Shown piece after piece: positions 1 to 64,000 of a stretch of 64,000 nucleotides of DNA. The DNA lies in assembly GCA_944368925.1 (NCBI GenBank), contig CALVXG010000002.1, positions 1-64,000 on the forward strand, read 5' to 3'. The notes beneath the pieces are model-generated. The model did no database searches and was not told the origin of the DNA. It saw nothing but the letters and a program-made list of their open reading frames with translations. A program made the position numbers and the translations under genes. This DNA is from an uncultured Clostridia bacterium (lineage in GTDB: Bacteria > Bacillota > Clostridia > Christensenellales > Borkfalkiaceae). The number at the start of each line of letters is the position of its first letter. Position 1 is the stretch's first letter.

Positions 1-237
1 GCGCAGAAAGCAAGCGGAGAAAAGGCGGAGTTTCGGGTATTCCTCGATGGGAAGTTTATCTACGATTTCCGCGGCTACGAGGGACAGGCTTGCCAAAAGG
101 ATATTGGACCGTTCATGAAAGACTTGGAGGAAGTCTACGGGGTTCACGTTACCAAGCAAACGGAAATATGGAGCAATCCGGATAAAATCTCCACAATGAA
201 ATATCAGGCAATCAATACCAATAAAAATAAGGCGTAA
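1..237 (+). CDS. DUF2997-like small protein, C-terminal part (5' end off window)
   Basis: The reading frame is open from base 1 to a TAA at 235-237 and gives 78 residues. It has a short beta-rich start (FRVFLDGKFIYDF) followed by G-Y-E-G-Q-A-C and then a helix. This resembles the DUF2997 pattern of a small beta hairpin, a G-F-x-G-x-x-C motif and a C-terminal helix; the assignment is from memory of the family, not from a search. DUF2997 proteins are small, of unknown function, and often sit beside DUF1257 and AAA+ ATPase genes. The AAA+ gene follows after 11 bp, which supports a shared operon. The start codon, and any DUF1257 gene, would lie left of the window. Confidence 0.6.
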   Translation, partial: AQKASGEKAEFRVFLDGKFIYDFRGYEGQACQKDIGPFMKDLEEVYGVHVTKQTEIWSNPDKISTMKYQAINTNKNKA

Positions 238-248
238 GAGGTGATAAA

Positions 249-2087
249 ATGGCTTTAAGTACGACTTTTAACAGATTAAAGAGGGAAATCGGCATCAAAA
301 AATGTGTCATTGTTGAGGGGAACGTCGGTGACGTCTATCTGAATGACAAAAAACAAATCGTAGACCTGAAACAGTATCTTATGGATATGCTGAAGGCAAT
401 GGACTACGATGACGTGCTCTATTGGGATCGGATCGACGGCGTGGACGGTGACGTATCAAGACTTGACGTTGTCGATAAGGTAGAGGTGGAAGGCGATGAC
501 TATTCGTTTGACGATGATGAGGAGGAGACGCCGAAGGAAGAGCAAAAAACGGGTAGCGGACTTTTCAAAGAGCCTGCCGAGATATTTAATATCATCTTCA
601 AAAACTTAAAAAAGCCGAATAAGAAAATTGCGTTTGTACTTAATTGGGCGGACTACCTTTTCAGCGCAGGCGGACAACTCCCTCCCGATGAAAGGGAACT
701 TCTGACTTTGCTCGGAAAAGCCATTAAAGATAAAAAAGTCGACTATCTTTCTTCCGAAGTCAATGAAAGCACGATCGTCCTTATAACGAGCAAACTTTCC
801 ATGTTCCCGATTTCTTTCTATCAGGGCAATCCTGAAGTCGCTTGCCTTACCTTGTCGAGACCGGACAGGGAAGAGCGAGAAAAAATGCTCGAAAAGATCG
901 AGAGCGGATTTGAAGTCAAATTAAAGCCGGGCGAATCTCTTCTTACCAGTGACAAAAAGAACGAATACATCGATATGCTCGACGATTTTACCAACCGCGA
1001 AATCATTCAGATGGCAAGACTTTCAAGAAAAGAAGGCAAAATGCCGTTTGAACAGTTGTATTTACTCTTTAAGTACGGCGAAAAGGACAACCCTTGGGAA
1101 AAACTCGATTATAAGGCAGTTAAAAATATCAAAAAGATTCTTGCCGAGCGAGTTGTCGGACAGGACGAAGCGATCGCAAAAATCGAGAAGGTGGTCGTAA
1201 AAGCGTATATGGGGCTTACGGGAATCCATAAATCTTCTTCCCGTTCAGCACCCAAAGGCGTACTGTTCTTCGTCGGACCTACGGGTGTTGGTAAAACAGA
1301 GCTTTCCAAGGCGCTTGCGAAATTCCTGTTCGGCGACGAGCAAGCTTGCATCCGTTTCGATATGTCCGAGTACGCGCAGGAAAACAGTGATCAGAAGCTT
1401 ATCGGTGCGCCTCCCGGATATGTCGGCTACGAAGAGGGAGGACAGCTCACCAATGCGGTACGAGAAAAGCCTTTCAGCATTATTCTCTTTGATGAGATCG
1501 AAAAGGCGGCAAAGCCCAATCCCCGTATCTTGGATATTTTCTTACAGATATTGGAGGACGGCAGACTGACCGATAGCAAGGGCGAGACGGTGTATTTCAG
1601 CGAAAGCGTCATAATCTTTACGTCTAACCTCGGCGCTTCCGAAGTTTCCTCGAGCGGCAGTAACGAGGAAGTGGCGGATGAGTTTATCAAAATCGTCAAG
1701 AACTATTTTGACAATGAGATCAAACGTCCCGAAATTCTCGGCCGTATCGGTTATAGCAATATCGTGCCGTTTAACTTTATCAAGGATAAAGAATTCAGCG
1801 TAAAGATCGCACGTTCCAAACTCCGTCCCGTACAAAAGGCAATATTGGAAAAATATCGCATAGATCTTGAATTTGAAGACGAGCTTAAATTTATCAACTA
1901 CATATTAGGGGGAGCCGATAGCAGCAAGGGCGGTCGAGATATTCTCAATGCTATTAACGATAAACTCCTCGACGAACTCGCTATGTTCATGTTTGAAAAC
2001 AAACAAGATCTATCGTCATTCAAGGGCGCTAAGATTCTCGTTAAGACAGTGAAAGACGGACTCGAATTCAGCTTTGAAAATGATTAA
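249..2087 (+). CDS. two-module AAA+ ATPase, ClpB/ClpC-type C-terminal module
   Basis: 612 residues. The C-terminal half is a complete AAA+ module of the ClpA/B type: Walker A GPTGVGKT at 343-350, pore-loop motif GYVG near 390-393, Walker B IILFDEI at 411-417, sensor-1 TSN at 458-460, an RPEILGRI arginine-finger segment near 493-500 and a sensor-2-like GGRD near 557. The N-terminal 280 residues contain VLNWADYL and STIVLITSK, which look like Walker B and sensor 1 of a degenerate AAA module with no P-loop, and an acidic insert at 81-100. The N-terminal substrate-binding and middle domains of ClpB are absent, so this is not a standard disaggregase. A good ribosome site (AAGAGGTG) precedes the ATG. 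The radical SAM gene overlaps its end, suggesting coupled translation. The remodelling role is inferred; the target is unknown. Confidence 0.8.
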   Translation: MALSTTFNRLKREIGIKKCVIVEGNVGDVYLNDKKQIVDLKQYLMDMLKAMDYDDVLYWDRIDGVDGDVSRLDVVDKVEVEGDDYSFDDDEEETPKEEQKTGSGLFKEPAEIFNIIFKNLKKPNKKIAFVLNWADYLFSAGGQLPPDERELLTLLGKAIKDKKVDYLSSEVNESTIVLITSKLSMFPISFYQGNPEVACLTLSRPDREEREKMLEKIESGFEVKLKPGESLLTSDKKNEYIDMLDDFTNREIIQMARLSRKEGKMPFEQLYLLFKYGEKDNPWEKLDYKAVKNIKKILAERVVGQDEAIAKIEKVVVKAYMGLTGIHKSSSRSAPKGVLFFVGPTGVGKTELSKALAKFLFGDEQACIRFDMSEYAQENSDQKLIGAPPGYVGYEEGGQLTNAVREKPFSIILFDEIEKAAKPNPRILDIFLQILEDGRLTDSKGETVYFSESVIIFTSNLGASEVSSSGSNEEVADEFIKIVKNYFDNEIKRPEILGRIGYSNIVPFNFIKDKEFSVKIARSKLRPVQKAILEKYRIDLEFEDELKFINYILGGADSSKGGRDILNAINDKLLDELAMFMFENKQDLSSFKGAKILVKTVKDGLEFSFEND

Positions 2088-2622
2088 GTTCAACATTGCA
2101 AGCATCAATACCTGTACCGAAGCGGAAGGTCCATATAAAAGGTTATGTATCTGGTTTCAGGGTTGCAACATCCGTTGCCCGGGGTGTTGCAATCCTGATT
2201 ATCAAGCATTTGAAGCACGACATATTATGTCACTCGAGGATTTAATAGAAGTAATTAAGGAGGCAAAAACTCAGTTTGGTATAGAAGGTGTGACCTATTC
2301 GGGCGGCGAACCTACCTGCCAACAGAACTTACCGCTTTTGACAAAAGAGATCAAGTCGCTCGGACTCGGCGTTATATCCTTTACAGGAAGAATGTATGAG
2401 GACGTTTCCGAAATTTTGGAAGGCTGTGATGTCGTATTGGACGGCTCTTTCAAAGAATACTTGCACGAGACGAAGAGAAGACTTTTGGGCTCGAAAAATC
2501 AGAGGATTATATGTTTGACTGAAAGATACAAAGATTGCATCGACAATTGGTTTGCCGATCACAACAAGGTAGTAGAAGTAAGCGTAGGATCTAAAATAAT
2601 TGCAAACGGGGATAAATTTTAA
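2080..2622 (+). CDS. NrdG-like 4Fe-4S radical SAM protein
   Basis: About 180 residues from the ATG at 2080, which overlaps the AAA+ stop by 8 bp; a TTG two codons earlier is also possible. The motif GCNIRCPGC gives the CX3CX2C cluster-binding triad (C29, C33, C36), and YSGGEP follows at about 93-98. This layout and short length are typical of activating enzymes such as NrdG, which bind one 4Fe-4S cluster and S-adenosylmethionine and generate a glycyl radical in a partner. No glycyl-radical enzyme is visible nearby, so the substrate is unknown; it could be one of the neighbouring proteins. Similar single-cluster proteins are reported beside DUF2997 and AAA+ genes. The family call is firm, the role is not. 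Confidence 0.8.
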   Translation: MIKFNIASINTCTEAEGPYKRLCIWFQGCNIRCPGCCNPDYQAFEARHIMSLEDLIEVIKEAKTQFGIEGVTYSGGEPTCQQNLPLLTKEIKSLGLGVISFTGRMYEDVSEILEGCDVVLDGSFKEYLHETKRRLLGSKNQRIICLTERYKDCIDNWFADHNKVVEVSVGSKIIANGDKF

Positions 2623-2627
2623 TACTA

Positions 2628-3761
2628 ATGAAATATCTGTTTTTTGACATAGAATGTTGCGATGGTGCTCACATTTGCGAATTCGGATACGTATTGACAA
2701 ACGATAAGTTTGAAATCTTGGATAGAGATCTTTTCTTGATGAATCCCGAAAGAAAATTTAATTTAACAGGAAGAAAAGATCAACGGGATTTGCAGTTACA
2801 TTTTTCGGAAGAGGAATATTATAACAGCCCTCTTTTCACGGAATATTACGGAAGAATCAAAAATCTTATCGAGGCGAAAGACCAATTAGTAATCGGACAT
2901 GCTATTTCTAATGATGCAGGTTTTTTGCGTACTGCCTGTAGAATTTATAAGCGATCTCCTATAAATTTTGAATTTTACGATAGTCAAAAAATGTATTCGG
3001 AGTTCTTCAATAATAAAAGTAGCATATCCTTGGAAAACGCCGGTGAAAAGCTCCATTTGGAAAGGGTTAATTATTTACATAAGAGTGATGACGATGCCTT
3101 TTTAACGATGACATTGGTTCAAACGATGTGCAAATTGATGGAGTTACCGTTAGAGCAGTTTATTCTGTTGTGTCCAACCTCAAAAGGTGAATCAAAATGG
3201 AATAAAATTCATTACTTTTCAGAAGACTTTAATGAAATAGTTAAAGCAATTGCAACAAGTAAAAGATGGATTAGCAATGCAAAAAAAGACAAATGTATCA
3301 GAAAATTTATTGAGAAAGTTAAGCCGAGAAGTGCTATTATCAACAGTGCCTTAACAGGGAAAAAGATATGTTTTAGCCCTGTTTTTGAACGAGAACAAAC
3401 AATACTTTGTCTTAAACTTATTCAGATGATCGTAAATCATGGTGGAACATATAATACAAAAGTCTCCGAAAATCAATATTACGTGAAAGACGATGCAGAC
3501 GATCCGGAAAAACACGGAACTCGCTATCATCACTTCGTTGAAGTTGTGGATGTAAATCAGAAACAAAAAGTGATAAGCTATGATGATCTTTTATGCATAT
3601 TAAAAACATCTTGGAAAGAACTGGAGAATATGGATATTCCTGAATTGCCGAAAGAGGGAAGAGAGATGCAAGAGGAATCAAATCGTGGTCTAAAAGGAAC
3701 AACAATAGGCGAAATTTTGGCAGCACGAGGGATATTACTTGAACCTGACCAAGCGAAATAG
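2628..3761 (+). CDS. DEDDh 3'-5' exonuclease with C-terminal BRCT-like domain
   Basis: 377 residues. Residues 1-165 form a DnaQ-like exonuclease: FFDIE (D7, E9), GHAISND (D96) and HKSDDDA (H151, D156), so all four acidic residues and the catalytic histidine are present. Residues about 235-325 (LTGKKICFSP, a helix, NHGGTY, then KHGTRYHHFVEVVD) match the BRCT pattern, including the conserved GG turn. The middle has no recognised domain, and the last 45 residues look like a linker plus short helix. The gene follows the radical SAM gene by 5 bp in the same operon. It would trim DNA or RNA 3' ends, with the BRCT part placing it on a DNA or protein target. Lower GC than downstream housekeeping genes suggests transfer. 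Confidence 0.72.
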   Translation: MKYLFFDIECCDGAHICEFGYVLTNDKFEILDRDLFLMNPERKFNLTGRKDQRDLQLHFSEEEYYNSPLFTEYYGRIKNLIEAKDQLVIGHAISNDAGFLRTACRIYKRSPINFEFYDSQKMYSEFFNNKSSISLENAGEKLHLERVNYLHKSDDDAFLTMTLVQTMCKLMELPLEQFILLCPTSKGESKWNKIHYFSEDFNEIVKAIATSKRWISNAKKDKCIRKFIEKVKPRSAIINSALTGKKICFSPVFEREQTILCLKLIQMIVNHGGTYNTKVSENQYYVKDDADDPEKHGTRYHHFVEVVDVNQKQKVISYDDLLCILKTSWKELENMDIPELPKEGREMQEESNRGLKGTTIGEILAARGILLEPDQAK

Positions 3762-3905
3762 ATTTTATTTTGGATAAACAGCTAGTAAGAAAGAAAAACA
3801 TCTAAACAATATTAAAGTTTGCTTTTCTTTTAGAGACTATAATTGAAATTTTTAAGGTAGTTATCGTTTTGTTTTAAACCACAAAATTTATTTAATTGGC
3901 ACTGT

Positions 3906-3963
3906 GGCGTGTGCTTGTCTATGACAAGTGGCGTTGCTGCGCTCCGCCAGACAAGCACACGCC
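3906..3963. repeat. 15-bp perfect inverted repeat with 28-nt loop (element 1 hairpin)
   Basis: GGCGTGTGCTTGTCT at 3906-3920 is the exact reverse complement of 3949-3963. The loop holds a second partly complementary segment with GACAAGTGGCG. The hairpin lies in the 350-base gap after the exonuclease gene; apart from it the gap at 3762-4111 shows no gene. A similar GGCGTG(T/C)GCTTG hairpin lies behind the second Rep gene at 10500-10606. It could be a single-strand origin, a nick site or a transposon end; the sequence does not decide. Confidence 0.7.
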
Positions 3964-4213
3964 GCCACAAAAGAATAAGGCGAAACGGAAAGCGAAAGCG
4001 AAGCGGAGTCGCCCGCTGAACCGCTTGGGCGAACTTCCGCTTTTTCGCTCTCTCGTGTTTTTCCGTGTATATTGCCTTATTGTATTTTCTCTGTCGTAGT
4101 GCTTTGTCTATACCCTCCGAACATTGCTTTTTCGGGGGCGCAGGTTAGCATAGTTCCTCGCATAAGTCAACGGTCGTAAAATCGTCGCTGAAAACACCAA
4201 TAAAACGAACTTA

Positions 4214-4249
4214 CAGCCAAGTAAGGAATTTCCTTGCTTGGCTGTTTTT
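4214..4249 (+). terminator. intrinsic terminator-like hairpin
   Basis: CAGCCAAGTAAGGA (4214-4227) pairs with TCCTTGCTTGGCTG (4231-4244), one mismatch, followed by TTTTT. It lies in the leader of the HTH gene, and copy B keeps an equivalent hairpin, so it may be an attenuator and not just an end of transcription. Confidence 0.6.
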
Positions 4250-4401
4250 GTGTCTTTAAAGGCTTTCTATGACTTAAATGCAACGATTTTTCTCTTTGCC
4301 GTTGACTTACGCATACCTACTCTAAAATCACCGTAATATACCGTCCTATGCTCCTTCGCCCGTTGCCCGAAAAAGGCAATAAACGTTCGGAGGAATAGAA
4401 A

Positions 4402-5070
4402 ATGGAAATGTTGGTAACAAAGTTCTCAAAAGGTAAGTATCGCAACGAAGGAGCGTTGTTTGCAGAGCCTATCTCTGCCGGCAATGTCAAACTCATGGGA
4501 GAGATGATTGCATTGCAAGCACTTCGTACCGTCAAAAAGTACGACATGAAAGTCGCAGACAGACTGTATATCGGTCTCATAAAAGATTTGCATCACATGA
4601 ACGAGATAGACTACACCGTATCGGACGGATACGACGTTGCTCAGACGGCAAGTTGTTTCCTTTGGCAATTTGCAGGGAGAAAAGTATCCGAAATTTACGG
4701 CAAAGACAGGCGTGGTAAAGAGATTACAATAAAACTCGCTTGTTATCGAGAGGTGGACAGATTTATTGACGGCTTGCGTAACAGAGCAGACAGACACGGA
4801 ATCATCGAATACATAGACTTTACCGATTACAAGGCATTGCCCATGGATCCCGTAAACTGCTTTGAACAAGAACAGACGGATTATACAAAATACGACGCAC
4901 TGGTTGAAGCATTGCAACTCTCCGCATTGGAGCTTGCTATCCTCAACTGCTACATGAACGGAATGAAACAAGGTGCAGTATGTTCTGAGCTGGGTATAGG
5001 AAGAGGAACCATCAATCACAGAAAAGCAAGTATACGGAATCGTTACTACTCGCTTTACGGACAATTTTGA
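4402..5070 (+). CDS. helix-turn-helix protein of a mobile element (copy A)
   Basis: 222 residues. The C-terminal 60 residues (LSALELAILNCYMNGMKQ, then VCSELGIGRGTINHRK) look like a sigma-70 region 4 or LuxR-type helix-turn-helix. The N-terminal part is not recognised. Start: ATG after TTCGGAGGAATAGAAA, a good ribosome site. A close paralogue lies at 26581-27240 on the other strand; most residues match, including the first nine. Such proteins precede replication and recombinase genes in clostridial integrative elements, so control of element genes is likely. An activator or sigma-like role is inferred. Confidence 0.65.
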   Translation: MEMLVTKFSKGKYRNEGALFAEPISAGNVKLMGEMIALQALRTVKKYDMKVADRLYIGLIKDLHHMNEIDYTVSDGYDVAQTASCFLWQFAGRKVSEIYGKDRRGKEITIKLACYREVDRFIDGLRNRADRHGIIEYIDFTDYKALPMDPVNCFEQEQTDYTKYDALVEALQLSALELAILNCYMNGMKQGAVCSELGIGRGTINHRKASIRNRYYSLYGQF

Positions 5071-5155
5071 TATCCCAATAAACTACATAACTCCTTAAAG
5101 GCAGTTGCTTGATTGCAATTGCCTTATTTTTTTGCCATGACCGTGGACTTTTACC

Positions 5156-5328
5156 GATTTTGTGGCTTTTAAGTAGAGAGATTTTTAGTTAGGGGATTAA
5201 TTTTTGACATTTTCATGGTTTCTAATTGAGGGGGTCCATTTCAGTCGTTTTCGTGGCTATTAAGTGTAAGACAAAAATTATTTTGCGGAAACAACCCCAT
5301 AACGGCTGTTTTCGTGGCTACTAAATAG
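5156..5328 (+). repeat. four iteron-like direct repeats upstream of the Rep gene
   Basis: The motif TTTTCGTGGCTAYTAAGT recurs with changes at about 5156-5176, 5208-5228, 5246-5266 and 5307-5327. Spacings are 52, 38 and 61 bases. The repeats lie between the HTH gene and the Rep gene, where Rep-binding iterons of an origin are expected. The gap 5071-5525 otherwise holds only the ribosome site of the next gene. Confidence 0.6.
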
Positions 5329-5525
5329 AAACCATTTCTTCAAAGTGGCAAAAAACTTGCCGGTTTGACATTTATGCTATGGCTGAAAAAGTTGAAGAAA
5401 CTTTTTCAAATAGGAAAGAAACCTTCCTATTTAATGAATATTATGTTGGAAACTTTTGCAAAGTCGCAAAGACCTTGCGAGTTTGCGGGATATAAAAGAA
5501 AAAACGAAAAGGAGGACAAAGAACA

Positions 5526-6416
5526 ATGGGATTCAGAGCAGCCAAGATTTCCTTTGACGGAAGTCATTACATCGCAACACCGAAAGAGAACTTTCCGCAA
5601 GGGAAAAAGCGACGACGATCTTCTCACCCGACATCCGAACAAGAGACAGAACGAAAGGAGCAATTTGAAACGGCTTACAGGGAAAGTCAACAGCTACCAC
5701 GTAAAGAGCGGAAAGACTATGTAAATCAAGCTATGGAAGTAAAGATACCCGACGAGGAACAACGGCAGGAATTCGTAGAACGCAACAGCGAACGGAAGAA
5801 GATAAACGCTATCCGAAGAAAAGTCAGACTGTCTAAAAAGGCAAACTTACAGACTTGGAATTTCTTTTGCACTTTCACCTATTCGGACGAGAAGCATACG
5901 GAAGAAAGTTTTAGAAAATCGCTCAGGAACACGCTCAAACACCTTGTTAACCGCAAAGGCTGGAAGCATATCGGCGTATGGGAACGCGGAGGCGATACAA
6001 ACCGCCTGCATTTCCATGGTATCTTCTATATTCCGCCAAACGGCATGGTCGGAGAACTCATTGAGATAAGGGATTACAGCACAAAAGACAACCGAATGCA
6101 GACGGCAAGTCAGAATACCTACTTTCTCGAACGGTACGGCAGAAACGACTTTCAGAAGTTAGTATTACCGCACGAAGTCGGAGACTCTCTAAAGTATCTA
6201 ATGAAGTACATAGAGAAATCCGGTGAAAGGCTTGTTTATGGCGGGAAGTTACCAGCCTACTTTGAATCGGACGTTTTAGACGAGGACATTATCGTCCCAT
6301 ACGGGATAGACGACAGAAAAGCAGTATTAGCGGACGATTTTCTTTGTATGGTAGAGGGCGAGATTATGGGCAGAGTAAGTCCGGATGTCATAGAGAAAAT
6401 GCCGAAAGTCAACTAA
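5526..6416 (+). CDS. HUH-type replication initiator (Rep), element 1
   Basis: 296 residues, start ATG after AAAGGAGG. NRLHFHGIFYIP contains HxH, the metal-binding U-motif of HUH endonucleases, and YLMKYIEKSGE carries the tyrosine plus lysines of motif 3. FFCTFTYSDE in front is the usual motif 1 strand. This layout is that of rolling-circle initiators related to microvirus VP4 and many plasmid or IME Rep proteins: the protein nicks one strand at the origin and stays bound through tyrosine. The N-terminal 90 residues are basic and may bind DNA. A second Rep at 9369-10370 is clearly homologous (same motifs, same GAWERGGDTNRLHFHG-like block), so two elements lie side by side. Replication or mobilisation of the element is the inferred job. 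Confidence 0.8.
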   Translation: MGFRAAKISFDGSHYIATPKENFPQGKKRRRSSHPTSEQETERKEQFETAYRESQQLPRKERKDYVNQAMEVKIPDEEQRQEFVERNSERKKINAIRRKVRLSKKANLQTWNFFCTFTYSDEKHTEESFRKSLRNTLKHLVNRKGWKHIGVWERGGDTNRLHFHGIFYIPPNGMVGELIEIRDYSTKDNRMQTASQNTYFLERYGRNDFQKLVLPHEVGDSLKYLMKYIEKSGERLVYGGKLPAYFESDVLDEDIIVPYGIDDRKAVLADDFLCMVEGEIMGRVSPDVIEKMPKVN

Positions 6417-6605
6417 ACTTACCTTTCGCCTTAAGGAGCGTAAACGATTGGTCACCTTTTTACAAGGGTAAAGTGCATTGGTTTCACCAACCCTTGCAAA
6501 AACGAATGAAAAGACTTGAAAAAGAAAGACTTTTGCCCAACCGTTTATTTTCGCTCCGCCGAAAGGCAAAAACACAAAAAAAACTAAAAAAGGAGAATTG
6601 AATTT

Positions 6606-6812
6606 GTGAAAACAAACTCAGCAAATAAGCAAACTTGCACAAGCGTTGAGGATTACGAGGCAAATTGCTATCAGCTTTTTCCTTCGATCAGCAAGCGTAA
6701 AAACATCGGCGGAAAGACGTATTTCGTCCGCAGGTATTTCAACGGCGATAAAGACTTTGAAAAGTCCATGAAGAGTCTTGCATCGCAACAGACTTTTGAA
6801 AATAAGAGGTGA
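6606..6812 (+). CDS. TnpW-like small protein
   Basis: 68 residues, GTG start with AAAAGGAGAA about ten bases upstream; it ends 4 bp before the recombinase gene. The middle, NIGGKTYFVRRYF, followed by a lysine-rich helix, resembles the small TnpW proteins that precede large serine recombinases in clostridial transposons. Function in that family is not settled. The position next to the recombinase supports the call more than the short sequence does. Confidence 0.55.
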   Translation: MKTNSANKQTCTSVEDYEANCYQLFPSISKRKNIGGKTYFVRRYFNGDKDFEKSMKSLASQQTFENKR

Positions 6813-6816
6813 CGTT

Positions 6817-8448
6817 ATGAAACAGAAAAACTATATCGCAGGATTGTATTTCAGACTTTCCCAAGAGGATGAAAGACAAGGCGAATCGGTATCCATCGAA
6901 AACCAAAGAACCATGCTTCGCAAATATGCCGAAGAACACGGCTTTGAAATTCACGGCGAATACATAGACGACGGCATATCCGGTACTACTTTTGATCGTC
7001 CGGAAATACAAAGACTTTTAGACGACGCTAAAACGGGAGTTATAAACACGATAATCGTAAAAGACTTATCCCGCTTCGGAAGAAATTACATTGAGGTCGG
7101 ACAGTACGTCGATTATGTGTTTCCTGCTTTCGGGATACGGTTTATAGCCATACAAGACAATGTAGATACGGCAAACCGTGACAGCGGTGCAATGGAAATG
7201 ATGCCCATTATGAATGTCTTTAACGAGTGGCATGCCGCCAATACAAGCAAGAAAATCCGTGCCGTAAAAAGGTCTCATGCCATAGAAGGCAAATTCAGCG
7301 GTTCGAGAACACCGTATGGCTATCTGAAAGGCACAGACGAGAAAAGAACATTCCAGATTGACGAGGAAACAGCTCCGACGGTTCGTAGAATATTCGAAAT
7401 GTACGCTTCAGGCATAAGTCCGCAAAGGATTGCCGAAATCTTTAATGAGGAAGATATACCAAGTGCAGGAAGACTTGCTTTCCTAAGAACAGGAAGAAAG
7501 TATAACAATAATGAGCATCCCTATTGGGAGCAGGCAACGATTAGACCGATATTGAGAAATATTGCCTATATCGGGCATTTGGCGCAACAAAAGACTTCTG
7601 CTGTTTCGTATAAAAACCATAGGCTGATAAGAAAAGACAGAAGCGACTGGGTAATCGTGCATAATACGCACGAGCCTATAATCTCTCAGGAATTGTGGGA
7701 TAGAGTCCAGGACAGAATGTCATCACAATCGCATGGCAGAAAAATGCACACGGGAATTACACATCCGCTTTCAGGATTTTTATACTGTGCGGATTGCGGA
7801 GCAAAACTTAAAATGGGATATGTGTGGGATAAAAGCATAAATGATTACCGATACAACTTTAATTGCGGACGTCATGTCCGTTACGGAAAGGCATATTGCT
7901 TCTCTCACCATATCACCTCAAACACTTTGGAAAAAATTGTACTGGATGATATCAGAGAAATGGCGAAAAGGATAGTTCTTGACGAAGATTCTGTAAGAGA
8001 AGAGTTTGTTCGACATAATGCTGAATTGAAAGACCAAAGCATAAGGGCTATCAAAAAAGAATTACAGACAAAGCGTAAACGCACGGAAGAGTTATCCCGC
8101 TTGATTCAGGTTGCCTATGAAGACAGGGTGAAAAGCAAAATGCCTGAAGATATTTGTTTAAGCCTCATACAAAAATATTCCGATGAGCAAAAATTGCTTG
8201 AATCGGAAATAAAAACGGCAGAAAATAAGTTGCAGGAAACAGAAACCGCACGACAGAACGCAGATGATTTCATCCGCAGTATAAAGAAATATTTTGATGC
8301 GCCGAAACTTACTCGAGAAATGTGTTATGAACTAATAGAAAAAGTCGTAGTCGGCGGGCTTCCAAAAATAACAGGCAAAGAACGTGAAATACATATTGTC
8401 TACAAGGTAGATATATCATCGGTTTTACGATACAAGTTTAATAAATAA
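6817..8448 (+). CDS. large serine recombinase
   Basis: 543 residues from the ATG at 6817, which has AAGAGGTG as its ribosome site; an upstream in-frame ATG at 6778 lacks one. Residues 7-20 (IAGLYFRLSQEDER) hold the catalytic serine (S15) and R13; KDLSRFGRNYIEVG carries the conserved arginines of the catalytic domain. A recombinase domain follows, then a zinc ribbon (YCADCG and NFNCGRHV) near 330-370, and a long coiled coil rich in K and E near 400-490. This is the TnpX/TndX class, which integrates and excises elements without host factors. It is intact by sequence. It is the last gene of element 1, the usual place next to an attachment site. A weak terminator follows. Confidence 0.92.
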   Translation: MKQKNYIAGLYFRLSQEDERQGESVSIENQRTMLRKYAEEHGFEIHGEYIDDGISGTTFDRPEIQRLLDDAKTGVINTIIVKDLSRFGRNYIEVGQYVDYVFPAFGIRFIAIQDNVDTANRDSGAMEMMPIMNVFNEWHAANTSKKIRAVKRSHAIEGKFSGSRTPYGYLKGTDEKRTFQIDEETAPTVRRIFEMYASGISPQRIAEIFNEEDIPSAGRLAFLRTGRKYNNNEHPYWEQATIRPILRNIAYIGHLAQQKTSAVSYKNHRLIRKDRSDWVIVHNTHEPIISQELWDRVQDRMSSQSHGRKMHTGITHPLSGFLYCADCGAKLKMGYVWDKSINDYRYNFNCGRHVRYGKAYCFSHHITSNTLEKIVLDDIREMAKRIVLDEDSVREEFVRHNAELKDQSIRAIKKELQTKRKRTEELSRLIQVAYEDRVKSKMPEDICLSLIQKYSDEQKLLESEIKTAENKLQETETARQNADDFIRSIKKYFDAPKLTREMCYELIEKVVVGGLPKITGKEREIHIVYKVDISSVLRYKFNK

Positions 8449-8453
8449 AAACG

Positions 8454-8487
8454 AGCGTATGGGTTTATATCAACTCATACGCTTTTA
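8454..8487 (+). terminator. terminator after the recombinase
   Basis: AGCGTATGGGTT (8454-8465) pairs with AACTCATACGCT (8472-8483) with one wobble, followed by TTTT right behind the recombinase stop codon. Confidence 0.55.
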
Positions 8488-8634
8488 CATTACTCTCTGA
8501 TAGAGTGTCCATAAAATAAAACGGCTACTGTCAGATAAGACAGACGAGAGATCGTCTGTACTTTGTCTGCGGTCACGGTCTTTTTTGTTTTTCCAAAAGG
8601 TTTGCTTAAAAAAAATTTTTTCGCAAAAAGGGCC

Positions 8635-8878
8635 GTCAAAAGGATATCTCACACTCCTTTATAGTGAAGGGGAAAATTTTGTAAATACGACAGAAAGTGT
8701 CGTATTTATGTGGTTTCCTATAATTGCAAAGAAAAAAGTTGTGTGAAATTTTGCGTCAGACCGTCACGTTTTCAAACTATGTGTCCTTGTGATAGTGAGA
8801 GGAAAATTTTTTAAGAAATTTTTACGGAGAGGGTTGTCAAAAGCATATGTCCCACTCCTTTATGGTGAAGAGGCAAAA
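8635..8878 (+). repeat. direct repeats and hairpin upstream of the second HTH/Rep operon
   Basis: The 42-base segment at 8635-8676 recurs at 8836-8878 with few changes (GTCAAAAG.ATAT, then CACTCCTTTAT.GTGAAG). A weaker third copy lies at 8767-8806 (TTCAAACTATGTGTCC, then GATAGTGAGAGGAAAA). Between them AAATACGACA (8683-8692) pairs exactly with 8698-8707. Together they fill the gap 8488-8894 and could be the replication origin or control region of element 2. Confidence 0.6.
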
Positions 8879-8894
8879 CGATCGGGAGGAAATT

Positions 8895-9203
8895 ATGACG
8901 CTTGAACAAATCAAAGAACAATTAAAGACGATACGCCTGTACTATGCAGACAAGGCTGGTTTCGACGCGGCATTTTCTGTCCTTCCGCACAAGGTCATAA
9001 CTCTTGCCGAGGAGTATGCAGAGATCATTAGCAACGCACCGCTGGATCTCTATCTGATCTATTTCTATCTCTACGTCAAGGGTTTGACACAGGAAGCCGC
9101 AGCGGAAGAGATGAATTACAGTTCAGAGTATGTCCGACAGAAAAATAAAAGTCTGTTGTTGTTTCTCCAACAAAAAATCAACGAAAAGGAGGTGCTTGCA
9201 TGA
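8895..9203 (+). CDS. small sigma-70-region-4-like HTH protein
   Basis: About 102 residues from the ATG at 8895, preceded by CGGGAGGAAATT; the frame is open further up but without a ribosome site. The C-terminal half (LTQEAAAEEMNYSSEYVRQK) is a helix-turn-helix of the sigma-70 region 4 type seen in mobile elements. It overlaps the next gene by ATGA. It probably regulates the element 2 genes. Confidence 0.65.
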   Translation: MTLEQIKEQLKTIRLYYADKAGFDAAFSVLPHKVITLAEEYAEIISNAPLDLYLIYFYLYVKGLTQEAAAEEMNYSSEYVRQKNKSLLLFLQQKINEKEVLA

Positions 9204-9379
9204 AAGAAATCAAATTAAAAGAAAATCCGCTCGGGATAAAAATATTTGCCATAGGAGAACCAAGCATAGACAATATGCCTGAGGAGGAGTATAGCTTATT
9301 CGCTTCGTCCCTGGCGTTGCGGATCAATGAATATGTGACAAAATCAAAGAACGACATGGAGGATCAAGATGCCATATAG
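9200..9379 (+). CDS. small hypothetical protein between HTH and Rep
   Basis: 59 residues. The ATG overlaps the stop of the HTH gene, with AAAAGGAGG about seven bases upstream, and its end overlaps the Rep start by 11 bp. Both overlaps and the strong ribosome site argue that it is translated. The protein is acidic in its second half (MPEEEYSLF); no family is recognised. Confidence 0.6.
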   Translation: MKEIKLKENPLGIKIFAIGEPSIDNMPEEEYSLFASSLALRINEYVTKSKNDMEDQDAI

Positions 9380-10370
9380 CAAAGTAAAAGTTTATTCGGA
9401 CGGGAATCACTACATAGGCATCCCTTATGAACCGAATCCGCGGGCAAAAAAACGTCGCCCGCGCAAGGAGGAAATCATCAACGTAAAAGAACCAACCGAA
9501 CAGGAAACGCAAGGTGTTTCCGATACGGAAAATCCTGTGCTTTCGACGCAAAATCAGGATGACGTATGCGAAAAAAGCGCGCCGCCTGCCGTCAGGCAGA
9601 TGACGCGTAAAGAACTGTTCGATGAATTGTATCTGAAAAGTTTAACGCTGAAAAAGCAGGAACAAAAGCCGTTTGTGGTAAAGGAAATGCTGCCCTATTT
9701 CAGGGACGGCATTTCTTGCCGTGTGTTCGTAGAAGAAAACTTTGCTCGTAAGCACCGCAACATGATCTGCCGCAGGACAAGGCTTTGGAGAAAGATCAAT
9801 CACCAGCGTTTCAATTATTTTGTCACTTTCACCTATTCGGATGAACTCCACGACGAGGAAAGTTTTGTAAAGAAACTCATGCGCTGTATCCAGCATTTCA
9901 GCTCGCGCAAAGGCTGGCTATATATTGGGGCATGGGAACGCGGCGGAGATACGAACCGACTGCATTTTCACGGGATCTTCTATATCCCCGACGGCGCATT
10001 GCCGGGCGAGATAGAAACGCTGCGCGACTATGATACGAGGGCAAAGAAAATGCGTACCATTCAGCAAAATACCTTCTTTGCAAAAAAATTCGGACGGAAT
10101 GAATTCCGTCCTGTTTGTCATGCCTCAGAACTTCCCGAAATGGTACAATATCTGGTGAAGTATATCGAAAAATCGGGAGGAAAACTCATTTATTCGAGAG
10201 GGCTTTATCAGTATTTTGTAACGGATATCATGGACGATGACGTCGTATGCCCGTATGGATTGGAGGACAGAAAGCTCCTGCTCTTTGACAGCTTCGGATG
10301 CTGGATCGACGGAGAGTACATCGGGCAGACGAGCCCGGAAGTGATCGCACGTCTCCCGAAAGTAACATAG
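9369..10370 (+). CDS. HUH-type replication initiator (Rep), element 2
   Basis: 333 residues, start ATG overlapping the previous gene with GGAGG just upstream. It has the same core as the first Rep: YFVTFTYSDE, NRLHFHGIFYIP with HxH, and YLVKYIEKSGG with the motif 3 tyrosine. Ends of both proteins also match (GQTSPEVIARLPKV against GRVSPDVIEKMPKV). The N-terminal 100 residues are longer and rich in E, Q and P, unlike the first Rep. No recombinase follows, so element 2 seems to have lost its integration gene or to have relied on that of element 1. A long hairpin lies 130 bp downstream. Confidence 0.8.
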   Translation: MPYSKVKVYSDGNHYIGIPYEPNPRAKKRRPRKEEIINVKEPTEQETQGVSDTENPVLSTQNQDDVCEKSAPPAVRQMTRKELFDELYLKSLTLKKQEQKPFVVKEMLPYFRDGISCRVFVEENFARKHRNMICRRTRLWRKINHQRFNYFVTFTYSDELHDEESFVKKLMRCIQHFSSRKGWLYIGAWERGGDTNRLHFHGIFYIPDGALPGEIETLRDYDTRAKKMRTIQQNTFFAKKFGRNEFRPVCHASELPEMVQYLVKYIEKSGGKLIYSRGLYQYFVTDIMDDDVVCPYGLEDRKLLLFDSFGCWIDGEYIGQTSPEVIARLPKVT

Positions 10371-10499
10371 AAAGGCACAACAAAGGCAAGGAAGAAAGCG
10401 ATGCGCGGCGGGAAAAGCGGAAGCCGATCCCAAGCGGGTCAGCGGGACGGCTCCGCGGCCGCCGCGCTTTCTCGTTTGCCTGTTGGTCTGTTTGTTCGG

Positions 10500-10606
10500 G
10501 GCGTGCGCTTGGCTTCGGCGCCCGCGAGCGCAGCGAGCGGGTGACGGCGCGGCGACAGCCGCACCGTCAGCTCCGCCGCCGACTTGTATAAAGCCAAGCG
10601 CACGCC
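10500..10606. repeat. 16-bp perfect inverted repeat with 75-nt loop (element 2 hairpin)
   Basis: GGCGTGCGCTTGGCTT at 10500-10515 is the exact reverse complement of 10591-10606. The loop is very GC-rich and itself structured (GCCCGCGAGCGCAGCGAGCGGG). It shares its first bases with the 3906-3963 hairpin. It could be a nick site, a single-strand origin or an element end. Confidence 0.7.
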
Positions 10607-10929
10607 TTACTGCCATTTTTTAAATTTTGGAGGAAAAATAAAAAATGAAATACATGGATTGGTTAAACGAATGACTAAAAAATTATGTGCTGCCTTCTGT
10701 GAAAATACGAACAAAAGAATATCAATTTGGATTGTGTCGTGGAAAATAATCCCATTACAAGAAAGTATTTTAATTGTATCAAATGCGGAGGCTGCTGCTC
10801 TTCTTAATGATTTCTTTAAGTTACATGTTTGATGTTTTTCTTTAAATAAAGAAATATAGAAACTGGGTATATTTTAGTGTCGATAAAAGCAAAAGTTCGG
10901 AGTTGGGTATAGGATTAGGGTAATATGGT
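10607..10929. other. gene-free AT-rich gap
   Basis: Short frames occur but none has a convincing ribosome site or recognisable product. I see no repeat or terminator. The base composition drops sharply from the GC-rich hairpin before it, which marks a junction between element 2 and the carbohydrate locus. Confidence 0.5.
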
Positions 10930-11736
10930 TTAAGTTTTATTGATATTTTTATCCCTGTATTTTTTTGGAGTTATAGATGTCATTTTTTTGAAAAGCGTAG
11001 TAAAATAAGAAACTTGCTCAAACCCACAATATACGGAAATAAGCGAGATCGGAAGAGATGAGGTGCTCAATAAATCTTTTGCCATTGCAATACGTTTCTC
11101 GAGTATATATGTTTTGGGCGGTAAATTCTTTTTTTGCTTAAAAAGGATGCGGAAATGGTCCGGACAGTATCCCGTATCATAGGCAAGTTTATTCAGGTCA
11201 ATATCGGAAGTATAATTTTCATCAATATAAGAAATTGCAAAGTCGATAGCATCTCTTTTTTCGGGGGAAGCAACTTTTGTTCTCCTTATTTCAATGAGCA
11301 TTTGTGTCAGAAGGCTTTCGATTGCCAACGTATATTTATAGTTCTTTTTTTTATATTCTTCAATGATCTTCTGTACATAGTAGTAAATGAAATGGTTTAT
11401 ATCGAGTATATTTTCCGTGTCTATAATAAGATCGTCTTCCGACAGGTCAAAACCAATTGCTACAATAGACGCATCCTGGTTATGGACTTCATTGTGCAAG
11501 GTATGAGGCGGTATAAAGGTGAATGAATGTGAAGAGAATTTGTGAGATGGTAAGTTGGATAGATTCTCGTTATAAAATTTTTGATAGTTTCCTTGAATCG
11601 CAGTCTTTGAGTAAGCGGAATAGAATGCACCGCTTGCCTGAATATAATAAACGAATTCGTAACAATTGTGCCCATGGGGAATAATGATCCGATCCTTTTT
11701 GTAGTTATTAATGATTAAAAATTTGAATTGAACCAT
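10930..11736 (-). CDS. AraC-family transcriptional regulator
   Basis: About 268 residues from the ATG at 11736, which has GGGGGA four bases upstream; in-frame ATG (11748) and TTG (11751) lie before it without a ribosome site. The N-terminal part (IIPHGHNCYEFVYYIQ) is a cupin-type sugar-binding domain. The C-terminal 100 residues hold two helix-turn-helix units (DIDLNKLAYDTGYCPDHFRI and ISLISVYCGFEQVSYFTTLF) ending in TPKKYR, the AraC signature. It is divergent from the importer operon, with 184 bp between the two start codons, and very likely controls it in response to the imported sugar. Confidence 0.9.
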   Translation of the reverse strand: MVQFKFLIINNYKKDRIIIPHGHNCYEFVYYIQASGAFYSAYSKTAIQGNYQKFYNENLSNLPSHKFSSHSFTFIPPHTLHNEVHNQDASIVAIGFDLSEDDLIIDTENILDINHFIYYYVQKIIEEYKKKNYKYTLAIESLLTQMLIEIRRTKVASPEKRDAIDFAISYIDENYTSDIDLNKLAYDTGYCPDHFRILFKQKKNLPPKTYILEKRIAMAKDLLSTSSLPISLISVYCGFEQVSYFTTLFKKMTSITPKKYRDKNINKT

Positions 11737-11859
11737 GGATTCCCCCATCAATAAAAAGAAATATAATTGACAAATTCAATTATAAATTAGAGTGTCTTTT
11801 TTGTCAATATTAAAGTGAATAATCTCGGAAAAATGAAATTTTCTTAACGGTTTTATGGA

Positions 11860-11888
11860 TTGAAATAGCCCTCATTATATTGTATAAT
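11860..11888 (+). promoter_or_regulatory. promoter of the carbohydrate operon
   Basis: TTGAAA (11860-11865), 17 bases, TATAAT (11883-11888). It lies between the divergent AraC gene and the first permease, 33 bases before the start codon. The AraC operator should lie between 11760 and 11859, which is AT-rich and contains TTGACA-like and TTGTCAA segments facing each other. Confidence 0.75.
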
Positions 11889-11920
11889 AATTGTGAAATT
11901 TGAATAAGGAGGAGGGGCTC

Positions 11921-12871
11921 TTGACCGATTTTGTAGAAAAAACAACCAGAAAACGTAAAAAATGGACAAGGAACGATAAACAAGTTTATTTTATGGCGAT
12001 GTGTGGCGTTGCTTTCCTGTGCGTTTTTGCATATTTGCCAATGGTAGGCACTTTACTCGCTTTTAAGGAAGGGGACAGGGCAATTGATATTTATCAGGTT
12101 TTACTTACCGGGAAATGGTGCGGATTTGATAATTTTGCAAACCTTTTGACGGATCGCAAACTGACAGACATCGTTATAAATACGCTGGGTTTAAATTTGT
12201 TATTGCTGGTCTTTAATTTCCCCGCTCCCATCATCTTCGCTTTGTTGATTAACGAGGTAACGCACCTGCGATACAAAAAGGGTATTCAAACAGTTTCAAT
12301 GTTTCCTCATTTTATTTCTTGGACCATTTTCGGGGCAATTATCGTGGCCTTAACGGATATGACGACAGGTATTTTTAATCCGATTTTGGAGGCTATCGGT
12401 CTTTGTTCGCAGGAAAATCCGATCAATTTGGGGGAGGCGCAATATTTTTGGGTGGAAATGATTATTGCTTCCATTGTTAAAGGTGTCGGATGGGGCTCAA
12501 TTGTGTATATGGCTGCAATCGCGGGAATTAGCCCCGAATTATATGAAGCAGCGCAAATTGACGGTGCAAACAGGTTTCAAAGGGCCGTAAAAATAACAAT
12601 ACCTATGATTGCACCTACGATTACAGTATTTCTTTTATTGCAAATATCGAAATTGCTTGGAAATTCTTATGAACAATTTTACTCCATGCAAAACGCGATA
12701 AACTTGGAAAGAAGCGAAGTATTAGCAACTTATATTTATAGAAAAGGATTCACACAGAGAAGATATTCTTACGCCGCTGCACTTGGATTGTGCGAATCGA
12801 TCATATCTGTTTTGTTGTTATTATTCAGCAATATTTTAAGTAAAAAATTTACTGGCAGGGGGGTGTTTTGA
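11921..12871 (+). CDS. sugar ABC transporter permease, LplB type
   Basis: 316 residues from the TTG at 11921, eight bases after AAGGAGG; an earlier TTG at 11900 precedes the ribosome site. Six hydrophobic segments are visible, with the EAA loop YEAAQIDGANRFQRAVKITIP near 210-230 (in two parts), which contacts the ATPase. The N-terminal 30 residues are basic and cytoplasmic. With the next gene it forms the membrane pore for a mono- or oligosaccharide importer of the LplB/YtcP group. The stop overlaps the next start as TGATG. Confidence 0.9.
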   Translation: MTDFVEKTTRKRKKWTRNDKQVYFMAMCGVAFLCVFAYLPMVGTLLAFKEGDRAIDIYQVLLTGKWCGFDNFANLLTDRKLTDIVINTLGLNLLLLVFNFPAPIIFALLINEVTHLRYKKGIQTVSMFPHFISWTIFGAIIVALTDMTTGIFNPILEAIGLCSQENPINLGEAQYFWVEMIIASIVKGVGWGSIVYMAAIAGISPELYEAAQIDGANRFQRAVKITIPMIAPTITVFLLLQISKLLGNSYEQFYSMQNAINLERSEVLATYIYRKGFTQRRYSYAAALGLCESIISVLLLLFSNILSKKFTGRGVF

Positions 12872-13779
12872 TGAAAAATAGCGCCTTTCTCTCGGGGTTC
12901 GCATTAAATAAGAAAACATTGCGTCACTTCAACTGGTTTGACATAATAAACTATATCTTTTTAGCGGTTTTGGCATTTATAACGTTATATCCGTTTTGGT
13001 TTGTTTTAATAGGTTCTTTCAGTCAAGGCGAGGATTATTCTGGTGGCGGCGTATGGGTTTGGCCAAGGATCTGGAGCTCCGCAAGTTATATCGTGGTTTT
13101 GAAAGACAGCCGTTTTTGGATCGCTTTGCGTAATACGGTAGTAAGAACAATATTGGCAACGGTTTTGTCGGTGGGTTTTACTTCAATGGTCGCATATGCA
13201 ATGTCTCGCCCGAATTTGAAGCACAAGCCGTTTTTTCAATGGGTAAACTTGTTTACAATGTTTTTCAGCGGCGGATTGGTGCCATATTATTTGGTAATTG
13301 TCGCGATCGGACTGTATGATACTTTTTGGGTTTATATTTTACCCAGTATTTATTCGGTCTACAATATGATTGTATTGTCGAGCTTTTTTCGCTCGATCCC
13401 TGAAAGTATAAGGGAGTCAGCGGTACTGGACGGGGCAGGGGATTTCCGTATCTGGTTACAAATGTATATGCCATTGTCCAAACCGGCTTTGGCAACAATT
13501 GCGCTATGGGTTGCCGTAGGACATTGGAACAGTTATATGGCGACTATGTTATATACGCGCGATGCAAATCTCACGACTTTGCAGTATTTCCTGATGAGAT
13601 TGATCAAGGAAGCAAATGTCAGTTATGAAGGCATTACCTGGGAGATCCGTAACGACGTTACACCGCAAACGATTTCTTATGCGGCAATTGTCGTTGCAAC
13701 GATTCCCATTCTCATGGTGTATCCGTTTTTGCAGAGATTCTTTACAAAGGGAATCATGATCGGTTCATTGAAAGGATAA
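12871..13779 (+). CDS. sugar ABC transporter permease, YtcP/LplC type
   Basis: 302 residues, ATG in TGATG overlap with the first permease and GGGGGG upstream. FLAVLAFITLYPFWFVLIGS is the first membrane segment, the EAA loop is IRESAVLDGAGDF, and the end MIGSLKG is typical of this family. It is the second half of the membrane pore. No ATP-binding subunit is encoded in the operon, so a shared ATPase from elsewhere must drive the importer, as known for MsiK-type systems. Confidence 0.9.
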   Translation: MKNSAFLSGFALNKKTLRHFNWFDIINYIFLAVLAFITLYPFWFVLIGSFSQGEDYSGGGVWVWPRIWSSASYIVVLKDSRFWIALRNTVVRTILATVLSVGFTSMVAYAMSRPNLKHKPFFQWVNLFTMFFSGGLVPYYLVIVAIGLYDTFWVYILPSIYSVYNMIVLSSFFRSIPESIRESAVLDGAGDFRIWLQMYMPLSKPALATIALWVAVGHWNSYMATMLYTRDANLTTLQYFLMRLIKEANVSYEGITWEIRNDVTPQTISYAAIVVATIPILMVYPFLQRFFTKGIMIGSLKG

Positions 13780-13790
13780 AAGGAGGTTCA

Positions 13791-15674
13791 ATGGTGAAAA
13801 GAGCGATAGCGTTATTGTTCAGTGTATGTTTGCTTTTGGCGGCTACCGGGTGTGTAGGCGGCGGTGGGCCGGGATACGACGACTTGGTGTATCCGGATTT
13901 CCCTCTGGCGAATGCGGATTCTGAAAGCTGGGAACAGTGGGACAGGGATGAAGGGCAGATTGAGATCGATTGGTTTGTCAATTATTCTACTTTTACTTGG
14001 GCAGGTGCGGACAATTCGTCTGTTTCACAGGCTATATTAGATAAAACGGGTATTAAGATCAACTTTATTGTGCCGGTTACCGATGACGGACAAATGTTGA
14101 ATACCCTGATCTCTGGGCAAAACATGCCGGATATTATAACGTTGAACCGCAATTCTTCGGAAAGGATCTTGCTTGCGGAACAAGGGGAGATCTATGCGAT
14201 CAACGGACTTTCCGAGCGTTGGGCGCCTCGTTTGATGGGTCGGATCGATGAGGATATCGTGGAATATTATAAAAGTTCAAACGGGTTGCTTTATGGCCTG
14301 CCCAATCAATATACTACGGAAAAAGATTTACAGGCTTATGAAGAAATGGACGGAACTCTTCTTTCCAACGGAGCAATTGTTGTGCGCGAAGATTGGTTGA
14401 ACGATTATATCGATTATAAAAAGGCACAGGATCCGAATTGGAATGATGTGCAGGCTACGTCGCCTTCAGGCTTTATAGAGATGTGCAAATGGGTCAAGCA
14501 GAATAAAGGGATAACCAATTCCGAACCGACGGTACTGCTTTCGCAATTTGACAGGAATATAGACTATGGTAGCCGTGCGATCCAGCATCTGATTGAATAT
14601 TTTAATGTGGCTCCGGAGGATAAGAACGGAGACTTTACATATCAGTACGAGCAGGAAGAGTTTAAGGAAATGTTGCTGTTCTTGAACGAACTGTATCGTG
14701 AGCACTGCATCATCAGCGGTAATCTTTCCGCTACAGCCACGCAGATCCGGCAGAATATCCAGAACGGTATTCCGTTTGCATGTATACTCTCCCCGCAGGA
14801 TTTTGCCGGATATTTCAAGACCGCCGCACTGAACGGTTATAATTATGTTCCGATCGTCCTGACAAATTCGTCCGGTGCCGTGCCGCAACTTCGCAATCTG
14901 TCCTCTTGGGGATTGCGATACACGATGGTGACAAAAGATTGCGAACGTCCGGACAGAGTTATTAAATTGCTCGACTTTTTGCAATCGGAAGAAGGACAAG
15001 CTCTCATCTATTGGGGCGTCGAAGGAGAAAGCTATGAGCAAACGATTGAACCGGGGACCACGCAAATGGGTATTTCTTTCAGCGGCGTCGAGAAGGAAAT
15101 AACCTATCCTTACGGGCAGATGGAATTTACCGAGGAGGCTTGGAACAAAATTCAGTCGAATACTGCATCGGAATACGGATTTCTGCGAGGCATGATCCTC
15201 TTATATAACCCTATGTATCCGAGATTGACTTCGGCCAAAGGAAATGAATTGAATTACTATTGGAATTATGTCGAGTATAATTGTAAGGCTGCATTGACAC
15301 CATATACTTTCAGCTATAAACCGCTCACTGTTCAGTTGGATCCGTTGGCGGACAATTATATTGAGATGGTTAATTTGGAAACGGATTTAAAAGATTTGTG
15401 GTTTGAATACATACCGATGATCATAAGTGCATCGACAAGGGAACAGGCGGAGTCACTGTACGAATTGACATTGGGTACGGCGAGAGATTATGGTTGTGAA
15501 GATTTGCGTATCGAACAAAATAAATCTTTCCAAGCCTTAAAGGAAAGTATGGGGATAGAATATGCATATCCTCCGAACGATCCGAACTCCGGTTATAGCG
15601 ATCTGACCGTATCGGGTATTCGCGGCGATACCTCCTATAATTTAGATATACCGAGCAACGTAACGATTCAATAA
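13791..15674 (+). CDS. extracellular solute-binding lipoprotein of the ABC importer
   Basis: 627 residues. The N-terminus is a lipoprotein signal peptide ending LLLAATGC, with C21 or close by as the lipidated cysteine, followed by a glycine spacer. The size and placement match the large family 1 binding proteins of LplA/YtcQ type, which bring oligosaccharides to LplB/YtcP permeases. Segments such as DIITLNRNSS and LNDYIDYKKAQDPNW fit the family's fold. AAAGGAGG precedes the ATG, 11 bp after the second permease. The ligand cannot be read from sequence. Confidence 0.88.
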   Translation: MVKRAIALLFSVCLLLAATGCVGGGGPGYDDLVYPDFPLANADSESWEQWDRDEGQIEIDWFVNYSTFTWAGADNSSVSQAILDKTGIKINFIVPVTDDGQMLNTLISGQNMPDIITLNRNSSERILLAEQGEIYAINGLSERWAPRLMGRIDEDIVEYYKSSNGLLYGLPNQYTTEKDLQAYEEMDGTLLSNGAIVVREDWLNDYIDYKKAQDPNWNDVQATSPSGFIEMCKWVKQNKGITNSEPTVLLSQFDRNIDYGSRAIQHLIEYFNVAPEDKNGDFTYQYEQEEFKEMLLFLNELYREHCIISGNLSATATQIRQNIQNGIPFACILSPQDFAGYFKTAALNGYNYVPIVLTNSSGAVPQLRNLSSWGLRYTMVTKDCERPDRVIKLLDFLQSEEGQALIYWGVEGESYEQTIEPGTTQMGISFSGVEKEITYPYGQMEFTEEAWNKIQSNTASEYGFLRGMILLYNPMYPRLTSAKGNELNYYWNYVEYNCKAALTPYTFSYKPLTVQLDPLADNYIEMVNLETDLKDLWFEYIPMIISASTREQAESLYELTLGTARDYGCEDLRIEQNKSFQALKESMGIEYAYPPNDPNSGYSDLTVSGIRGDTSYNLDIPSNVTIQ

Positions 15675-15693
15675 AGCATTTAGGGAGGAGATT

Positions 15694-16599
15694 GTGAAAA
15701 GAATCATCTTGGATACTGATATCGGCGACGATATTGATGACGCATTTGCTCTGGTCATGCTTTTGCATCAGAAGGCAGAGGTTCGGATAGAGGGTATAAC
15801 AACTGTCTATCGGAACAGTAAGCAAAGGGCAAAGATCGCCAGGGCTTTGCTGAGTGCGTCGGGGAATACGGATATCAAAGTTTACCCCGGTGAGGACACT
15901 CCGAGAAAGCAAAAAATCTATATAGCACCGTTCGAAACGATCGCTCCGGATGGCAAGGTCAATATTCCTCATTATGATGAAGATATGAGCGCGCAGGAAG
16001 TCGGAAACATTACAGCGACAGAGTTTATCTTACAGACATTGAGGAAATATCCGAATGAAGTTACGCTTGTTGCAATCGGTCCGTTGACAAACCTTGCGAA
16101 GGCTTTCGAGAGTGATCCGCAAACGTTTTCCCTTGCAAAAGAAATTTTGTTCATGGGCGGACAGTTCCAAGGCAATTATGCTGAATGGAATATAAAGTGC
16201 GATCCCGAATCGGCGGATATTGTCTTTCATAGCGGCGTGCCGATCAAGATGGTAACGCTTGAAATAACGCAGCGTTGCGCATTTAGTGAGGACGATATAA
16301 AGGCAGTTGAAATGCTTGATACGAAGGAGGCTCCGCTGTTGCGCAGGATGCTCAAAAAATGGTTGCAGGTTAACGCTTCCCGACGGCCGCCGATCATGTA
16401 CGATCCGTTGACGGTAAGCGAGCTGACATGTTCGTTTTGCAGTTTTGAAGATGTTCCGGTTCACCTTTCTCTTTGCGGCGCAACGCGCGGAATGCTTTGT
16501 TGCGGGAGAAAGGAACCGGGAGCGGTTGAAATGTCTGTCAGTGTGGATGTTCGGGCGCGGGAATTTTTGGATCATTTTTTTCAAACAATTCGTAGTTAA
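15694..16599 (+). CDS. inosine/uridine-preferring-type nucleoside hydrolase
   Basis: 301 residues, GTG start after AGGGAGGAG. The N-terminal LDTDIGDDIDDAFAL is the aspartate cluster that binds calcium in IunH-type hydrolases; VAIGPLTNLAKA and FMGGQF are further family motifs. The enzyme cleaves an N-glycosidic bond, releasing ribose. Within this operon it may act on nucleosides or on another ribosyl compound; the ribokinase at the operon end would use the ribose. There is no signal peptide, so it acts in the cytoplasm. Confidence 0.88.
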   Translation: MKRIILDTDIGDDIDDAFALVMLLHQKAEVRIEGITTVYRNSKQRAKIARALLSASGNTDIKVYPGEDTPRKQKIYIAPFETIAPDGKVNIPHYDEDMSAQEVGNITATEFILQTLRKYPNEVTLVAIGPLTNLAKAFESDPQTFSLAKEILFMGGQFQGNYAEWNIKCDPESADIVFHSGVPIKMVTLEITQRCAFSEDDIKAVEMLDTKEAPLLRRMLKKWLQVNASRRPPIMYDPLTVSELTCSFCSFEDVPVHLSLCGATRGMLCCGRKEPGAVEMSVSVDVRAREFLDHFFQTIRS

Positions 16600-16622
16600 T
16601 TTGTAATAAGGAGAAAAGTGCA

Positions 16623-19600
16623 ATGAAGGCAAAAGGCAAATTTATAGTAGCATTTATGCTTACGGCTCTGTTTGCGTGTTGTATTTCTTTGGGAGTGCTT
16701 TGCTTATATCCGAATGCGGCCAACGACGCATTGACCGGACTGCAGGATTCTTACGCCGCCGACGTACAGGAGGGATACTTTGTTTACAATGCAAGCGGAG
16801 CCAGTTTGTATGCTCCGTTTGATTGCATTGCCGTGCGAACCAAAAGCGGAACGACACAGAAGGCGGAAACCGGCGCAAAGTTTCAAATTTCTGCTCCGGT
16901 TGATACGGGAACGAATGTATATCTTGCAGTGCAATTCGTTCAAATGACGGCGAATGCAGAAGTACCGATTACGATAAAAATAAATGACAAAACTCCGAAT
17001 GCAAATTTTGAATATATGTTGCTTTCGGTTCGTGGGGTTAGTGAGACGAAAGATTCTTCAGACGGAACGGTTTTGCCGACGGTTGAAACGACCTGCGGAT
17101 TTACCGGGTATATTTTTGTTCCGCTTTCGGCATATGCGGAAATATCGCAAATCGATTCGGTGAGCGTTGTTGCGAATGAAGCGCAGTTGCGTATCGGTGT
17201 GGGCAAAATTTATTTGACTACCGATACACAGATGCCCGCCTCCGAGCCTGTTTATAAGCCGGATGCGGCTACGGCTGACTCTATAGGGGAAAATGCTGAA
17301 ATTTATGATCTCAAAGAGGGAGTCGTACACGGCGCGGCTTCGCAACTTACGGAGACAATGCTTTCTGCTGCCGAAGTGGGCAATACAGAGAAGTTGAGTT
17401 CGAACTATAAACTGGATCCTCTTATGTTGATGTTCCCTGAGGAGATGACGGAGACGTTAATACCCGATTCGGGTGAGGGTGTGGATTATACGGCGATCGA
17501 GGGTATGTTTTTCTGGTTGGAAAATTTATCTTCATCTGCTAAGTACTGGACTACGTACAGCGTTATGGATGCGTCTTTTGAAGGTGACGCTGCCTTAAAT
17601 ATTACGAACGGTTCCATGGCTACAAACAATAAGGCGAGGGGTGCGTTCGTTACGGAAGGAGATGGTTATCAGGACGGGGCAAACGTAATCAATATTCCCA
17701 CCGCGTATAGGGGATTTTTGTACCTTGAAATCAGCATGAATTCATTTCCGGCTTGTCCTGAGACAGGGGCTCCCTACATATTCATGAACGTAATGAACAA
17801 TAACTCGTTTGCGCAGAATGAATTGAAAATAGTCAATTTACAATTCCTGACAAAATCGCCGATAGCCGGCTTGGATTGCGATAACGGAATTACTGCAGAT
17901 ACAAGCATTACCAAAGTATCGTTGTCGGAAGACCGGAAATACTTTACATATGATATCGAGTATTCTAATTTCCAGGTAAAACCCGGGTATAGTTTTGCAT
18001 CGATGAGCTTTAACGGAGAAACAATCGAGCCGGGGGATCTGGCTGCTTATACTTTGAAAAAGGAAACTCTGCAAAGCGGTGCAAATAGCGGGTTATCTGT
18101 ACGCACATCTCTTGAAGAATACGATTTGATATATCATTTGAATGGCGGAACAAACAACGAATTGAACCCGGATAAGTATAGCATTGAAAGTCGGTTTACT
18201 TTATATGCTCCCGAACGTGAAGGCTATGAATTTGTCGGCTGGTATCGCAGCGAAAATTTTGTGGGACAACCCGTTACGGAATTTGTTCCGACTTCCGAGG
18301 ATATTGGCGGGGCAGAATTGTATGCCAATTGGAATGTTTCCGATCATGAATATGCTGTAGTGATTTACAGCAGTGCAAACGGAAGCGTGGTTGCTGACAG
18401 GGAAAAAGGTAAGATCGGAGAAACTGTTTCCTTTACATTTATACCAGACAACGGTTATTATGTAAAAAGCGCTTTCTTAAACGGGGTACAGATCAGGGAT
18501 GTTATCGTCGATAACGAGTACACTGCGACAATAGCGACCGAAGACATACGTCTGGACGTTTTGTTCGGAAATGATGAATGCTATCAGCTTCCCGCGGGCA
18601 GTGCTTATTTCCGCGTATCGGCTGCAAAGGGATCCGTCTATTCACCGTTTGCGTCTGTGGCGGCCCGTACGGATGTTGCAAGCGGCACGGGCGGAATCAT
18701 GATGACGGGGATGAGTCAGACGGCGGTTTCTTCCGGGGCGGTCGCATTTGAATATTATCAGCCGGTGGTCGACGTGTCTATCCCGCTTACGATTGCGATC
18801 GGTGACGGCAGTACGGAATACGGATTGGCAGCGAATGCGCAGTATTTTATCTTCGATGAAAGGGGAAATGTGGTTACTGCGGAGGCTCAGAACGGAAGGA
18901 TCGTCCTTTCCGCTTCGAAGACAAAAGGATCCAACGGAATCGTTATCATTCCTTTGAGCCAGACAAACGCTCCTGGGGAATTTACTCTGTCAACGTTTGC
19001 TGTGACCGCGGATCTAAGCAGCTATGCGCGCCATGCGTTCGGAAAGATCTATTATTGCAATGCGTTTGACGCGGAAAATATTTCCCTGCAAAACGTCATA
19101 TGGGATCCGCAGGAAGGTTTGTGCGAAGCAATCAGTGAAAATGTTACGCTTGTACCGTTGAAGGCAGGAGAACTGATCGGTGCTCCGAATAGTCTTACTG
19201 ACGTTGCAGCAAAAGATCAGGGTGTAGCGAATAAGCAAAACGAAATAATTATCTTGAATTTGCCGGATGAAATGAAAAATGCGGCCGGCAACGTCGACCT
19301 CGAGAACGTGAAGGGGATTGTCTTTGATCTTGTTACGACTTCGAGTGTGAGGACTTTCCCTCTGATGGCTGTAGTAGATGCAAAATACGGGGATGATCAT
19401 GCGATGGATGTCAGTTACGGTTGGGAAACCAGAAACGCGAGTCGCAGTGCCACCTGGATCTTTGAAGGCGGTGAAATGGCCGGTACAATTTATGCCGAGC
19501 AAAGCGCCGCTGTGATAGAAAAGAATTTTGACGGAAAGATCGTTATTCCCTTCACTGTGGATTCGTTTACGGCCAGAAATGCAAATGCGGATACGAATGA

Positions 19601-20273
19601 CTCTTTCCCCGCAGAAATTGAGCCGTATATTATGATTCAGCTGTTGAATAATACTGCAGGCTGCAATAAGTCTGTTCAGATCCGTTCCGTTACGCTGGTG
19701 GACGACCTGGCGCCGTATGAGACCTGCACGCTTGATTACAGCGGTTTTAACGTAACGGTGGAAACGGCAGAAAAGCAGGATTATGTGCTCCCCGGCACTG
19801 AGGTCACATTTATTGTTGAACCCAAAGTCGGGTATAGGGTGGTTTCGGTAACGGTAAATGACGAGGAAGTAAGTCTTTCTGCGGATATGACTTATACGAT
19901 GACGGTGACGGAAGATGTCGTATTTTATGTTGTTTGCGAAGCGATCGATTATTCTATCACTTATGAGCTGAACGGAGGCGTAAACAATCCGGATAATATA
20001 GAAACGTATCGTTCTACTAACGCATCGTTTACATTGCTTTCTCCGACGCGCGAGGGGTATGTGTTTGCCGGTTGGTACGATAATCCGGAATTCAGCGGCG
20101 AAGCAGTTGAAAGGATCGTGCGAGGCACTTCAGGTGATATCACACTGTATGCGAAGTGGGAAAAGAAAGGAGGTTGCAGCGGGACGATAAATAATGCGAC
20201 CTTACTGTTTGCGTTGGGCACCACGGTGCTTGTATCTCTTATCTTTGTACTGAAAAAAAGGGAATTGAAGTAA
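16623..20273 (+). CDS. large surface protein with InlB-type B repeats and C-terminal membrane anchor
   Basis: 1216 residues. A signal peptide (FMLTALFACCISLGVLCL) starts the protein and a hydrophobic helix plus KKRELK ends it. Two Listeria-Bacteroides (InlB B, flg_new) repeats are clear: IYHLNGG ... LYANW near 505-575 and ITYELNGG ... LYAKW near 1115-1180. The rest looks duplicated: YFVYNASGASLYAPFDCIAVRT near 50 resembles YFRVSAAKGSVYSPFASVAART near 665, in pieces, and VHGAASQLTET resembles LIGAPNSLTDV. These are probably beta-sandwich carbohydrate-binding or adhesive modules. It is anchored by its own C-terminal helix, with no LPXTG. Stop and next start overlap (TAATG). Binding of the polymer that the operon degrades is inferred. 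Confidence 0.8.
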   Translation: MKAKGKFIVAFMLTALFACCISLGVLCLYPNAANDALTGLQDSYAADVQEGYFVYNASGASLYAPFDCIAVRTKSGTTQKAETGAKFQISAPVDTGTNVYLAVQFVQMTANAEVPITIKINDKTPNANFEYMLLSVRGVSETKDSSDGTVLPTVETTCGFTGYIFVPLSAYAEISQIDSVSVVANEAQLRIGVGKIYLTTDTQMPASEPVYKPDAATADSIGENAEIYDLKEGVVHGAASQLTETMLSAAEVGNTEKLSSNYKLDPLMLMFPEEMTETLIPDSGEGVDYTAIEGMFFWLENLSSSAKYWTTYSVMDASFEGDAALNITNGSMATNNKARGAFVTEGDGYQDGANVINIPTAYRGFLYLEISMNSFPACPETGAPYIFMNVMNNNSFAQNELKIVNLQFLTKSPIAGLDCDNGITADTSITKVSLSEDRKYFTYDIEYSNFQVKPGYSFASMSFNGETIEPGDLAAYTLKKETLQSGANSGLSVRTSLEEYDLIYHLNGGTNNELNPDKYSIESRFTLYAPEREGYEFVGWYRSENFVGQPVTEFVPTSEDIGGAELYANWNVSDHEYAVVIYSSANGSVVADREKGKIGETVSFTFIPDNGYYVKSAFLNGVQIRDVIVDNEYTATIATEDIRLDVLFGNDECYQLPAGSAYFRVSAAKGSVYSPFASVAARTDVASGTGGIMMTGMSQTAVSSGAVAFEYYQPVVDVSIPLTIAIGDGSTEYGLAANAQYFIFDERGNVVTAEAQNGRIVLSASKTKGSNGIVIIPLSQTNAPGEFTLSTFAVTADLSSYARHAFGKIYYCNAFDAENISLQNVIWDPQEGLCEAISENVTLVPLKAGELIGAPNSLTDVAAKDQGVANKQNEIIILNLPDEMKNAAGNVDLENVKGIVFDLVTTSSVRTFPLMAVVDAKYGDDHAMDVSYGWETRNASRSATWIFEGGEMAGTIYAEQSAAVIEKNFDGKIVIPFTVDSFTARNANADTNDSFPAEIEPYIMIQLLNNTAGCNKSVQIRSVTLVDDLAPYETCTLDYSGFNVTVETAEKQDYVLPGTEVTFIVEPKVGYRVVSVTVNDEEVSLSADMTYTMTVTEDVVFYVVCEAIDYSITYELNGGVNNPDNIETYRSTNASFTLLSPTREGYVFAGWYDNPEFSGEAVERIVRGTSGDITLYAKWEKKGGCSGTINNATLLFALGTTVLVSLIFVLKKRELK

Positions 20274-21907
20274 TGAAACTAAAGGGAATGGTTCAAACGG
20301 TTCTGTGCCTATGCCTGATGTGCTTTTCGTGCTCAGGCATAGCCGCCTCGGCGGAAACGCGTGCATTGAATTCGCAGTGGAGTGATCCGGCAACGGTTAT
20401 AAAGGTCACGGAAGAAAACAGGGAACTGATATACTCACAAAATGTAAGTCCCGATTCCGACGAAACGTATTCCCCTCTTGATCGTCGCTTCCAGGGAATG
20501 GCCAGCATTGAAGTTACGGGAGCAAGGATTTGGGCTGCCTGGACCGTGGGCGGGGATATGGAGCCGCATGTCGATAATTATATCGTGCTCGGTTATAGCG
20601 ACGACGGGGGAAAAACTTGGGTGGACCCGTTTCTGATCATAGATCATGACGATGCTGCGGGGATCGGTGTAAAGGTGTGCGTGCCTAATTTATGGCTTGC
20701 ACCGAATGGAGAACTGTGGTGTTTCTATGTGCAGAACGGGACGTGTGCAATTGTTATACCGGATCCGACTGCTTCGCCTGATTCGATCAGTTGGACTGAG
20801 CCGCGCTATTTGTTTTCCGTTTTCGGTGCACAAAAAAAGCCGACCGTGATTGAAAATGCAAGCGGCGAGGAGGAATGGCTGATAACTTGTGAAAACGGTG
20901 CTACGGAAGACGGCAAATATATCAAAAGTCCGTTGGTCTATGCTTCAACAGACGGGGGTGAAACGTGGGCTCTCAGGGGGATCGCCACCTCTGAAGCTTC
21001 GGATAAGCGTTTTCAGGAAGCGCAGATCATCCAGCTTGAAAGCGGGAGACTTTGGATGCTTGCGCGTATAGAGCGTGGAAGCGGGGGTGGAGTCGAGGAA
21101 TATTATTCGGACGACTACGGTTGCACATGGGGCAATTATTCGGCAAACCTGCCGCGCCCCCTCATTTCTCCCGGTTCAAAATTCCACATTATGCGTTTGC
21201 AATCGGGCAATTTGCTGTGGGTTACGAATTCGAGTACTTCTACTCGTACCGATTTGACGGCGTTTATTTCAGATGACGATGGAGAAACATGGAGTGATGG
21301 GCTTCTTTTGGACGACCGCAGTATTGTAGCATATCCCGACGCGGCGCAGGATGAGGAGGGCAATATCTATGTGATTTGGGATAGAAATCGCTCGCAGGAA
21401 CAGGAAATACGGTTTTCCGTGTTCAGTGAACAGGAATTGAGATCGGGGGTGATGTCTACGGATCGTTCTCGCCTGCTGATAGCAAAGAATCATGAATATA
21501 GGGAAATCGTTTCTCTGCAAGATGGTTTTATGCGTTCTCTGGAAGTAAAACTTGGTACACCCTCTTCGGAAATTTATGCAAAATTGCCCGCTTCTCTGGT
21601 TGTTTATGATGATGCAGAGCAGATGTATACATTAAACGGCACATGGAAGACTGACAATTATAATAAAACAAAGGAAGGGGTTTATGTCTTTTATTTTGAA
21701 TGTGATTTGCCCGATCAGGTTGAGGATATGCGCGGGTTGCTCAATGTCAATGTTTCTGTAGTCGAAGATAAAGCCACTCCTGCCGGGCCTGCATCGTCGT
21801 GCGCAGGGTTAATTGGCTCAAAAAGTGTTCTCGGTCTGTGTTTGCCTGTTGTGTCAATCGGTACAGTTGCATTGATAGTGCGAAAGAGGAAAAAGAAAAA
21901 TGTCTAA
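20273..21907 (+). CDS. membrane-anchored BNR-repeat (sialidase-like) protein
   Basis: 544 residues. Signal peptide at 1-27, C-terminal helix followed by RKRKKKNV. Four Asp-box repeats are visible: SDDGGKTW, STDGGETW, SDDYGCTW and SDDDGETW. This gives a six-bladed propeller of the sialidase superfamily. FQGMASIEVTGARIW takes the place of the FRIP region, and the classic FRIP motif is not seen, so sialic acid may not be the substrate. The protein faces outward next to the surface protein before it. Hydrolase activity on an extracellular glycan is likely but unproven. Confidence 0.8.
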   Translation: MKLKGMVQTVLCLCLMCFSCSGIAASAETRALNSQWSDPATVIKVTEENRELIYSQNVSPDSDETYSPLDRRFQGMASIEVTGARIWAAWTVGGDMEPHVDNYIVLGYSDDGGKTWVDPFLIIDHDDAAGIGVKVCVPNLWLAPNGELWCFYVQNGTCAIVIPDPTASPDSISWTEPRYLFSVFGAQKKPTVIENASGEEEWLITCENGATEDGKYIKSPLVYASTDGGETWALRGIATSEASDKRFQEAQIIQLESGRLWMLARIERGSGGGVEEYYSDDYGCTWGNYSANLPRPLISPGSKFHIMRLQSGNLLWVTNSSTSTRTDLTAFISDDDGETWSDGLLLDDRSIVAYPDAAQDEEGNIYVIWDRNRSQEQEIRFSVFSEQELRSGVMSTDRSRLLIAKNHEYREIVSLQDGFMRSLEVKLGTPSSEIYAKLPASLVVYDDAEQMYTLNGTWKTDNYNKTKEGVYVFYFECDLPDQVEDMRGLLNVNVSVVEDKATPAGPASSCAGLIGSKSVLGLCLPVVSIGTVALIVRKRKKKNV

Positions 21908-22898
21908 ATTGCTTAAAAGAATATGCTTTTGTTTTCTCATTCTGATATGGGGGTGTTTATCTGTTTCATGCACAGGAGTTGAAGAGGAGGTCTATATTCC
22001 CTCAGATGACGAAATAGATCTTGTCTTGGAAGAAGGCGAAACCTACCATGCAGGAATGGGACTGGGTATATCATTGAAAAATTATGAGTTGTCTGTAGAC
22101 GGTATTGTGACTGTTACAGGGGATATAATTTGCGGAACAGGTGAAGGAAAAACATGCTTGACCTACGGCGACGGAGATTTGCTGAAAATAAAGGTTGTGA
22201 GGAGGCACGATTTGGACACATTTATATCCTTTGACAGGGGAAAGATGTACGGAAAAAAATTTGTGATTTATGGAGACAGTATTTCTGCTCGTGCGACATT
22301 ACAAACAGGCCAAAAGGATTGGAAAGATTATTTGCAGCAGGAGTTGGGATTTACATACGAATGCTTTGCAGTTAGCGGCAGTTTGTTCAGCTATCAGTAC
22401 TCACACGAATCTATTGTCCCGGCACGAAAATGCGGATGTGAGTATATCGAAGAAAACGGGCAGGCAAACCAAGATGCCGATTATGCTTTGATATGGTATG
22501 GGACAAATGATTTTTCCTGCAATGTTCCGATCGGTAATTCTGTGGAAAGTGATATATCAGCGGATCAAACAGATAGTTTGAAATCGTCGATATGCTATGC
22601 AGTTAAACGTCTGCGAAAAGACAATCCGGACATTAAGTTGATTTTTTTAACACAACTGTATAGAGATGATCTATATAATGACGGCCGTGTAATCAATGGG
22701 GCGGGGGTTAGTCTTCAAAGGTACGTAAATGCCGTTAAAGAATTGTCTGATGAATTGGGTTATACGGTTTTAGATATGTTTCCGCTTTTTTCACATGAGG
22801 ATTTTCAGGCGGGTGGTATATATACCAAAGATGGTTTACACCCGAACGAGGATGGTCATCGCGTAATTTCTGATTTTTTACTGGGTTTAAATAAATGA
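21900..22898 (+). CDS. SGNH/GDSL-family esterase lipoprotein
   Basis: 332 residues. The N-terminal helix ends LSVSCTG, a plausible lipobox. Block I is VIYGDSIS with the nucleophilic serine near 127, block III is WYGTNDF, and block V is DGLHPNEDGH with the catalytic D and H. Residues 25-110 form a separate beta-rich region. Members of this family remove acetyl or other acyl groups from glycans. The gene overlaps both neighbours by 8 and 4 bp, so it is part of the operon. Likely role: deacylation of the substrate outside the cell. Confidence 0.88.
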   Translation: MSKLLKRICFCFLILIWGCLSVSCTGVEEEVYIPSDDEIDLVLEEGETYHAGMGLGISLKNYELSVDGIVTVTGDIICGTGEGKTCLTYGDGDLLKIKVVRRHDLDTFISFDRGKMYGKKFVIYGDSISARATLQTGQKDWKDYLQQELGFTYECFAVSGSLFSYQYSHESIVPARKCGCEYIEENGQANQDADYALIWYGTNDFSCNVPIGNSVESDISADQTDSLKSSICYAVKRLRKDNPDIKLIFLTQLYRDDLYNDGRVINGAGVSLQRYVNAVKELSDELGYTVLDMFPLFSHEDFQAGGIYTKDGLHPNEDGHRVISDFLLGLNK

Positions 22899-23920
22899 TA
22901 TCGTTATCATTGGTTCATGTGGATAGTATGAGCTGCGAGCCGATTGTGCGCAGAGCGCCCGATGGCTCTCTGATCCTTTTGTGTCAATGCGGAGGGACGG
23001 AAGAGCCTTCTCCGGCCAATCGAGTATATCTTTTTCGTAGCAAAGATGAGGGAAAGAGCTGGAGTAGCGGGGAGGATATCCTCCCCGCAGATCCTCGTGC
23101 GCTTTATCAAACAGAGGTTTTTGTATATGAAAAACGTATTTATGTTTTTATGACTGCTCATAGCGGACGCTTTTGTCGTTGTGAAAATTTTGTGTTGATG
23201 AGCGCTGACGGAGGATACACGTGGGAAAAGCAAAAAGGTTTTGAAGGCTTACCGGAATTTACGTTTGTTCGAGGTGGAATAATTTGGGGGGATAAGGTCA
23301 TTTTCCCTTATCATGGTTTTTCAGTCAGCAAAGAAGAACAAGAACGCCTTGCGTCTGAAAATAAATATATTTGGGAAAGCAATGTAAAGGAAATGGAATG
23401 TGGCGTCATCCAATGTGAAAAGGGTGGCTATAAAATAAAAAAGGCGTTTTCTTTGCCTGTTTTGAGGGAAGGAAAGCGCAGATGGGCTTGGTTTGAACCG
23501 ACAATCATTTCTTTGAGTGATGGATCAATTTCTATGTTGGTAAGGATCGACGGGACAGGTGCGCTTTGGGAAACTCGGTCAACGGACGGCGGGAGTACAT
23601 GGGGTCAGCTGAATAAAACTGATATAAAGAGTCCAAACAACAAACCGAAATTGCTGCGCGGCAACGGAGGGGAGATCTTGTTGCTACATACGCCAAACGA
23701 CAGCATCGGGATACAAAACCGATTTCCGTTGGAGCTGTGGATTTCGCGCGATGATATGAAAAGCTGGGGTAAATGCAGACTTTCTGACTTCCCTGGATGG
23801 TATTCCTATCCGGATGGATTTGTGACGGAGGATGGGCACCTTTTATTGGCTGTTGATTTTAACCGGCACGATATTTATTTTATTTCATGTGAATTGCATA
23901 ATGAAAAATTTGTATATTGA
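22895..23920 (+). CDS. cytoplasmic BNR-repeat (sialidase-like) protein
   Basis: 341 residues, no signal peptide. Asp-box-like repeats: SKDEGKSW, SADGGYTW, STDGGSTW and a degenerate SRDDMKSW. EPIVRRAPDGSLILL is the first strand and takes the FRIP place. It overlaps the SGNH gene (ATGA) and the kinase gene by 20 bp. With the surface paralogue it suggests a two-step cleavage: first outside, then after import. The substrate is unknown. Confidence 0.78.
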   Translation: MISLSLVHVDSMSCEPIVRRAPDGSLILLCQCGGTEEPSPANRVYLFRSKDEGKSWSSGEDILPADPRALYQTEVFVYEKRIYVFMTAHSGRFCRCENFVLMSADGGYTWEKQKGFEGLPEFTFVRGGIIWGDKVIFPYHGFSVSKEEQERLASENKYIWESNVKEMECGVIQCEKGGYKIKKAFSLPVLREGKRRWAWFEPTIISLSDGSISMLVRIDGTGALWETRSTDGGSTWGQLNKTDIKSPNNKPKLLRGNGGEILLLHTPNDSIGIQNRFPLELWISRDDMKSWGKCRLSDFPGWYSYPDGFVTEDGHLLLAVDFNRHDIYFISCELHNEKFVY

Positions 23921-24947
23921 TATTGGCAGCACATCGATAAAGTATGGCTATGGGGATGATATGCCTGAGCAGAGAGGAAAAACAGATTTTCCTAAACCGA
24001 AACGGGAGACGGAAAATTATTTTGAAGTTTCCGCGGAAGAGATCCTGGATAAAGTTGTTTTGATCATCGACGCATTTCCTGAAGCAGAAAACGTATTTTT
24101 CAGTGTACAGATGCACGGACATATTCTATCTTGCCGACAAGATACCTATGTTTCATGGCGTGACAGACGTTGTCTGAATGACAATGCCTTCGCGGAATAT
24201 CAAAATTGTTATGGCGAGCTGATCGATTCTTATTCTGGTACGTCCTCTAAACCGAATTTGGCTGTTTATGGTTTGCTGTACGATCTCGCGCACGGATCGA
24301 CGGTAAGTGGCGAATTGTTTTCGTTGGGGTCATATATAATGTATTCATTGACGGGGCGCAATCGCTCGCACGCAACAGATCTGTGTGCGTTGGGGTTTTA
24401 CTTGTTTGACGGTTCTCCCAACAAAAAGTTGCTCCAAAATCTGCCGTATTCCATAAAGTTGCCCGTATGCGGTGTGGACGGTGAAATCTGTGGTACATAT
24501 AAAGCAAAGCATATGTGGCTGCCCGTGGGTGATCAACAATGTAGTGTTTTGGCGGCGGGAAATGATACTTTTGCAATTTTGAATATCGGTACAGCAGCGC
24601 AAGTATGTAAAGTCGTACCCGGTTTCAAATCGGGCAGTTTTGAGTCGCGCCCGTATTTTGAGGGAAACACGCTCTGTACAAAATCCGGATTGATTGGTGG
24701 GGCGCAGATCTGTAACTTCTCCCAAAGTGTTGAATTTGAAAATGCTCTCACTCAAGAATACAGGCTCGCCTTGGCAGATATCAATGCGGGAAAGAACGTT
24801 GTATGTACCGGCGGAGCTTTTTGTTATTATGGGGATTTCTTAAAAAATTTGTTGCAAAAATCAGGTTATGATGCAAAAATTTGTACAAACGACGCTTTGG
24901 TCGGTTTGCAGATTTATGGCAGGAGGTATGGTAAAAAAGTATGTTAA
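23901..24947 (+). CDS. FGGY-family carbohydrate kinase, short form
   Basis: 348 residues from the ATG at 23901; the frame is open upstream inside the previous gene, but IDIGSTSIKYG at 4-14 is the family's true N-terminal phosphate loop. MHGHI and VGDQQCSVLAAGNDTF are FGGY landmarks, the second binding sugar and ATP, and CTGGA near 295 is the adenosine motif. FGGY kinases usually have 450-520 residues, so lid loops are missing. There is some likeness to sedoheptulokinases. It phosphorylates a sugar in the cytoplasm, giving a substrate for the aldolase that follows. The sugar is not known. Confidence 0.75.
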   Translation: MKNLYIDIGSTSIKYGYGDDMPEQRGKTDFPKPKRETENYFEVSAEEILDKVVLIIDAFPEAENVFFSVQMHGHILSCRQDTYVSWRDRRCLNDNAFAEYQNCYGELIDSYSGTSSKPNLAVYGLLYDLAHGSTVSGELFSLGSYIMYSLTGRNRSHATDLCALGFYLFDGSPNKKLLQNLPYSIKLPVCGVDGEICGTYKAKHMWLPVGDQQCSVLAAGNDTFAILNIGTAAQVCKVVPGFKSGSFESRPYFEGNTLCTKSGLIGGAQICNFSQSVEFENALTQEYRLALADINAGKNVVCTGGAFCYYGDFLKNLLQKSGYDAKICTNDALVGLQIYGRRYGKKVC

Positions 24948-25675
24948 AATGCGGTGTCATGATTTCCGAAATATCTTTTCCGAACTTTGCAGTATTGTTT
25001 AAATCGTCGGGGTTGGATTTTTTTATCGTCGATTGTGAACATGGCGGGTTCGATTATAAAGATATATCCGCAATGATTATGAATGCAAGGCTATGCGGGC
25101 TTGAAAGTATTATCCGTTTATCGGGAAATGAGCGAAAAGATATAATTAAATATATGGATATGGGTGCGGACGGAGTCCTTCTTCCGATGACAGGGAGAGC
25201 GGAAGATATAGAGTTTGTCGTGCGTTATGCAAAATATCGGCCGATAGGAAAACGCGGCATTTCAACCATGCGGGCACATACGCTGTACTCTCCTCCCGAA
25301 ATCAAGGAATATATGCGCAGTGCCAATTCCAGAACAAAAGTTTATGCACAGATCGAAACGGTGGAGGGCGTATCCAATATCGACTCTATTTTAGCGGTAA
25401 ACGGGGTTTCCGGTTGTTTTATCGGTCCAAATGATCTGGCGGACGACTATGGGTGTATAGGAGAAAAACAAAGTCCGCAAATTTTATCGGCAATAAAAAA
25501 GATAGGTAAAGCAGCAAACATTGCAAAAAAAAACGCAGGCATCATAACGACGGATGTAAGTTATATAAAACAGGCAAAAATGTCTGGATTTTGTATGTTT
25601 TGTAAGGGAAGCGAAATCAATGCGGTCAGAGAATATACTCAAAATATATGTAAATCATTGCGGGAATTAAAATGA
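24941..25675 (+). CDS. HpcH/HpaI-family aldolase
   Basis: 244 residues. IVDCEHGGFDY and GADGVLLPM lie at 28-80; QIETVEG and IGPNDLADDYG hold the metal-binding E and D. This is the class II pyruvate-dependent aldolase family that splits 2-keto-3-deoxy or related acids into pyruvate and an aldehyde. It overlaps the kinase by 7 bp and the ribokinase by 4 bp. Together with the kinase it forms the lower part of a sugar pathway; the natural substrate is open. Confidence 0.85.
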   Translation: MLKCGVMISEISFPNFAVLFKSSGLDFFIVDCEHGGFDYKDISAMIMNARLCGLESIIRLSGNERKDIIKYMDMGADGVLLPMTGRAEDIEFVVRYAKYRPIGKRGISTMRAHTLYSPPEIKEYMRSANSRTKVYAQIETVEGVSNIDSILAVNGVSGCFIGPNDLADDYGCIGEKQSPQILSAIKKIGKAANIAKKNAGIITTDVSYIKQAKMSGFCMFCKGSEINAVREYTQNICKSLRELK

Positions 25676-26574
25676 TGAATAAGGTTTTTGTATTAGGCAG
25701 CGTGAATATGGATATGGTAATGCAGGCCGAGCGCATGCCACTTGAAGGAGAAACGATCAGCGGAACCGGCTTTCTTCTCAATGCGGGAGGGAAGGGCGCC
25801 AATCAGGCTGTAGCGGTCAGAAAGAGCGGAGGATCTTTAAAATTCTGCGCCGGTGTGGGCGATGATGTTTTCGGGGAACAGTTGGTAAACACCTTGCGCG
25901 AATATGAGGTTGATACGGAGAATGTCAGAACAATAGCCGGAACGAATAGTGGATTGGCGCAGATAACCGTTGTAAACGGAGATAATCGCATCATATTGTA
26001 CGGCGGGGCGAATGAAAGCCTCGATGCGGAAGCAGCGAAAAAATTTTTGGCAGAGGCGGCAAAGGGAGATATCTTTCTGATACAGCTGGAAATAGCGCCT
26101 GCCGTTGTACTTGCTTCCTTGAAAACCGCGAAGGAGCGAGGAATGCAGACAATCTTGAATCCTGCACCGGCGCAAAATTTTCGCAGCGAAATGTTAAATT
26201 TTACCGATATTATTATTCCCAATGAAGCGGAGGCAAGGTGTATAAGCGGGAAAGAGGATGTGGAGGAGGCTGCACGCTTATTGTCCGAGGTTGTACGGGA
26301 AGTTATCGTCACCGTTGGGGAAAAGGGCTGTATTTATTGTTGCGGTAATTCACTTGAGGCTTTTCCGTGTCCTCGCGTGAAGGTTGTCGATACGACGGCT
26401 GCGGGGGATACCTTTTGTGGTGCATTTGCTGCTCGATTAAGTAGGGGGTACTCCGTTAAAGAAGCAATCGGATACGCTCAAAAAGCCGCTTCTCTCGCGG
26501 TAACTAAAAGTGGTGCATTGCAATCAATTCCAAGCGAATCGGAGGTTCTGAAAACTACATTCCGTATTGCGTAA
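25672..26574 (+). CDS. rbsK: ribokinase (PfkB family)
   Basis: 300 residues. LGSVNMDMVMQAERMP and NAGGKGANQAVA are ribokinase substrate motifs, and DTTAAGDTFCGAF at about 241-253 holds the catalytic aspartate and the anion hole. Length and motifs fit ribokinase, though other pentose or hexose kinases of the family are possible. It is the last gene of the operon, overlapping the aldolase by ATGA. It would phosphorylate ribose freed by the nucleoside hydrolase. No terminator stands between its stop and the converging HTH gene 6 bp away. Confidence 0.85.
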   Translation: MMNKVFVLGSVNMDMVMQAERMPLEGETISGTGFLLNAGGKGANQAVAVRKSGGSLKFCAGVGDDVFGEQLVNTLREYEVDTENVRTIAGTNSGLAQITVVNGDNRIILYGGANESLDAEAAKKFLAEAAKGDIFLIQLEIAPAVVLASLKTAKERGMQTILNPAPAQNFRSEMLNFTDIIIPNEAEARCISGKEDVEEAARLLSEVVREVIVTVGEKGCIYCCGNSLEAFPCPRVKVVDTTAAGDTFCGAFAARLSRGYSVKEAIGYAQKAASLAVTKSGALQSIPSESEVLKTTFRIA

Positions 26575-26580
26575 TTACAC

Positions 26581-27240
26581 TCATATTGTGCCATAACGAT
26601 CTGAATATCTTTTTTTGATACTTCTTTTACGGTGGTTAATGGTACCCCTGCCGATGCCGAGTTCGGCGCAGACTTCCGATTGGCGCATACCGTTCATGTA
26701 GCAGTTCAGGATGGCAAGCTCCAATTCGGTAATATGTAATGCTTCCAGGAGTGCGTCATATTTACTGTAATCGGTCTGCTCGTGTTCGAAGCAATTTACG
26801 GGATCCATGGGCAGTGCTTTATAGCTTGTAAAATCGATATAGGACGTTTTCTCCATCTTTCTGCGGTAACGCATTAGCTGTCCGTCTACTTCCCGATAGC
26901 AGGCAAGTTTGATCGTTATCTCTTTTCCTCTGCGGTCTTTGCCGTAAATATCCGATACCTTTCTGCCGATGAACTGATACAGAAAGCAGATTGCTGTCTG
27001 CGCTACGTCGTAGCCGTCCGATAAAATATAATTGACCTCGCCCATATGGTGCAGGTCTTTAATTAAACCGATATAATACTTATCCGCGATTTTCCAATCG
27101 TACTTCTTTAAGGTGCGAAGAGTCTGCAATGCGATCATCTCGCCCATGAGCTTTACATTCTCATTTGAGATGAGTTCCGCAAACAATTCACCTTCATTCC
27201 GATACTTCCCGTTTGAGAACTTTGTTACCAACATTTCCAT
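26581..27240 (-). CDS. helix-turn-helix protein of a mobile element (copy B)
   Basis: 219 residues, a close paralogue of the protein at 4402-5070: same start, the same PMDPVNCFE and ELAILNCYMNGM blocks and the same C-terminal helix-turn-helix (VCAELGIGRGTINHRK). It has an intact frame and ribosome site (CGGAGGATG upstream). It is alone, with no Rep or recombinase next to it. It converges on the carbohydrate operon. Confidence 0.65.
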   Translation of the reverse strand: MEMLVTKFSNGKYRNEGELFAELISNENVKLMGEMIALQTLRTLKKYDWKIADKYYIGLIKDLHHMGEVNYILSDGYDVAQTAICFLYQFIGRKVSDIYGKDRRGKEITIKLACYREVDGQLMRYRRKMEKTSYIDFTSYKALPMDPVNCFEHEQTDYSKYDALLEALHITELELAILNCYMNGMRQSEVCAELGIGRGTINHRKRSIKKRYSDRYGTI

Positions 27241-27535
27241 TTTTACATCCTCCGAATAGATTTGCCTTTTTCGGGCAAGAGGCGAAGGAGCATAGGACGG
27301 GAAATGTCGGTATATTCAAAATAAAGTTTGCGGAAGTCAACGGGACAAAGCGAAAATCGTTGCGTTTTAGACGCGCAAAATATCTTTCAAACAGCAATAG
27401 AGCCGAGCAAGGATAATTTCCTTACTCGGCTACTAAACTATTTTATTGGTGTTTTCAGTGACGATTTTGCGACCGTTGACTTCCGCGAGGAACTATGCTA
27501 ACCTACGCCCCCGAAAAAGCAAATTCGGAGGGATT
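26581..27535 (-). repeat. copy B of the ~0.95-kb HTH module
   Basis: Read on the minus strand it repeats the order of copy A: CCTCCGAA, TTTTTCGGGGGCG, GTTAGCATAGTTCCTCGC, GAAAACACCAATAAAA, a GCCGAGTAAGGA hairpin (27408-27440), GTCCTATGCTCCTTCGCC and the HTH gene. It ends about 40 bp from the tRNA-Ser terminator, so it marks the right edge of the accessory region. Confidence 0.75.
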
Positions 27536-27576
27536 ATTTCAATCGGGCAATCATCCCGAAGAAATCGCGTGTAAAA

Positions 27577-27611
27577 AATAATACGAACTCCGTTTTAGAG
27601 TTCGTATTATT
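27577..27611 (-). terminator. terminator of tRNA-Ser
   Basis: A perfect 13-bp stem (27577-27589 with 27599-27611) is followed on the minus strand by a run of T, seven bases beyond the tRNA 3' end. Confidence 0.8.
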
Positions 27612-27617
27612 CACGTA

Positions 27618-27708
27618 TGGCGCAGAAGGCGGGATTTGAACCCGCGCTACGGTTTCCCGTACTACTCCCTTAGCAGGGGAGCCCCTTGAGCCGCTTGGGT
27701 ACTTCTGC
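27618..27708 (-). tRNA. tRNA-Ser(GCT)
   Basis: The acceptor stem GCAGAAG/CTTCTGC, discriminator G and encoded CCA are present. The anticodon loop is CTGCTAA, giving anticodon GCT. A long variable arm (GTAGTACGGGAAACCGTAGC) and TTCAAATC loop fit a class II serine tRNA. The mobile region ends just behind its 3' side. Confidence 0.95.
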
Positions 27709-27929
27709 ATCCCGACGGGAACGCTGTTATGCGGCGCTTCGTTCGTGCTAAATAATAATACCATAAATTTGCTTATTTGTCAAAGAGAATCATTCGTATT
27801 TCGAAAATATTTCGGAAAAACGTAAAAAAATGGAAGAAGCGCGGGGCGTGCGGAAGGCGGGGAAAAACGTCGGATAGGAGGGAAAAGCGGAATAAAAAAG
27901 TGTTTCGGGTTAAAAGTTGAAAAGAAAGG

Positions 27930-27958
27930 TTGCAAAGGTTTTTGCGGTATGGTAAAAT
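27930..27958 (+). promoter_or_regulatory. promoter of ppa
   Basis: TTGCAA (27930-27935), 17 bases, TAAAAT (27953-27958), 21 bases before the start codon. The rest of the gap 27709-27979 shows nothing else. Confidence 0.65.
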
Positions 27959-27979
27959 AGACGAAAGGAGGCGAGATCG

Positions 27980-28519
27980 ATGAATATTTGGCACGATATT
28001 TCGGAGGAGCGCATAAAAAAAGATAATTTTATGTGTTATATTGAGGTCCAGAAGGGCAGCAAGAGCAAATACGAGCTGGATAAAGAGACGGGAGTACTGA
28101 AGCTGGATCGGGTGTTGTACACGTCCACGGTGTATCCTGCGAGTTACGGTTTCATACCGCGGACGCTGTCGGAAGACGGGGATCCTTTGGACGTACTGGT
28201 ATTGTGCAGTGAGCCGATCCTGCCGGCTACAATGGTGCAATGTTATCCGATCGGTGTGATGAACATGATCGACGACGGGAAGATGGACGAAAAGATCATT
28301 GCGATCCCTTTCCGCGAACCGACGTACAATATTTACACCGATATTTCGCAGTTGCCGCGGCATATTTTTGACGAGATGATGCACTTTTTCGAAGTGTACA
28401 AGGTCTTGGAGCACAAGACGACCTCGGTTAAAGAGATCATGGGGCGCGAAAGTGCCGTAGAGGTCGTGCAAAAATGTATCGATCTTTATAAGAAGCAATT
28501 TTCGGGGCAAAAAGAGTAA
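27980..28519 (+). CDS. ppa: inorganic pyrophosphatase, family I
   Basis: 179 residues. [10 protein letters not shown] at about 67-76 is the family I signature with its metal-binding aspartates, and YGFIPRT and KDDGK-like DDGKMDEK segments follow in the usual order. The enzyme splits pyrophosphate in the cytoplasm and pulls biosynthetic reactions forward. AAAGGAGG lies before the ATG. It is monocistronic or cotranscribed with the next gene after 77 bp. Confidence 0.95.
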
Positions 28520-28596
28520 AGCGCGGCAGAGCCGAAGGGCGGCGCGCGTTCGGGGCGGGACTATGCCGCCGATACAAATACATTACAGGTAGCATT

Positions 28597-29115
28597 ATGG
28601 AAAAAGAGAAAAAATGTCTGATCGTGATCGACATGCAGAAAGATTTTATAGACGGAGCGCTGGGCACAGCGGAAGCGCAGGCGATTGTTGGGCGCGTAAA
28701 GGAGAGGATCGCGGCGGCGAAAGCGGAGGGGCGGGACGTCGTCTTTACGCGCGATACGCACGGGGAAAATTATCTCGAAACGCAGGAAGGCAGAAATCTT
28801 CCGATCGTGCATTGCGTGAAAGGTACGGCAGGCTGGGAGATCGCAAAGGGTTTGCATGAAAACGAGCCCGTCTTCGATAAACCCGGGTTCGGGAGCTGCG
28901 AGCTTGCCGCATATGTTCGCGAAAAGGGGTACGGCGAGGCGGAACTGATCGGCGTATGCACGGATATCTGCGTCATTTCCAACGCGCTGCTGATCAAGGC
29001 GTTTTGCCCCGAAACAAAAATCAGCGTGCGCGCGGATTGCTGTGCGGGCGTGACGCCGCAAAGACATGGGACGGCTTTAAGCGCCATGTCCGCATGCCAG
29101 ATTTCTGTTTTATAA
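28597..29115 (+). CDS. isochorismatase-family cysteine hydrolase, nicotinamidase-like
   Basis: 172 residues. LIVIDMQKDFIDG (catalytic D near 12), HCVKGT (catalytic K) and GVCTDICVISNA (catalytic C near 129) form the triad. TRDTHGENY and short length resemble PncA-like nicotinamidases, but the substrate cannot be fixed. It probably acts in the cytoplasm in NAD salvage. Two strong hairpins follow. Confidence 0.85.
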   Translation: MEKEKKCLIVIDMQKDFIDGALGTAEAQAIVGRVKERIAAAKAEGRDVVFTRDTHGENYLETQEGRNLPIVHCVKGTAGWEIAKGLHENEPVFDKPGFGSCELAAYVREKGYGEAELIGVCTDICVISNALLIKAFCPETKISVRADCCAGVTPQRHGTALSAMSACQISVL

Positions 29116-29186
29116 GTTGTATTTTGACGGCATGAAAACGCCGCGGTTTGCAAAGATTTTCATATACCGTTTATAAAAAAATGAAC

Positions 29187-29227
29187 GAAGGCCGTCGCCC
29201 GCAAAATCTTTGCGGGCGGCGGCCTTC
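29187..29227. terminator. 19-bp stem hairpin between converging genes
   Basis: 29187-29205 pairs with 29209-29227 over 19 bp with one G-T wobble and a 3-nt loop. A short A-run precedes it, so it would also stop minus-strand transcription. Confidence 0.7.
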
Positions 29228-29240
29228 AAAGTACGGCACA

Positions 29241-29283
29241 AAGCGCGTGGCGGAGCAATTTTTGCTCCGCCACGCGCTTTTCA
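29241..29283. terminator. 18-bp perfect hairpin terminator
   Basis: 29241-29258 pairs perfectly with 29262-29279 and is followed by TT on the plus strand. It lies between the hydrolase gene and the converging HAD gene and may work in both directions. Confidence 0.75.
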
Positions 29284-29327
29284 TTTAAGTTAAAAAGGGG
29301 TATGACCCTGTGTTTTCCGATCGCCTT

Positions 29328-30125
29328 CTAAGGAAGAATGCCCTCGGCGATCAGGAGCAGAGATTTTAAAACGCCTTGTTCGGCATTGGAAGGGACGGTT
29401 TTTCCGATGATTTTTTTCAAGGGAGGATAAGCGTTTGCCGTGACGTAGGGGTGTCCGCATTCGAGGAGCATTTCATAGTCGTTCATATGGTCTCCGAACG
29501 CGGCGCATTCGTCTTTGCCGATGCCCAGGCGGCGGAGGATAAAGCGGAGCGCTTCTCCCTTGTCGGCGTGTTTTTGCGAAATATCCAGCCAGTTTCCGCC
29601 CGACTGAATAATGCGAAGATCAGACAGGTGCGCAGGCAAGATCTTCATGCCGTTGTTTTCGGGGCCGTTTCCGTCGTAGACGGCGATTTTGCACACTTTT
29701 TCCTTTCGGGCTATGTCGTTAAGGCAGCCTTTGGCGTTGGAAATATAGGAAGTCTGCACATAGGAGAGGAAGGGTTGCGCTTCCGATTCGTAATACGCGC
29801 ACCCTGGGGTGCAGAGCAGAGGGTGGGCATCGGGCACGGAGCGGACGGCATCGAGCGCGCGGAGAACGTCCTGCGCGGGGAGATTGTTGCAGCGCAAAAG
29901 TTCGCCCTTGTAAGATACGATCGCGCCGTTTTCCGCCATGAACAGAATTTTGTCCGAAACGGGTTCAAACATTTTTTGCAGAGCGACGAGTTGTCTTCCG
30001 CTGGCGGGGCAAAATAAAATTCCGCGTTCGGCGAGTTTTTCGATGGCTGGAAAGATCCCTTCGGGAAGTTTTCCTTCGTCGTCGAGGAGCGTTCCGTCCA
30101 GATCGCTGGTAATCAATTTGATCAT
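29328..30125 (-). CDS. HAD-superfamily Cof-type phosphatase
   Basis: 265 residues. SDLDGTLLDDEG at 7-18 is HAD motif I with the nucleophilic aspartate, CPASGRQ is motif II, and AAFGDHMNDYEML near 215 is motif IV. The C2-type cap between them marks the Cof group, which dephosphorylates sugar phosphates or flavin intermediates. It is probably in one unit with the cardiolipin synthase upstream. Confidence 0.88.
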   Translation of the reverse strand: MIKLITSDLDGTLLDDEGKLPEGIFPAIEKLAERGILFCPASGRQLVALQKMFEPVSDKILFMAENGAIVSYKGELLRCNNLPAQDVLRALDAVRSVPDAHPLLCTPGCAYYESEAQPFLSYVQTSYISNAKGCLNDIARKEKVCKIAVYDGNGPENNGMKILPAHLSDLRIIQSGGNWLDISQKHADKGEALRFILRRLGIGKDECAAFGDHMNDYEMLLECGHPYVTANAYPPLKKIIGKTVPSNAEQGVLKSLLLIAEGILP

Positions 30126-30188
30126 GTATGGTTATCCTGTAAAAAATTGTTTCGAAAATGAATACACGTCCTACCGTTTTTGATGCGA

Positions 30189-31733
30189 TCACATCAAAGG
30201 CGCAAAGATACGCAGAATGGAACGGTAGATGAGACTGTGCAGGCTGTCCTTGATTTCTTTGATATCCACCTGGTGGCTTTGCAGACAGGTGTTGAGGTAA
30301 TCGTCGTAGAGAGATTTGCACACGCGCGGGTCAAAGAAGAGCAGGTCGCATTCGAAGTGCAGGTAAAAACTGCGGAAGTCCATGTTGGTGGAACCGATGA
30401 CGCAGTATTTGTCGTCGCTGACGATGCTTTTCGCGTGAATGAACCCGGGGGTGTAGCGATAGATTTTGATCCCTTCTTTTACGAGCTGGGAATAGAAAGC
30501 CTTGGTTACAGCGAAGACATATTTTTTGTCGGGAATGTGAGGCACTGTGATGCGCACGTCCACGCCCGAGCGGGCGGCCGTGACCAGCGCGCGCTGCATT
30601 TCGCCGTCGAGAATGAGGTAAGGGGTATTGATATAAACGTATTTTTTCGCGTTGTAGATGATTTTGAGGTACACGTTTTCGCAGACGTTGGTATTCTGAC
30701 CGTACGGAGCGTCGCCGAACGCGATGCAGGGGCAGTCGCCTTCCGCCTCGTCGGTGAGGTAGCTGTTGAAATCCTCGTTTTCGTTGCGCAGGGACCACAA
30801 CTGCAGGAACAGGGCCGTGAAGTTCTGAACGACGCGGCCGCGCACGAGAATGCCCGTATCCTTCCAATGGCCGAAGGGGTGCGTGACGTTGACGTATTCG
30901 TCCGCGAGGTTGATGCCGCCCGTGAACGCAGTCTTGCCGTCGATGACGGCGATTTTGCGGTGGGTGCGGTTGTTCTGGGCGATGTCGACGACGGGACGGA
31001 AGGGGTTAAAGCACATGCATTTGATTCCGCGCTTTTCGAGAATTTCGGCGTAGTTTCCGGGCACTTTGAGCATGGAGCCGATATCGTCGTAGATGAAGCG
31101 CACGTCGACGCCGTTTGTGGCTTTTTCTTCCAGGATTTTCAGCACGCTGTCGAGAAATTGGCCTGGTTCGATGACGAAATACTCCAAAAAGATATATTTT
31201 TCCGCTTTTTGCAGTTCTTCCAGCAGTTGAGCGGCGTAAGATTCGCCGTCGGGGAAATAGCGGTAGTCGGTGCAATCGGAGAGGGGCATGCCCGTATGGA
31301 CGGTGATATATTCGGCGCATTGAACGGCGAACGGGTCGTTGCCGATGAGTTTGCTGTCCGAGCATTTCTTTTCGGAGTCCGCGTAGAGGCATCTGGCGCC
31401 GCGGAAACTTGCGGTGAGGATGAGTCTTCTGCGGCGGGGCAGTTTATGTCTGCGCAGCAGAAGATAAAGCAAGATTCCGACGGGCGGCAGGAGTAGGACG
31501 GGAAAGAGCCAGGCGATCTTGTATTCGGCGTTCATATCGTGGTTGATGATATAGACGGCCGCGATGGCGTCGATGACGGTGAGGACGACCGAATAGACGA
31601 GGTAAGCGCCGTCGGGGAGCGCCATGGAAAAGAAGATGATGATGCTCGGGATCAGGGCGAGCTCGATCAGCAATAAAATACAGACGAGCAAAAATTTGCT
31701 CGTCAGAAGTCTGAAAATTTTTCTCAGTCGCAT
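30189..31733 (-). CDS. cls: cardiolipin synthase
   Basis: 514 residues. Two or three membrane helices lie in the first 95 residues, then two phospholipase-D HKD motifs: H258-K260-D265 (HRKIAVIDG) and H433-K435-D440 (HAKSIVSDD). NPFRPV and STNMDFRS are also conserved in bacterial cardiolipin synthases, which join two phosphatidylglycerols at the membrane. AAGGA precedes the ATG. The length is usual for the family. Confidence 0.93.
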   Translation of the reverse strand: MRLRKIFRLLTSKFLLVCILLLIELALIPSIIIFFSMALPDGAYLVYSVVLTVIDAIAAVYIINHDMNAEYKIAWLFPVLLLPPVGILLYLLLRRHKLPRRRRLILTASFRGARCLYADSEKKCSDSKLIGNDPFAVQCAEYITVHTGMPLSDCTDYRYFPDGESYAAQLLEELQKAEKYIFLEYFVIEPGQFLDSVLKILEEKATNGVDVRFIYDDIGSMLKVPGNYAEILEKRGIKCMCFNPFRPVVDIAQNNRTHRKIAVIDGKTAFTGGINLADEYVNVTHPFGHWKDTGILVRGRVVQNFTALFLQLWSLRNENEDFNSYLTDEAEGDCPCIAFGDAPYGQNTNVCENVYLKIIYNAKKYVYINTPYLILDGEMQRALVTAARSGVDVRITVPHIPDKKYVFAVTKAFYSQLVKEGIKIYRYTPGFIHAKSIVSDDKYCVIGSTNMDFRSFYLHFECDLLFFDPRVCKSLYDDYLNTCLQSHQVDIKEIKDSLHSLIYRSILRIFAPLM

Positions 31734-31747
31734 AATTTTCCTTACGA

Positions 31748-32770
31748 TCAGGCAAGCATATTCAAGACGGAGACGGGGACGTTTTGTCCTTTTTCCGCTT
31801 TTTCCGCGGCGGCGCCGAGAACGGACTGGGCGTCGGAGACGGGGTTGATCTGCAAGCGAAGCGGGGCGATGTTGACCGCTTTGTTCAACAGCAGGTTGAT
31901 GGCCGTTGCGACGTTGGAATAGTCGTTGGCAACGGAAGTGAGGGTGAGCTGTTTATCGAGCGCGGTTTTGATTTGAGCGTTCGTTTCGGGGAACCCGAAG
32001 CCCGTGCAGACGACCATACCGCCGGGAGCCGTCGTTTCGAACGGGATATTGGGGGAAATGTCGTTGTAGCTGCAATGCACGCTGGCAGCGGCGAGTCTCC
32101 CTCCCGTGATGCGGAGGACGGTGTCGAGCATGGTTTCGTCTGTTTTGACGGTGTAATAGATGCCGCACTGCGCCGCGATCTTAAGCCGTTCCTCGTCGTT
32201 GTCGATGAGGATGGGTACGGCCTGGTGGTAGATGAGCAGCTGTGCGATGATATTGCCGAGTTCTCCCGCGCCGAAGACAGCGATATGGGAGCCTTTGGAG
32301 ATATGGAGTCGGTCGATGACCGCTTCGCCCGTGGCGACGATCCCCGTAAAGAGCGCTTCGGTATCGGAGACGCCGGGAGGAAGGGGGGAGAGATTTTCCT
32401 CTTCGGTCACGACGAAGTCGCGCATATACCCTTCGGCGTTGACGCCGGATATCTGCATGTTGCGGCAGGAATCGGGGTCGCCCGTGAGGCAGCGTTCGCA
32501 CCTGCCGCAGGGAATGGAATCGTGAATGAATACGCGCGTATTTTTTTCGACCTTGATGCAGGCGGAGCCTGCTTCCCCGACGACGCCGACGGCGAATCTG
32601 CCGGGGACGAAGGGGTATTTTGGTTTCGGGTTTCCCGTATAGGCGCGAAGCTCCGTGCCGGAGAGCAGGAGCTGGGTCACTTTGACTTTGGCCTGCGTGT
32701 CGCTCGTGAGATTGTCGGGCCTTTCTTCCGCGGTAAGCACTTTGGGAGAAAGAATTTTCCAGATCTTCAT
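31748..32770 (-). CDS. zinc-type medium-chain dehydrogenase-like protein lacking the catalytic cysteine
   Basis: 340 residues. The structural zinc loop is complete (CGRCERC, then SC: four cysteines near 89-103) and the Rossmann motif is AVFGAGELGNIIAQLL near 170. At the usual catalytic-zinc cysteine position the sequence reads LLLSGTELRAYTG, so this cysteine is missing. Related proteins act on sugar alcohols or as quinone reductase-like enzymes. AAAGGAG precedes the ATG. Substrate unknown. Confidence 0.75.
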   Translation of the reverse strand: MKIWKILSPKVLTAEERPDNLTSDTQAKVKVTQLLLSGTELRAYTGNPKPKYPFVPGRFAVGVVGEAGSACIKVEKNTRVFIHDSIPCGRCERCLTGDPDSCRNMQISGVNAEGYMRDFVVTEEENLSPLPPGVSDTEALFTGIVATGEAVIDRLHISKGSHIAVFGAGELGNIIAQLLIYHQAVPILIDNDEERLKIAAQCGIYYTVKTDETMLDTVLRITGGRLAAASVHCSYNDISPNIPFETTAPGGMVVCTGFGFPETNAQIKTALDKQLTLTSVANDYSNVATAINLLLNKAVNIAPLRLQINPVSDAQSVLGAAAEKAEKGQNVPVSVLNMLA

Positions 32771-32962
32771 AGTACTCCTTTACGAACACGGAATAAAATC
32801 CGTGCAGTTTCCGTGTAAGATATTATAATCCATAGCGCGCGATTTTGCAAGCAAATCGCGCGGAAAAAAGCGGGAGAGGGGGATACGCAGGCGGAATTGC
32901 GGGGTGAAAAGGGGAAGAAGAGGGGAAAAAGAAAAAAATTTCGCAAAGCGGGGTGAATTGAT

Positions 32963-32991
32963 TTGACTTGCATGGAAAAATAATATATAAT
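32963..32991 (+). promoter_or_regulatory. promoter of rpmE
   Basis: TTGACT (32963-32968), 17 bases, TATAAT (32986-32991), 46 bases upstream of the ATG. Confidence 0.75.
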
Positions 32992-33037
32992 GAATCAGCA
33001 TCTTAGTGTAAGAGAGTAAGTACAGAGAGGTGAAAGC

Positions 33038-33241
33038 ATGAAACCCGATATACATCCCGATTATCACGAAGCGACGGTTGTGTGCGCGTGCGGCGCAACG
33101 TTCAAAACCGGAACGACCAAGAAAGGAGACACGATCAAAGTGGATATTTGCAGCAAGTGCCATCCCTTCTTCACCGGCAGACAGAAACTCGTAGATACAG
33201 GCGGCAGAGTCGATAAGTTTAAAAAAAGATACGGAATTTAG
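33038..33241 (+). CDS. rpmE: ribosomal protein L31, zinc-binding form
   Basis: 67 residues. MKPDIHPDY starts the protein, CACGATF and [10 protein letters not shown] supply four cysteines for zinc, and the end [12 protein letters not shown] is typical. Part of the large subunit at the subunit bridge. AGAGAGGTG precedes the ATG. Confidence 0.97.
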
Positions 33242-33252
33242 TATTTGCGTTT

Positions 33253-33290
33253 TCAGCTCTAAGGGTTTGCTTGGGGCTGATTTTCTTTTT
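33253..33290 (+). terminator. terminator after rpmE
   Basis: TCAGCTCT pairs with TGGGGCTGA across a loop, then TTTTCTTTTTTT. Confidence 0.55.
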
Positions 33291-33331
33291 TTGCCGCGCG
33301 TACGCGCGCGGCGGACCTTTCGGAGTGACAG

Positions 33332-35158
33332 ATGAGCAGGAAAAAGAAGAAGGACAGCAGGACGTATATAGGCGGGCAGGCGGTGCTGGAAGGCGTTATG
33401 ATGCGCGGCAAGACGGCCTATGCGACGGCTGTGCGCGATCCTGAGGGGAATATCCAGGTAGAGAGCCGCAGGCTGAATTTATCCAAAGGGATGCGCATCG
33501 TGTCGAAGATACCGTTGGTGCGCGGGGTCGTCAGTTTTGTGAGTTCTCTTGTGACGGGGAGCAAGATACTGATGCGGAGCGCGGAGGTATACGGAGACGA
33601 AGGGGAGCCGACGCGTTTTGAGAAATGGTGTGAGCGGAAGCTGCACATCAACGTCATGACGGCGGTATCGTTTATTGCCACGCTTTTGGGGATTGTGCTG
33701 GCGGTGGGGCTGTTCATCGTGCTGCCGATCCTGTTGGCGGATCTTCTGGTCGGCACGGGCAGCTGGCTTGTGAAGTACAGCGTCGGGTACAATCTGATTC
33801 AGGGCTGTATCCGTCTGATCATATTTATTTTGTACATTGTGGCGATCACGGCGATGCGGGACATACGGCGCGTGTTCATGTATCACGGAGCGGAGCACAA
33901 GACGATCACGTGTTTTGAGAAGGGATTGGAGCTTACGCCCGAAAATGCGAAGACGTGTTCGCGGATTCATGACCGTTGCGGGACGACGTTTTTGTTTTTG
34001 GTGATGGCGGTCAGCATCGTGGTATTTTCGGTAGTGAACTGGGTATGCGACGAATATCTGAATTTTTTCCGGTTCGGGGACGTTGTGAATTTTCTGATCC
34101 AGTTCGGGGTAAAGATCTTATTTTTGCCGTTGGTGGCGGGGATATCGTACGAAGTGCTCAAGCTTTTGGCGAAGTCGCAGAGCAAGATCCTGCTGCCGAT
34201 CAAGGCGCCGGGGTTTGCGCTTCAGAAGCTGACGACGCGGGAGCCTACGGAGGATATGCTGGAAGTTGCGATCGCGGCGTTCAAGCGCGTGTATGAGATG
34301 GACGCGGACGACAAGATCGGGGAGACGGATTTTACCGTATCCAAGACGGTGAAGAAGTACACCGAAGAGCTGAAAGCGCTGTTTGCGGAAAACGGGATCG
34401 ACGAGAGCGACGCGGAGTGGCTCGTGTCGGTGAAGACGGGGATCGCGCGGAGCGAGCTTGCCGCATCGGACAAGATCCTTGTGCCGAGCCGTGTGCGGGA
34501 GCTGGACAAAGTGGCGGGCGAGCGGCTGACGGGCAGGCCTCTTTGGTACATTCTGGGCGACACCGAATTTTACGGTTATAAAATCAAGGTGGACGAGCGC
34601 GTATTGATCCCGCGGCCGGAGACGGAGCTTTTGACGGAGCAAGTATTGCGGACGGCGGAGCAAGGCGACAAGGTACTGGATCTTTGCACGGGCAGCGGCT
34701 GCATTGCGGTGGCGCTGGCGGTGAAGGGACGGGAGAAAGAGCTTTCCGTGACGGCTTCGGATGTGAGTGCGGACGCGTTGGCGTTGGCGCAGGAGAACGC
34801 GAAGCGCAACGGTGCGGAAGTAAAATTTATAGAGAGCGACCTGTTGCAGGGCGTGCGCGGGAAATTCAATATCATCGTGTGCAACCCGCCGTACATTAAG
34901 AGCGGGGACATACCCGGCCTGCAGAGGGAAGTGCAGTTTGAGCCGAAGGGCGCGCTGGACGGCGGAGAAGACGGGTTGGAATTTTACAGACGGCTGGCGA
35001 AGGAAGCGCCGCGGCACCTGGTGAAGGGCGGCACGCTGTTCATGGAATGCGGGATCGGCCAGGCGCAGGAGATCGTGAAGCTGTTCAAAAAATTTGATTA
35101 TACGATGGTATCGCGCGATTATAACGACGTAGAGCGTTTTGTGCGTGCGGTATTGTAA
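33332..35158 (+). CDS. prmC: fusion of DUF1385 membrane protein and release-factor methyltransferase PrmC
   Basis: 608 residues in one frame. Residues 1-310 are DUF1385: GGQAVLEGVMMRGK near 14-27, several membrane helices from 110 to 260 and YHGAEHKTITCFE near 190. Residues about 330-608 are PrmC: an N-terminal helical domain, RPETELL near 430, LDLCTGSGCIAVALA with the S-adenosylmethionine site, and NPPYIKSGD near 515 as the catalytic NPPY. PrmC methylates the GGQ glutamine of release factors; the target gene prfA follows 21 bp later. DUF1385 function is unknown. The fusion ties the methyltransferase to the membrane. I see no start site at the junction. Confidence 0.92.
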   Translation: MSRKKKKDSRTYIGGQAVLEGVMMRGKTAYATAVRDPEGNIQVESRRLNLSKGMRIVSKIPLVRGVVSFVSSLVTGSKILMRSAEVYGDEGEPTRFEKWCERKLHINVMTAVSFIATLLGIVLAVGLFIVLPILLADLLVGTGSWLVKYSVGYNLIQGCIRLIIFILYIVAITAMRDIRRVFMYHGAEHKTITCFEKGLELTPENAKTCSRIHDRCGTTFLFLVMAVSIVVFSVVNWVCDEYLNFFRFGDVVNFLIQFGVKILFLPLVAGISYEVLKLLAKSQSKILLPIKAPGFALQKLTTREPTEDMLEVAIAAFKRVYEMDADDKIGETDFTVSKTVKKYTEELKALFAENGIDESDAEWLVSVKTGIARSELAASDKILVPSRVRELDKVAGERLTGRPLWYILGDTEFYGYKIKVDERVLIPRPETELLTEQVLRTAEQGDKVLDLCTGSGCIAVALAVKGREKELSVTASDVSADALALAQENAKRNGAEVKFIESDLLQGVRGKFNIIVCNPPYIKSGDIPGLQREVQFEPKGALDGGEDGLEFYRRLAKEAPRHLVKGGTLFMECGIGQAQEIVKLFKKFDYTMVSRDYNDVERFVRAVL

Positions 35159-35179
35159 GCGGGACGGCGGCAAGGCAAA

Positions 35180-36253
35180 ATGATCAAAAAATTAGAAGAC
35201 ATATTGGAAAAATACAACAAACTCACGGAAGAGATGTCCGATCCTGCGGTGATCGCACAGCCGGAAAAGTGGACGCAATGTGCGAAGGAGCATGCGGACA
35301 TAGCGGAGACGGCGGAGAAATATCTCGAATACAAGAAGATCGAGAAAGAGATGAACGAAGCGTTTGCGGCGGCGGAGACGGAATCGGACAAAGAGATGAA
35401 GGACATGCTGACGGAAGAGGGGTATGCGTGCAAGGAAAAGCTGGCGGGCATACACGGCGAGCTTCGGATCCTGCTTCTTCCGAAGGACAAGAACGACGAG
35501 CGCAACGTAGTGATGGAGATACGCGGCGGAGCGGGCGGGGACGAAGCGAGCCTGTTTGCGGCGGATCTTTACAATATGTATTGCAGGTATGCGGAGTCGA
35601 TGCGTTGGAAGACGGAAGTGATCGACATGAGCGAGACGGAAGTGGGCGGCATGAAGGAAGTGGTGTTCACGGTCTCGGGGAAGGGCGTATACAGCAAGCT
35701 GAAATACGAAAGCGGCGTGCACCGCGTGCAGCGGGTACCGGAAACGGAATCGCAGGGCAGGGTGCACACGTCTACGGTGACGGTGGCGGTTTTGCCGGAG
35801 CCTGAGGACGTAGAAGTGGAGATACAGGACAAAGATCTGAAGATAGACACCTACCGTTCGGGCGGAGCGGGCGGGCAGCACATCAACAAGACGGAGAGCT
35901 GCATCCGCATCACGCATTTGCCGACGGGGATCGTGGTGACCTGTCAGGACGAGCGTTCGCAGATCAAGAACCGTGAAAAGGCGATGAAGGTCTTGAAGAG
36001 CCGCCTTTACGATTATTATAATTCGAAGTACCAGAGCGATTATGCGGAAAACCGAAAGAGCCAGGTAGGGACGGGGGATCGCAGCGAGCGGATCCGCACC
36101 TACAATTATCCGCAGAACCGCGTGACCGATCACAGGATCGGGCTGACGCTGTATTCGCTGGAAAGTTTTATGATGGGGGATATCGGCGAGATGCTCGAAG
36201 CGCTCGCCATAGCCGACAGGGAAGCGCAGCTTTCCTCTTCGGAAGACGAATAG
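35180..36253 (+). CDS. prfA: peptide chain release factor 1
   Basis: 357 residues. [13 protein letters not shown] at about 228-240 holds the GGQ motif for peptide release, and the PET tripeptide in RVPETESQ reads UAG and UAA as in RF1. Helical N-terminal domain with many charged residues. It follows the PrmC part that modifies its glutamine, a classic pairing. The length is standard. Confidence 0.96.
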
Positions 36254-36377
36254 CGATTGAAACGAAAACACATACACGTTATGCAGTTTTTGTTGCAAAA
36301 TCCGCACTTTCGCGCCCGTACGTACCTGCACGGAAGACGGTTGAATAAGAAAAAATTTTTTTACGAGGTATATACGT

Positions 36378-37568
36378 ATGAACACGACGAAGAGAATTTC
36401 TTCCATTTCCCCCTCACTGACCCTTGCGATCACGGCAAAAGCGAAAGCGATGAAAGCAGAGGGCAAATCGGTCATCGGTTTCGGAGCGGGCGAGCCCGAT
36501 TTCAACACGCCGCAGCATATTATCGATGCGGCGAAAGCGGCGTTGGACAACGGTTGCACGAAATATACGCCTTCGTCGGGTCTGCCGCAGCTTCGCGCGA
36601 AGATTGCGGAGAAGTTCAAAGAAGAGCAGGGCCTCGAATACGAGCCTTCGCAGATCATCGTGTCGTCGGGGGCGAAGCACTCGATCTTCAACGCGATGTT
36701 TGCGCTGGTGGAAGACGGGGACGAGGTGATCATTCCCGCGCCGTACTGGCTGACCTATCCGGAAGTGGTGAAGGTCTGCGGCGGTGTGAGCGTGTTTGTG
36801 GAAGGGCACAAAGACAATCATTTTAAGATCACGCCGGAGGATCTGAAAAAGGCGATCACGCCGAAGACGAAGATGCTGATCTTCAATTCGCCTTCCAATC
36901 CTACGGGGGCGGTTTATACGGAAGAAGAGATCCGCGCGATCGGAAAAGTGGCGGAAGAAGCGGGGATCTGGGTACTTTCGGACGAAATTTATTCCAAGCT
37001 CATTTATGACGGAGTGAAGCATTTCTCCATCGCGCGGGTGAGCGAGAAGATGAAAGAGCACACGGTGGTGGTCAACGGCGTATCCAAGACGTATGCGATG
37101 ACGGGCTGGAGGATCGGCTGGCTTGCGGCGCCGAAGGAAGTGGCGAAGGCGATCGATTCGTTCCAGAGCCATGCGACGAGCAATCCTGCGAGCGTATCGC
37201 AGTATGCGGCGTTGGCGGCGCTCAACGGGAGCGAAGAGGAACTGGAAAATATGTGTGCGATCTTCAACGACCGCAGGAAGTTCATGATTTCGCGTATTCA
37301 CGAAATCGAGCATCTGGACTGCATCGAACCGGACGGAGCGTTCTACATCATGCTGATCGTGAACAAGCTGTACGGCAAGCGTTATAACGGCAGGAAGATC
37401 GGAGGATCTTTGGATATAGCGGACATGCTGTTGGAGAAAGGCGTGGCGGTAGTTCCGGGGGTCGCGTTCGGCGACGACGAATGTGTGCGTCTGTCGTATG
37501 CGATTTCGAAGGAAGACATCGCGGAGGGTCTGAACAGGATCGAGCAATTTGTCAAGGAGGTTTTTTAA
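36378..37568 (+). CDS. class I pyridoxal-phosphate aminotransferase, aspartate type
   Basis: 396 residues. FNSPSNPTGAVY near 174-185 and VNGVSKTYAMTGWRIGW near 231-247, with the lysine that binds pyridoxal phosphate, identify the fold; RISSISPSLTLAI at the start is typical of AspB-like enzymes. It moves an amino group between aspartate or another amino acid and 2-oxoglutarate. The synthase gene begins 3 bp after its stop, and its ribosome site lies inside this gene's end, so the two are probably translated together. Confidence 0.9.
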   Translation: MNTTKRISSISPSLTLAITAKAKAMKAEGKSVIGFGAGEPDFNTPQHIIDAAKAALDNGCTKYTPSSGLPQLRAKIAEKFKEEQGLEYEPSQIIVSSGAKHSIFNAMFALVEDGDEVIIPAPYWLTYPEVVKVCGGVSVFVEGHKDNHFKITPEDLKKAITPKTKMLIFNSPSNPTGAVYTEEEIRAIGKVAEEAGIWVLSDEIYSKLIYDGVKHFSIARVSEKMKEHTVVVNGVSKTYAMTGWRIGWLAAPKEVAKAIDSFQSHATSNPASVSQYAALAALNGSEEELENMCAIFNDRRKFMISRIHEIEHLDCIEPDGAFYIMLIVNKLYGKRYNGRKIGGSLDIADMLLEKGVAVVPGVAFGDDECVRLSYAISKEDIAEGLNRIEQFVKEVF

Positions 37569-37571
37569 AGA

Positions 37572-38969
37572 GTGGTATATTTTGACAAAAACAAGAACCT
37601 TCTCGAAGAGGACAAGTATCAATACGAATTGCAGGACGTAAAGGAACCGGAGCTGTTCCGCGATCTGTATCCGTACGACGAGATCCCGAAAGTGGTCTTC
37701 AACTACCGGCACGTTCCGATGAACATGCCGGACGAGATCTGGATCACGGACACGACGTTCCGTGACGGGCAGCAGTCGACGTCGCCTTTTACGGCAAAGC
37801 AGATCGTGGACATCTTCAAGCTGATGTCGAGGCTGGGCGGCCCGAAGGGCATCATACGGCAGAGCGAGTTTTTCCTGTACAGCGAAAAAGACAGGCAGGC
37901 TTTGAAAGAGTGTCAGGATCTGGGGCTGAAATTCCCCGAGATCACGACGTGGATCCGCGCGAACGAAAAAGATTTCGAGCTTGTCAAGCAGGCGGGGGTC
38001 GCGGAGACGGGGATCCTGGTGAGCTGTTCGGACTATCATATTTTCAAGAAGATGAACCTGACGCGCGGGCAGGCGATGGACAAATACCTGGGGATCGTCA
38101 AGAGTGCGCTTTCGCACGGGATCCGTCCGCGCTGCCATTTTGAGGACATCACGAGGGCAGATTTTTACGGGTTTGTCGTGCCGTTTACGAACGAACTGAT
38201 GAAGCTTTCGAAGGAGAGCGGGATCCCGATCAAGATCCGCATGTGCGACACGATGGGATTCGGCGTGACGTATCCCGGAACGTCGCTTCCGCGGAGCGTG
38301 CAGGGGATCGTATACGGCCTGCACCATCATTCGGACGTACCGAGCAGCATGCTGGAATGGCACGGGCACAACGATTTTTACAAAGTGGTCACGAACGCGA
38401 CGACGGCATGGCTGTACGGAGCGAGCGGGGTGAACTGTTCGCTTTTGGGGATCGGCGAACGTACGGGGAACTGTCCTTTGGAGGCGATGGCGGTGGAATA
38501 CGCTTCGCTGCGCGGGACGACGGACGGCATGGATTTCACGGCGATCACGGACATTGCGCATTATTTCGAAGAGGAACTGGGGTACATCATACCGCCGATG
38601 ACGCCGTTTGTGGGCAGGGCGTTCAACGCGACGCGCGCGGGCATTCATGCGGACGGGATGCTGAAAGACCCGGAGATCTACAATATTTTCGACACGGCGA
38701 AAATTCTCGGAAGGCCGGCGAGGGTGTCGATCAACAATGCGAGCGGGCTTGCGGGGATCGCGTACTGGATCAACGATTATTACGATCTGCCCGACGAGCA
38801 CAAGATCGACAAGAAAGACGAGCTTGTCGGGAAGATGAAAGAGCGGATCGACAGCGAGTATGCGGCGGGCCGCAACAGCATCTGGGGCGACGACGAGCTT
38901 GACAACATGATCCGTCTTTTGGACAGAAACCGTCATCGCGAATTTGTGGCGTTTGGCAGGAGCAAATAA
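37572..38969 (+). CDS. isopropylmalate/homocitrate synthase-family protein, possible Re-citrate synthase
   Basis: 465 residues, GTG start with AAGGAGG eleven bases before. ITDTTFRDGQQS at about 56-67 is the HMGL-like signature, and EWHGHNDFYK near 260 holds metal-binding histidines. The C-terminal LeuA regulatory domain is missing, as the protein ends about 130 residues after the barrel. Re-citrate synthases of clostridia belong to this family at about this length, and this protein with its long N-terminal lead (EDKYQYELQDVKEP) fits that group from memory. If so, it makes citrate from oxaloacetate and acetyl-CoA, and the aminotransferase upstream could turn the resulting 2-oxoglutarate into glutamate. 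Homocitrate synthase or an isopropylmalate synthase remain options. Confidence 0.7.
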   Translation: MVYFDKNKNLLEEDKYQYELQDVKEPELFRDLYPYDEIPKVVFNYRHVPMNMPDEIWITDTTFRDGQQSTSPFTAKQIVDIFKLMSRLGGPKGIIRQSEFFLYSEKDRQALKECQDLGLKFPEITTWIRANEKDFELVKQAGVAETGILVSCSDYHIFKKMNLTRGQAMDKYLGIVKSALSHGIRPRCHFEDITRADFYGFVVPFTNELMKLSKESGIPIKIRMCDTMGFGVTYPGTSLPRSVQGIVYGLHHHSDVPSSMLEWHGHNDFYKVVTNATTAWLYGASGVNCSLLGIGERTGNCPLEAMAVEYASLRGTTDGMDFTAITDIAHYFEEELGYIIPPMTPFVGRAFNATRAGIHADGMLKDPEIYNIFDTAKILGRPARVSINNASGLAGIAYWINDYYDLPDEHKIDKKDELVGKMKERIDSEYAAGRNSIWGDDELDNMIRLLDRNRHREFVAFGRSK

Positions 38970-39041
38970 AGCGGTGAGCGGCGCGTGAAAAGTGCCGCGG
39001 GAAAAATTCCGAAAGTTTTCATAAATTTTTTCGAAAAGGTA

Positions 39042-39070
39042 TTGAAAGTCGGCGAAAAAAAGTGTAAAAT
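39042..39070 (+). promoter_or_regulatory. promoter before the small ATP-binding protein
   Basis: TTGAAA (39042-39047), 17 bases, TAAAAT (39065-39070), 31 bases before the ATG. Confidence 0.65.
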
Positions 39071-39101
39071 AAATGTATCAAAGATTTTGACGGAGGTTTC
39101 T

Positions 39102-39509
39102 ATGATCAAAATTATTTACGGGCCCAAGGGTACGGGGAAGACGAAAATCATCATCGACGAAGCGAACAGCAAAGTGGAAAGTGCGAAAGGGCACATGATT
39201 TTCGTTACCAACACCAAGCGTTACATGTACGACCTTCACAGAGACATACGGTTCATCGATACAAGCGATTATATGATTGCGGGCGAAGACGCGCTTTGCG
39301 GATTTATCAAGGGCGTCGTAGCGGCGAACAACGACAACGAATATCTTTTCATTGACGGAGCGGCGCGGATCGCGGGCAAAGAGATCAAGGACATGGCGGC
39401 GTTCTACTATATGCTTGACAGGCTTTCGGAGAGCAACAACATCACGATTTACGTGACGTGCAGCTGCGCGAAGGAAGATCTGCCGGAATTTGTGGCGAAA
39501 TATCTGTAA
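39102..39509 (+). CDS. small P-loop protein of unknown function
   Basis: 135 residues from the ATG at 39102 (GGAGG upstream); the open frame starts earlier but the promoter lies within that part. YGPKGTGKTK at 6-15 is Walker A and YLFIDGAA near 83 is a Walker B-like strand. It has no further domain. Such short P-loop proteins are conserved in clostridia; the role is not known. Confidence 0.7.
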   Translation: MIKIIYGPKGTGKTKIIIDEANSKVESAKGHMIFVTNTKRYMYDLHRDIRFIDTSDYMIAGEDALCGFIKGVVAANNDNEYLFIDGAARIAGKEIKDMAAFYYMLDRLSESNNITIYVTCSCAKEDLPEFVAKYL

Positions 39510-39626
39510 AAAGCGGAAATAAATCGAATAAAAAGTGAGCAGGAAACTCGTCCTTCCGATTTCGGGAGGGCGAGCTTCGGGTGTGCGCGGTCTTCGGGCG
39601 AGCGCAGCGGGCGAAAGGGTGTCAAT

Positions 39627-41114
39627 ATGAAATTTATCAGCACACGCGGGGGAGAATGCGTGACGGGAGCGCAGGCGATTGCGCAAGGTATTGCGAAAGA
39701 CGGCGGGTTGTTTGTGCCCGAGGTATTTCCGCAGGTGACGGGGCAGGAGCTGGAGGAGATGCTCGGCATGAATTATGCGGAGCGTGCGGCTGCTGTTCTG
39801 CACAAATACCTGGACGAATACGATTATGACGGATTGAAAGAGGCATGCAACAAGGCGTACGCGCAGTTTGAAGGCGGAGATGCGGCGCCGCTTGTCAAGA
39901 TCGATGCGGGTCTTTACATGCTGGAGCTTTTCCACGGGCCGACGTGTGCGTTCAAGGACATGGCGCTCACGCTTTTGCCGTATTTATTGCGGCAGGGGTG
40001 CGACATTTGCGGGATCAAGGAAGAGGTACTGATCCTTGTGGCGACGAGCGGCGACACGGGCAAAGCGGCGCTGGAAGGGTTCAAGGATGCGGAAGGCGTC
40101 AAGATCATGGTCTTTTATCCGAACGACGGCGTGAGCAAGATGCAGAAATTGCAGATGGCGACGCAGGAAGGGAAGAACGTGAACGTAGTCGCGGTGCGGA
40201 GCAATTTTGACGTATGCCAATCGGCGGTCAAGACGATCTTTACGAGCGAGGAATGCAAGGAAGAGTTAAAGCGCAAGGGCGTGATTCTCTCGTCGGCGAA
40301 TTCGATCAATTTCGGAAGATTGGCGCCGCAGATCGCGTACTATTTTTCGGCGTATCTCGATCTTGTATCGTCGGGGCAGATCGACATGGGTTCGCCCGTG
40401 AATTTTGCGGTTCCGACGGGGAATTTCGGCAACATTCTGGCGGCGTATTACGCGAAGAGAATGGGGCTTCCCGTGGGGAAACTGATCTGCGCATCGAACA
40501 AGAACAACATTCTGACCGATTTTATCCGTACGGGCATATACGACAAGCGCCGCGAGTTTTACAAGACGATGTCGCCGAGCATGGACATTCTGATTTCCAG
40601 CAATCTGGAGCGTCTTTTGTTCGAGCTTGCGGACCGCAATGCGGTGCGCGTGCAGATGCGTATGGACAAGCTTGCCAAAGAAGGGGTATACAACCTTTAC
40701 GACGAAGAACTCGAGCGTTTGCAGGAGCTCTTGTGGGCAGATTCGTGCGGCGAAGACGAAACGGTGGAAACCATTTACGAATTTTTCGAGGAATACCAAT
40801 ACCCGATGGATACGCATACGGCGTGCGCGATGTATGCGGCGGGCAATTATATAGCGCAGCATGAAAAGGACGGCGCGCCGATGGTCATTGTATCCACGGC
40901 GAGCCCGTACAAATTCCCGCAGGACGTCATGTATGCGATCACGGGGAACGACATCAAGGATTCTTTCAAGGCGATCAAACACCTGAATATTGCTACGGCA
41001 ATGAAAGTGCCTGCGAGCCTTGCCAAACTGCGCGACAAACCCGTGCGGTTCACGGCGGTCGCGGACAAAGACAAGCTGTATGCGGAAGTTTTGAAGTTTG
41101 TAGATAAAAAATAA
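39627..41114 (+). CDS. thrC: threonine synthase
   Basis: 495 residues. STRGG and GLFVPE near the start, GPTCAFKDMAL near 104-114 with the lysine that binds pyridoxal phosphate, and VATSGDTGKAAL near 143 are hallmarks of the long fold type II form. The enzyme converts O-phosphohomoserine into threonine. AAAGGGTG precedes the ATG. The leader 39510-39626 has a short hairpin (CTCG...CGAG) but no T-box that I can recognise. Confidence 0.95.
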   Translation: MKFISTRGGECVTGAQAIAQGIAKDGGLFVPEVFPQVTGQELEEMLGMNYAERAAAVLHKYLDEYDYDGLKEACNKAYAQFEGGDAAPLVKIDAGLYMLELFHGPTCAFKDMALTLLPYLLRQGCDICGIKEEVLILVATSGDTGKAALEGFKDAEGVKIMVFYPNDGVSKMQKLQMATQEGKNVNVVAVRSNFDVCQSAVKTIFTSEECKEELKRKGVILSSANSINFGRLAPQIAYYFSAYLDLVSSGQIDMGSPVNFAVPTGNFGNILAAYYAKRMGLPVGKLICASNKNNILTDFIRTGIYDKRREFYKTMSPSMDILISSNLERLLFELADRNAVRVQMRMDKLAKEGVYNLYDEELERLQELLWADSCGEDETVETIYEFFEEYQYPMDTHTACAMYAAGNYIAQHEKDGAPMVIVSTASPYKFPQDVMYAITGNDIKDSFKAIKHLNIATAMKVPASLAKLRDKPVRFTAVADKDKLYAEVLKFVDKK

Positions 41115-41130
41115 GAAGGAGTGATTTTTG

Positions 41131-41454
41131 ATGCAGAATAAAAACCTTGCTTTGATTTTGTTTGGAATCGCGCTGATTTTGTTCGGCTGTTATCTGGCGA
41201 TCATGGCCGAAGTTGCGGGCGGCATGACGGAATTTATCTATGCCGTATCTTTGATCGCTCCGTTTGCAGGAATACTTTTCTGCATTGTCGGTTTGGCGCA
41301 GAGTTTTCAGAAGCCTTCCGAAATGACGGATAAGAATGCCGATGAGAAAGAGGTGCCGAAGCAGGAGGAACAAACCGCTGTCGGAACGGAGCAGGTTTCC
41401 GCTGAAAACAAAGCAGGGGACAAAGCAGATGATTTGAATCTGTCTGAAAAATGA
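41131..41454 (+). CDS. small two-helix membrane protein
   Basis: 107 residues from the ATG at 41131 (AGAAGGAG upstream). Two hydrophobic segments (ALILFGIALILFGCYLAIMA and AVSLIAPFAGILFCIVGLA) are followed by an acidic soluble tail of about 45 residues. No family recognised. It ends before a strong terminator. Confidence 0.65.
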   Translation: MQNKNLALILFGIALILFGCYLAIMAEVAGGMTEFIYAVSLIAPFAGILFCIVGLAQSFQKPSEMTDKNADEKEVPKQEEQTAVGTEQVSAENKAGDKADDLNLSEK

Positions 41455-41479
41455 GATATTTCCCGAAAGGGATAAATTG

Positions 41480-41519
41480 GCAGGGCCCGACGCAAAAGCG
41501 TCGGGCCCTGCAAGTTTTT
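41480..41519 (+). terminator. strong intrinsic terminator
   Basis: A perfect 14-bp GC-rich stem (41480-41493 with 41498-41511), AAAA loop, then AAGTTTTTTA. Confidence 0.88.
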
Positions 41520-41525
41520 TATTTA

Positions 41526-41658
41526 TCACCCGCTTGTTCGTAACTCGTCTGTCCGTCACCCGCTTGCCCGTTACTCACTCGCCGTCACCTGCTCGCCGTC
41601 ACCTGCTCGCTCGTCATCCGCTTGCGCGTCACTCACTCGCCCGTTACTCACTCGCCCG
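41526..41658 (+). repeat. about nine tandem copies of a 14/15-bp repeat
   Basis: The unit is close to TCACCCGCTTGCCCG. Variants include TAACTCGTCTGTCCG, TTACTCACTCGCCCG and TCACCTGCTCGCCG; copies four and five are one base shorter. The array directly follows the terminator. A frame across it gives a degenerate arginine-rich peptide, but there is no credible gene. Confidence 0.8.
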
Positions 41659-41745
41659 TCGCGGATCGTTCGCGGGACTTTTTTAAAGCCTTTCGAAAAA
41701 ATACGGACGGTAAGGAGGAAAAATTAAAAAAGGAGGCTTCGACGC

Positions 41746-41802
41746 TTGACAAAACGGGCGTGACAGAATTATAATAATGCTTATTGTAAGAATGCTTATT
41801 GT
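41746..41802 (+). promoter_or_regulatory. promoter and direct-repeat operator of the MarR gene
   Basis: TTGACA (41746-41751), 18 bases, TATAAT (41770-41775). AATGCTTATTGT occurs at 41776-41787 and again at 41791-41802, a 15-bp step, right at the transcription start. This is probably the binding site for the MarR protein that follows. Confidence 0.7.
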
Positions 41803-41819
41803 TAAGGTGATAAAACAAT

Positions 41820-42248
41820 ATGGAATCCTTTCATCATCTGCTCATGAAGACGTATGCGTTGCTGCATAAGACGGTGATGGCCGAGGCGCAGAAGCTGGGG
41901 TTGACGACGGGGCAGCCGAAGATATTGGAATACCTTTCGGAGCAGGAAGGGGCGGAGCAATACAAAATTGCGCGGCATTGTGAGATCGAGCCTGCCACGG
42001 TGGGGAGCATATTGAACCGCATGGAGGCGGCGGGGCTGATCGAGCGTCGCAGGCAGGGAACGAACCGCAGGTCTTTGTACGTATATCTGACGGAGAAGGG
42101 GAAAACGGCGGCGGAAGAGACGAAAAAGATCTTTGCGCTTGCGGAAGAGAAGGCGTTCGGAGAGATCGGCGGCGAAGAGAAGGAAAAGATGAGAGAATTG
42201 CTTTTGACGATGTATAAAAATCTTTCTCAGACGGAGGAGCAAAAATAG
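41820..42248 (+). CDS. MarR-family transcriptional regulator
   Basis: 142 residues. A winged helix lies at about 30-95 (YKIARHCEIEPATVGSILNR, then the wing RRRQGTNRRSLYVYLT), flanked by dimerisation helices. It has a putative operator in its own promoter, and the next gene begins 3 bp after it. It probably represses this two-gene unit. Confidence 0.9.
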   Translation: MESFHHLLMKTYALLHKTVMAEAQKLGLTTGQPKILEYLSEQEGAEQYKIARHCEIEPATVGSILNRMEAAGLIERRRQGTNRRSLYVYLTEKGKTAAEETKKIFALAEEKAFGEIGGEEKEKMRELLLTMYKNLSQTEEQK

Positions 42249-42251
42249 AAA

Positions 42252-42584
42252 ATGGAAGAGGAATTGGCAGAGGAAACGGAAGGGACATTGGAAGCGGAAG
42301 CGCAGAGTGAGGAGAAACCGAAGACAAGCAGAAAGGGCCTGGTGATTGAGTATATCAAGCGGTGTTTGTTTCTTATTGTCGGGTTGTGCATCATGGCAGT
42401 GGGCGTGGCGTTGTCGCTGATCTTTTTGCACGGACTGCAGGGAGTCAGAGAGGGCACGGTCGCGGCGGCGATTTTTGTCGGTATGATCGCGAAACAGCTC
42501 AACCGTTTCATGGTGCCGTTCGGGGAAAAACTTTTCAGAAATTCGGAAAAAAAGAAAGAAACGGCAGAAATTGCAAAATCGTAA
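42252..42584 (+). CDS. small membrane protein, possibly a short YczE-like fragment
   Basis: 110 residues: a charged 30-residue start, then two hydrophobic segments (LFLIVGLCIMAVGVALSLIF and GTVAAAIFVGMIA). The first segment is like the start of YczE/YitT-type membrane proteins, which are twice as long. It is co-transcribed with the MarR gene. Function unknown. Confidence 0.6.
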   Translation: MEEELAEETEGTLEAEAQSEEKPKTSRKGLVIEYIKRCLFLIVGLCIMAVGVALSLIFLHGLQGVREGTVAAAIFVGMIAKQLNRFMVPFGEKLFRNSEKKKETAEIAKS

Positions 42585-42596
42585 ATATTTAACAAA

Positions 42597-42636
42597 AACG
42601 CCGCGGCGCAATTTTCTTGCGCTGCGGCGTTTTTGT
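42597..42636 (+). terminator. intrinsic terminator
   Basis: ACGCCGCGGCGCAA (42598-42611) pairs with TTGCGCTGCGGCGT (42617-42630), followed by TTTTGTTT. Confidence 0.85.
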
Positions 42637-42695
42637 TTATCGGATTGAAAAAAAATTAAATGCGTGCCCCGTACAATTTTTGAAAGGCACACTTT

Positions 42696-43208
42696 TCAGA
42701 TTTTTTGTTCAAGGTCGGTATTTTTTGCCGTGCTTGTTTCAAAACGCGCCTCATGTTTAAAAAGCAGAAATTGTAGAACGGGTATTGCTGTGAATATTAG
42801 CAGATGAAAAATGGCAAAGGGGCTGAACCCTTGGTACCCTGTATGGCCTTGATTTTGCAAAGCAGGGGAAACAATAACGCTGACTTCAGGGCTGCTGTAT
42901 GCAAGTAAAATAAGTGCAGCGATATAGAATAGTATACCAACCCACAGGCTTTTTTTGAAAGAAAGAAAAATTGTTCCGATACAGGCAAGCAGAATCAGTA
43001 AAACGACAGAGCTTTGGTCGGCATGACAAAAGAAAGAAATATCGCCGGTAGTAACGGATCGGAAGGATAAACCGCTGATCAGATTGGCGTGAATAGATGC
43101 GGACTGAGATGCGTAAACCTCACGGACGGTCATGACGGGGATAAACAGGATTGCACTGCATACGGCAACCAGTTCGACGATAAAAATGAAAAATCTGCGA
43201 TATTTCAC
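42696..43208 (-). CDS. four-helix membrane protein of unknown function
   Basis: 170 residues with hydrophobic stretches near 8-28, 66-84, 88-105 and 130-150. The segment between helices one and two has two short histidine- or serine-rich loops. Lower GC than its neighbours. No family recognised. Confidence 0.6.
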   Translation of the reverse strand: MKYRRFFIFIVELVAVCSAILFIPVMTVREVYASQSASIHANLISGLSFRSVTTGDISFFCHADQSSVVLLILLACIGTIFLSFKKSLWVGILFYIAALILLAYSSPEVSVIVSPALQNQGHTGYQGFSPFAIFHLLIFTAIPVLQFLLFKHEARFETSTAKNTDLEQKI

Positions 43209-43457
43209 GTTGTTTTCCCTCCGCTTCTTTTTTCCTATTCAGATACATTATACTCTTTTTCAAAGCAAAGTCAATACTTGCGGGAAAAACAGGGGAGGGG
43301 AGATTTGAAAGCGGAGGCGGAAAAATCGGAGGCGGGAGAGGCAATGTATGAGAGGGGGCGAAAAAAGGCGAAAGGCGGGAAAAGCCGAATAAATCGAAAA
43401 TTGTGTGATAAAAACGGACAAAAAAGATGATTTTCGAAGGGGACGGGCGCAAGTTGT

Positions 43458-43486
43458 TTGCATTTTCGGTGCGGGTATGCTATACT
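43458..43486 (+). promoter_or_regulatory. promoter of trpS
   Basis: TTGCAT (43458-43463), 17 bases, TATACT (43481-43486). The rest of the 306-base gap 43209-43514 holds nothing I recognise; no T-box motif is visible. Confidence 0.6.
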
Positions 43487-43514
43487 GATTAAGAATACAT
43501 AGCGAGGGACAGCC

Positions 43515-44525
43515 ATGGAAGAACAAGTTAAAAAGAGTTTGTTTTCGGCAGTTCAGCCGAGCGGATCGGTGACGATCGGGAATTACATCGGAGCGATCCG
43601 TAATTTTTCGAAGCTGCAGGACGAGTATAACTGCATTTATGCGGTAGCGGATCTGCATGCGATCACGGTGCCGCAGGAAGCGGCGGCTCTGCGCAGGAAT
43701 ACGCAGGAGCTGATGGCGCTGTTTATTGCGAGCGGGATTGATCCCGAAAAGTGCGTATTGTTTGTGCAGTCGCAGGTACCGGCGCATTGTGAGCTGACCT
43801 GGGTGCTGAACACGATCACATATCCGGGCGAGCTTTCGCGCATGACGCAGTTCAAGGACAAGAGTGCAAAGCATGCGGAGAACGTGAACATGGGGCTCAT
43901 GGACTATCCCGTGCTGATGGCTTCGGACATATTGCTGTACCAGGCGGCGCTTGTGCCGGTGGGGGCGGATCAGAAGCAGCATCTGGAGCTGACGAGGGAT
44001 CTTGCGATCCGTTTCAACAACCGTTACGGGCAGACGTTCACGGTGCCGGACGGATATATACTCAAAGACAGCGGCGCGCGGATCATGAGCCTTGCGGATC
44101 CTTCCAAGAAGATGAGCAAGTCGGACGAAAACGCGAATGCGTTTGTGACGATGGCGGACGATAAAGACACGGTGATCCGCAAGTTCAAGCGTGCGATCAC
44201 GGACAGCGAGAGCGAGATACGGTATGCGCCGGAAGAAAAGCCGGGTGTATCCAATCTTCTCACGATTTACCATGCGTTTACGGGCAAGAGTATAGCCGAG
44301 AGCGAGAAAGAATTTGCCGGCAAGGGATACGGGGAATTTAAGATCGCGGTCGGGGAAGCGGTAGCGGACGCGTTGGCGCCGATCCAGGCGGAGAAAGCGC
44401 GGCTGTTGGCGGATAAGGCGTACCTGAATCAGGTAATGAAGCAGGGAACGGAAGCGGCGTTCCGCATCGCGCGCAAGACGCTTTCGAAGGTATATCGCAA
44501 AGTCGGATTTTATTCGGGGGACTGA
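43515..44525 (+). CDS. trpS: tryptophanyl-tRNA synthetase
   Basis: 336 residues. AVQPSGSVTIGNYIGA near 11-26 carries the class I HIGH-type motif (TIGN) and KKMSKSDEN near 197 is KMSKS. Length is normal for the bacterial enzyme. It charges tRNA-Trp. GCGAGGGAC precedes the ATG. Confidence 0.97.
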   Translation: MEEQVKKSLFSAVQPSGSVTIGNYIGAIRNFSKLQDEYNCIYAVADLHAITVPQEAAALRRNTQELMALFIASGIDPEKCVLFVQSQVPAHCELTWVLNTITYPGELSRMTQFKDKSAKHAENVNMGLMDYPVLMASDILLYQAALVPVGADQKQHLELTRDLAIRFNNRYGQTFTVPDGYILKDSGARIMSLADPSKKMSKSDENANAFVTMADDKDTVIRKFKRAITDSESEIRYAPEEKPGVSNLLTIYHAFTGKSIAESEKEFAGKGYGEFKIAVGEAVADALAPIQAEKARLLADKAYLNQVMKQGTEAAFRIARKTLSKVYRKVGFYSGD

Positions 44526-44530
44526 GCAGG

Positions 44531-45409
44531 GTGTTCGGGTATATTCAGCCGGAAATACCGTACATGTATGTAAAGGACGGCGTGCTGTACAAGGCGCTGT
44601 ACTGCGGGTTATGCAAGAGTATCGGCGGCAGCTGCGGGCAGACGGCGCGCATGGGGCTGTCGTACGACGTGACGTTTTTGTCGGCGATTCTGCACAACAT
44701 AAAGAATTGTGACGTAAAGATCGAGCAGAAGCATTGCGTATTGCATCCGGTGACGAAGCGGCCGATCGCGCAGGACGACGAGATCACGCGGGCGTGTGCC
44801 TGTCTGAACACGCTATTGACGTATTACAAGCTGACGGACGACATACAGGACGAAAACAAGGGAAAGCTCGGGCGCAGTTTTTTTCGCGGCGGGTATAAGA
44901 AGGCGGAAAAGCTGCACGCGGAGCTGGCGCAGATCATACGCGGGCATCTGGCGGAGCAGGAGAAGCTGGAGCGGGAGAAGTGCGCCTCGCCGGACATGGC
45001 GGCGGACGCGTCGGCGAACATGTTGGCGGACGTATCGGACGCGTGCCTGGAAGAATATAAAAATGAATTTACGCACAACCTGTTTTACGGGATCGGGAAG
45101 TGGGTGTATCTGATCGATGCGCTGGACGATTACGACAAAGACAGGAAGAAGGGGAACTACAATCCGTTTTATGCGGCATACGGAGCGGAAACGCGTGCGG
45201 AGATGCTGGAAAAGAACGGGGAGGAAGTGAACTTTATATTCGGCAGTATTTTTGCGGGGAATGCGGAGAATCTGAGCAAGATACGGTTTTATTTCAATCA
45301 TGATCTGACGGACAACATTATACTGCGCGGGTTGCCTGCGGTGACGAAGCGGGTGATGTGCGGGTGTAAAGGGATGCGAACGAAACCCGAAAAAATCAAA
45401 TTAAGATAG
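44531..45409 (+). CDS. DUF5685-family protein
   Basis: 292 residues, GTG start 5 bp after trpS. The start MFGYIQPEIPYMYVKDGVLY and YCGLCKSIGG match the DUF5685 pattern as I remember it, with CxxC near 25-28. LSYDVTFLSAIL and DEITRACACLNTLL follow, the latter with further cysteines. It is helical and soluble, of unknown function, often next to a J-domain gene, as here. Confidence 0.75.
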   Translation: MFGYIQPEIPYMYVKDGVLYKALYCGLCKSIGGSCGQTARMGLSYDVTFLSAILHNIKNCDVKIEQKHCVLHPVTKRPIAQDDEITRACACLNTLLTYYKLTDDIQDENKGKLGRSFFRGGYKKAEKLHAELAQIIRGHLAEQEKLEREKCASPDMAADASANMLADVSDACLEEYKNEFTHNLFYGIGKWVYLIDALDDYDKDRKKGNYNPFYAAYGAETRAEMLEKNGEEVNFIFGSIFAGNAENLSKIRFYFNHDLTDNIILRGLPAVTKRVMCGCKGMRTKPEKIKLR

Positions 45410-45431
45410 GGCGAGAGCCAGAGGAAAAAAG

Positions 45432-46079
45432 ATGAGTAAACAGAGCTATGATCTTTTAGGCATAACGGAGACGGCGACGGACGAAGAGGTGACGGCGCGG
45501 TATGAGGAGCTGAAGAAGAAGTATTCGGAAGACCGTTTTCTGGAAGGGGAAGCGGGGAACGAAGCGGCGAAGATGCTGAACAAGATCGAAGTGGCTTACA
45601 ACGAGATCATGACGGAGCGGCACGAGCAGCGTACGGCGGGGGATTCGAGTTCCGCGTACGCGAAAGCGGAGCAGTATATCCGTGACGGAAAGATCAACGA
45701 AGCGCAGGCGGTGCTGGACGAATTCAACGAGCGGCCTGCGGAATGGCATTATTTGCAGTCGGTGGTATTTTACAAGAAAAATTGGATGAACGAGAGCAAG
45801 AAGCAGCTTGAGATTGCGATTCAGATGGATTCGTCCAACGAAAAGTACCGTACGGCGTACAATAAGCTGAAAGAGAAGATCGATTACGATAAAAAGCAGG
45901 CGGACGGAGCGCGGACGCAGGGCGGATACGCGCAAGGCCAGGGAGCGCCGAACGGGCAGCCGGGATACGATGAAAGCCAGCAGCAGATGGGCGGCGGATT
46001 TTGCGAGCAATGCGCGACGTGTTGTGCCTGCAATATGCTTTTCAACTGCTGCATGAATGCCTGCTGTGGGTGCAGATAA
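45432..46079 (+). CDS. J-domain-like protein without HPD, with cysteine-rich tail
   Basis: 215 residues. Residues 5-60 (YDLLGITETATDEEVTARYEEL) are a J-domain, but the HPD motif that stimulates DnaK is replaced by YSED in KKKYSEDRF. Residues 75-150 are helical and TPR-like. The C-terminal 29 residues have ten cysteines (GGGFCEQCATCCACNMLF and CCMNACCGCR). It lies next to the DUF5685 gene. The tail could bind metal or carry lipid. Confidence 0.75.
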   Translation: MSKQSYDLLGITETATDEEVTARYEELKKKYSEDRFLEGEAGNEAAKMLNKIEVAYNEIMTERHEQRTAGDSSSAYAKAEQYIRDGKINEAQAVLDEFNERPAEWHYLQSVVFYKKNWMNESKKQLEIAIQMDSSNEKYRTAYNKLKEKIDYDKKQADGARTQGGYAQGQGAPNGQPGYDESQQQMGGGFCEQCATCCACNMLFNCCMNACCGCR

Positions 46080-46130
46080 GGGAAGTTTCCGTAAGCGGGA
46101 ACGCGGCGCGCGGAAGGTGCGTCCGAAGCT

Positions 46131-46790
46131 ATGCAAAGAAAATCATTTCAGATAGCTCTGGCGGCGGTATCGTGTGCGTTGGCGACGGTGTTTATGGCGA
46201 TCGGGCTGAATATTCCGGCGGCGTTTGCGACGGGGTATTTGTTTGCGTCGATTTCTCTGATGCTGCCGCTTGCGAAAGATATGCGCCTGGGCGGATTTTT
46301 GGCGTACGCGGCAGCGTCGCTCTTGTGCCTGCTGTTTGGCGGGATACAGCAATTTTATAAATTTGTGCCGTTTCTGGCGTTTTTCGGGCTGCATCCGCTT
46401 GTCAACTATGCGGAGCACAGGCACGGCTGGAACAGATGGCTGATCGGAGCGGCGAAGACGGTCTGGTTTGTCGGGGTAATGGAGCTTACGTGGTGGCTGT
46501 TTGACAGAGTGTTGGACATAACGCTTCCGTTTGCGTGGATGAACGAGTGGATCTGGGTGCTGATCGCGGTTGGCGGAGCGGTATTTTTTGTATTTTATGA
46601 TTGGCTGATGATGAGGTGTCAGAAGCTGGTGAATTACTATGTGTCGAAAATAGACCGAACGGGCGGGCACAGACAGCCTCCGGTGCAGCCGCCGCGCGAC
46701 GATGCGGAAGAAATTTTCGGTACAGCGAATAAAGAAGAGCAGAAGGACAAAGAGGAAGAAGAAAGAAAGGACAGCGGGGACGGGCATTGA
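46131..46790 (+). CDS. membrane protein, ECF S-component-like
   Basis: 219 residues with five or six hydrophobic segments from 10 to 165 and a highly charged, K/E-rich soluble tail. The arrangement resembles small transporter subunits, but no substrate motif is visible. Ribosome site weak. Confidence 0.55.
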   Translation: MQRKSFQIALAAVSCALATVFMAIGLNIPAAFATGYLFASISLMLPLAKDMRLGGFLAYAAASLLCLLFGGIQQFYKFVPFLAFFGLHPLVNYAEHRHGWNRWLIGAAKTVWFVGVMELTWWLFDRVLDITLPFAWMNEWIWVLIAVGGAVFFVFYDWLMMRCQKLVNYYVSKIDRTGGHRQPPVQPPRDDAEEIFGTANKEEQKDKEEEERKDSGDGH

Positions 46791-46817
46791 TGTTTATATT
46801 CTGCGGAGAGAGAATAT

Positions 46818-48251
46818 ATGTCTGACGTAACGGAGATCACGAATAAGAATCAGGAATTTACCGGGTTGGTGGAGTCGCTCGGGAGCAACGGAGAAGGGAT
46901 CGTACATATGGGGGAGACGGTGTTTTTTGCGCCGTTTACCGTAGTGGGAGAGAAAGTCAAGTTCAGGGCTTTGAAGGTAAAGAACCGCATCGGGTATGCG
47001 AAGGCGTTGGAGATATTGACGCCTGCGGACGAGCGGGTGCGGCCGAAGTGTCCTTTATTTACGAAGTGCGGAGGCTGTCAGTTGCAGCATTTGCGTTACG
47101 GAGCGCAGCTGAAAACGAAGACGAAGACCGTAGCGGACGCATTGCGGAAGATTGCGGGGATCGAAGCGGAGGTGCCGCTGACGATCAAGAGTGATTCGCA
47201 GTTTGAATATCGGAACAAATTGCAGATCCCTGTCGGGGTGAACAGAGACGGGGAAAGCGTGATCGGGTTTTATGCGGAGCGCAGTCACAGGATCGTGCCG
47301 GTGAAGAAGTGTTTTATACATCCGGGCTGGGCGGCGGAGGTCATACGTATTTTTTCCGAATATATGGAAAAATACCGCGTACGCGGATATGACGAAGCGA
47401 CGGGCCGCGGCACGTTGCGGCACATTGTGGTGCGCGACGTAGACGGGAATTTTCTGATCACGGCGGTGACGGCGTCGGACGTATTGCCGGAAGCGGACAA
47501 GCTGGTGCAGATGCTCAGCGAAAAATTCAAGAGTTTTTCGTTGTGGCAGAACCGGAACAAGGGAACGGGGAACGCCGTATTCGGTGAGAAATGGACGCTT
47601 TTGTACGGCCGCGGGAAGTATGCGGCGCACGAGTGCGGCATACGGTTTGAAGCGGGGCCGAACACGTTCATACAGGTAAACCGAAGCGTGTGCAGGAAGT
47701 TGTACGAGCGTACGGTGCGTTTTGCAACGGAATGCGGCGCGAAGACGGCGATCGACGCATACAGCGGAAGCGGACTTCTGACGGCGATGCTTGCCAAGCA
47801 GTTGGAGCGGGCATACGGGATCGAAGCGGTGCGGGAAGCGGTCGATTGTGCAGACGAACTGATCGCGCCGAACAAGCTGGAAGGGAAACTGATCAACATT
47901 TGCGGAAAGGTGGAAGAGGAGCTGCCGAAGCTGATGGCGGGGCAGAATGTATCGGAGACGATGCTTGTGGTGGATCCGCCGCGCAAGGGTGTAGATCGCG
48001 GAACGCTGAAAGCGATTTTGGCGTCGGGCATACCGTATGTAGCGATGATTTCGTGCAATCCAGCGACGATGGCGCGGGACGTCGGGATTTTGACGGGGTC
48101 TTTGCGTGAAGAGGGCAGCGAACTGAAAAAGTATGCGGGGTATACGAAAGACGGCTGCGAAGGGTATTATAAATTGGTATCCGTTCAGCCTTTCGACATG
48201 TTCCCGCAAACCAAGCATGTCGAGACACTGGTTTGTCTGGAAAGGAAATAA
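46818..48251 (+). CDS. rlmD: 23S rRNA (uracil-5-)-methyltransferase, RumA type
   Basis: 477 residues. A TRAM domain lies at 10-70, four cysteines of the iron-sulfur site around CPLFTKCGGCQ near 75-85, the S-adenosylmethionine motif IDAYSGSGLLTAML near 313, DPPRKG near 388 and SCNPATMARD near 415 with the catalytic cysteine. It methylates a uridine of 23S rRNA; RlmD or RlmCD specificity cannot be told. A copy of its last 12 codons lies 600 bp downstream. Confidence 0.93.
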   Translation: MSDVTEITNKNQEFTGLVESLGSNGEGIVHMGETVFFAPFTVVGEKVKFRALKVKNRIGYAKALEILTPADERVRPKCPLFTKCGGCQLQHLRYGAQLKTKTKTVADALRKIAGIEAEVPLTIKSDSQFEYRNKLQIPVGVNRDGESVIGFYAERSHRIVPVKKCFIHPGWAAEVIRIFSEYMEKYRVRGYDEATGRGTLRHIVVRDVDGNFLITAVTASDVLPEADKLVQMLSEKFKSFSLWQNRNKGTGNAVFGEKWTLLYGRGKYAAHECGIRFEAGPNTFIQVNRSVCRKLYERTVRFATECGAKTAIDAYSGSGLLTAMLAKQLERAYGIEAVREAVDCADELIAPNKLEGKLINICGKVEEELPKLMAGQNVSETMLVVDPPRKGVDRGTLKAILASGIPYVAMISCNPATMARDVGILTGSLREEGSELKKYAGYTKDGCEGYYKLVSVQPFDMFPQTKHVETLVCLERK

Positions 48252-48271
48252 TCCAGTTTTGAAAATAAAAG

Positions 48272-48649
48272 ATGTTTTTAAAGTTGAGAAGGTTTTTTAA
48301 AAAAGAAGAATCGTCGGAACAGAAAAAGTGGAATAAGTTGTGGGAACTTTATGGAAACGGTGAATTGAATGATCCCATATTTTACTTATGCGACTATGAT
48401 TCCTGTATAAACGGAGAAGGTCATCTGTGCTTTTTTGAAAATAATGAAGATTGTTTGAGTAAATATTCTGAAGAATTAAAAAAAGTAATACCTGACGAAC
48501 TGTATAAGAATTTTGATAGAGCATTGCGTGCATTTGAGCGAAAAATCGACGAGGAAAAAATTTGTAGCGATGCGGATGCTTATTTTTATGAACATGAGGC
48601 AGATATTATTAAAAAGATTCAATCTTATGCAAATACTTTGGATTTTTAA
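48272..48649 (+). CDS. hypothetical acidic protein, inserted behind rlmD
   Basis: 125 residues, AT-rich codons unlike rlmD. N-terminal helix with KKEESSEQKKW, then WELYGNGELNDPIFYLCDYDSC. Loosely like the DMP19/DUF4375 proteins, low confidence. It lies in the 564-base segment between the two rlmD 3' ends and so was probably brought in by recombination. Confidence 0.5.
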   Translation: MFLKLRRFFKKEESSEQKKWNKLWELYGNGELNDPIFYLCDYDSCINGEGHLCFFENNEDCLSKYSEELKKVIPDELYKNFDRALRAFERKIDEEKICSDADAYFYEHEADIIKKIQSYANTLDF

Positions 48650-48815
48650 AGTAACATAAGGTTAAATTTGTGCTTTAAAAGGACAGTTCAGCATTTTAGG
48701 AGCAAGAATCAACAGAGCATGAAAGCTGGCGGAAACTTTATATACAAAAAAGCAGGTGGCTATAAACTTGCGGGGCTTGCAAATGGCTTTTTTGAAGGTC
48801 TTGGCGACCGTCTGC

Positions 48816-48851
48816 CACGTCGAAACGCTTGTATGCCTTGAAAGGAAATAA
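48816..48851 (+). pseudogene. relic 3' end of a second rlmD gene
   Basis: The 36 bases encode HVETLVCLERK and a stop, the same as the end of rlmD at 48216-48251. The seven differences all fall in third codon positions and are silent. Only ATVC precedes it in frame before homology is lost. The gap 48650-48984 otherwise holds a terminator. Confidence 0.75.
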
Positions 48852-48855
48852 TGAT

Positions 48856-48893
48856 AAAAGAGGTCAAAAACTTCGGTTTTTGACCTCTTTTTT
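48856..48893 (+). terminator. strong intrinsic terminator
   Basis: AAAAGAGGTCAAAAAC (48856-48871) pairs perfectly with 48876-48891 across TTCG, followed by TT. It is probably the original rlmD terminator. Confidence 0.88.
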
Positions 48894-48984
48894 ATGGTAC
48901 GGTAAAAGTACGCAGCGTCCGAAAGGGAAAGCTTTCGTCTAAAAAAAACAGATGCAACATGAAATTATCCGACAGTAAAAAATT

Positions 48985-49509
48985 TCAGACTTCAATGTCA
49001 TGTGTGCAATGCGGAAGGTTCAGAATGACGAACGGCTTTTCCTTTGTTTTCGCGTATTGCATCGTTCGGAATGTGCCGCCTTGTTTTTGACCGTTCCAGA
49101 CGACGATCACAAAGTCGGAACGATCGACCATGTATTGGTTTCGTATGCGCATACAGTCGGGCGAATACCTCGGGCTGATGACATTGACGGAATTTGCCGC
49201 CGCACAAATTTTCTTGTATCTTTGTTTATCTTCCGTGCGCCATTTCAAATCTTGGTTCGGGCAGGGGACGGCAATTTCAAGGGTAACGTCGGGATACGTT
49301 GAATCGCGCAGACCGATCACAATTTCCGCAAAGTCGGAATCGGCGCCCAGCGCGCCGCCCGAAATAAAGTGCTTGTATCCCTTCAAAATCAATGCAAGAA
49401 CCGTCTTTCGAAGCGCGGCAAGATAGCGTTTGTGCTCCGCGCAGTTTTTATCCGCATAGTTCCACCCGAATCCTTTCGGACGATGCCCCGTAAGGCAACA
49501 CGTTTTCAT
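48985..49509 (-). CDS. SLOG-superfamily protein (YpsA/DUF1273-like)
   Basis: 174 residues from the ATG at 49509, with CAGGAG ten bases upstream. CCLTGHRPKGFGW at 3-15, FISGGALGADSDFAE near 52-66 and YMVDRSDFVIVVWNG near 130 match the SLOG nucleotide-binding fold of YpsA-like proteins. SLOG proteins bind nucleotide ligands and occur in stress and defence settings. The divergent HTH gene shares its promoter region. Confidence 0.82.
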   Translation of the reverse strand: MKTCCLTGHRPKGFGWNYADKNCAEHKRYLAALRKTVLALILKGYKHFISGGALGADSDFAEIVIGLRDSTYPDVTLEIAVPCPNQDLKWRTEDKQRYKKICAAANSVNVISPRYSPDCMRIRNQYMVDRSDFVIVVWNGQKQGGTFRTMQYAKTKEKPFVILNLPHCTHDIEV

Positions 49510-49574
49510 TTTTACGAAACTCCTGTAAATTGATACACTTCTCATTATAGGAAATCAAAGAAGAAATGTAAAGC

Positions 49575-49642
49575 GTTCTATATATAGAACCTATAATTTT
49601 TTAAATTTACATATAATAATGGCGTAGTTCAACTCATAGAAC
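49575..49642. promoter_or_regulatory. two GTTC-N8-GAAC operators in the divergent promoter region
   Basis: GTTCTATATATAGAAC at 49575-49590 is a perfect 16-bp palindrome. GTTCAACTCATAGAAC at 49627-49642 keeps both arms and spacing. The centres are 52 bp apart, five helical turns. The first lies upstream of TTTACA-17-TATAAT for the SLOG gene (minus strand); the second lies just after TATAAT (49612-49617) for the HTH gene. Binding by the HTH protein is inferred. Confidence 0.7.
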
Positions 49643-49659
49643 TTACGGAGGGCAGGAAC

Positions 49660-49893
49660 GTGAGGTTGATTGATGCTGTTATTATACGGTTACGTAAAAT
49701 AATGAATGAGAGAGGAATTACGCCTTATTATTTTCATAAAGAAGGCGGAATTGCCAAATCGACGATATCACAAGTTTTTAACGGGAAACAACAAAAAATT
49801 ATGCTTGATCTTTTGTATCAATTTACTTCTACCTTAGGTATCAGTCTGAAAGATTTTTTTGACGACCCGATTTTCAACGAAGTGACCGACTAA
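49660..49893 (+). CDS. XRE-type HTH regulator, copy 1
   Basis: 77 residues, GTG start after ACGGAGGG. A helix-turn-helix spans about 20-45 (YYFHKEGGIAKSTISQVFNG). The end (LGISLKDFFDDPIFNEVTD) is identical to that of the second copy. It probably acts on the GTTC-N8-GAAC sites and may regulate the SLOG gene. Confidence 0.8.
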   Translation: MRLIDAVIIRLRKIMNERGITPYYFHKEGGIAKSTISQVFNGKQQKIMLDLLYQFTSTLGISLKDFFDDPIFNEVTD

Positions 49894-49896
49894 TAA

Positions 49897-49930
49897 AGAG
49901 GCGCCCGAACGCAGCCGTTCGGGCGCCTCT
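49897..49930 (+). terminator. hairpin after HTH copy 1
   Basis: AGAGGCGCCCGAACG pairs with CGTTCGGGCGCCTCT around CAGC. There is almost no T-run. The same hairpin follows copy 2. Confidence 0.75.
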
Positions 49931-50007
49931 CTGCGTAATATAGAAAAAATTTTGAAAAATTGGCCGAAATAAAATATGCAAAAATTTTGAATTGCATCTT
50001 TCTCTGA

Positions 50008-50071
50008 TTGACAAAGCGGCATAGCCTGTCTATACTTAAAGCAAATGTAGACCATAGTTTACATTTGCTTT
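50008..50071 (+). promoter_or_regulatory. promoter and palindromic operator of HTH copy 2
   Basis: TTGACA (50008-50013), 17 bases, TATACT (50031-50036). AAAGCAAATGTA (50038-50049) pairs exactly with TACATTTGCTTT (50060-50071), right behind the -10 box. This is an autoregulator-style operator, different from that of copy 1. Confidence 0.8.
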
Positions 50072-50090
50072 GGATTACAGGAGATAAGAG

Positions 50091-50324
50091 ATGAAGCTGA
50101 ATGAAGCGGTGGGGAAAAGACTGAAAGATTTATTGGAAGAAAAGCATTGGAAGAATTATTCATTGCAAAAGGAAGGAGGAATTCCCCGTTCGACGGTCGG
50201 ATTGATCATAGGGGCAAAAAGAAAGACCGTCAAATTAGAGACTCTTTATCAAATAACTTCTACCTTAGGTATCAGCCTGAAAGATTTTTTTGACGATCCG
50301 ATTTTCAACGAAGTGACCGATTAA
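50091..50324 (+). CDS. XRE-type HTH regulator, copy 2
   Basis: 77 residues. Same length and C-terminal 22 residues as copy 1, but the recognition helix differs (SLQKEGGIPRSTVGLIIGAKR). The DNA from the C-terminal coding part through the terminator is nearly identical between copies, while the 5' half is diverged. The changed helix fits the changed operator. Target genes beyond itself are unknown. Confidence 0.8.
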   Translation: MKLNEAVGKRLKDLLEEKHWKNYSLQKEGGIPRSTVGLIIGAKRKTVKLETLYQITSTLGISLKDFFDDPIFNEVTD

Positions 50325-50327
50325 TAA

Positions 50328-50361
50328 AGAGGCGCCCGAACGCAGCCGTTCGGGCGCCTCT
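50328..50361 (+). terminator. hairpin after HTH copy 2
   Basis: Same 15-bp stem as 49897-49930, followed by TT. Confidence 0.75.
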
Positions 50362-50438
50362 TTGCGTATTGCGGAAAAAATTTTGAAAAATGTACCAAAA
50401 CAAAAGATAAAAAATTTTTGCTTTGCGCCTTTTCGTGA

Positions 50439-50495
50439 TTGACAAAAAAGCAAAGACATAGTATACTTTCATAGTCCCGAATGGGACTATGAAAG
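50439..50495 (+). promoter_or_regulatory. promoter and palindromic operator of the MarR-MATE operon
   Basis: TTGACA (50439-50444), 17 bases, TATACT (50462-50467). CTTTCATAGTCCC (50466-50478) pairs perfectly with GGGACTATGAAAG (50483-50495) and overlaps the transcription start. Confidence 0.82.
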
Positions 50496-50510
50496 AGAAG
50501 GAGAGGAGCG

Positions 50511-51002
50511 ATGCGCAAAGAAGCGTTGGATTTATTGAACGGAGTCAACCGGGCGATCATACAATTTCGCGGGATATATTCGGCGTGGTCGGGGAAGCAT
50601 GGGAAGAGTTATCATGAAATGCTGGTATATTATACGATCCGCGAATACGGGTATTGCACGCAAAAGCAGATTTGTGACAATTATCTGTTGCCGAAGCAGA
50701 CGATCCACAATGTGATCCAGGCGATGCGAAAGTGTGGGATCCTGGAAGAGAGAGAGGGCGGAAAGCGCGGACGGGAAAAGGTATTTGCGTTAACGGAGAG
50801 GGGACAAGCGGAAGAGGCGTCCTTTCTTCGGGCGATGGGGGACGCGGAGAGCAAGGCGTTAAAGAAGATGGGAGAAGAGAAGTTGCGAAGGCTTACGGAA
50901 TTGTTGTGGGAATACGACGGTGCGTTGCATGAGGCATTCGGAAGGGAGACGAGGGCGTATGGAAGACAAGACGGCAAACTGGGGAACGGAGAAAATAAGT
51001 AA
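50511..51002 (+). CDS. MarR-family repressor
   Basis: 163 residues, GAAGGAGAGGAG upstream of the ATG. Winged helix at about 45-110 (CTQKQICDNYLLPKQTIHNV, wing KRGREKVFALTERG). It overlaps the transporter gene by 44 bp and probably represses both through the 13-bp palindrome in the promoter, released by a drug-like ligand. Confidence 0.88.
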   Translation: MRKEALDLLNGVNRAIIQFRGIYSAWSGKHGKSYHEMLVYYTIREYGYCTQKQICDNYLLPKQTIHNVIQAMRKCGILEEREGGKRGREKVFALTERGQAEEASFLRAMGDAESKALKKMGEEKLRRLTELLWEYDGALHEAFGRETRAYGRQDGKLGNGENK

Positions 51003-52299
51003 GATACTTTTCAGGTTGGCGCCGCCCGTGATGCTGGCGCAGCTTATTCAGGCATTGTACAATATCATAGACAGTTTTTTTGTCGGGAGATATTCGGATG
51101 CGGGACTGACGGCGCTGTCGATCATTTATCCGATGCAGTTACTGATGATTGCGATTGCGGTCGGGAGCGGGGTCGGGGTGAACACGATCATGGCGGCGAA
51201 GCTGGGAGCGGGCAAGAAAGAGGAAGCGGACGGCTATGCGGGAGTCGGCACGGTGCTTGCTTTGTTTTTATGGGCGGTGTTTGCGCTGATCAGTTGGCTG
51301 ATCATGCCTGCGTACGCGAATATGTCCACAGATTCCGCGCAAGTGGCGGAAGAAGTAATCGTATACGGGAGGATCGTATGCGTTTTCAGCATCGGGTTAT
51401 TTTTGGAGAGTTGCTGGACGAAGGTATTGCAGGCGGACGGCAACATGAAGACGCCGATGGCAGCGCAGATTGCGGGAGCGGCTGTCAACATACTACTTGA
51501 TCCGATTCTGATTTTCGGATTTGCGGGAATTCCGTCGACGGGGATAGCGGGAGCGGCGATCGCGACGGTAGCGGGGCAGGCGGTGGCGGCGCTGATCGTG
51601 ATGAAGAAGGGATTGCGCCGCGTTCCGAAAAAGAATGTGATCGTGCATCATGCGGGGAGTATAATCCGATTCGGGCTGCCGAACATACTGATGCAGTCGG
51701 CGTACACCTTTTACATATTGGGTCTGAATCTGATTCTGGCGACGTTTTCGGACCAAGCGGTGACGGCGCTGGGACTTTATTACAAGTGGCAGACGTTTTT
51801 CTTTATTCCATTGGGGGCGATGCAGACGTGCATCGTGCCCGTGATCAGCTACAATTTTGCGCGCAAGAGCATTGACCGATGTAGGAAAACGCTGTTTACG
51901 TCGGTATGTTTCGGGTGGATCCTGATGGCGGTGGGGACGCTCTGTTTTTTGCTGATCCCGTCGCAGATGCTGCGCGTATTTACGCAAGACGAGCGCGTGA
52001 TACAGATCGGCAGGGTTGGATTTCGGTTTGTGGGGGTGAGCTTCCTGCCGATGGTGACGTCCTTGATTTTTCCCGTCTTTTTCCAGGCGGTGGGGGCGGG
52101 GCTGAAAAGTTCGCTTCTGACGGTGGTGCGCACGGTTGTTTTGTTTGTGCCGCTGGGGTATCTTTTTTCGAGGTTCGGGCTCACGTGGTTTTGGCTGACG
52201 TTTCCCGTCACGGAAGTGCTGACGAGCCTGGTGGGCGTGTTCTTTTACCGCAGGTTTCTGCGCGGAAATTACGCGAGCGGAGAAAAGTGCGGCGCATAA
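50959..52299 (+). CDS. MATE-family efflux transporter
   Basis: 446 residues from the ATG at 50959 (GACGAGG upstream). Twelve hydrophobic segments are expected from the pattern; LAPPVMLAQLIQALYNIIDS is the first and VGRYSDAGLTALSI follows it as in NorM/DinF-type proteins. It exports cationic or drug-like compounds in exchange for Na+ or H+. Regulated by the MarR protein in the same operon. Confidence 0.9.
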   Translation: MEDKTANWGTEKISKILFRLAPPVMLAQLIQALYNIIDSFFVGRYSDAGLTALSIIYPMQLLMIAIAVGSGVGVNTIMAAKLGAGKKEEADGYAGVGTVLALFLWAVFALISWLIMPAYANMSTDSAQVAEEVIVYGRIVCVFSIGLFLESCWTKVLQADGNMKTPMAAQIAGAAVNILLDPILIFGFAGIPSTGIAGAAIATVAGQAVAALIVMKKGLRRVPKKNVIVHHAGSIIRFGLPNILMQSAYTFYILGLNLILATFSDQAVTALGLYYKWQTFFFIPLGAMQTCIVPVISYNFARKSIDRCRKTLFTSVCFGWILMAVGTLCFLLIPSQMLRVFTQDERVIQIGRVGFRFVGVSFLPMVTSLIFPVFFQAVGAGLKSSLLTVVRTVVLFVPLGYLFSRFGLTWFWLTFPVTEVLTSLVGVFFYRRFLRGNYASGEKCGA

Positions 52300-52318
52300 A
52301 GAAGCCGAACGAAAAAAA

Positions 52319-52345
52319 GCCGGCAAAGCGGAACGCTTTGCCGGC
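52319..52345. terminator. bidirectional terminator
   Basis: GCCGGCAAAGCG pairs perfectly with CGCTTTGCCGGC around GAA. Seven T follow on the minus strand, so it mainly ends the gene at 52359-52862. Confidence 0.82.
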
Positions 52346-52358
52346 AGGAAATAATTTG

Positions 52359-52862
52359 TTATTTGATCATTTTTGCGATGGAACCTTTGAAGAAGGTAAC
52401 GACTGCGCCGATGATGGCGAAGATACCGCCAAGGATAGCGCCGATCGCAAGTTTTTCATTGAAGAGCAGGAGGACGCCGTCTTTCACGTCTGAGCCGAGG
52501 CTGATGGCGGTAAAGCCGGTCGTGCTGAACAGGAAGACCGCACCGACCACGAAGCACGCGGTGGCGATGATCTTGATGATAAAGCTTTTACCGCTGATCA
52601 AAGAGATGATGCCGCCGACCAAGGGCAGGACGAAAGCGAGCGTAACCATGATGTTAAACTGGAGCAATTCGATCGTAACGCCGGGGAAGTCAGTGTTTTT
52701 GCTTCCGAAAGCGAGATCCATTCCCGTAATGGAAAAAGAAGAGCCTCCGATTTTTCCGACGTAGGTCACGGCGTCGAGGAACATCATACAGAACGCGGCA
52801 ATGCCGAAAAGCAGCGCGATCGCCCCCGGAATGTAGTAGTTGAGTTTCGATTTTTTAGCCAT
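52359..52862 (-). CDS. four-helix membrane protein of unknown function
   Basis: 167 residues from the ATG at 52862, nine bases after AGAAGGAG; an ATG two codons earlier is too close to the ribosome site. Helices near 6-26, 68-88, 92-112 and 138-160. The loop after helix one has an SFSITGMDLAFG segment. No family recognised. Confidence 0.65.
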   Translation of the reverse strand: MAKKSKLNYYIPGAIALLFGIAAFCMMFLDAVTYVGKIGGSSFSITGMDLAFGSKNTDFPGVTIELLQFNIMVTLAFVLPLVGGIISLISGKSFIIKIIATACFVVGAVFLFSTTGFTAISLGSDVKDGVLLLFNEKLAIGAILGGIFAIIGAVVTFFKGSIAKMIK

Positions 52863-53003
52863 AAACATATTCTCCTTCTATGATATCGATATATCCATTT
52901 TAACATAACGGGACGGAAAAATCAATACTTGACCCGTATTTTTATAAAGTTCGACTGATCGGGGGAAAATGTTGAATAGAGGAAAAAGAGGAGATCGTAC
53001 AAT

Positions 53004-53381
53004 ATGGAAAAAGAGGAGATCATAAGAGCGGCGGAAAGACTGGAAGGGTCAGCGGCGGATTATCCGTTCGAGGGAGATTTTGAAACGGTGGTATTTCGGC
53101 ATAAGCAGACGCGGCGGTGGTTCGGGCTGGTGCTGAAAGTGCCGAAGCGTTATCTTGGCGAGGGAGCGCGGGACGAAGTTTGTCTGAACCTGAAATGTCC
53201 GCGGGATCTTTCGGAGATTTTGCGTCAAAATTATAAGGGGATCCTGCCCGCGTACCACATGAACAAGTCGCATTGGATCACGGTGCGCCTTCATGCGGAC
53301 GTACCGCAGGAAGAGATTTTGCGGCTTTTGGGGTTAAGCTATGACTTGACGGGCGGCAAAGGCGGCAAAGTGCGAGGGTGA
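53004..53381 (+). CDS. MmcQ/YjbR-family protein
   Basis: 125 residues. YPFEGDFETVVFRHKQT, WFGLVLKVP, VCLNLKCPRDLSEILRQ and HMNKSHWITV follow the family order of this CyaY-like DNA-binding fold. Function is not established. Monocistronic. Confidence 0.85.
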   Translation: MEKEEIIRAAERLEGSAADYPFEGDFETVVFRHKQTRRWFGLVLKVPKRYLGEGARDEVCLNLKCPRDLSEILRQNYKGILPAYHMNKSHWITVRLHADVPQEEILRLLGLSYDLTGGKGGKVRG

Positions 53382-53435
53382 GGGCAGAATGTGAAAATAA
53401 TGTGATAAAAAATCGGATAAAAAGTTTGGAATCGA

Positions 53436-53464
53436 TTGCAATTCGCGCGTGTTTATAGTAAAAT
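53436..53464 (+). promoter_or_regulatory. promoter of the uracil/xanthine permease gene
   Basis: TTGCAA (53436-53441), 17 bases, TAAAAT (53459-53464). The leader has a GCCGGCGGAGCCGG hairpin but no PyrR-type anti-antiterminator that I can recognise. Confidence 0.6.
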
Positions 53465-53526
53465 AAATGAGATAGCGAGCCGGCGGAGCCGGAGAGCGAA
53501 AGAAGAAAAGGGAACAGGAGGAATTT

Positions 53527-55113
53527 ATGTCCAACAGCAGAAAACTGCCGCTGACGGCGAAAGATGCGGCGTTGAGTTTTCAGCATATGTTTGCGATGTT
53601 AGGCGCGACGATCACGGTGCCTATTCTTGCGAACATGAGCATTGCGATGGCGATGATCGCCGCGGGTATCGGAACGATCATCTTCTATTTCATTGCGCAG
53701 AAGAAAGTGCCTGTATTTTTGGGTTCGAGTTTTGCGTTTTTGCCTGCGCTGATCGCGGTAGTGGGGCCGGATAAAGAGAAATACAGTGCGGCCTGGCAGG
53801 AAGCGATGGCGGCCGTAGCGATTTCGCTTGTGCTTGCGGGCCTTGTGTACGTGATTTTTGCGATCGTGATAAAGTATGTCGGCGTGCACAAGATCAAGAA
53901 GCTGTTCCCTGCGATCGTGGTGGGGCCTGTGGTGTTGATCATCGGTATGATTCTCGCGCCGAAGGCATTCCAGAGCAACATTATTACGTTTGGTATAGAA
54001 GATGGTGTACGTACTGTAGAACTTTGGAAATCTTGGACGACGGCGATCGTGACGGCGTTGACGATGATCCTCGTCAACGCATATGCGAAGCCGAAGTCGT
54101 TTTTGAAAGTAATACCGATCCTGCTCGGGTTTGCGGTCGGTTATGTCTATGCGTTTATCATCAGCCTTGTGCCGGGCGGCAGTCTGATGAGATATATTGT
54201 GCAGGAAAACAACGTATTCAGTCATTTTGACGGATCTCGCGCATTCAGCAAGGAGAGGATTGTCCTGTTCCAGCATATCGGGGAGGAATTCTCCTTCTAT
54301 CTCGGGTTCTCGTCGCCGACGTTCGGCACGACACTCGTGTCTGCGATTCTCATGATTGTGCCGCTTGCGATCGTCACGTTCATGGAGCATTTGGGCGATA
54401 TCAGTGCGAACAGCACGGTCTGCGGAAAAGATTTCATGGTCGATCCCGGCCTGCATCGTACGGTCTTGGGCGACGGTATTGCGACGGCGGTCAGCGGACT
54501 TTTGGGCGGACCTGCGAACACGACCTACGGCGAAAACACGGCGGTTTTGGCGATTACGAAAAACTACAATCCGCGCAACATTTTCTTTGCGGCGTGCCTT
54601 GCGGTGATTTTCGGTATGTTTACCGTATTTGCTGATTTTCTGGCAACCATTCCTTCGCCAGTTATCGGCGGAGCGTCCATCATTCTTTACGGTATGATTT
54701 CCGCATCCGGTCTTCGTACCCTCGTGGATTCCAAAGTGGACTTCAACAACACGAAGAATCTGATCGTCGTATCGGTGACGCTTGCGATCGGGCTCGGCAT
54801 GGGTTCGATGAGTTTGATCGGCGATGTTCTCGGAAACAACGGTCTGGACGGGTCTATGTTTAAAGTGCTGATCGGCGACGTGGAAATTTCGCCGCTCGCG
54901 ATTGCGACGGTCGTTGCGATTCTGCTCAACCTGATCATTCCGAACACGAAGGAACCGACCAAAGAGCAGGAAGCTGCGGAAGACAAGGCGATCACCAGCC
55001 TTACGCCTTCCACGACGGATCTGGAACTGGTCGAAGAAGAGGACAAGGCGGAAGAGGAAAGCGCGCAAAGCGAAAAAACGGAAGATGTTCCGTTGTCGGA
55101 AAAGAAGTCTTAA
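53527..55113 (+). CDS. uracil/xanthine permease, NCS2 family
   Basis: 528 residues. QHMFAMLGATITVPIL at the start, FLGSSFAFLPALIAVVG near 60-76, and HLGDISANSTVCGKDF near 290 with the substrate-site residues, then NTTYGENTAVLAITK, are UraA hallmarks. Twelve or more membrane helices, then a 50-residue acidic tail. It imports uracil or xanthine by proton symport; which base is open. CAGGAGG precedes the ATG. Confidence 0.9.
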   Translation: MSNSRKLPLTAKDAALSFQHMFAMLGATITVPILANMSIAMAMIAAGIGTIIFYFIAQKKVPVFLGSSFAFLPALIAVVGPDKEKYSAAWQEAMAAVAISLVLAGLVYVIFAIVIKYVGVHKIKKLFPAIVVGPVVLIIGMILAPKAFQSNIITFGIEDGVRTVELWKSWTTAIVTALTMILVNAYAKPKSFLKVIPILLGFAVGYVYAFIISLVPGGSLMRYIVQENNVFSHFDGSRAFSKERIVLFQHIGEEFSFYLGFSSPTFGTTLVSAILMIVPLAIVTFMEHLGDISANSTVCGKDFMVDPGLHRTVLGDGIATAVSGLLGGPANTTYGENTAVLAITKNYNPRNIFFAACLAVIFGMFTVFADFLATIPSPVIGGASIILYGMISASGLRTLVDSKVDFNNTKNLIVVSVTLAIGLGMGSMSLIGDVLGNNGLDGSMFKVLIGDVEISPLAIATVVAILLNLIIPNTKEPTKEQEAAEDKAITSLTPSTTDLELVEEEDKAEEESAQSEKTEDVPLSEKKS

Positions 55114-55132
55114 CCGAATAAAAAAACAATAA

Positions 55133-55167
55133 AAAAGCGCCGCGGCAATTTCTGCCGCGGCGCTTTT
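55133..55167 (+). terminator. intrinsic terminator
   Basis: AAAAGCGCCGCGGCA (55133-55147) pairs perfectly with 55153-55167 around ATTTC, with T in the right arm. Confidence 0.88.
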
Positions 55168-55291
55168 TGCATACGTCCCTTTATTTTCCGAACGAAAAAC
55201 GAAGGGACGCAAAAATTTTAAAGAAAGGCAAAGCCTTTGTCGGCTCATACCCGAACAGGAGCGGAGCAAAATTAAAAAAGGTGCGCCGCCG

Positions 55292-56071
55292 TTATTTTGT
55301 TTTTCCGACAGAGGAGGGGGAGATGTGGAAGACGGAACGGAAACTTTTATAGAAAGTCGGGTAATCGTTGAAGTTCATGAGCGAGGCGACCTGAACGGGT
55401 TGAAATCCGCGCAGGAGGTATTCTCTGGCCGTGTACATTTTTTTGAGGCGGACGAACTGCATGATGCTGATGTGCATGGTTTTGGTGAAGACATGCTGCA
55501 GATAGCTGGGCGAAACGAAGAGGTGAGCGGCGATGTCCTTGGTGGAGAGGGGGGTATCGAGGTTTTCGGCGATGAAAGCGATGGCGCCCGTGACGAGCTG
55601 CGGCATTTCGAGGGGGGAATAGTCGGAATTTTGTGTATCGTAGGCAAGGATGATGAGCAATTCGCTGAGGAAAGACAGGAGCAGGGTATGCAGCGGTTCG
55701 GCGGGGTAGATTTTGGTATAAGAGTCGAATTTTCTGAAAAGATCGAGGACGGCGGGGTCAGCTTTTTTGCAGAAGCCGTGTAATTGCGCGATACATTGCG
55801 GGATAAGTTCGTGGGGGAAGCTGACGACGTACCGTTCGTAGTTTTCGTGCGGGGGCGTTTTGAGGACGTGGTATTTCCCGGGCGGAATGAAGAAGATGGT
55901 ATTTTCCGTAAACTCATAGGAGACGTCTTCGATGAGGAAAGTCCCCGAGCCCTTTACGATGCAGAGAATTTCGCAATCGGTGTGGTGATGGCTGGTAAAG
56001 TGGCTCTTCTCGTTGTTCTGCGTAAAGTTGTGCAAGAACTGAATATTGTTGCAAAGGATCTGGTTCAACAT
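55292..56071 (-). CDS. AraC-family transcriptional regulator
   Basis: 259 residues from the ATG at 56071; the frame stays open to a TTG at 56119 without a ribosome site. TATAAT lies only seven bases before the chosen ATG, so either translation is leaderless or the earlier start is used. The N-terminal part (FTSHHHTDCEILCIVKGSG) is a cupin. The C-terminal part has two helix-turn-helix units (STKDIAAHLFVSPSYLQHVF and PVQVASLMNFNDYPTFYKSF). It is divergent from the glycoside hydrolase gene and probably controls it. Confidence 0.85.
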   Translation of the reverse strand: MLNQILCNNIQFLHNFTQNNEKSHFTSHHHTDCEILCIVKGSGTFLIEDVSYEFTENTIFFIPPGKYHVLKTPPHENYERYVVSFPHELIPQCIAQLHGFCKKADPAVLDLFRKFDSYTKIYPAEPLHTLLLSFLSELLIILAYDTQNSDYSPLEMPQLVTGAIAFIAENLDTPLSTKDIAAHLFVSPSYLQHVFTKTMHISIMQFVRLKKMYTAREYLLRGFQPVQVASLMNFNDYPTFYKSFRSVFHISPSSVGKTK

Positions 56072-56335
56072 AGGAGTATTATAACAGATGAAAGCAGAAA
56101 AAGCAATATAAACAAGCAAAACGGCGGATTATATGTAAAAAATATTCAGTTTTTGACGTGATTGCGGACGGGTAAGCGGCGGTCGGGAAGGGAAAAAAGA
56201 GTATGGCGGACGAAGGGACGGGAGGGGAGATTCGGATAAACAAAAATTGTGCAAAAAAAACAAGAAATTGTGCAAAAAAATGCGGAAAAAGGTTTGCATT
56301 TTCAAAAAAGACGTGTAAAATAGAAGGTGCAGAAA

Positions 56336-59300
56336 ATGCAAATTTTCTCAGATTTAAGGAAAGACGAGGTAAGCATTTTGTTGGATCAATATCGCGGACT
56401 GCCGTTCTGGTGCTGGAACGGTAAATTGGACAAAGCAGAAGTTGTGCGCCAGGTACATATACTCAAAGATATGGGCTTTCGCGGATTTTTCATGCACAGC
56501 AGGACGGGATTGGAGACGGAATATTTAGGGCAGGAGTGGTTTGAGATCGTCACGACGGCGGCGCAGGAAGCGAAGAAGCTGGGGATGACGGCATGGCTGT
56601 ATGACGAAGACAGGTGGCCTTCGGGAACGGCGGGCGGAGAAGTGACGAAGACGTTGGAATTCCAACTCAAATTCATATCGATGTACGATGCGGACGCGGA
56701 ACCGGAACGGGAAGTGCATATCGCGGGGGAACTGGGCAGGTTTGCGGTATGTCTGAACGAACGCGGGGAAATGGAAGATTACTATGCGCTGGAAGAAGGC
56801 GAAGCGTGCAAAGAGGGGTATGTTGCGAAGAAATTTCTGATCGAGCACATGAAGAACGATCAGTTTTACAACGGGTATACCTATGTTGACACGATGAACC
56901 GCAAGGCGACGGAAGCGTTTCTGAACGCGACGCATGAAAGATATCGGAAAAAGTGCGGAGATCTGTTCGGGAAAGTGATCATGGGCATCTTTACGGACGA
57001 ACCGCACCGCGGGGCGGTTCTCAACGGGTTCGGCATTCACAATGCGAACAAGATGCAGATGCTGCCGTACAGTTACGAGCTTTACAACCGTTACCGCAAG
57101 ATCACGGGGGAAAAACTTTCGGAAAAGCTGCCGGAGCTGTTTTATAAGCGTGCGGACAGCAAGATCAACCGTACGATGTATTATTATATCGAGACGGTGG
57201 ATGAGCTTTTCCTGGAAAATTTTGCAAAGCCGTATCACGAATGGTGTCTGAAAAACAAGCTGATCTTTACGGGGCATATTCTGCATGAAGACAGTCTTGC
57301 GATCCAGACGATGTTCGAGGGGAGTATTCAGCGTTTTTACGAGCATATGGATTATCCCGGCGTGGACATTCTTACGGAAGGGAACCGTGCGTACTGGGTT
57401 GCCAAACAGGTGCAGTCGGTGGCGCGTCAGACGGGCAAGAAATTTGTTTTGAGCGAGTTGTACGGCTGTACGGGCTGGCAGTTTAATTTCCGTTCGCATC
57501 GCGACGTCGGTGTATGGCAGGCGCTGCTCGGGATCAATCTGCGTTGCCATCACCTTTGCTGGTACACGATGGAGGGCGAAGCCAAGCGCGACTATCCGGC
57601 AAGCATCTTCTACCAGTCGGGTTGGTACAAAGATTATAAATACATAGAAGATTATTTTGCAAGGCTGGGCGAGATTTTGGACAAAGGCAAGCCGCAATGC
57701 GAAGTGCTGGTCATAAATCCCGTGGAGAGTGCGTGGCTGTACCCGCGCGTCGGCTGGGAGAAGAATTTCTTCGAGTTGCAGTTAGACGATGCGAAGCGCC
57801 TGGAAGAGGAATACGGCAAGCTGTTCGGGATCCTTACGACGGGGCAGGTCGATTTTGATTACGGCGACGAAGAGATGCTGGCGCGGTATGCGCGGATCAA
57901 GACGGACTCCGACGGCGCGGTGCTGAAATTCGGCAAAGCGGTTTATCGCTGCATCGTGATCAACGGTATGGATACGATCCGTTCGTCCACGCTCGCGGTG
58001 GTGAAAAAATTCAAAGCGGCGGGCGGCAGAGTGATCGTTGCGGGAAGAATGCCCGAATACGTGGACGCGACGAAGCCGTTTGCGGAAGAGAACCTGCGCG
58101 GCTGCGAGCGCATACCTTTTGAGCGGGACGCGGTGCTGAACAGTTTGCAGGCGTACAGGAGAATACAGATCGATTCCGAGGAGATCCTGACGGCGGTCAG
58201 ACGCGTGAAGGACGGGTATTATGCGGTATGTCTGAACACGGACCGAGACGCGAAAAAGGAAGGGCTGACGCTGCAATTTGACCGTGCCTACAACGTGGAC
58301 GAGATACGTTTGGAAGACGGGAAAAAGGCGGGCGTTGCGGAGGAAGCCGAAAAGATCACGGTGGATTTCGAGCCGGGCGAATGCAGGGTATTCCGTCTGA
58401 TGCGTCAGGACAAATGCGAGAAGCTTGCGCAGGCGGAAGAGGAAAAGAGCGAAACGGTGCTGCAGAGCGAAATGGCCTACGAACTGTCGGAGCGCAACGT
58501 TTTGCCGCTGGATTTTGTGACGTACACGCTTGACGGCAAGACAGACGGAAAGGAATACGAGATCCTGCGTGCGGACCGCAAGGTGCGCAAAGCGCTGGGT
58601 ATGCCTCTTCGCGGGGGCGAGATGGTGCAGCCGTGGTATCGTGAGAAGTACGGATTCGTAAAGAACGAAACAGAAAAGCATACGCTGCGCCTCAAATATA
58701 CGTTCAATGCGGAAGAGCTTCCCGAGACGGAATATCGGCTGATCATGGAGCAGAGCGAGCGCTGGGAGATTCGGCTGAACCGTAAAAAGCTGGATAAGAC
58801 GGTGAAAGGGCATTGGATCGACAAATGTTTTGACGAGCTCGAGATCCCGCGCGCGTTTTTGAAGAAAGGGAAAAACACGCTGGAGATGACGGCGGAGTTC
58901 GATGCGGGACTGAATCCGGAGTGTGTCTACATTGCGGGGAATTTCGGGGTCGGTCTGGAAGGCAAAAAGACGTGGATCTGTAAATTGCCGGAGAAGTTGA
59001 AGACGGGCGACATCACGTACCAGGGACTGCCTTTCTACAGCGGCAAGATCACTTATCATACGGGAATTTGCGAAGGCCGTCTGCGCGTGCAGCTGGAAGA
59101 TTGCTGCGGAGCGGTGAGCAAGGTTTCGGCGGGGAAATATTCCGAATACGTCGCGTTTGCGCCGTATGAAAGCAAGGTCTTTGATTGCAAGGGCGAATTG
59201 AAGATCGAAGTTTCCCTTACGCGCCGCAATACGTTCGGCCCGCTGCATTATGCGCCCGTTTTGTGCGGCGCATACGGCCCCGAACTTTTTGTGGAGGACG

Positions 59301-59374
59301 GCGAAACGTATACGGACAATTATTGTCTGATCCCGCAGGGCATCAGCGACCGTGTGACGGTAAAATTCTATTGA
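56336..59374 (+). CDS. large glycoside hydrolase, GH106-like
   Basis: 1012 residues from the ATG at 56336 (AGAAGG eight bases upstream; a GTG three codons earlier overlaps that site). PFWCWNGKLDKAEVVRQV, GFRGFFMHSRTGL and AWLYDEDRWPSGTAGG near 20-90 match the barrel of rhamnosidase-like (GH106) and related unclassified hydrolases. GIFTDEPHRGA near 217 and FVLSELYGCTGW near 375 supply acidic residues. The C-terminal 250 residues are beta-rich with ETEYRLIMEQSERWEIRLN. There is no signal peptide, so it acts inside the cell on imported oligosaccharides. The exact sugar is unknown. A TTGCAT-16-TAAAAT promoter precedes it. Confidence 0.8.
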   Translation: MQIFSDLRKDEVSILLDQYRGLPFWCWNGKLDKAEVVRQVHILKDMGFRGFFMHSRTGLETEYLGQEWFEIVTTAAQEAKKLGMTAWLYDEDRWPSGTAGGEVTKTLEFQLKFISMYDADAEPEREVHIAGELGRFAVCLNERGEMEDYYALEEGEACKEGYVAKKFLIEHMKNDQFYNGYTYVDTMNRKATEAFLNATHERYRKKCGDLFGKVIMGIFTDEPHRGAVLNGFGIHNANKMQMLPYSYELYNRYRKITGEKLSEKLPELFYKRADSKINRTMYYYIETVDELFLENFAKPYHEWCLKNKLIFTGHILHEDSLAIQTMFEGSIQRFYEHMDYPGVDILTEGNRAYWVAKQVQSVARQTGKKFVLSELYGCTGWQFNFRSHRDVGVWQALLGINLRCHHLCWYTMEGEAKRDYPASIFYQSGWYKDYKYIEDYFARLGEILDKGKPQCEVLVINPVESAWLYPRVGWEKNFFELQLDDAKRLEEEYGKLFGILTTGQVDFDYGDEEMLARYARIKTDSDGAVLKFGKAVYRCIVINGMDTIRSSTLAVVKKFKAAGGRVIVAGRMPEYVDATKPFAEENLRGCERIPFERDAVLNSLQAYRRIQIDSEEILTAVRRVKDGYYAVCLNTDRDAKKEGLTLQFDRAYNVDEIRLEDGKKAGVAEEAEKITVDFEPGECRVFRLMRQDKCEKLAQAEEEKSETVLQSEMAYELSERNVLPLDFVTYTLDGKTDGKEYEILRADRKVRKALGMPLRGGEMVQPWYREKYGFVKNETEKHTLRLKYTFNAEELPETEYRLIMEQSERWEIRLNRKKLDKTVKGHWIDKCFDELEIPRAFLKKGKNTLEMTAEFDAGLNPECVYIAGNFGVGLEGKKTWICKLPEKLKTGDITYQGLPFYSGKITYHTGICEGRLRVQLEDCCGAVSKVSAGKYSEYVAFAPYESKVFDCKGELKIEVSLTRRNTFGPLHYAPVLCGAYGPELFVEDGETYTDNYCLIPQGISDRVTVKFY

Positions 59375-59410
59375 TTAAAAAAATGCGGCCGCCGATGCGG
59401 CAGCATAGAA

Positions 59411-59475
59411 AAAGGGGAGCTGCCTTGCCCTTGCGGGGCGGGCGGCGCCCCTTTGCACCGTTTTTTTCGCGTATG
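59411..59475 (+). terminator. probable terminator after the glycoside hydrolase
   Basis: AAAGGGGAGCTGCC pairs imperfectly with GGCGGCGCCCCTTT, with an inner GC hairpin, followed by CACCGTTTTTTT. Confidence 0.55.
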
Positions 59476-59632
59476 ATTGGCTCGCCCATCGGCAGGAGGG
59501 GCGGGCGCTGAAAAGTATGGGAATGCTACAAAGTGTGCGCGCATACAAAGTACTGTGTGTGCCGTAATCTGCCGCCTGAGGGCGGTGTGAAATATGGAAA
59601 GTCAAAAACTGAAAGAGAGAGGAGGGAGAAGA

Positions 59633-60082
59633 ATGGTAAGGAAGATGACGCAGGCAGATCGGGAAGATTTTTTGCGGCTGTCGGAGATATTTTATGCGTC
59701 GCCCGCGGTCATGCACAGCATTCCTTTTGCCTATCACGAGCGTGCGTTCGAGGAGCTGATGCGTTCGGACGAATACGGAGACGGGTATATTCTGGAAAAG
59801 GACGGGAAAGCAGTCGGCTTCGGGCTCACGGCAAAGACGTATTCGCGGGAAGCGGGCGGAAAGGTTCTGTGGCTGGAAGAGCTGTTTGTATTGCCGGAAT
59901 TTCGCTCTTGCGGTCTCGGGCGCGAATTTTTTGCCATGGCGGAAGCGCAGGCAATCAAAGAGGGCTTTGCGCGCATACGGCTGGAAGTGGAGGAAGAAAA
60001 CGGCAGAGCGCGTTCTCTGTACGAAAGACTGGGATATAAGACGCTCGGTTACAGACAGATGTACAAGGAGTTGAATGTGTAA
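59633..60082 (+). CDS. GNAT-family acetyltransferase
   Basis: 149 residues from the ATG at 59633, after GGAGGGAG. LEELFVLPEFRSCGLGREFF holds the acetyl-CoA pyrophosphate loop (RSCGLG), and ENGRARSLYERLGYK is the usual C-terminal motif. Substrate unknown. AraC-type and glycoside hydrolase genes upstream are probably unrelated to it. Confidence 0.88.
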   Translation: MVRKMTQADREDFLRLSEIFYASPAVMHSIPFAYHERAFEELMRSDEYGDGYILEKDGKAVGFGLTAKTYSREAGGKVLWLEELFVLPEFRSCGLGREFFAMAEAQAIKEGFARIRLEVEEENGRARSLYERLGYKTLGYRQMYKELNV

Positions 60083-60210
60083 ATTCCGCGGGGAAATTGC
60101 CGTGCAGATAAAAAGATACGAAAATGCGGGGAGATAAGAACAGCGATGCGGGTTTTTGCATAGTATGTAAGTGGAGGCAACTCCGATTTATTTACGAGGG
60201 GGCAAAAATT

Positions 60211-60579
60211 ATGTGTCTGCTGTATTCTATTCTTTTCGGCGGAAACTGTGGCTGTCACCGCAACAGCGGTTGTTATGAAAACAATTTTGTCCGTTCGGGC
60301 GGATGCGGCTGCGGCAGCAGTTCGGTACGTTCGGGCGGGTGCGGCTGCAACGGGAGCGAATCGGCTTATTCGGGCGGATGGAACTGCGAATCGAATTCTT
60401 CGTATTGCGGGAACAACGCGTCGGCGCAGAACCTCTGCGCTTCGGCGGGATGCTGCAATTCCTGTAACCGTTGCTGTTCGGGGTACGGGCGTCACGGCGG
60501 TGACTGCGTCTGCGGCGACGTATGTTATTATTGCAGGCAGTACGCGCTGTGCCGTTGCTGCAATCGTTGCGGAAACTGA
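60211..60579 (+). CDS. cysteine- and glycine-rich small protein
   Basis: 122 residues from the ATG at 60211, with GAGGGGGC upstream. It has 24 cysteines, about one residue in five. RSGGCGC occurs twice and CC pairs dominate the second half (GCCNSCNRCC, CRCCNRCG). The first residues LLYSILFGG are mildly hydrophobic, too short for a secretion signal. A terminator follows at once, so it is a stand-alone gene. A metal-binding or spore-coat-like role would fit; the family is not recognised. Repetitive codons make chance a possible reason for some repeats, but the ribosome site and terminator support expression. Confidence 0.65.
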   Translation: MCLLYSILFGGNCGCHRNSGCYENNFVRSGGCGCGSSSVRSGGCGCNGSESAYSGGWNCESNSSYCGNNASAQNLCASAGCCNSCNRCCSGYGRHGGDCVCGDVCYYCRQYALCRCCNRCGN

Positions 60580-60590
60580 GTGCATACGGA

Positions 60591-60618
60591 AAAGGCGGCG
60601 TTTTCGCCGCCTTTTTTT
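60591..60618 (+). terminator. intrinsic terminator
   Basis: AAAGGCGGCG (60591-60600) pairs with CGCCGCCTTT around TTTT, followed by TTTT. Confidence 0.85.
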
Positions 60619-60770
60619 CCGCAAGTCTTTGCCGCAAAAACGCATAAGAGATAAGCATCGCCGCAGGGAACGGCTACGTAAGGAAACGGCTTAAAAGTTT
60701 GGATAACGGAAAAGAGGGAGGCTCATGCGGAAAGCGGGCGTATTTTTTGGTGAAATCATGCCGTCCGCGA

Positions 60771-60799
60771 TTGCATTTTAACGGAAAATATAGTAAAAT
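60771..60799 (+). promoter_or_regulatory. promoter of tRNA-Leu
   Basis: TTGCAT (60771-60776), 17 bases, TAAAAT (60794-60799), 15 bases before the tRNA. Confidence 0.65.
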
Positions 60800-60813
60800 A
60801 AAGAAAGGGTTAT

Positions 60814-60896
60814 GCGGATGTGGCGAAATTGGCAGACGCGCCGGACTTAGAATCCGGTGGGCAACCTTGCAGGTTCAAGTCCTGTCATCCGCACCA
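60814..60896 (+). tRNA. tRNA-Leu(TAG)
   Basis: Acceptor stem GCGGATG/CATCCGC, discriminator A, encoded CCA. Anticodon stem CCGGA/TCCGG with loop CTTAGAA, anticodon TAG. A variable arm GGGCAACCTT and GTTCAAGTC fit a class II leucine tRNA. Confidence 0.95.
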
Positions 60897-60902
60897 TATG
60901 AT

Positions 60903-60953
60903 ACACCTATTGCAATCCGAACCCCTGAGGTTGGACAGCAATAGGTGTTTTTC
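60903..60953 (+). terminator. terminator of tRNA-Leu
   Basis: ACACCTATTGC (60903-60913) pairs exactly with 60938-60948, enclosing a second small stem, followed by TTTTTCTG. Confidence 0.7.
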
Positions 60954-61068
60954 TGTTTCTTTGCGATAAAACTGCTGTAATTGAGCGTTTTTTAGCAATT
61001 TTAGCTGATACAATTAAAAATTGCATTTGGACTGTAAATCAGCAAAATCTTTCATTTAGATCAGTAAA

Positions 61069-61911
61069 TCATGAAAATCCCATGATCTGAACCCCTATGT
61101 CTCGGAATAGTATTCCTTTTCCTTTGCCATAGGGGTTTTGTTTTGATTTTTTAGAGTGAGGTCGTTTTGTGTTGTAAAATGTGACATAGTCATCTATCGC
61201 TTTTCTTAATTCATATTCAGATCTGTATTTTGTACGATATAACTCTTCGCGCTTCATTGAAGATAAGAAAGATTCGATTACAGAATTGTCGTATGGTGTA
61301 TGCGTACGAGAGAATGATTGTTCAACATGAAGAGATTTCAAATAAGAGCAGAAAGAGTAGGAACGATAATTTGTCCCTCGGTCGCTATGGAATATGAGAT
61401 TCTGCTGTGGTTGTCTGGTTTCATATGTTTGTCGAAAAGTACTTTTTACTAATTGAGTGCTGTTCTTAAAAGAAATTCTATATGCAATGATTGTCCTTGC
61501 GTATAAGTCCATAACGGCACAGATATGGTAGTTTTTATTGTTGAAACGAAAGTATGTAACATCACCGACCCAAACTTGGTTTGGAGCAGAGGGATTGAAT
61601 TGTTGATTTAATCGATTGTTACGCTTGCGTAGCTCCTTTTCATATAGAGATTTTGAAATTTGCCGAATGCTGATAAGTCCCATTTCTTGCATAAGGAATC
61701 GAACCGTTTTTTCGCTTGTAATACATCCGCGCTCTTTTAGCACGGCAGTTATTTTTCCTGCACCATAAATTTGTTTGCTTTCGTCAAATACTTGTTGAAT
61801 TTTTTCCCTCAGTTCTTCTCTGCGTTTTAAATACCAAACATTGTCTCGCTTATTGCGGAAGATGTGGTTGTAGAATGTCCCGCGGGAAACGTCCAAAGCT
61901 TCGCATAGCAT
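61069..61911 (-). CDS. IS3-family transposase OrfB
   Basis: 280 residues from the ATG; the frame runs on upstream to a stop near 61986, beside the slippery run AAAAAAG (61996-61990), as in OrfA-OrfB frameshift products. The DDE triad is visible: WVGDVTYF, FHSDRGTNY and NSVIESFLSSMKREE. An HTH_21-like region KQIYGAGKITAVLKERG lies at 47-63. The frame's stop lies just outside the proposed IS end. Without orfA the copy is probably not mobile by itself. Confidence 0.88.
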   Translation of the reverse strand: MLCEALDVSRGTFYNHIFRNKRDNVWYLKRREELREKIQQVFDESKQIYGAGKITAVLKERGCITSEKTVRFLMQEMGLISIRQISKSLYEKELRKRNNRLNQQFNPSAPNQVWVGDVTYFRFNNKNYHICAVMDLYARTIIAYRISFKNSTQLVKSTFRQTYETRQPQQNLIFHSDRGTNYRSYSFCSYLKSLHVEQSFSRTHTPYDNSVIESFLSSMKREELYRTKYRSEYELRKAIDDYVTFYNTKRPHSKKSKQNPYGKGKGILFRDIGVQIMGFS

Positions 61912-62030
61912 ATGTACATTGTATTGCCCTTGAAGAGCTTCGAGTTCATACAGGCGTTCTTGTAGCGGTGCTGAGACAGTGCAATTTACCTTTTTTAAGA
62001 TTTCAATAATTCCTTAGCACACATATCGTA
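61083..62030 (-). mobile_element. truncated IS3-family (IS150-like) insertion sequence
   Basis: The orfB transposase is whole. Its outer end probably begins at TGATCTGAACCCC (61083-61095), a plausible IS end. On the other side only the last codons of orfA (ELLKS, stop) remain before unrelated sequence near 62030, so most of orfA and one terminal repeat are gone. The left flank is the tRNA-Leu region, the right flank a helicase gene. Confidence 0.75.
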
Positions 62031-62064
62031 AATCGACAATAAGCAAAGTCCTTTGTACAAAACA

Positions 62065-62095
62065 AAAAGCCGTAGTCATAACGATTACGGCTTTT
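62065..62095 (-). terminator. terminator of the helicase gene
   Basis: AAAAGCCGTAGTC (62065-62077) pairs with GATTACGGCTTTT (62083-62095), one wobble; TTTTTGTTTT follows on the minus strand. Confidence 0.75.
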
Positions 62096-62111
62096 ATCTT
62101 GCAATATGCGG

Positions 62112-64000
62112 TTATTGTTTCAATTCCAAAAATCCCAATACAAACGCGTCTGGGAAGATGAATTGCTTTTCGCCGCTCGGGAACTTTACGCGCATATATT
62201 TCTTATCCGCGCCGATCCATGTTATCGTGCCGTCCCCAAACTTTTTATGCGAAACGACATCGCCGATTTTAACATCTGCAAGAATTTTCTCCCACTTATC
62301 CTCCGGCGTTTGCGTTGTTTCCTCGGCGGCCGGCTCCGAAACAACGGTTTCAGCCGTTGCCTGCGTACCTTTATCGCGGTACTTTTCGGGAATGAGAATT
62401 TGCTCGAAGTCCGTCATGGTCGCCTGCTGCTTGGAATACAACGTTTCATATTCCTCACGGCGCAGCACGGTATCCCAGCCGCCGACGGCTTCGCCTTCGT
62501 GCTTGTCAATGCCCGTATAAGATAGACTGGAATTCTCGTACTTGCGGAAGCCGAAAATGCCCTGATTCATCTTTTCCGCGTCGAATAGCCCGATGGAACA
62601 CAACACGTCGAAATCCTTGACGGTGAGCCCCGTGACCTTTTGGAACAGTTCCGGCTCTATCTGCGTAATGACGTCCTTGATCGTCTGTTCGCGGTAGTCG
62701 GTCAGATACATAAACGCGGGAATGCGCGCCGCAAGTTTCAGAAGATTCTCCTGCACCTGTTTGCGCAGGGACTTGGCTTTCTTCTCGTCCTCCGTAAGCT
62801 CTTTCTTTTCGGACGGCGTGAGCTCGTCGCCCTTTTCTTTTTTGAGCTTTTTGACCTTCTCCGAACGGTTGATGATCGTCTGGATCTCCGTATTCAAAGA
62901 GCGGAAGCCCTCTATGCGCATAAGCGCGACCAGAGCCTCCTGATTGTTTTGCAACTTTTTCAGTGTGTCGTTATCGACGTGAACAAGGAGTGCCGTCTGC
63001 CAGCGTTTGGCAAGCAAAGTGGCGGAAGTGCCCGCATAGGTGATATCGAGAATGTCCTGCGCGTCGATGCGGTTCATAGACGAGCCGTCAAACGCGAGCA
63101 CGGGCAGAAATGAGATAAATTCCGAAACCTTCTGTTCGGGGCTGGCATCATCCACTTTCAGACGGCAGGAATAATCGGATATCTGGTGCAGCGCGCGTTC
63201 CAGCGCAAAGTCAAAGATATAACATTCCTGCTTGATGACTTCTTTATCCCCGTGGTCATTTACGACCTCCCACGGCGATTGCACGCGGAACGCCGTCTGG
63301 AAATACGTTTCGGGCGACTTTAAGTTGCGCAGCATGAACACGCCCGCCCAAGGACGCACGGTAACGCCCGTCGTCAGTTTCCCGCAGGAGAGCGTGATCG
63401 TCTTTGTTTTGAGCGGATCGCCCATAGCGTTCAACACGGGGCGCAGCGCGTCCAAACCAATACCTGCTTTCGGGCCTGCACAGACGATGACTTTATAATC
63501 GTCAAAGAAGTTGTTCTGCTTTTGCCTGAGCAGGTTATACATGGCGTAACAGCTTGCGACGTTCGGCAAAAACCACAGCGTATGCGACAGCACGTTCAAA
63601 AGCGTGGTATCGGAAAAGGGCATGGGCGGGCGTTCCGCGCCCAGTTTCAATCCGTCCACGGGCATATAGTTGCCCTGAATCATTTTGAGCCATTTTTGCA
63701 CGTCGTCTTCATAGACAAACCGCGCCGTTTCAATCTTTCCTTTTTCGAGTACTTCCGCGCGGAAAAACTCGTTGATGTCGAACTCGTCATACCCTTCATT
63801 GATCGCGACGTTTGTCGTAATGGAATCGGGCACCTTATAGGTGAGCATGACCATTTTCGGCAAAGCGGCATAGGGATTTTCGCCCATAGACCTATCCCAA
63901 TGCTCTTTTGCGTACTGTTCGTCCGAATACGTCCAGTTGAACACCTGATCTTCCAGAAATTCACCCGAATTGAGTGCGCGGAAGGGCGTGCCGGAAAGAT
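62112..64000 (-). CDS. SF2 helicase of restriction-enzyme type, C-terminal part (5' end off window)
   Basis: The frame is open to the window edge. The first visible residues, LSGTPFRAL, are helicase motif III, so the N-terminal nuclease or ATP-binding part lies outside. TLSCGKLTTGVTVRPWAGV and TYFQTAFRVQSP match motifs V and VI of type III and other restriction helicases. A lysine-rich coiled coil lies near the middle, and the last 60 residues (IGDVVSHKKFGDGTITWIG) are a small Tudor/KOW-like domain as at the ends of UvrD-type helicases. It probably translocates DNA in a restriction or other defence system. It sits beside tRNA-Leu and an IS remnant, typical for a defence island. Confidence 0.75.
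   Translation of the reverse strand, partial: LSGTPFRALNSGEFLEDQVFNWTYSDEQYAKEHWDRSMGENPYAALPKMVMLTYKVPDSITTNVAINEGYDEFDINEFFRAEVLEKGKIETARFVYEDDVQKWLKMIQGNYMPVDGLKLGAERPPMPFSDTTLLNVLSHTLWFLPNVASCYAMYNLLRQKQNNFFDDYKVIVCAGPKAGIGLDALRPVLNAMGDPLKTKTITLSCGKLTTGVTVRPWAGVFMLRNLKSPETYFQTAFRVQSPWEVVNDHGDKEVIKQECYIFDFALERALHQISDYSCRLKVDDASPEQKVSEFISFLPVLAFDGSSMNRIDAQDILDITYAGTSATLLAKRWQTALLVHVDNDTLKKLQNNQEALVALMRIEGFRSLNTEIQTIINRSEKVKKLKKEKGDELTPSEKKELTEDEKKAKSLRKQVQENLLKLAARIPAFMYLTDYREQTIKDVITQIEPELFQKVTGLTVKDFDVLCSIGLFDAEKMNQGIFGFRKYENSSLSYTGIDKHEGEAVGGWDTVLRREEYETLYSKQQATMTDFEQILIPEKYRDKGTQATAETVVSEPAAEETTQTPEDKWEKILADVKIGDVVSHKKFGDGTITWIGADKKYMRVKFPSGEKQFIFPDAFVLGFLELKQ

Follow-up and report, generated by a model that had tools for sequence, protein, structure and literature searches.

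Introduction

Mokosh systems consist of a helicase, MkoA, together with MkoB, or of a fused protein, MkoC. CoCoNuTs of Types II and III-A encode the CnuH-CnuE pair, an Upf1-like helicase and a HEPN effector (PMC11090510, available part). The FtsH/MoxR-vWA ternary conflict systems combine an AAA+ chaperone with a radical SAM enzyme, which the authors think modifies a peptide effector (PMC7159879, available part). Here we show that four genes at the start of the window (64,000 nucleotides of contig C2 of an uncultured Clostridia bacterium) form the downstream half of an operon that occurs in many bacterial lineages and also on plasmids. This operon is most likely an undescribed defense system against foreign nucleic acid. 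Its helicase-nuclease half resembles the known CnuH-CnuE pair, and for the combination of this half with an AAA+/radical SAM/coiled-coil triad we found no published precedent; the literature covered included the available parts of PMC7159879, PMC10853773, PMC11090510 and PMC11291487, with subscription papers, most preprints and newer defense databases outside its scope.

Results

Position 1 of the window is the first base of its contig, and only the downstream half of the operon appears there. The last 77 bases of another contig of the same genome (C6) are identical to those at the window start, and the reading frame continues across the junction. Upstream of it, C6 encodes an HTH-like protein, a Upf1-like helicase (1523 aa), a HEPN effector (730 aa) and the remainder of a coiled-coil protein. 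The preliminary description had treated the first ORF (positions 1-237, plus strand) as a small protein with DUF2997 homology and had proposed a search for DUF1257 to its left. In fact, it encodes the C-terminal 78 residues of a 361-aa coiled-coil partner whose N-terminal part runs from position 136987 of C6 to the contig end, and the genes found to the left were those for the helicase and HEPN protein. The tight spacing of the four window genes is real (an 11-base gap, an 8-base overlap and a 5-base gap), and profile matches confirmed the AAA+, radical SAM and nuclease ORFs. The cluster is indeed AT-richer (GC 0.37-0.45) than the 28-41 kb part (0.52-0.57), but so is most of the 4-28 kb region (0.36-0.48). 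Element-like ORFs do follow the cluster, and recombinase-like genes, named by reading and 24% identical to each other, flank the operon on both sides (C6, 127943-129493; window, 6778-8448). The order helicase, effector, coiled-coil protein, ClpB-like AAA+ protein and radical SAM protein is conserved: of the 40 related loci with both helicase and effector, 38 show it. Adjacent genes are separated by a few bases or overlapping (median gaps -8, -4, 11 and -20, calculated from longest-ORF starts, which exaggerates the overlaps).

The helicase was analyzed in the related locus L049, whose 1539-aa protein is 59% identical to that of the source genome. This protein carries AAA_11/AAA_12 and matches an IGHMBP2-family profile (3e-49, 168 bits, below the cut-off of 348.9), features of an Upf1-like SF1 helicase such as CoCoNuTs carry, with CnuH itself compared by description. 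Among PADLOC models, MkoA was the closest (7.3e-87, in two stretches), and MkoC matched more weakly (3.9e-22). A truncated second helicase start was observed near a recombinase-like fragment on contig C36.

The C-terminus of the effector is a predicted HEPN RNase, as judged from its motif, its DUF4145 matches and the C-terminal helices of a structure model. DUF4145, a HEPN family, was matched by 20 of 30 effector-family members at E≤0.1 (best 2.7e-5), and the RN-x3-H (Rx4-6H) motif was present in 39 of 40 effectors checked and also in the source genome's copy. An idea raised by the size of the 730-aa protein, that it hides a glycyl-radical enzyme, was dropped once its C-terminus was recognized as HEPN. 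Of the CnuE-type architecture, an elongated wHTH scaffold with a nuclease, the predicted HEPN nuclease is present; for the scaffold, Foldseek of the effector model returned no PDB match at E≤0.001, and a sequence search with the effector profile found no solved structure at E≤0.001. On four plasmids of Proteobacteria, the operon has PIN in place of HEPN, with PIN_4 at the C-terminus of all four effectors. The N-terminal parts of the two effector types align (429 columns, hhalign probability 93.5, E 2.2e-7 in one comparison), but in hmmsearch at E≤10 the HEPN-protein profile found only one of the four PIN proteins.

The AAA+ gene (positions 249-2087, plus strand) encodes a 612-aa ClpB-D2-like single-ring protein (Pfam AAA_2, 6.6e-51) with its own N-terminal domain of about 280 residues, bearing out the earlier AAA+ assignment. 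It has 46 close relatives. The pattern of Walker A (here VGPTGVGKTE, 1272-1301) is found in 47/47 and that of Walker B (here LFDEIEKA, 1485-1508) in 46/47 of the AAA+ proteins checked; GYVG (1416-1427), the pore-loop motif of Clp-type unfoldases, is present in 44/47. The D2-type core, Walker motifs and GYVG are shared with ClpB/ClpA. In contrast to those proteins, there is one ring and a distinct N-terminal domain; the first 294 residues of the protein gave no PDB match at E≤1. The ClpB profile covers the D2 part only and scores 254 bits against a cut-off of 1232, and an assignment to ClpB is not supported; McrB PRK11331 gave 17.6 bits against 637. The PADLOC models PDC-M37B (9.7e-33) and DolB (1.2e-19) match only the core.

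The next gene (2080-2622, plus strand) encodes a short NrdG/PFL-activase-like radical SAM protein of 180 aa from its ATG (Fer4_12, 1e-24). The CxxxCxxC of the radical SAM [4Fe-4S] cluster (2164-2187) was found in all 49 proteins checked, of which 4 came from plasmids and 45, selected by length, from the loci and the window. The closest solved structures by sequence and the closest NCBIfam profiles are those of pyruvate formate-lyase activase and NrdG, but the protein falls below the family cut-offs. A match to viperin (pVip; 24 bits, 5.8e-6) was weaker than those to NrdG and PFLA, and an assignment to viperin is not supported. NrdG is the top NCBIfam profile, and a chance placement here of the NrdG-type activase of anaerobic ribonucleotide reductase would explain this; we regard it as highly improbable, since the score of 83.8 bits falls short of the 126.1-bit cut-off and, of 39 full loci where this could be judged, 38 have the gene 3′ of that for the AAA+ protein and on the same strand. 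Further, the Pfam matches listed for the scanned operon proteins include no glycyl-radical family, in agreement with the preliminary description of an NrdG-like protein with no visible glycyl-radical partner. The leading candidate for its substrate is the invariant tail of the coiled-coil protein.

This tail has the pattern G-x-x-A-x-F ... G-x-x-x-Y-x-F-x-x-Y-x-G-x-x-C-x-x-D, whose residues are invariant in all 46 long homologues (42 from related loci, 4 from plasmids). It resembles the DUF2997 pattern, and a collinear but weak alignment was obtained between the partner and one PF11211-matched protein (hmmsearch with a single sequence, E 0.012; hhalign probability 2.3). However, the 78-aa tail had no Pfam match at E≤1, DUF2997 was absent among the 25 listed of 53 Pfam families matched by 33 partner-family members (E≤0.1), and a PF11211 search of the whole genome at E≤0.001 found nothing. 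Failure of DUF2997 homology in a profile search was one of two refuting outcomes named in the preliminary description, and we have abandoned the label, with the weak likeness of pattern left standing. With a helicase and a HEPN effector upstream of the partner, a DUF2997/DUF1257-type system as originally proposed is extremely unlikely. A sequence search with the partner profile found no solved structure at E≤0.001, and a Foldseek match to the spermine-synthase N-domain (E 9.1e-4, 94 columns), with low TM-scores, was set aside.

The fourth window gene (2628-3761, plus strand) encodes a DEDDh exonuclease. The DEDDh assignment was upheld (RNase_T, 25.2 bits against a cut-off of 24; DEDDh_C, 28.8 against 27), with D7, E9, D96, H151 and D156 invariant in 4/4 aligned homologues; the reported BRCT-like domain is possible, with a Pfam score of 17.3 bits against a cut-off of 21.3. 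The exonuclease also matches PHROG 192, a phage DNA polymerase exonuclease subunit (9.8e-16), a PADLOC CRISPR-associated DEDDh model (3.6e-11) and, weakly, the RNA deadenylase CNOT7 (E 0.044); its profile found no solved structure at E≤0.001 in a sequence search. Proximity to the operon is not confined to the source genome, which had been the other refuting outcome named, but occurs in 3 of 46 other loci; the family is found elsewhere in 113/297 genomes of the order (E≤1e-15). The place first proposed for it as a core member was rejected, and it is treated as an accessory. Its five nearest stand-alone relatives with flanks were L109-L113. At E≤1e-5, no operon core gene was found around L110, L111 and L113 (6-9 kb on each side), apart from one radical-SAM-profile match in L111, or around L112 (flanks of 8 kb and 1 kb); the relative in L109 runs into a contig end.

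Three of the family's 251 genomes, among them the source genome and together representing three genera, encode full-length close relatives of the AAA+ protein; a search at E≤1e-60 gave 6/251, of which three partial matches (45-55% identity) were left out of the count. Within one clade of 10 genomes, median identity is 93% for the AAA+ core, 81% for the partner C-terminus and 68% for the radical SAM protein, against 60% for the helicase, 50% for the effector and 49% for the partner N-terminus. The AAA+ protein is 92% and 90% identical to those of the two other genera, for which the comparison proteins gave 49% and 42% (rRNA methyltransferase-like) and 63% (threonine synthase-like, one genus). 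Horizontal transfer was not concluded from this alone: identity is only 59% for the helicase and 48% for the effector, so that the high value of the AAA+ protein may in large part reflect constraint.

Discussion

The likeness to CnuH-CnuE, drawn by description from the available part of PMC11090510, lies in a large SF1 helicase of the Upf1 type, in the next gene, whose product joins an N-terminal scaffold to a C-terminal nuclease that can be exchanged, and in coiled coils and a predicted RNA target. Unlike CoCoNuTs as presented there, our five core genes lack McrB GTPase and McrC (neither was assigned among the five core proteins scanned), have instead a ClpB-like AAA+ protein, a radical SAM protein and a different coiled-coil partner, and use PIN as an alternative effector. 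The TerY-P triad, frequent in CoCoNuTs although not core, is not among the five; several further gene clusters recur in the flanks. With regard to Mokosh (PMC11291487, available part), the helicase of L049 is nearest to MkoA, but that match is split in two, no kinase family was listed for the other core proteins scanned and the effector is HEPN/PIN; none of these other proteins had a Mokosh match at E≤1, and an assignment to Mokosh is not supported. The systems of PMC7159879, in the part available, also bring a radical SAM enzyme together with an AAA+ chaperone, and they are conflict systems, as proposed here. Their AAA+ protein is of the FtsH type; our five core genes have no vWA or MoxR and include a helicase-RNase half.

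The preliminary suggestion of a nucleic-acid-directed, probably defensive system gains support from the helicase, the HEPN effector and the HEPN/PIN exchange. The surroundings, which it had suggested checking for defense islands, also support it: neighbors of 35 loci matched 250 PADLOC families against 9 in control stretches (E≤1e-15), a comparison that counts overlapping families rather than genes and uses unmatched controls. Taken together, the exchange of RNase folds, the PADLOC-rich neighborhoods and the sporadic occurrence favor an RNA-targeting defense system. We therefore lean towards a mobile defense operon of five core genes plus accessories, with a sensor-effector half and a control half. 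An Upf1-like helicase with an unfoldase and an RNase would also suit RNA surveillance, and kinase/phosphatase-like genes adjoin distant triads. The operon could accordingly belong to the cell's own RNA quality control or stress response, as a machine for ribosome rescue or akin to NMD: stalled RNA would be removed by helicase and HEPN RNase, and nascent protein by the Clp-like ring. We consider this improbable given the presence in only 3/251 genomes of the family, the plasmid-borne copies, the fast evolution of helicase and effector and the PADLOC-rich surroundings. Still less probable is that the operon is cargo serving a mobile element itself, by exclusion of rivals or by stabilization; the recombinase-like genes on both sides, the truncated helicase start on C36 and the plasmid copies fit such a role, but the operon also resides on long contigs and on one complete chromosome (L029). 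This reading is compatible with defense, because exclusion of elements is a form of defense.

In the defense operon that we favor, the Upf1-like SF1 helicase would engage RNA that is foreign or abnormal, or else single-stranded nucleic acid. It would be coupled to the neighbor-encoded protein, whose N-terminal scaffold holds an exchangeable RNase (HEPN here, PIN in proteobacterial plasmids), and activation would lead to RNA cleavage that stops the invader or the cell. The variable N-terminus of the coiled-coil partner may bind the fast-evolving helicase or effector, and its conserved C-terminal domain the slow-evolving ClpB-like ring, which would arm or reset the complex by remodeling it. The radical SAM protein would license the complex by means of a modification, whose most likely site is the C-terminal domain of the partner, where Cys, Gly and aromatic residues are invariant. 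In the source genome, the DEDDh exonuclease is appended as an accessory. Only tentatively do we go further and propose an immune switch, in which the Clp-like ring could arm or reset the helicase and its interchangeable RNase only after the partner's tail has been modified, with the triad as a control module that can be reused and that is connected elsewhere to kinase/phosphatase/FHA-like genes. Some loci count against the defense model: in L021 the triad stands without helicase or effector, and in L050 the effector lacks the HEPN motif and the radical SAM gene is on the opposite strand. The task of the control half may accordingly be wider. Related triads elsewhere do lie beside such signaling genes.

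If the defense reading is correct, bacterial defense would gain a five-gene system in which an unfoldase and a radical SAM protein are joined to a helicase and an RNase. A role and a substrate open to testing would also be provided for the short NrdG-like radical SAM proteins found beside AAA+ genes. The prediction of an RNA target can be tested directly through the exchange of HEPN and PIN on one scaffold. Should the radical SAM protein modify the partner, bacterial immunity would have a switch based on protein modification, in contrast to viperin, whose product is a small molecule.

At the DNA level, the 15 listed of 1466 records from E. coli genomes were all Clp-type genes and none covered 80% of the query, a search that a diverged operon would escape. 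Among phage records, the 10 listed of 146 matched the AAA+ core only, and 0/146 covered 80%. In IMG/VR, six relatives were found, one of them close (L116).

Organization of the operon

Our analysis has shown that the genes at the left edge of the window belong to an operon that is real and conserved, occurring on plasmids and on chromosomes. Contig C2 begins where the window begins, and the ORF at 1-237 has an open 5′ end. ORFs for the AAA+ protein (249-2087, 612 aa), the radical SAM protein (2080-2622, 180 aa) and the DEDDh exonuclease (2628-3761, 377 aa) were confirmed. The preliminary description had taken these as a four-gene system; the cluster holds up as part of a conserved operon, but only half of it had been seen. 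When proteins of L049, a related locus, were searched against this genome, the helicase and effector were placed near the end of another contig, C6. C6 ends in 77 bases identical to the start of the window, and the frame stays open across the junction; the join is based on this overlap and frame rather than on reads. Once joined, the coiled-coil partner is 361 aa long (C6 136987 to window 237). It is preceded on C6 by an HTH-like gene (129702-130220, 172 aa), a Upf1-like helicase (130224-134795, 1523 aa) and a HEPN effector (134798-136990, 730 aa). The HTH-like protein clusters with an L049 protein that has HTH matches under Pfam cut-offs.

Element-like genes, all named by reading only, occur nearby. 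A recombinase-like gene lies upstream of the operon (C6 127943-129493, minus strand) and shares 24% identity with a recombinase-like ORF in the window (6778-8448). The latter falls within an element-like stretch (4402-10370) that includes two Rep-like ORFs (5526-6416 and 9369-10370) and an ORF of about 220 aa (4402-5070, plus strand) similar to one at 26581-27240 (minus strand). A third contig of this genome, C36, carries a second helicase copy truncated to its first 105 aa (1948-2265; 62% identity to that of L049). Near it are a KilA-N-like ORF (828-1727) and a fragment of a recombinase-like gene (516-755), both named by reading. This locus looks like what is left of the cassette after decay.

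Distribution and gene order

One scan of genome contigs yielded 76 AAA+ relatives, from which 46 close ones were kept; these are not all independent (L032, L033 and L034, for example, are closely alike). Helicase and effector genes were present in 40 of the 46 loci. In 38 of these 40, the order helicase-effector-partner-AAA+-radical SAM was found on a single strand, with split frames in two (L041 and L044). The other two are L055, which is cut off within the AAA+ gene, and L050, in which the partner was found by hand and the radical SAM gene (13641-14210) lies on the opposite strand. Five of the remaining six loci are cut off by contig ends; the sixth, L021 (9200-12365), keeps the partner (a 264-aa frame), AAA+ and radical SAM genes without helicase or effector. 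In L044 (2187-9922), from a record titled Malacoplasma, the helicase and effector frames are split, which probably reflects translation of UGA as Trp in that organism.

Records carrying close loci are labeled Clostridia, Bacilli, Acholeplasmataceae, Malacoplasma, Helicobacteraceae, Prevotellaceae, Spirochaetes, Cytophagales, Planctomycetota and others, although most are metagenome bins whose individual labels may be wrong. Of the 251 genomes in the window's family, three have a full-length close AAA+ relative, the window's own genome being one of them; they represent three genera. Among 2258 plasmid records with a match, 12 had AAA+ protein coverage of 80% or more. Plasmids from Moellerella, Acinetobacter, Polaromonas and Photobacterium, one each, all have the same five-gene order, and close-locus profiles recognized the helicase, partner, AAA+ and radical SAM proteins of all four. 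A fifth plasmid, from Aristaeella (L126), is of a distant type. A viral-collection contig (IMG/VR, L116) encodes a full-length AAA+ protein with 76% identity.

Effector exchange and the likely target

Effectors of close loci have a HEPN-type domain at the C-terminal end. At E≤0.1, DUF4145 was matched in 20 of 30 members (best 2.7e-5), HEPN_RiboL-PSP in three and HEPN_MAE_28990 in one, and an RN-x3-H motif was present in 39 of 40 effectors. On the four plasmids, the protein encoded at the effector position terminates in PIN_4 instead (E 1.5e-19 to 7.3e-24). In a single hhalign comparison, the N-terminal parts of HEPN and PIN effectors aligned across 429 columns (probability 93.5, E 2.2e-7), and a HEPN-protein profile detected one of the four PIN effectors by hmmsearch. 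The swap of RNase folds on a shared scaffold is the strongest sign of RNA as the target. The L050 effector (6755-8830) is without the HEPN motif.

The proposed control module

CxxxCxxC was present in all 49 radical SAM proteins; the AAA+ proteins have Walker A (47/47), Walker B (46/47) and GYVG (44/47). In all 46 partner proteins compared, seven residues are invariant (L049 numbering: G309, Y313, F315, Y318, G320, C323 and D326). The partner C-terminal domain shares homology with the corresponding domain of coiled-coil proteins encoded beside more distant AAA+ relatives. It matched a group of six (hhalign probability 93.7, E 1.8e-7; 82.6 without plasmid sequences), and these matched a second group of eight (97.1, E 5e-11), to which the partner domain itself had no direct match (2.3). 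A radical SAM gene was found by profile in 11 of 27 distant loci inspected, and several contain genes reading as FHA, PP2C or kinase proteins. Distant AAA+/radical SAM/coiled-coil sets, some with zinc-ribbon-like genes, were seen in L060, L078, L066, L064, L059, L081 and L126; the last has annotated FHA, kinase and phosphatase genes and a DUF4011 protein upstream. These sets are suggestive of a reusable control module.

Median identities were compared across 45 pairs from 10 genomes of a single clade. The AAA+ core had 93%, the AAA+ N-terminus 85% and the last 85 aa of the partner 81%, versus 68% for radical SAM, 60% for helicase, 50% for effector and 49% for the remainder of the partner. We read this contrast as suggesting that the contact between motor and adaptor is conserved and that the sensor-effector half evolves rapidly. 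In a Foldseek search with a model of the partner C-terminal domain (m236758fdcc7b), spermine synthase chains ranked best (E 9.1e-4 over 94 columns; TM-scores were low), and AdoMetDC and TBP folds appeared lower in the list.

Relation to defense systems

The helicase-effector half resembles the CnuH-CnuE pair of CoCoNuTs; according to the authors of that description, the gene downstream of such a helicase typically encodes a scaffold fused to varied nucleases (PMC11090510). CoCoNuTs are defined by McrB and McrC, and the operon is not classed among them because neither is a core gene here. Mokosh and viperin were also considered, and neither assignment fitted. Our literature search found no description of a helicase-effector pair combined with AAA+, radical SAM and coiled-coil genes. 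For FtsH ternary systems, mention has been made of a radical SAM gene whose product may act on a peptide effector by modifying it (PMC7159879). The radical SAM substrate here is a testable question.

With PADLOC (E≤1e-15), 117 neighbor proteins from 35 loci matched 250 families, a count of overlapping families rather than genes; in 15 control stretches taken from related genomes, unmatched in genome or position, 103 proteins matched nine, including MzaA, mad3, mad8, reverse transcriptase and SspH models. The 25 of the 250 families that were listed, each matched by three proteins, are those of SNF2-type defense helicases and DNA methyltransferases. The first neighbor scanned, upstream of the operon in L013 (514-1143), is a CARF/Csx1-like protein (5.7e-81). 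From this context we infer a role in defense, and the operon is probably a new variant of helicase-coupled RNase defense with an unusual AAA+/radical SAM control module.

Accessory genes

The exonuclease had been proposed as a member of the system. Members of its family lie 3′ of the operon in this genome as well as in L027 and L052, and 3′ of an RNase III-like fragment in L034, so the association recurs beyond this genome, yet the gene is accessory. Across the order, 113 of 297 genomes carry the family (E≤1e-15), and the window's genome has a second copy. Seven of the 46 loci have an RNase III-like gene in the vicinity of the operon.
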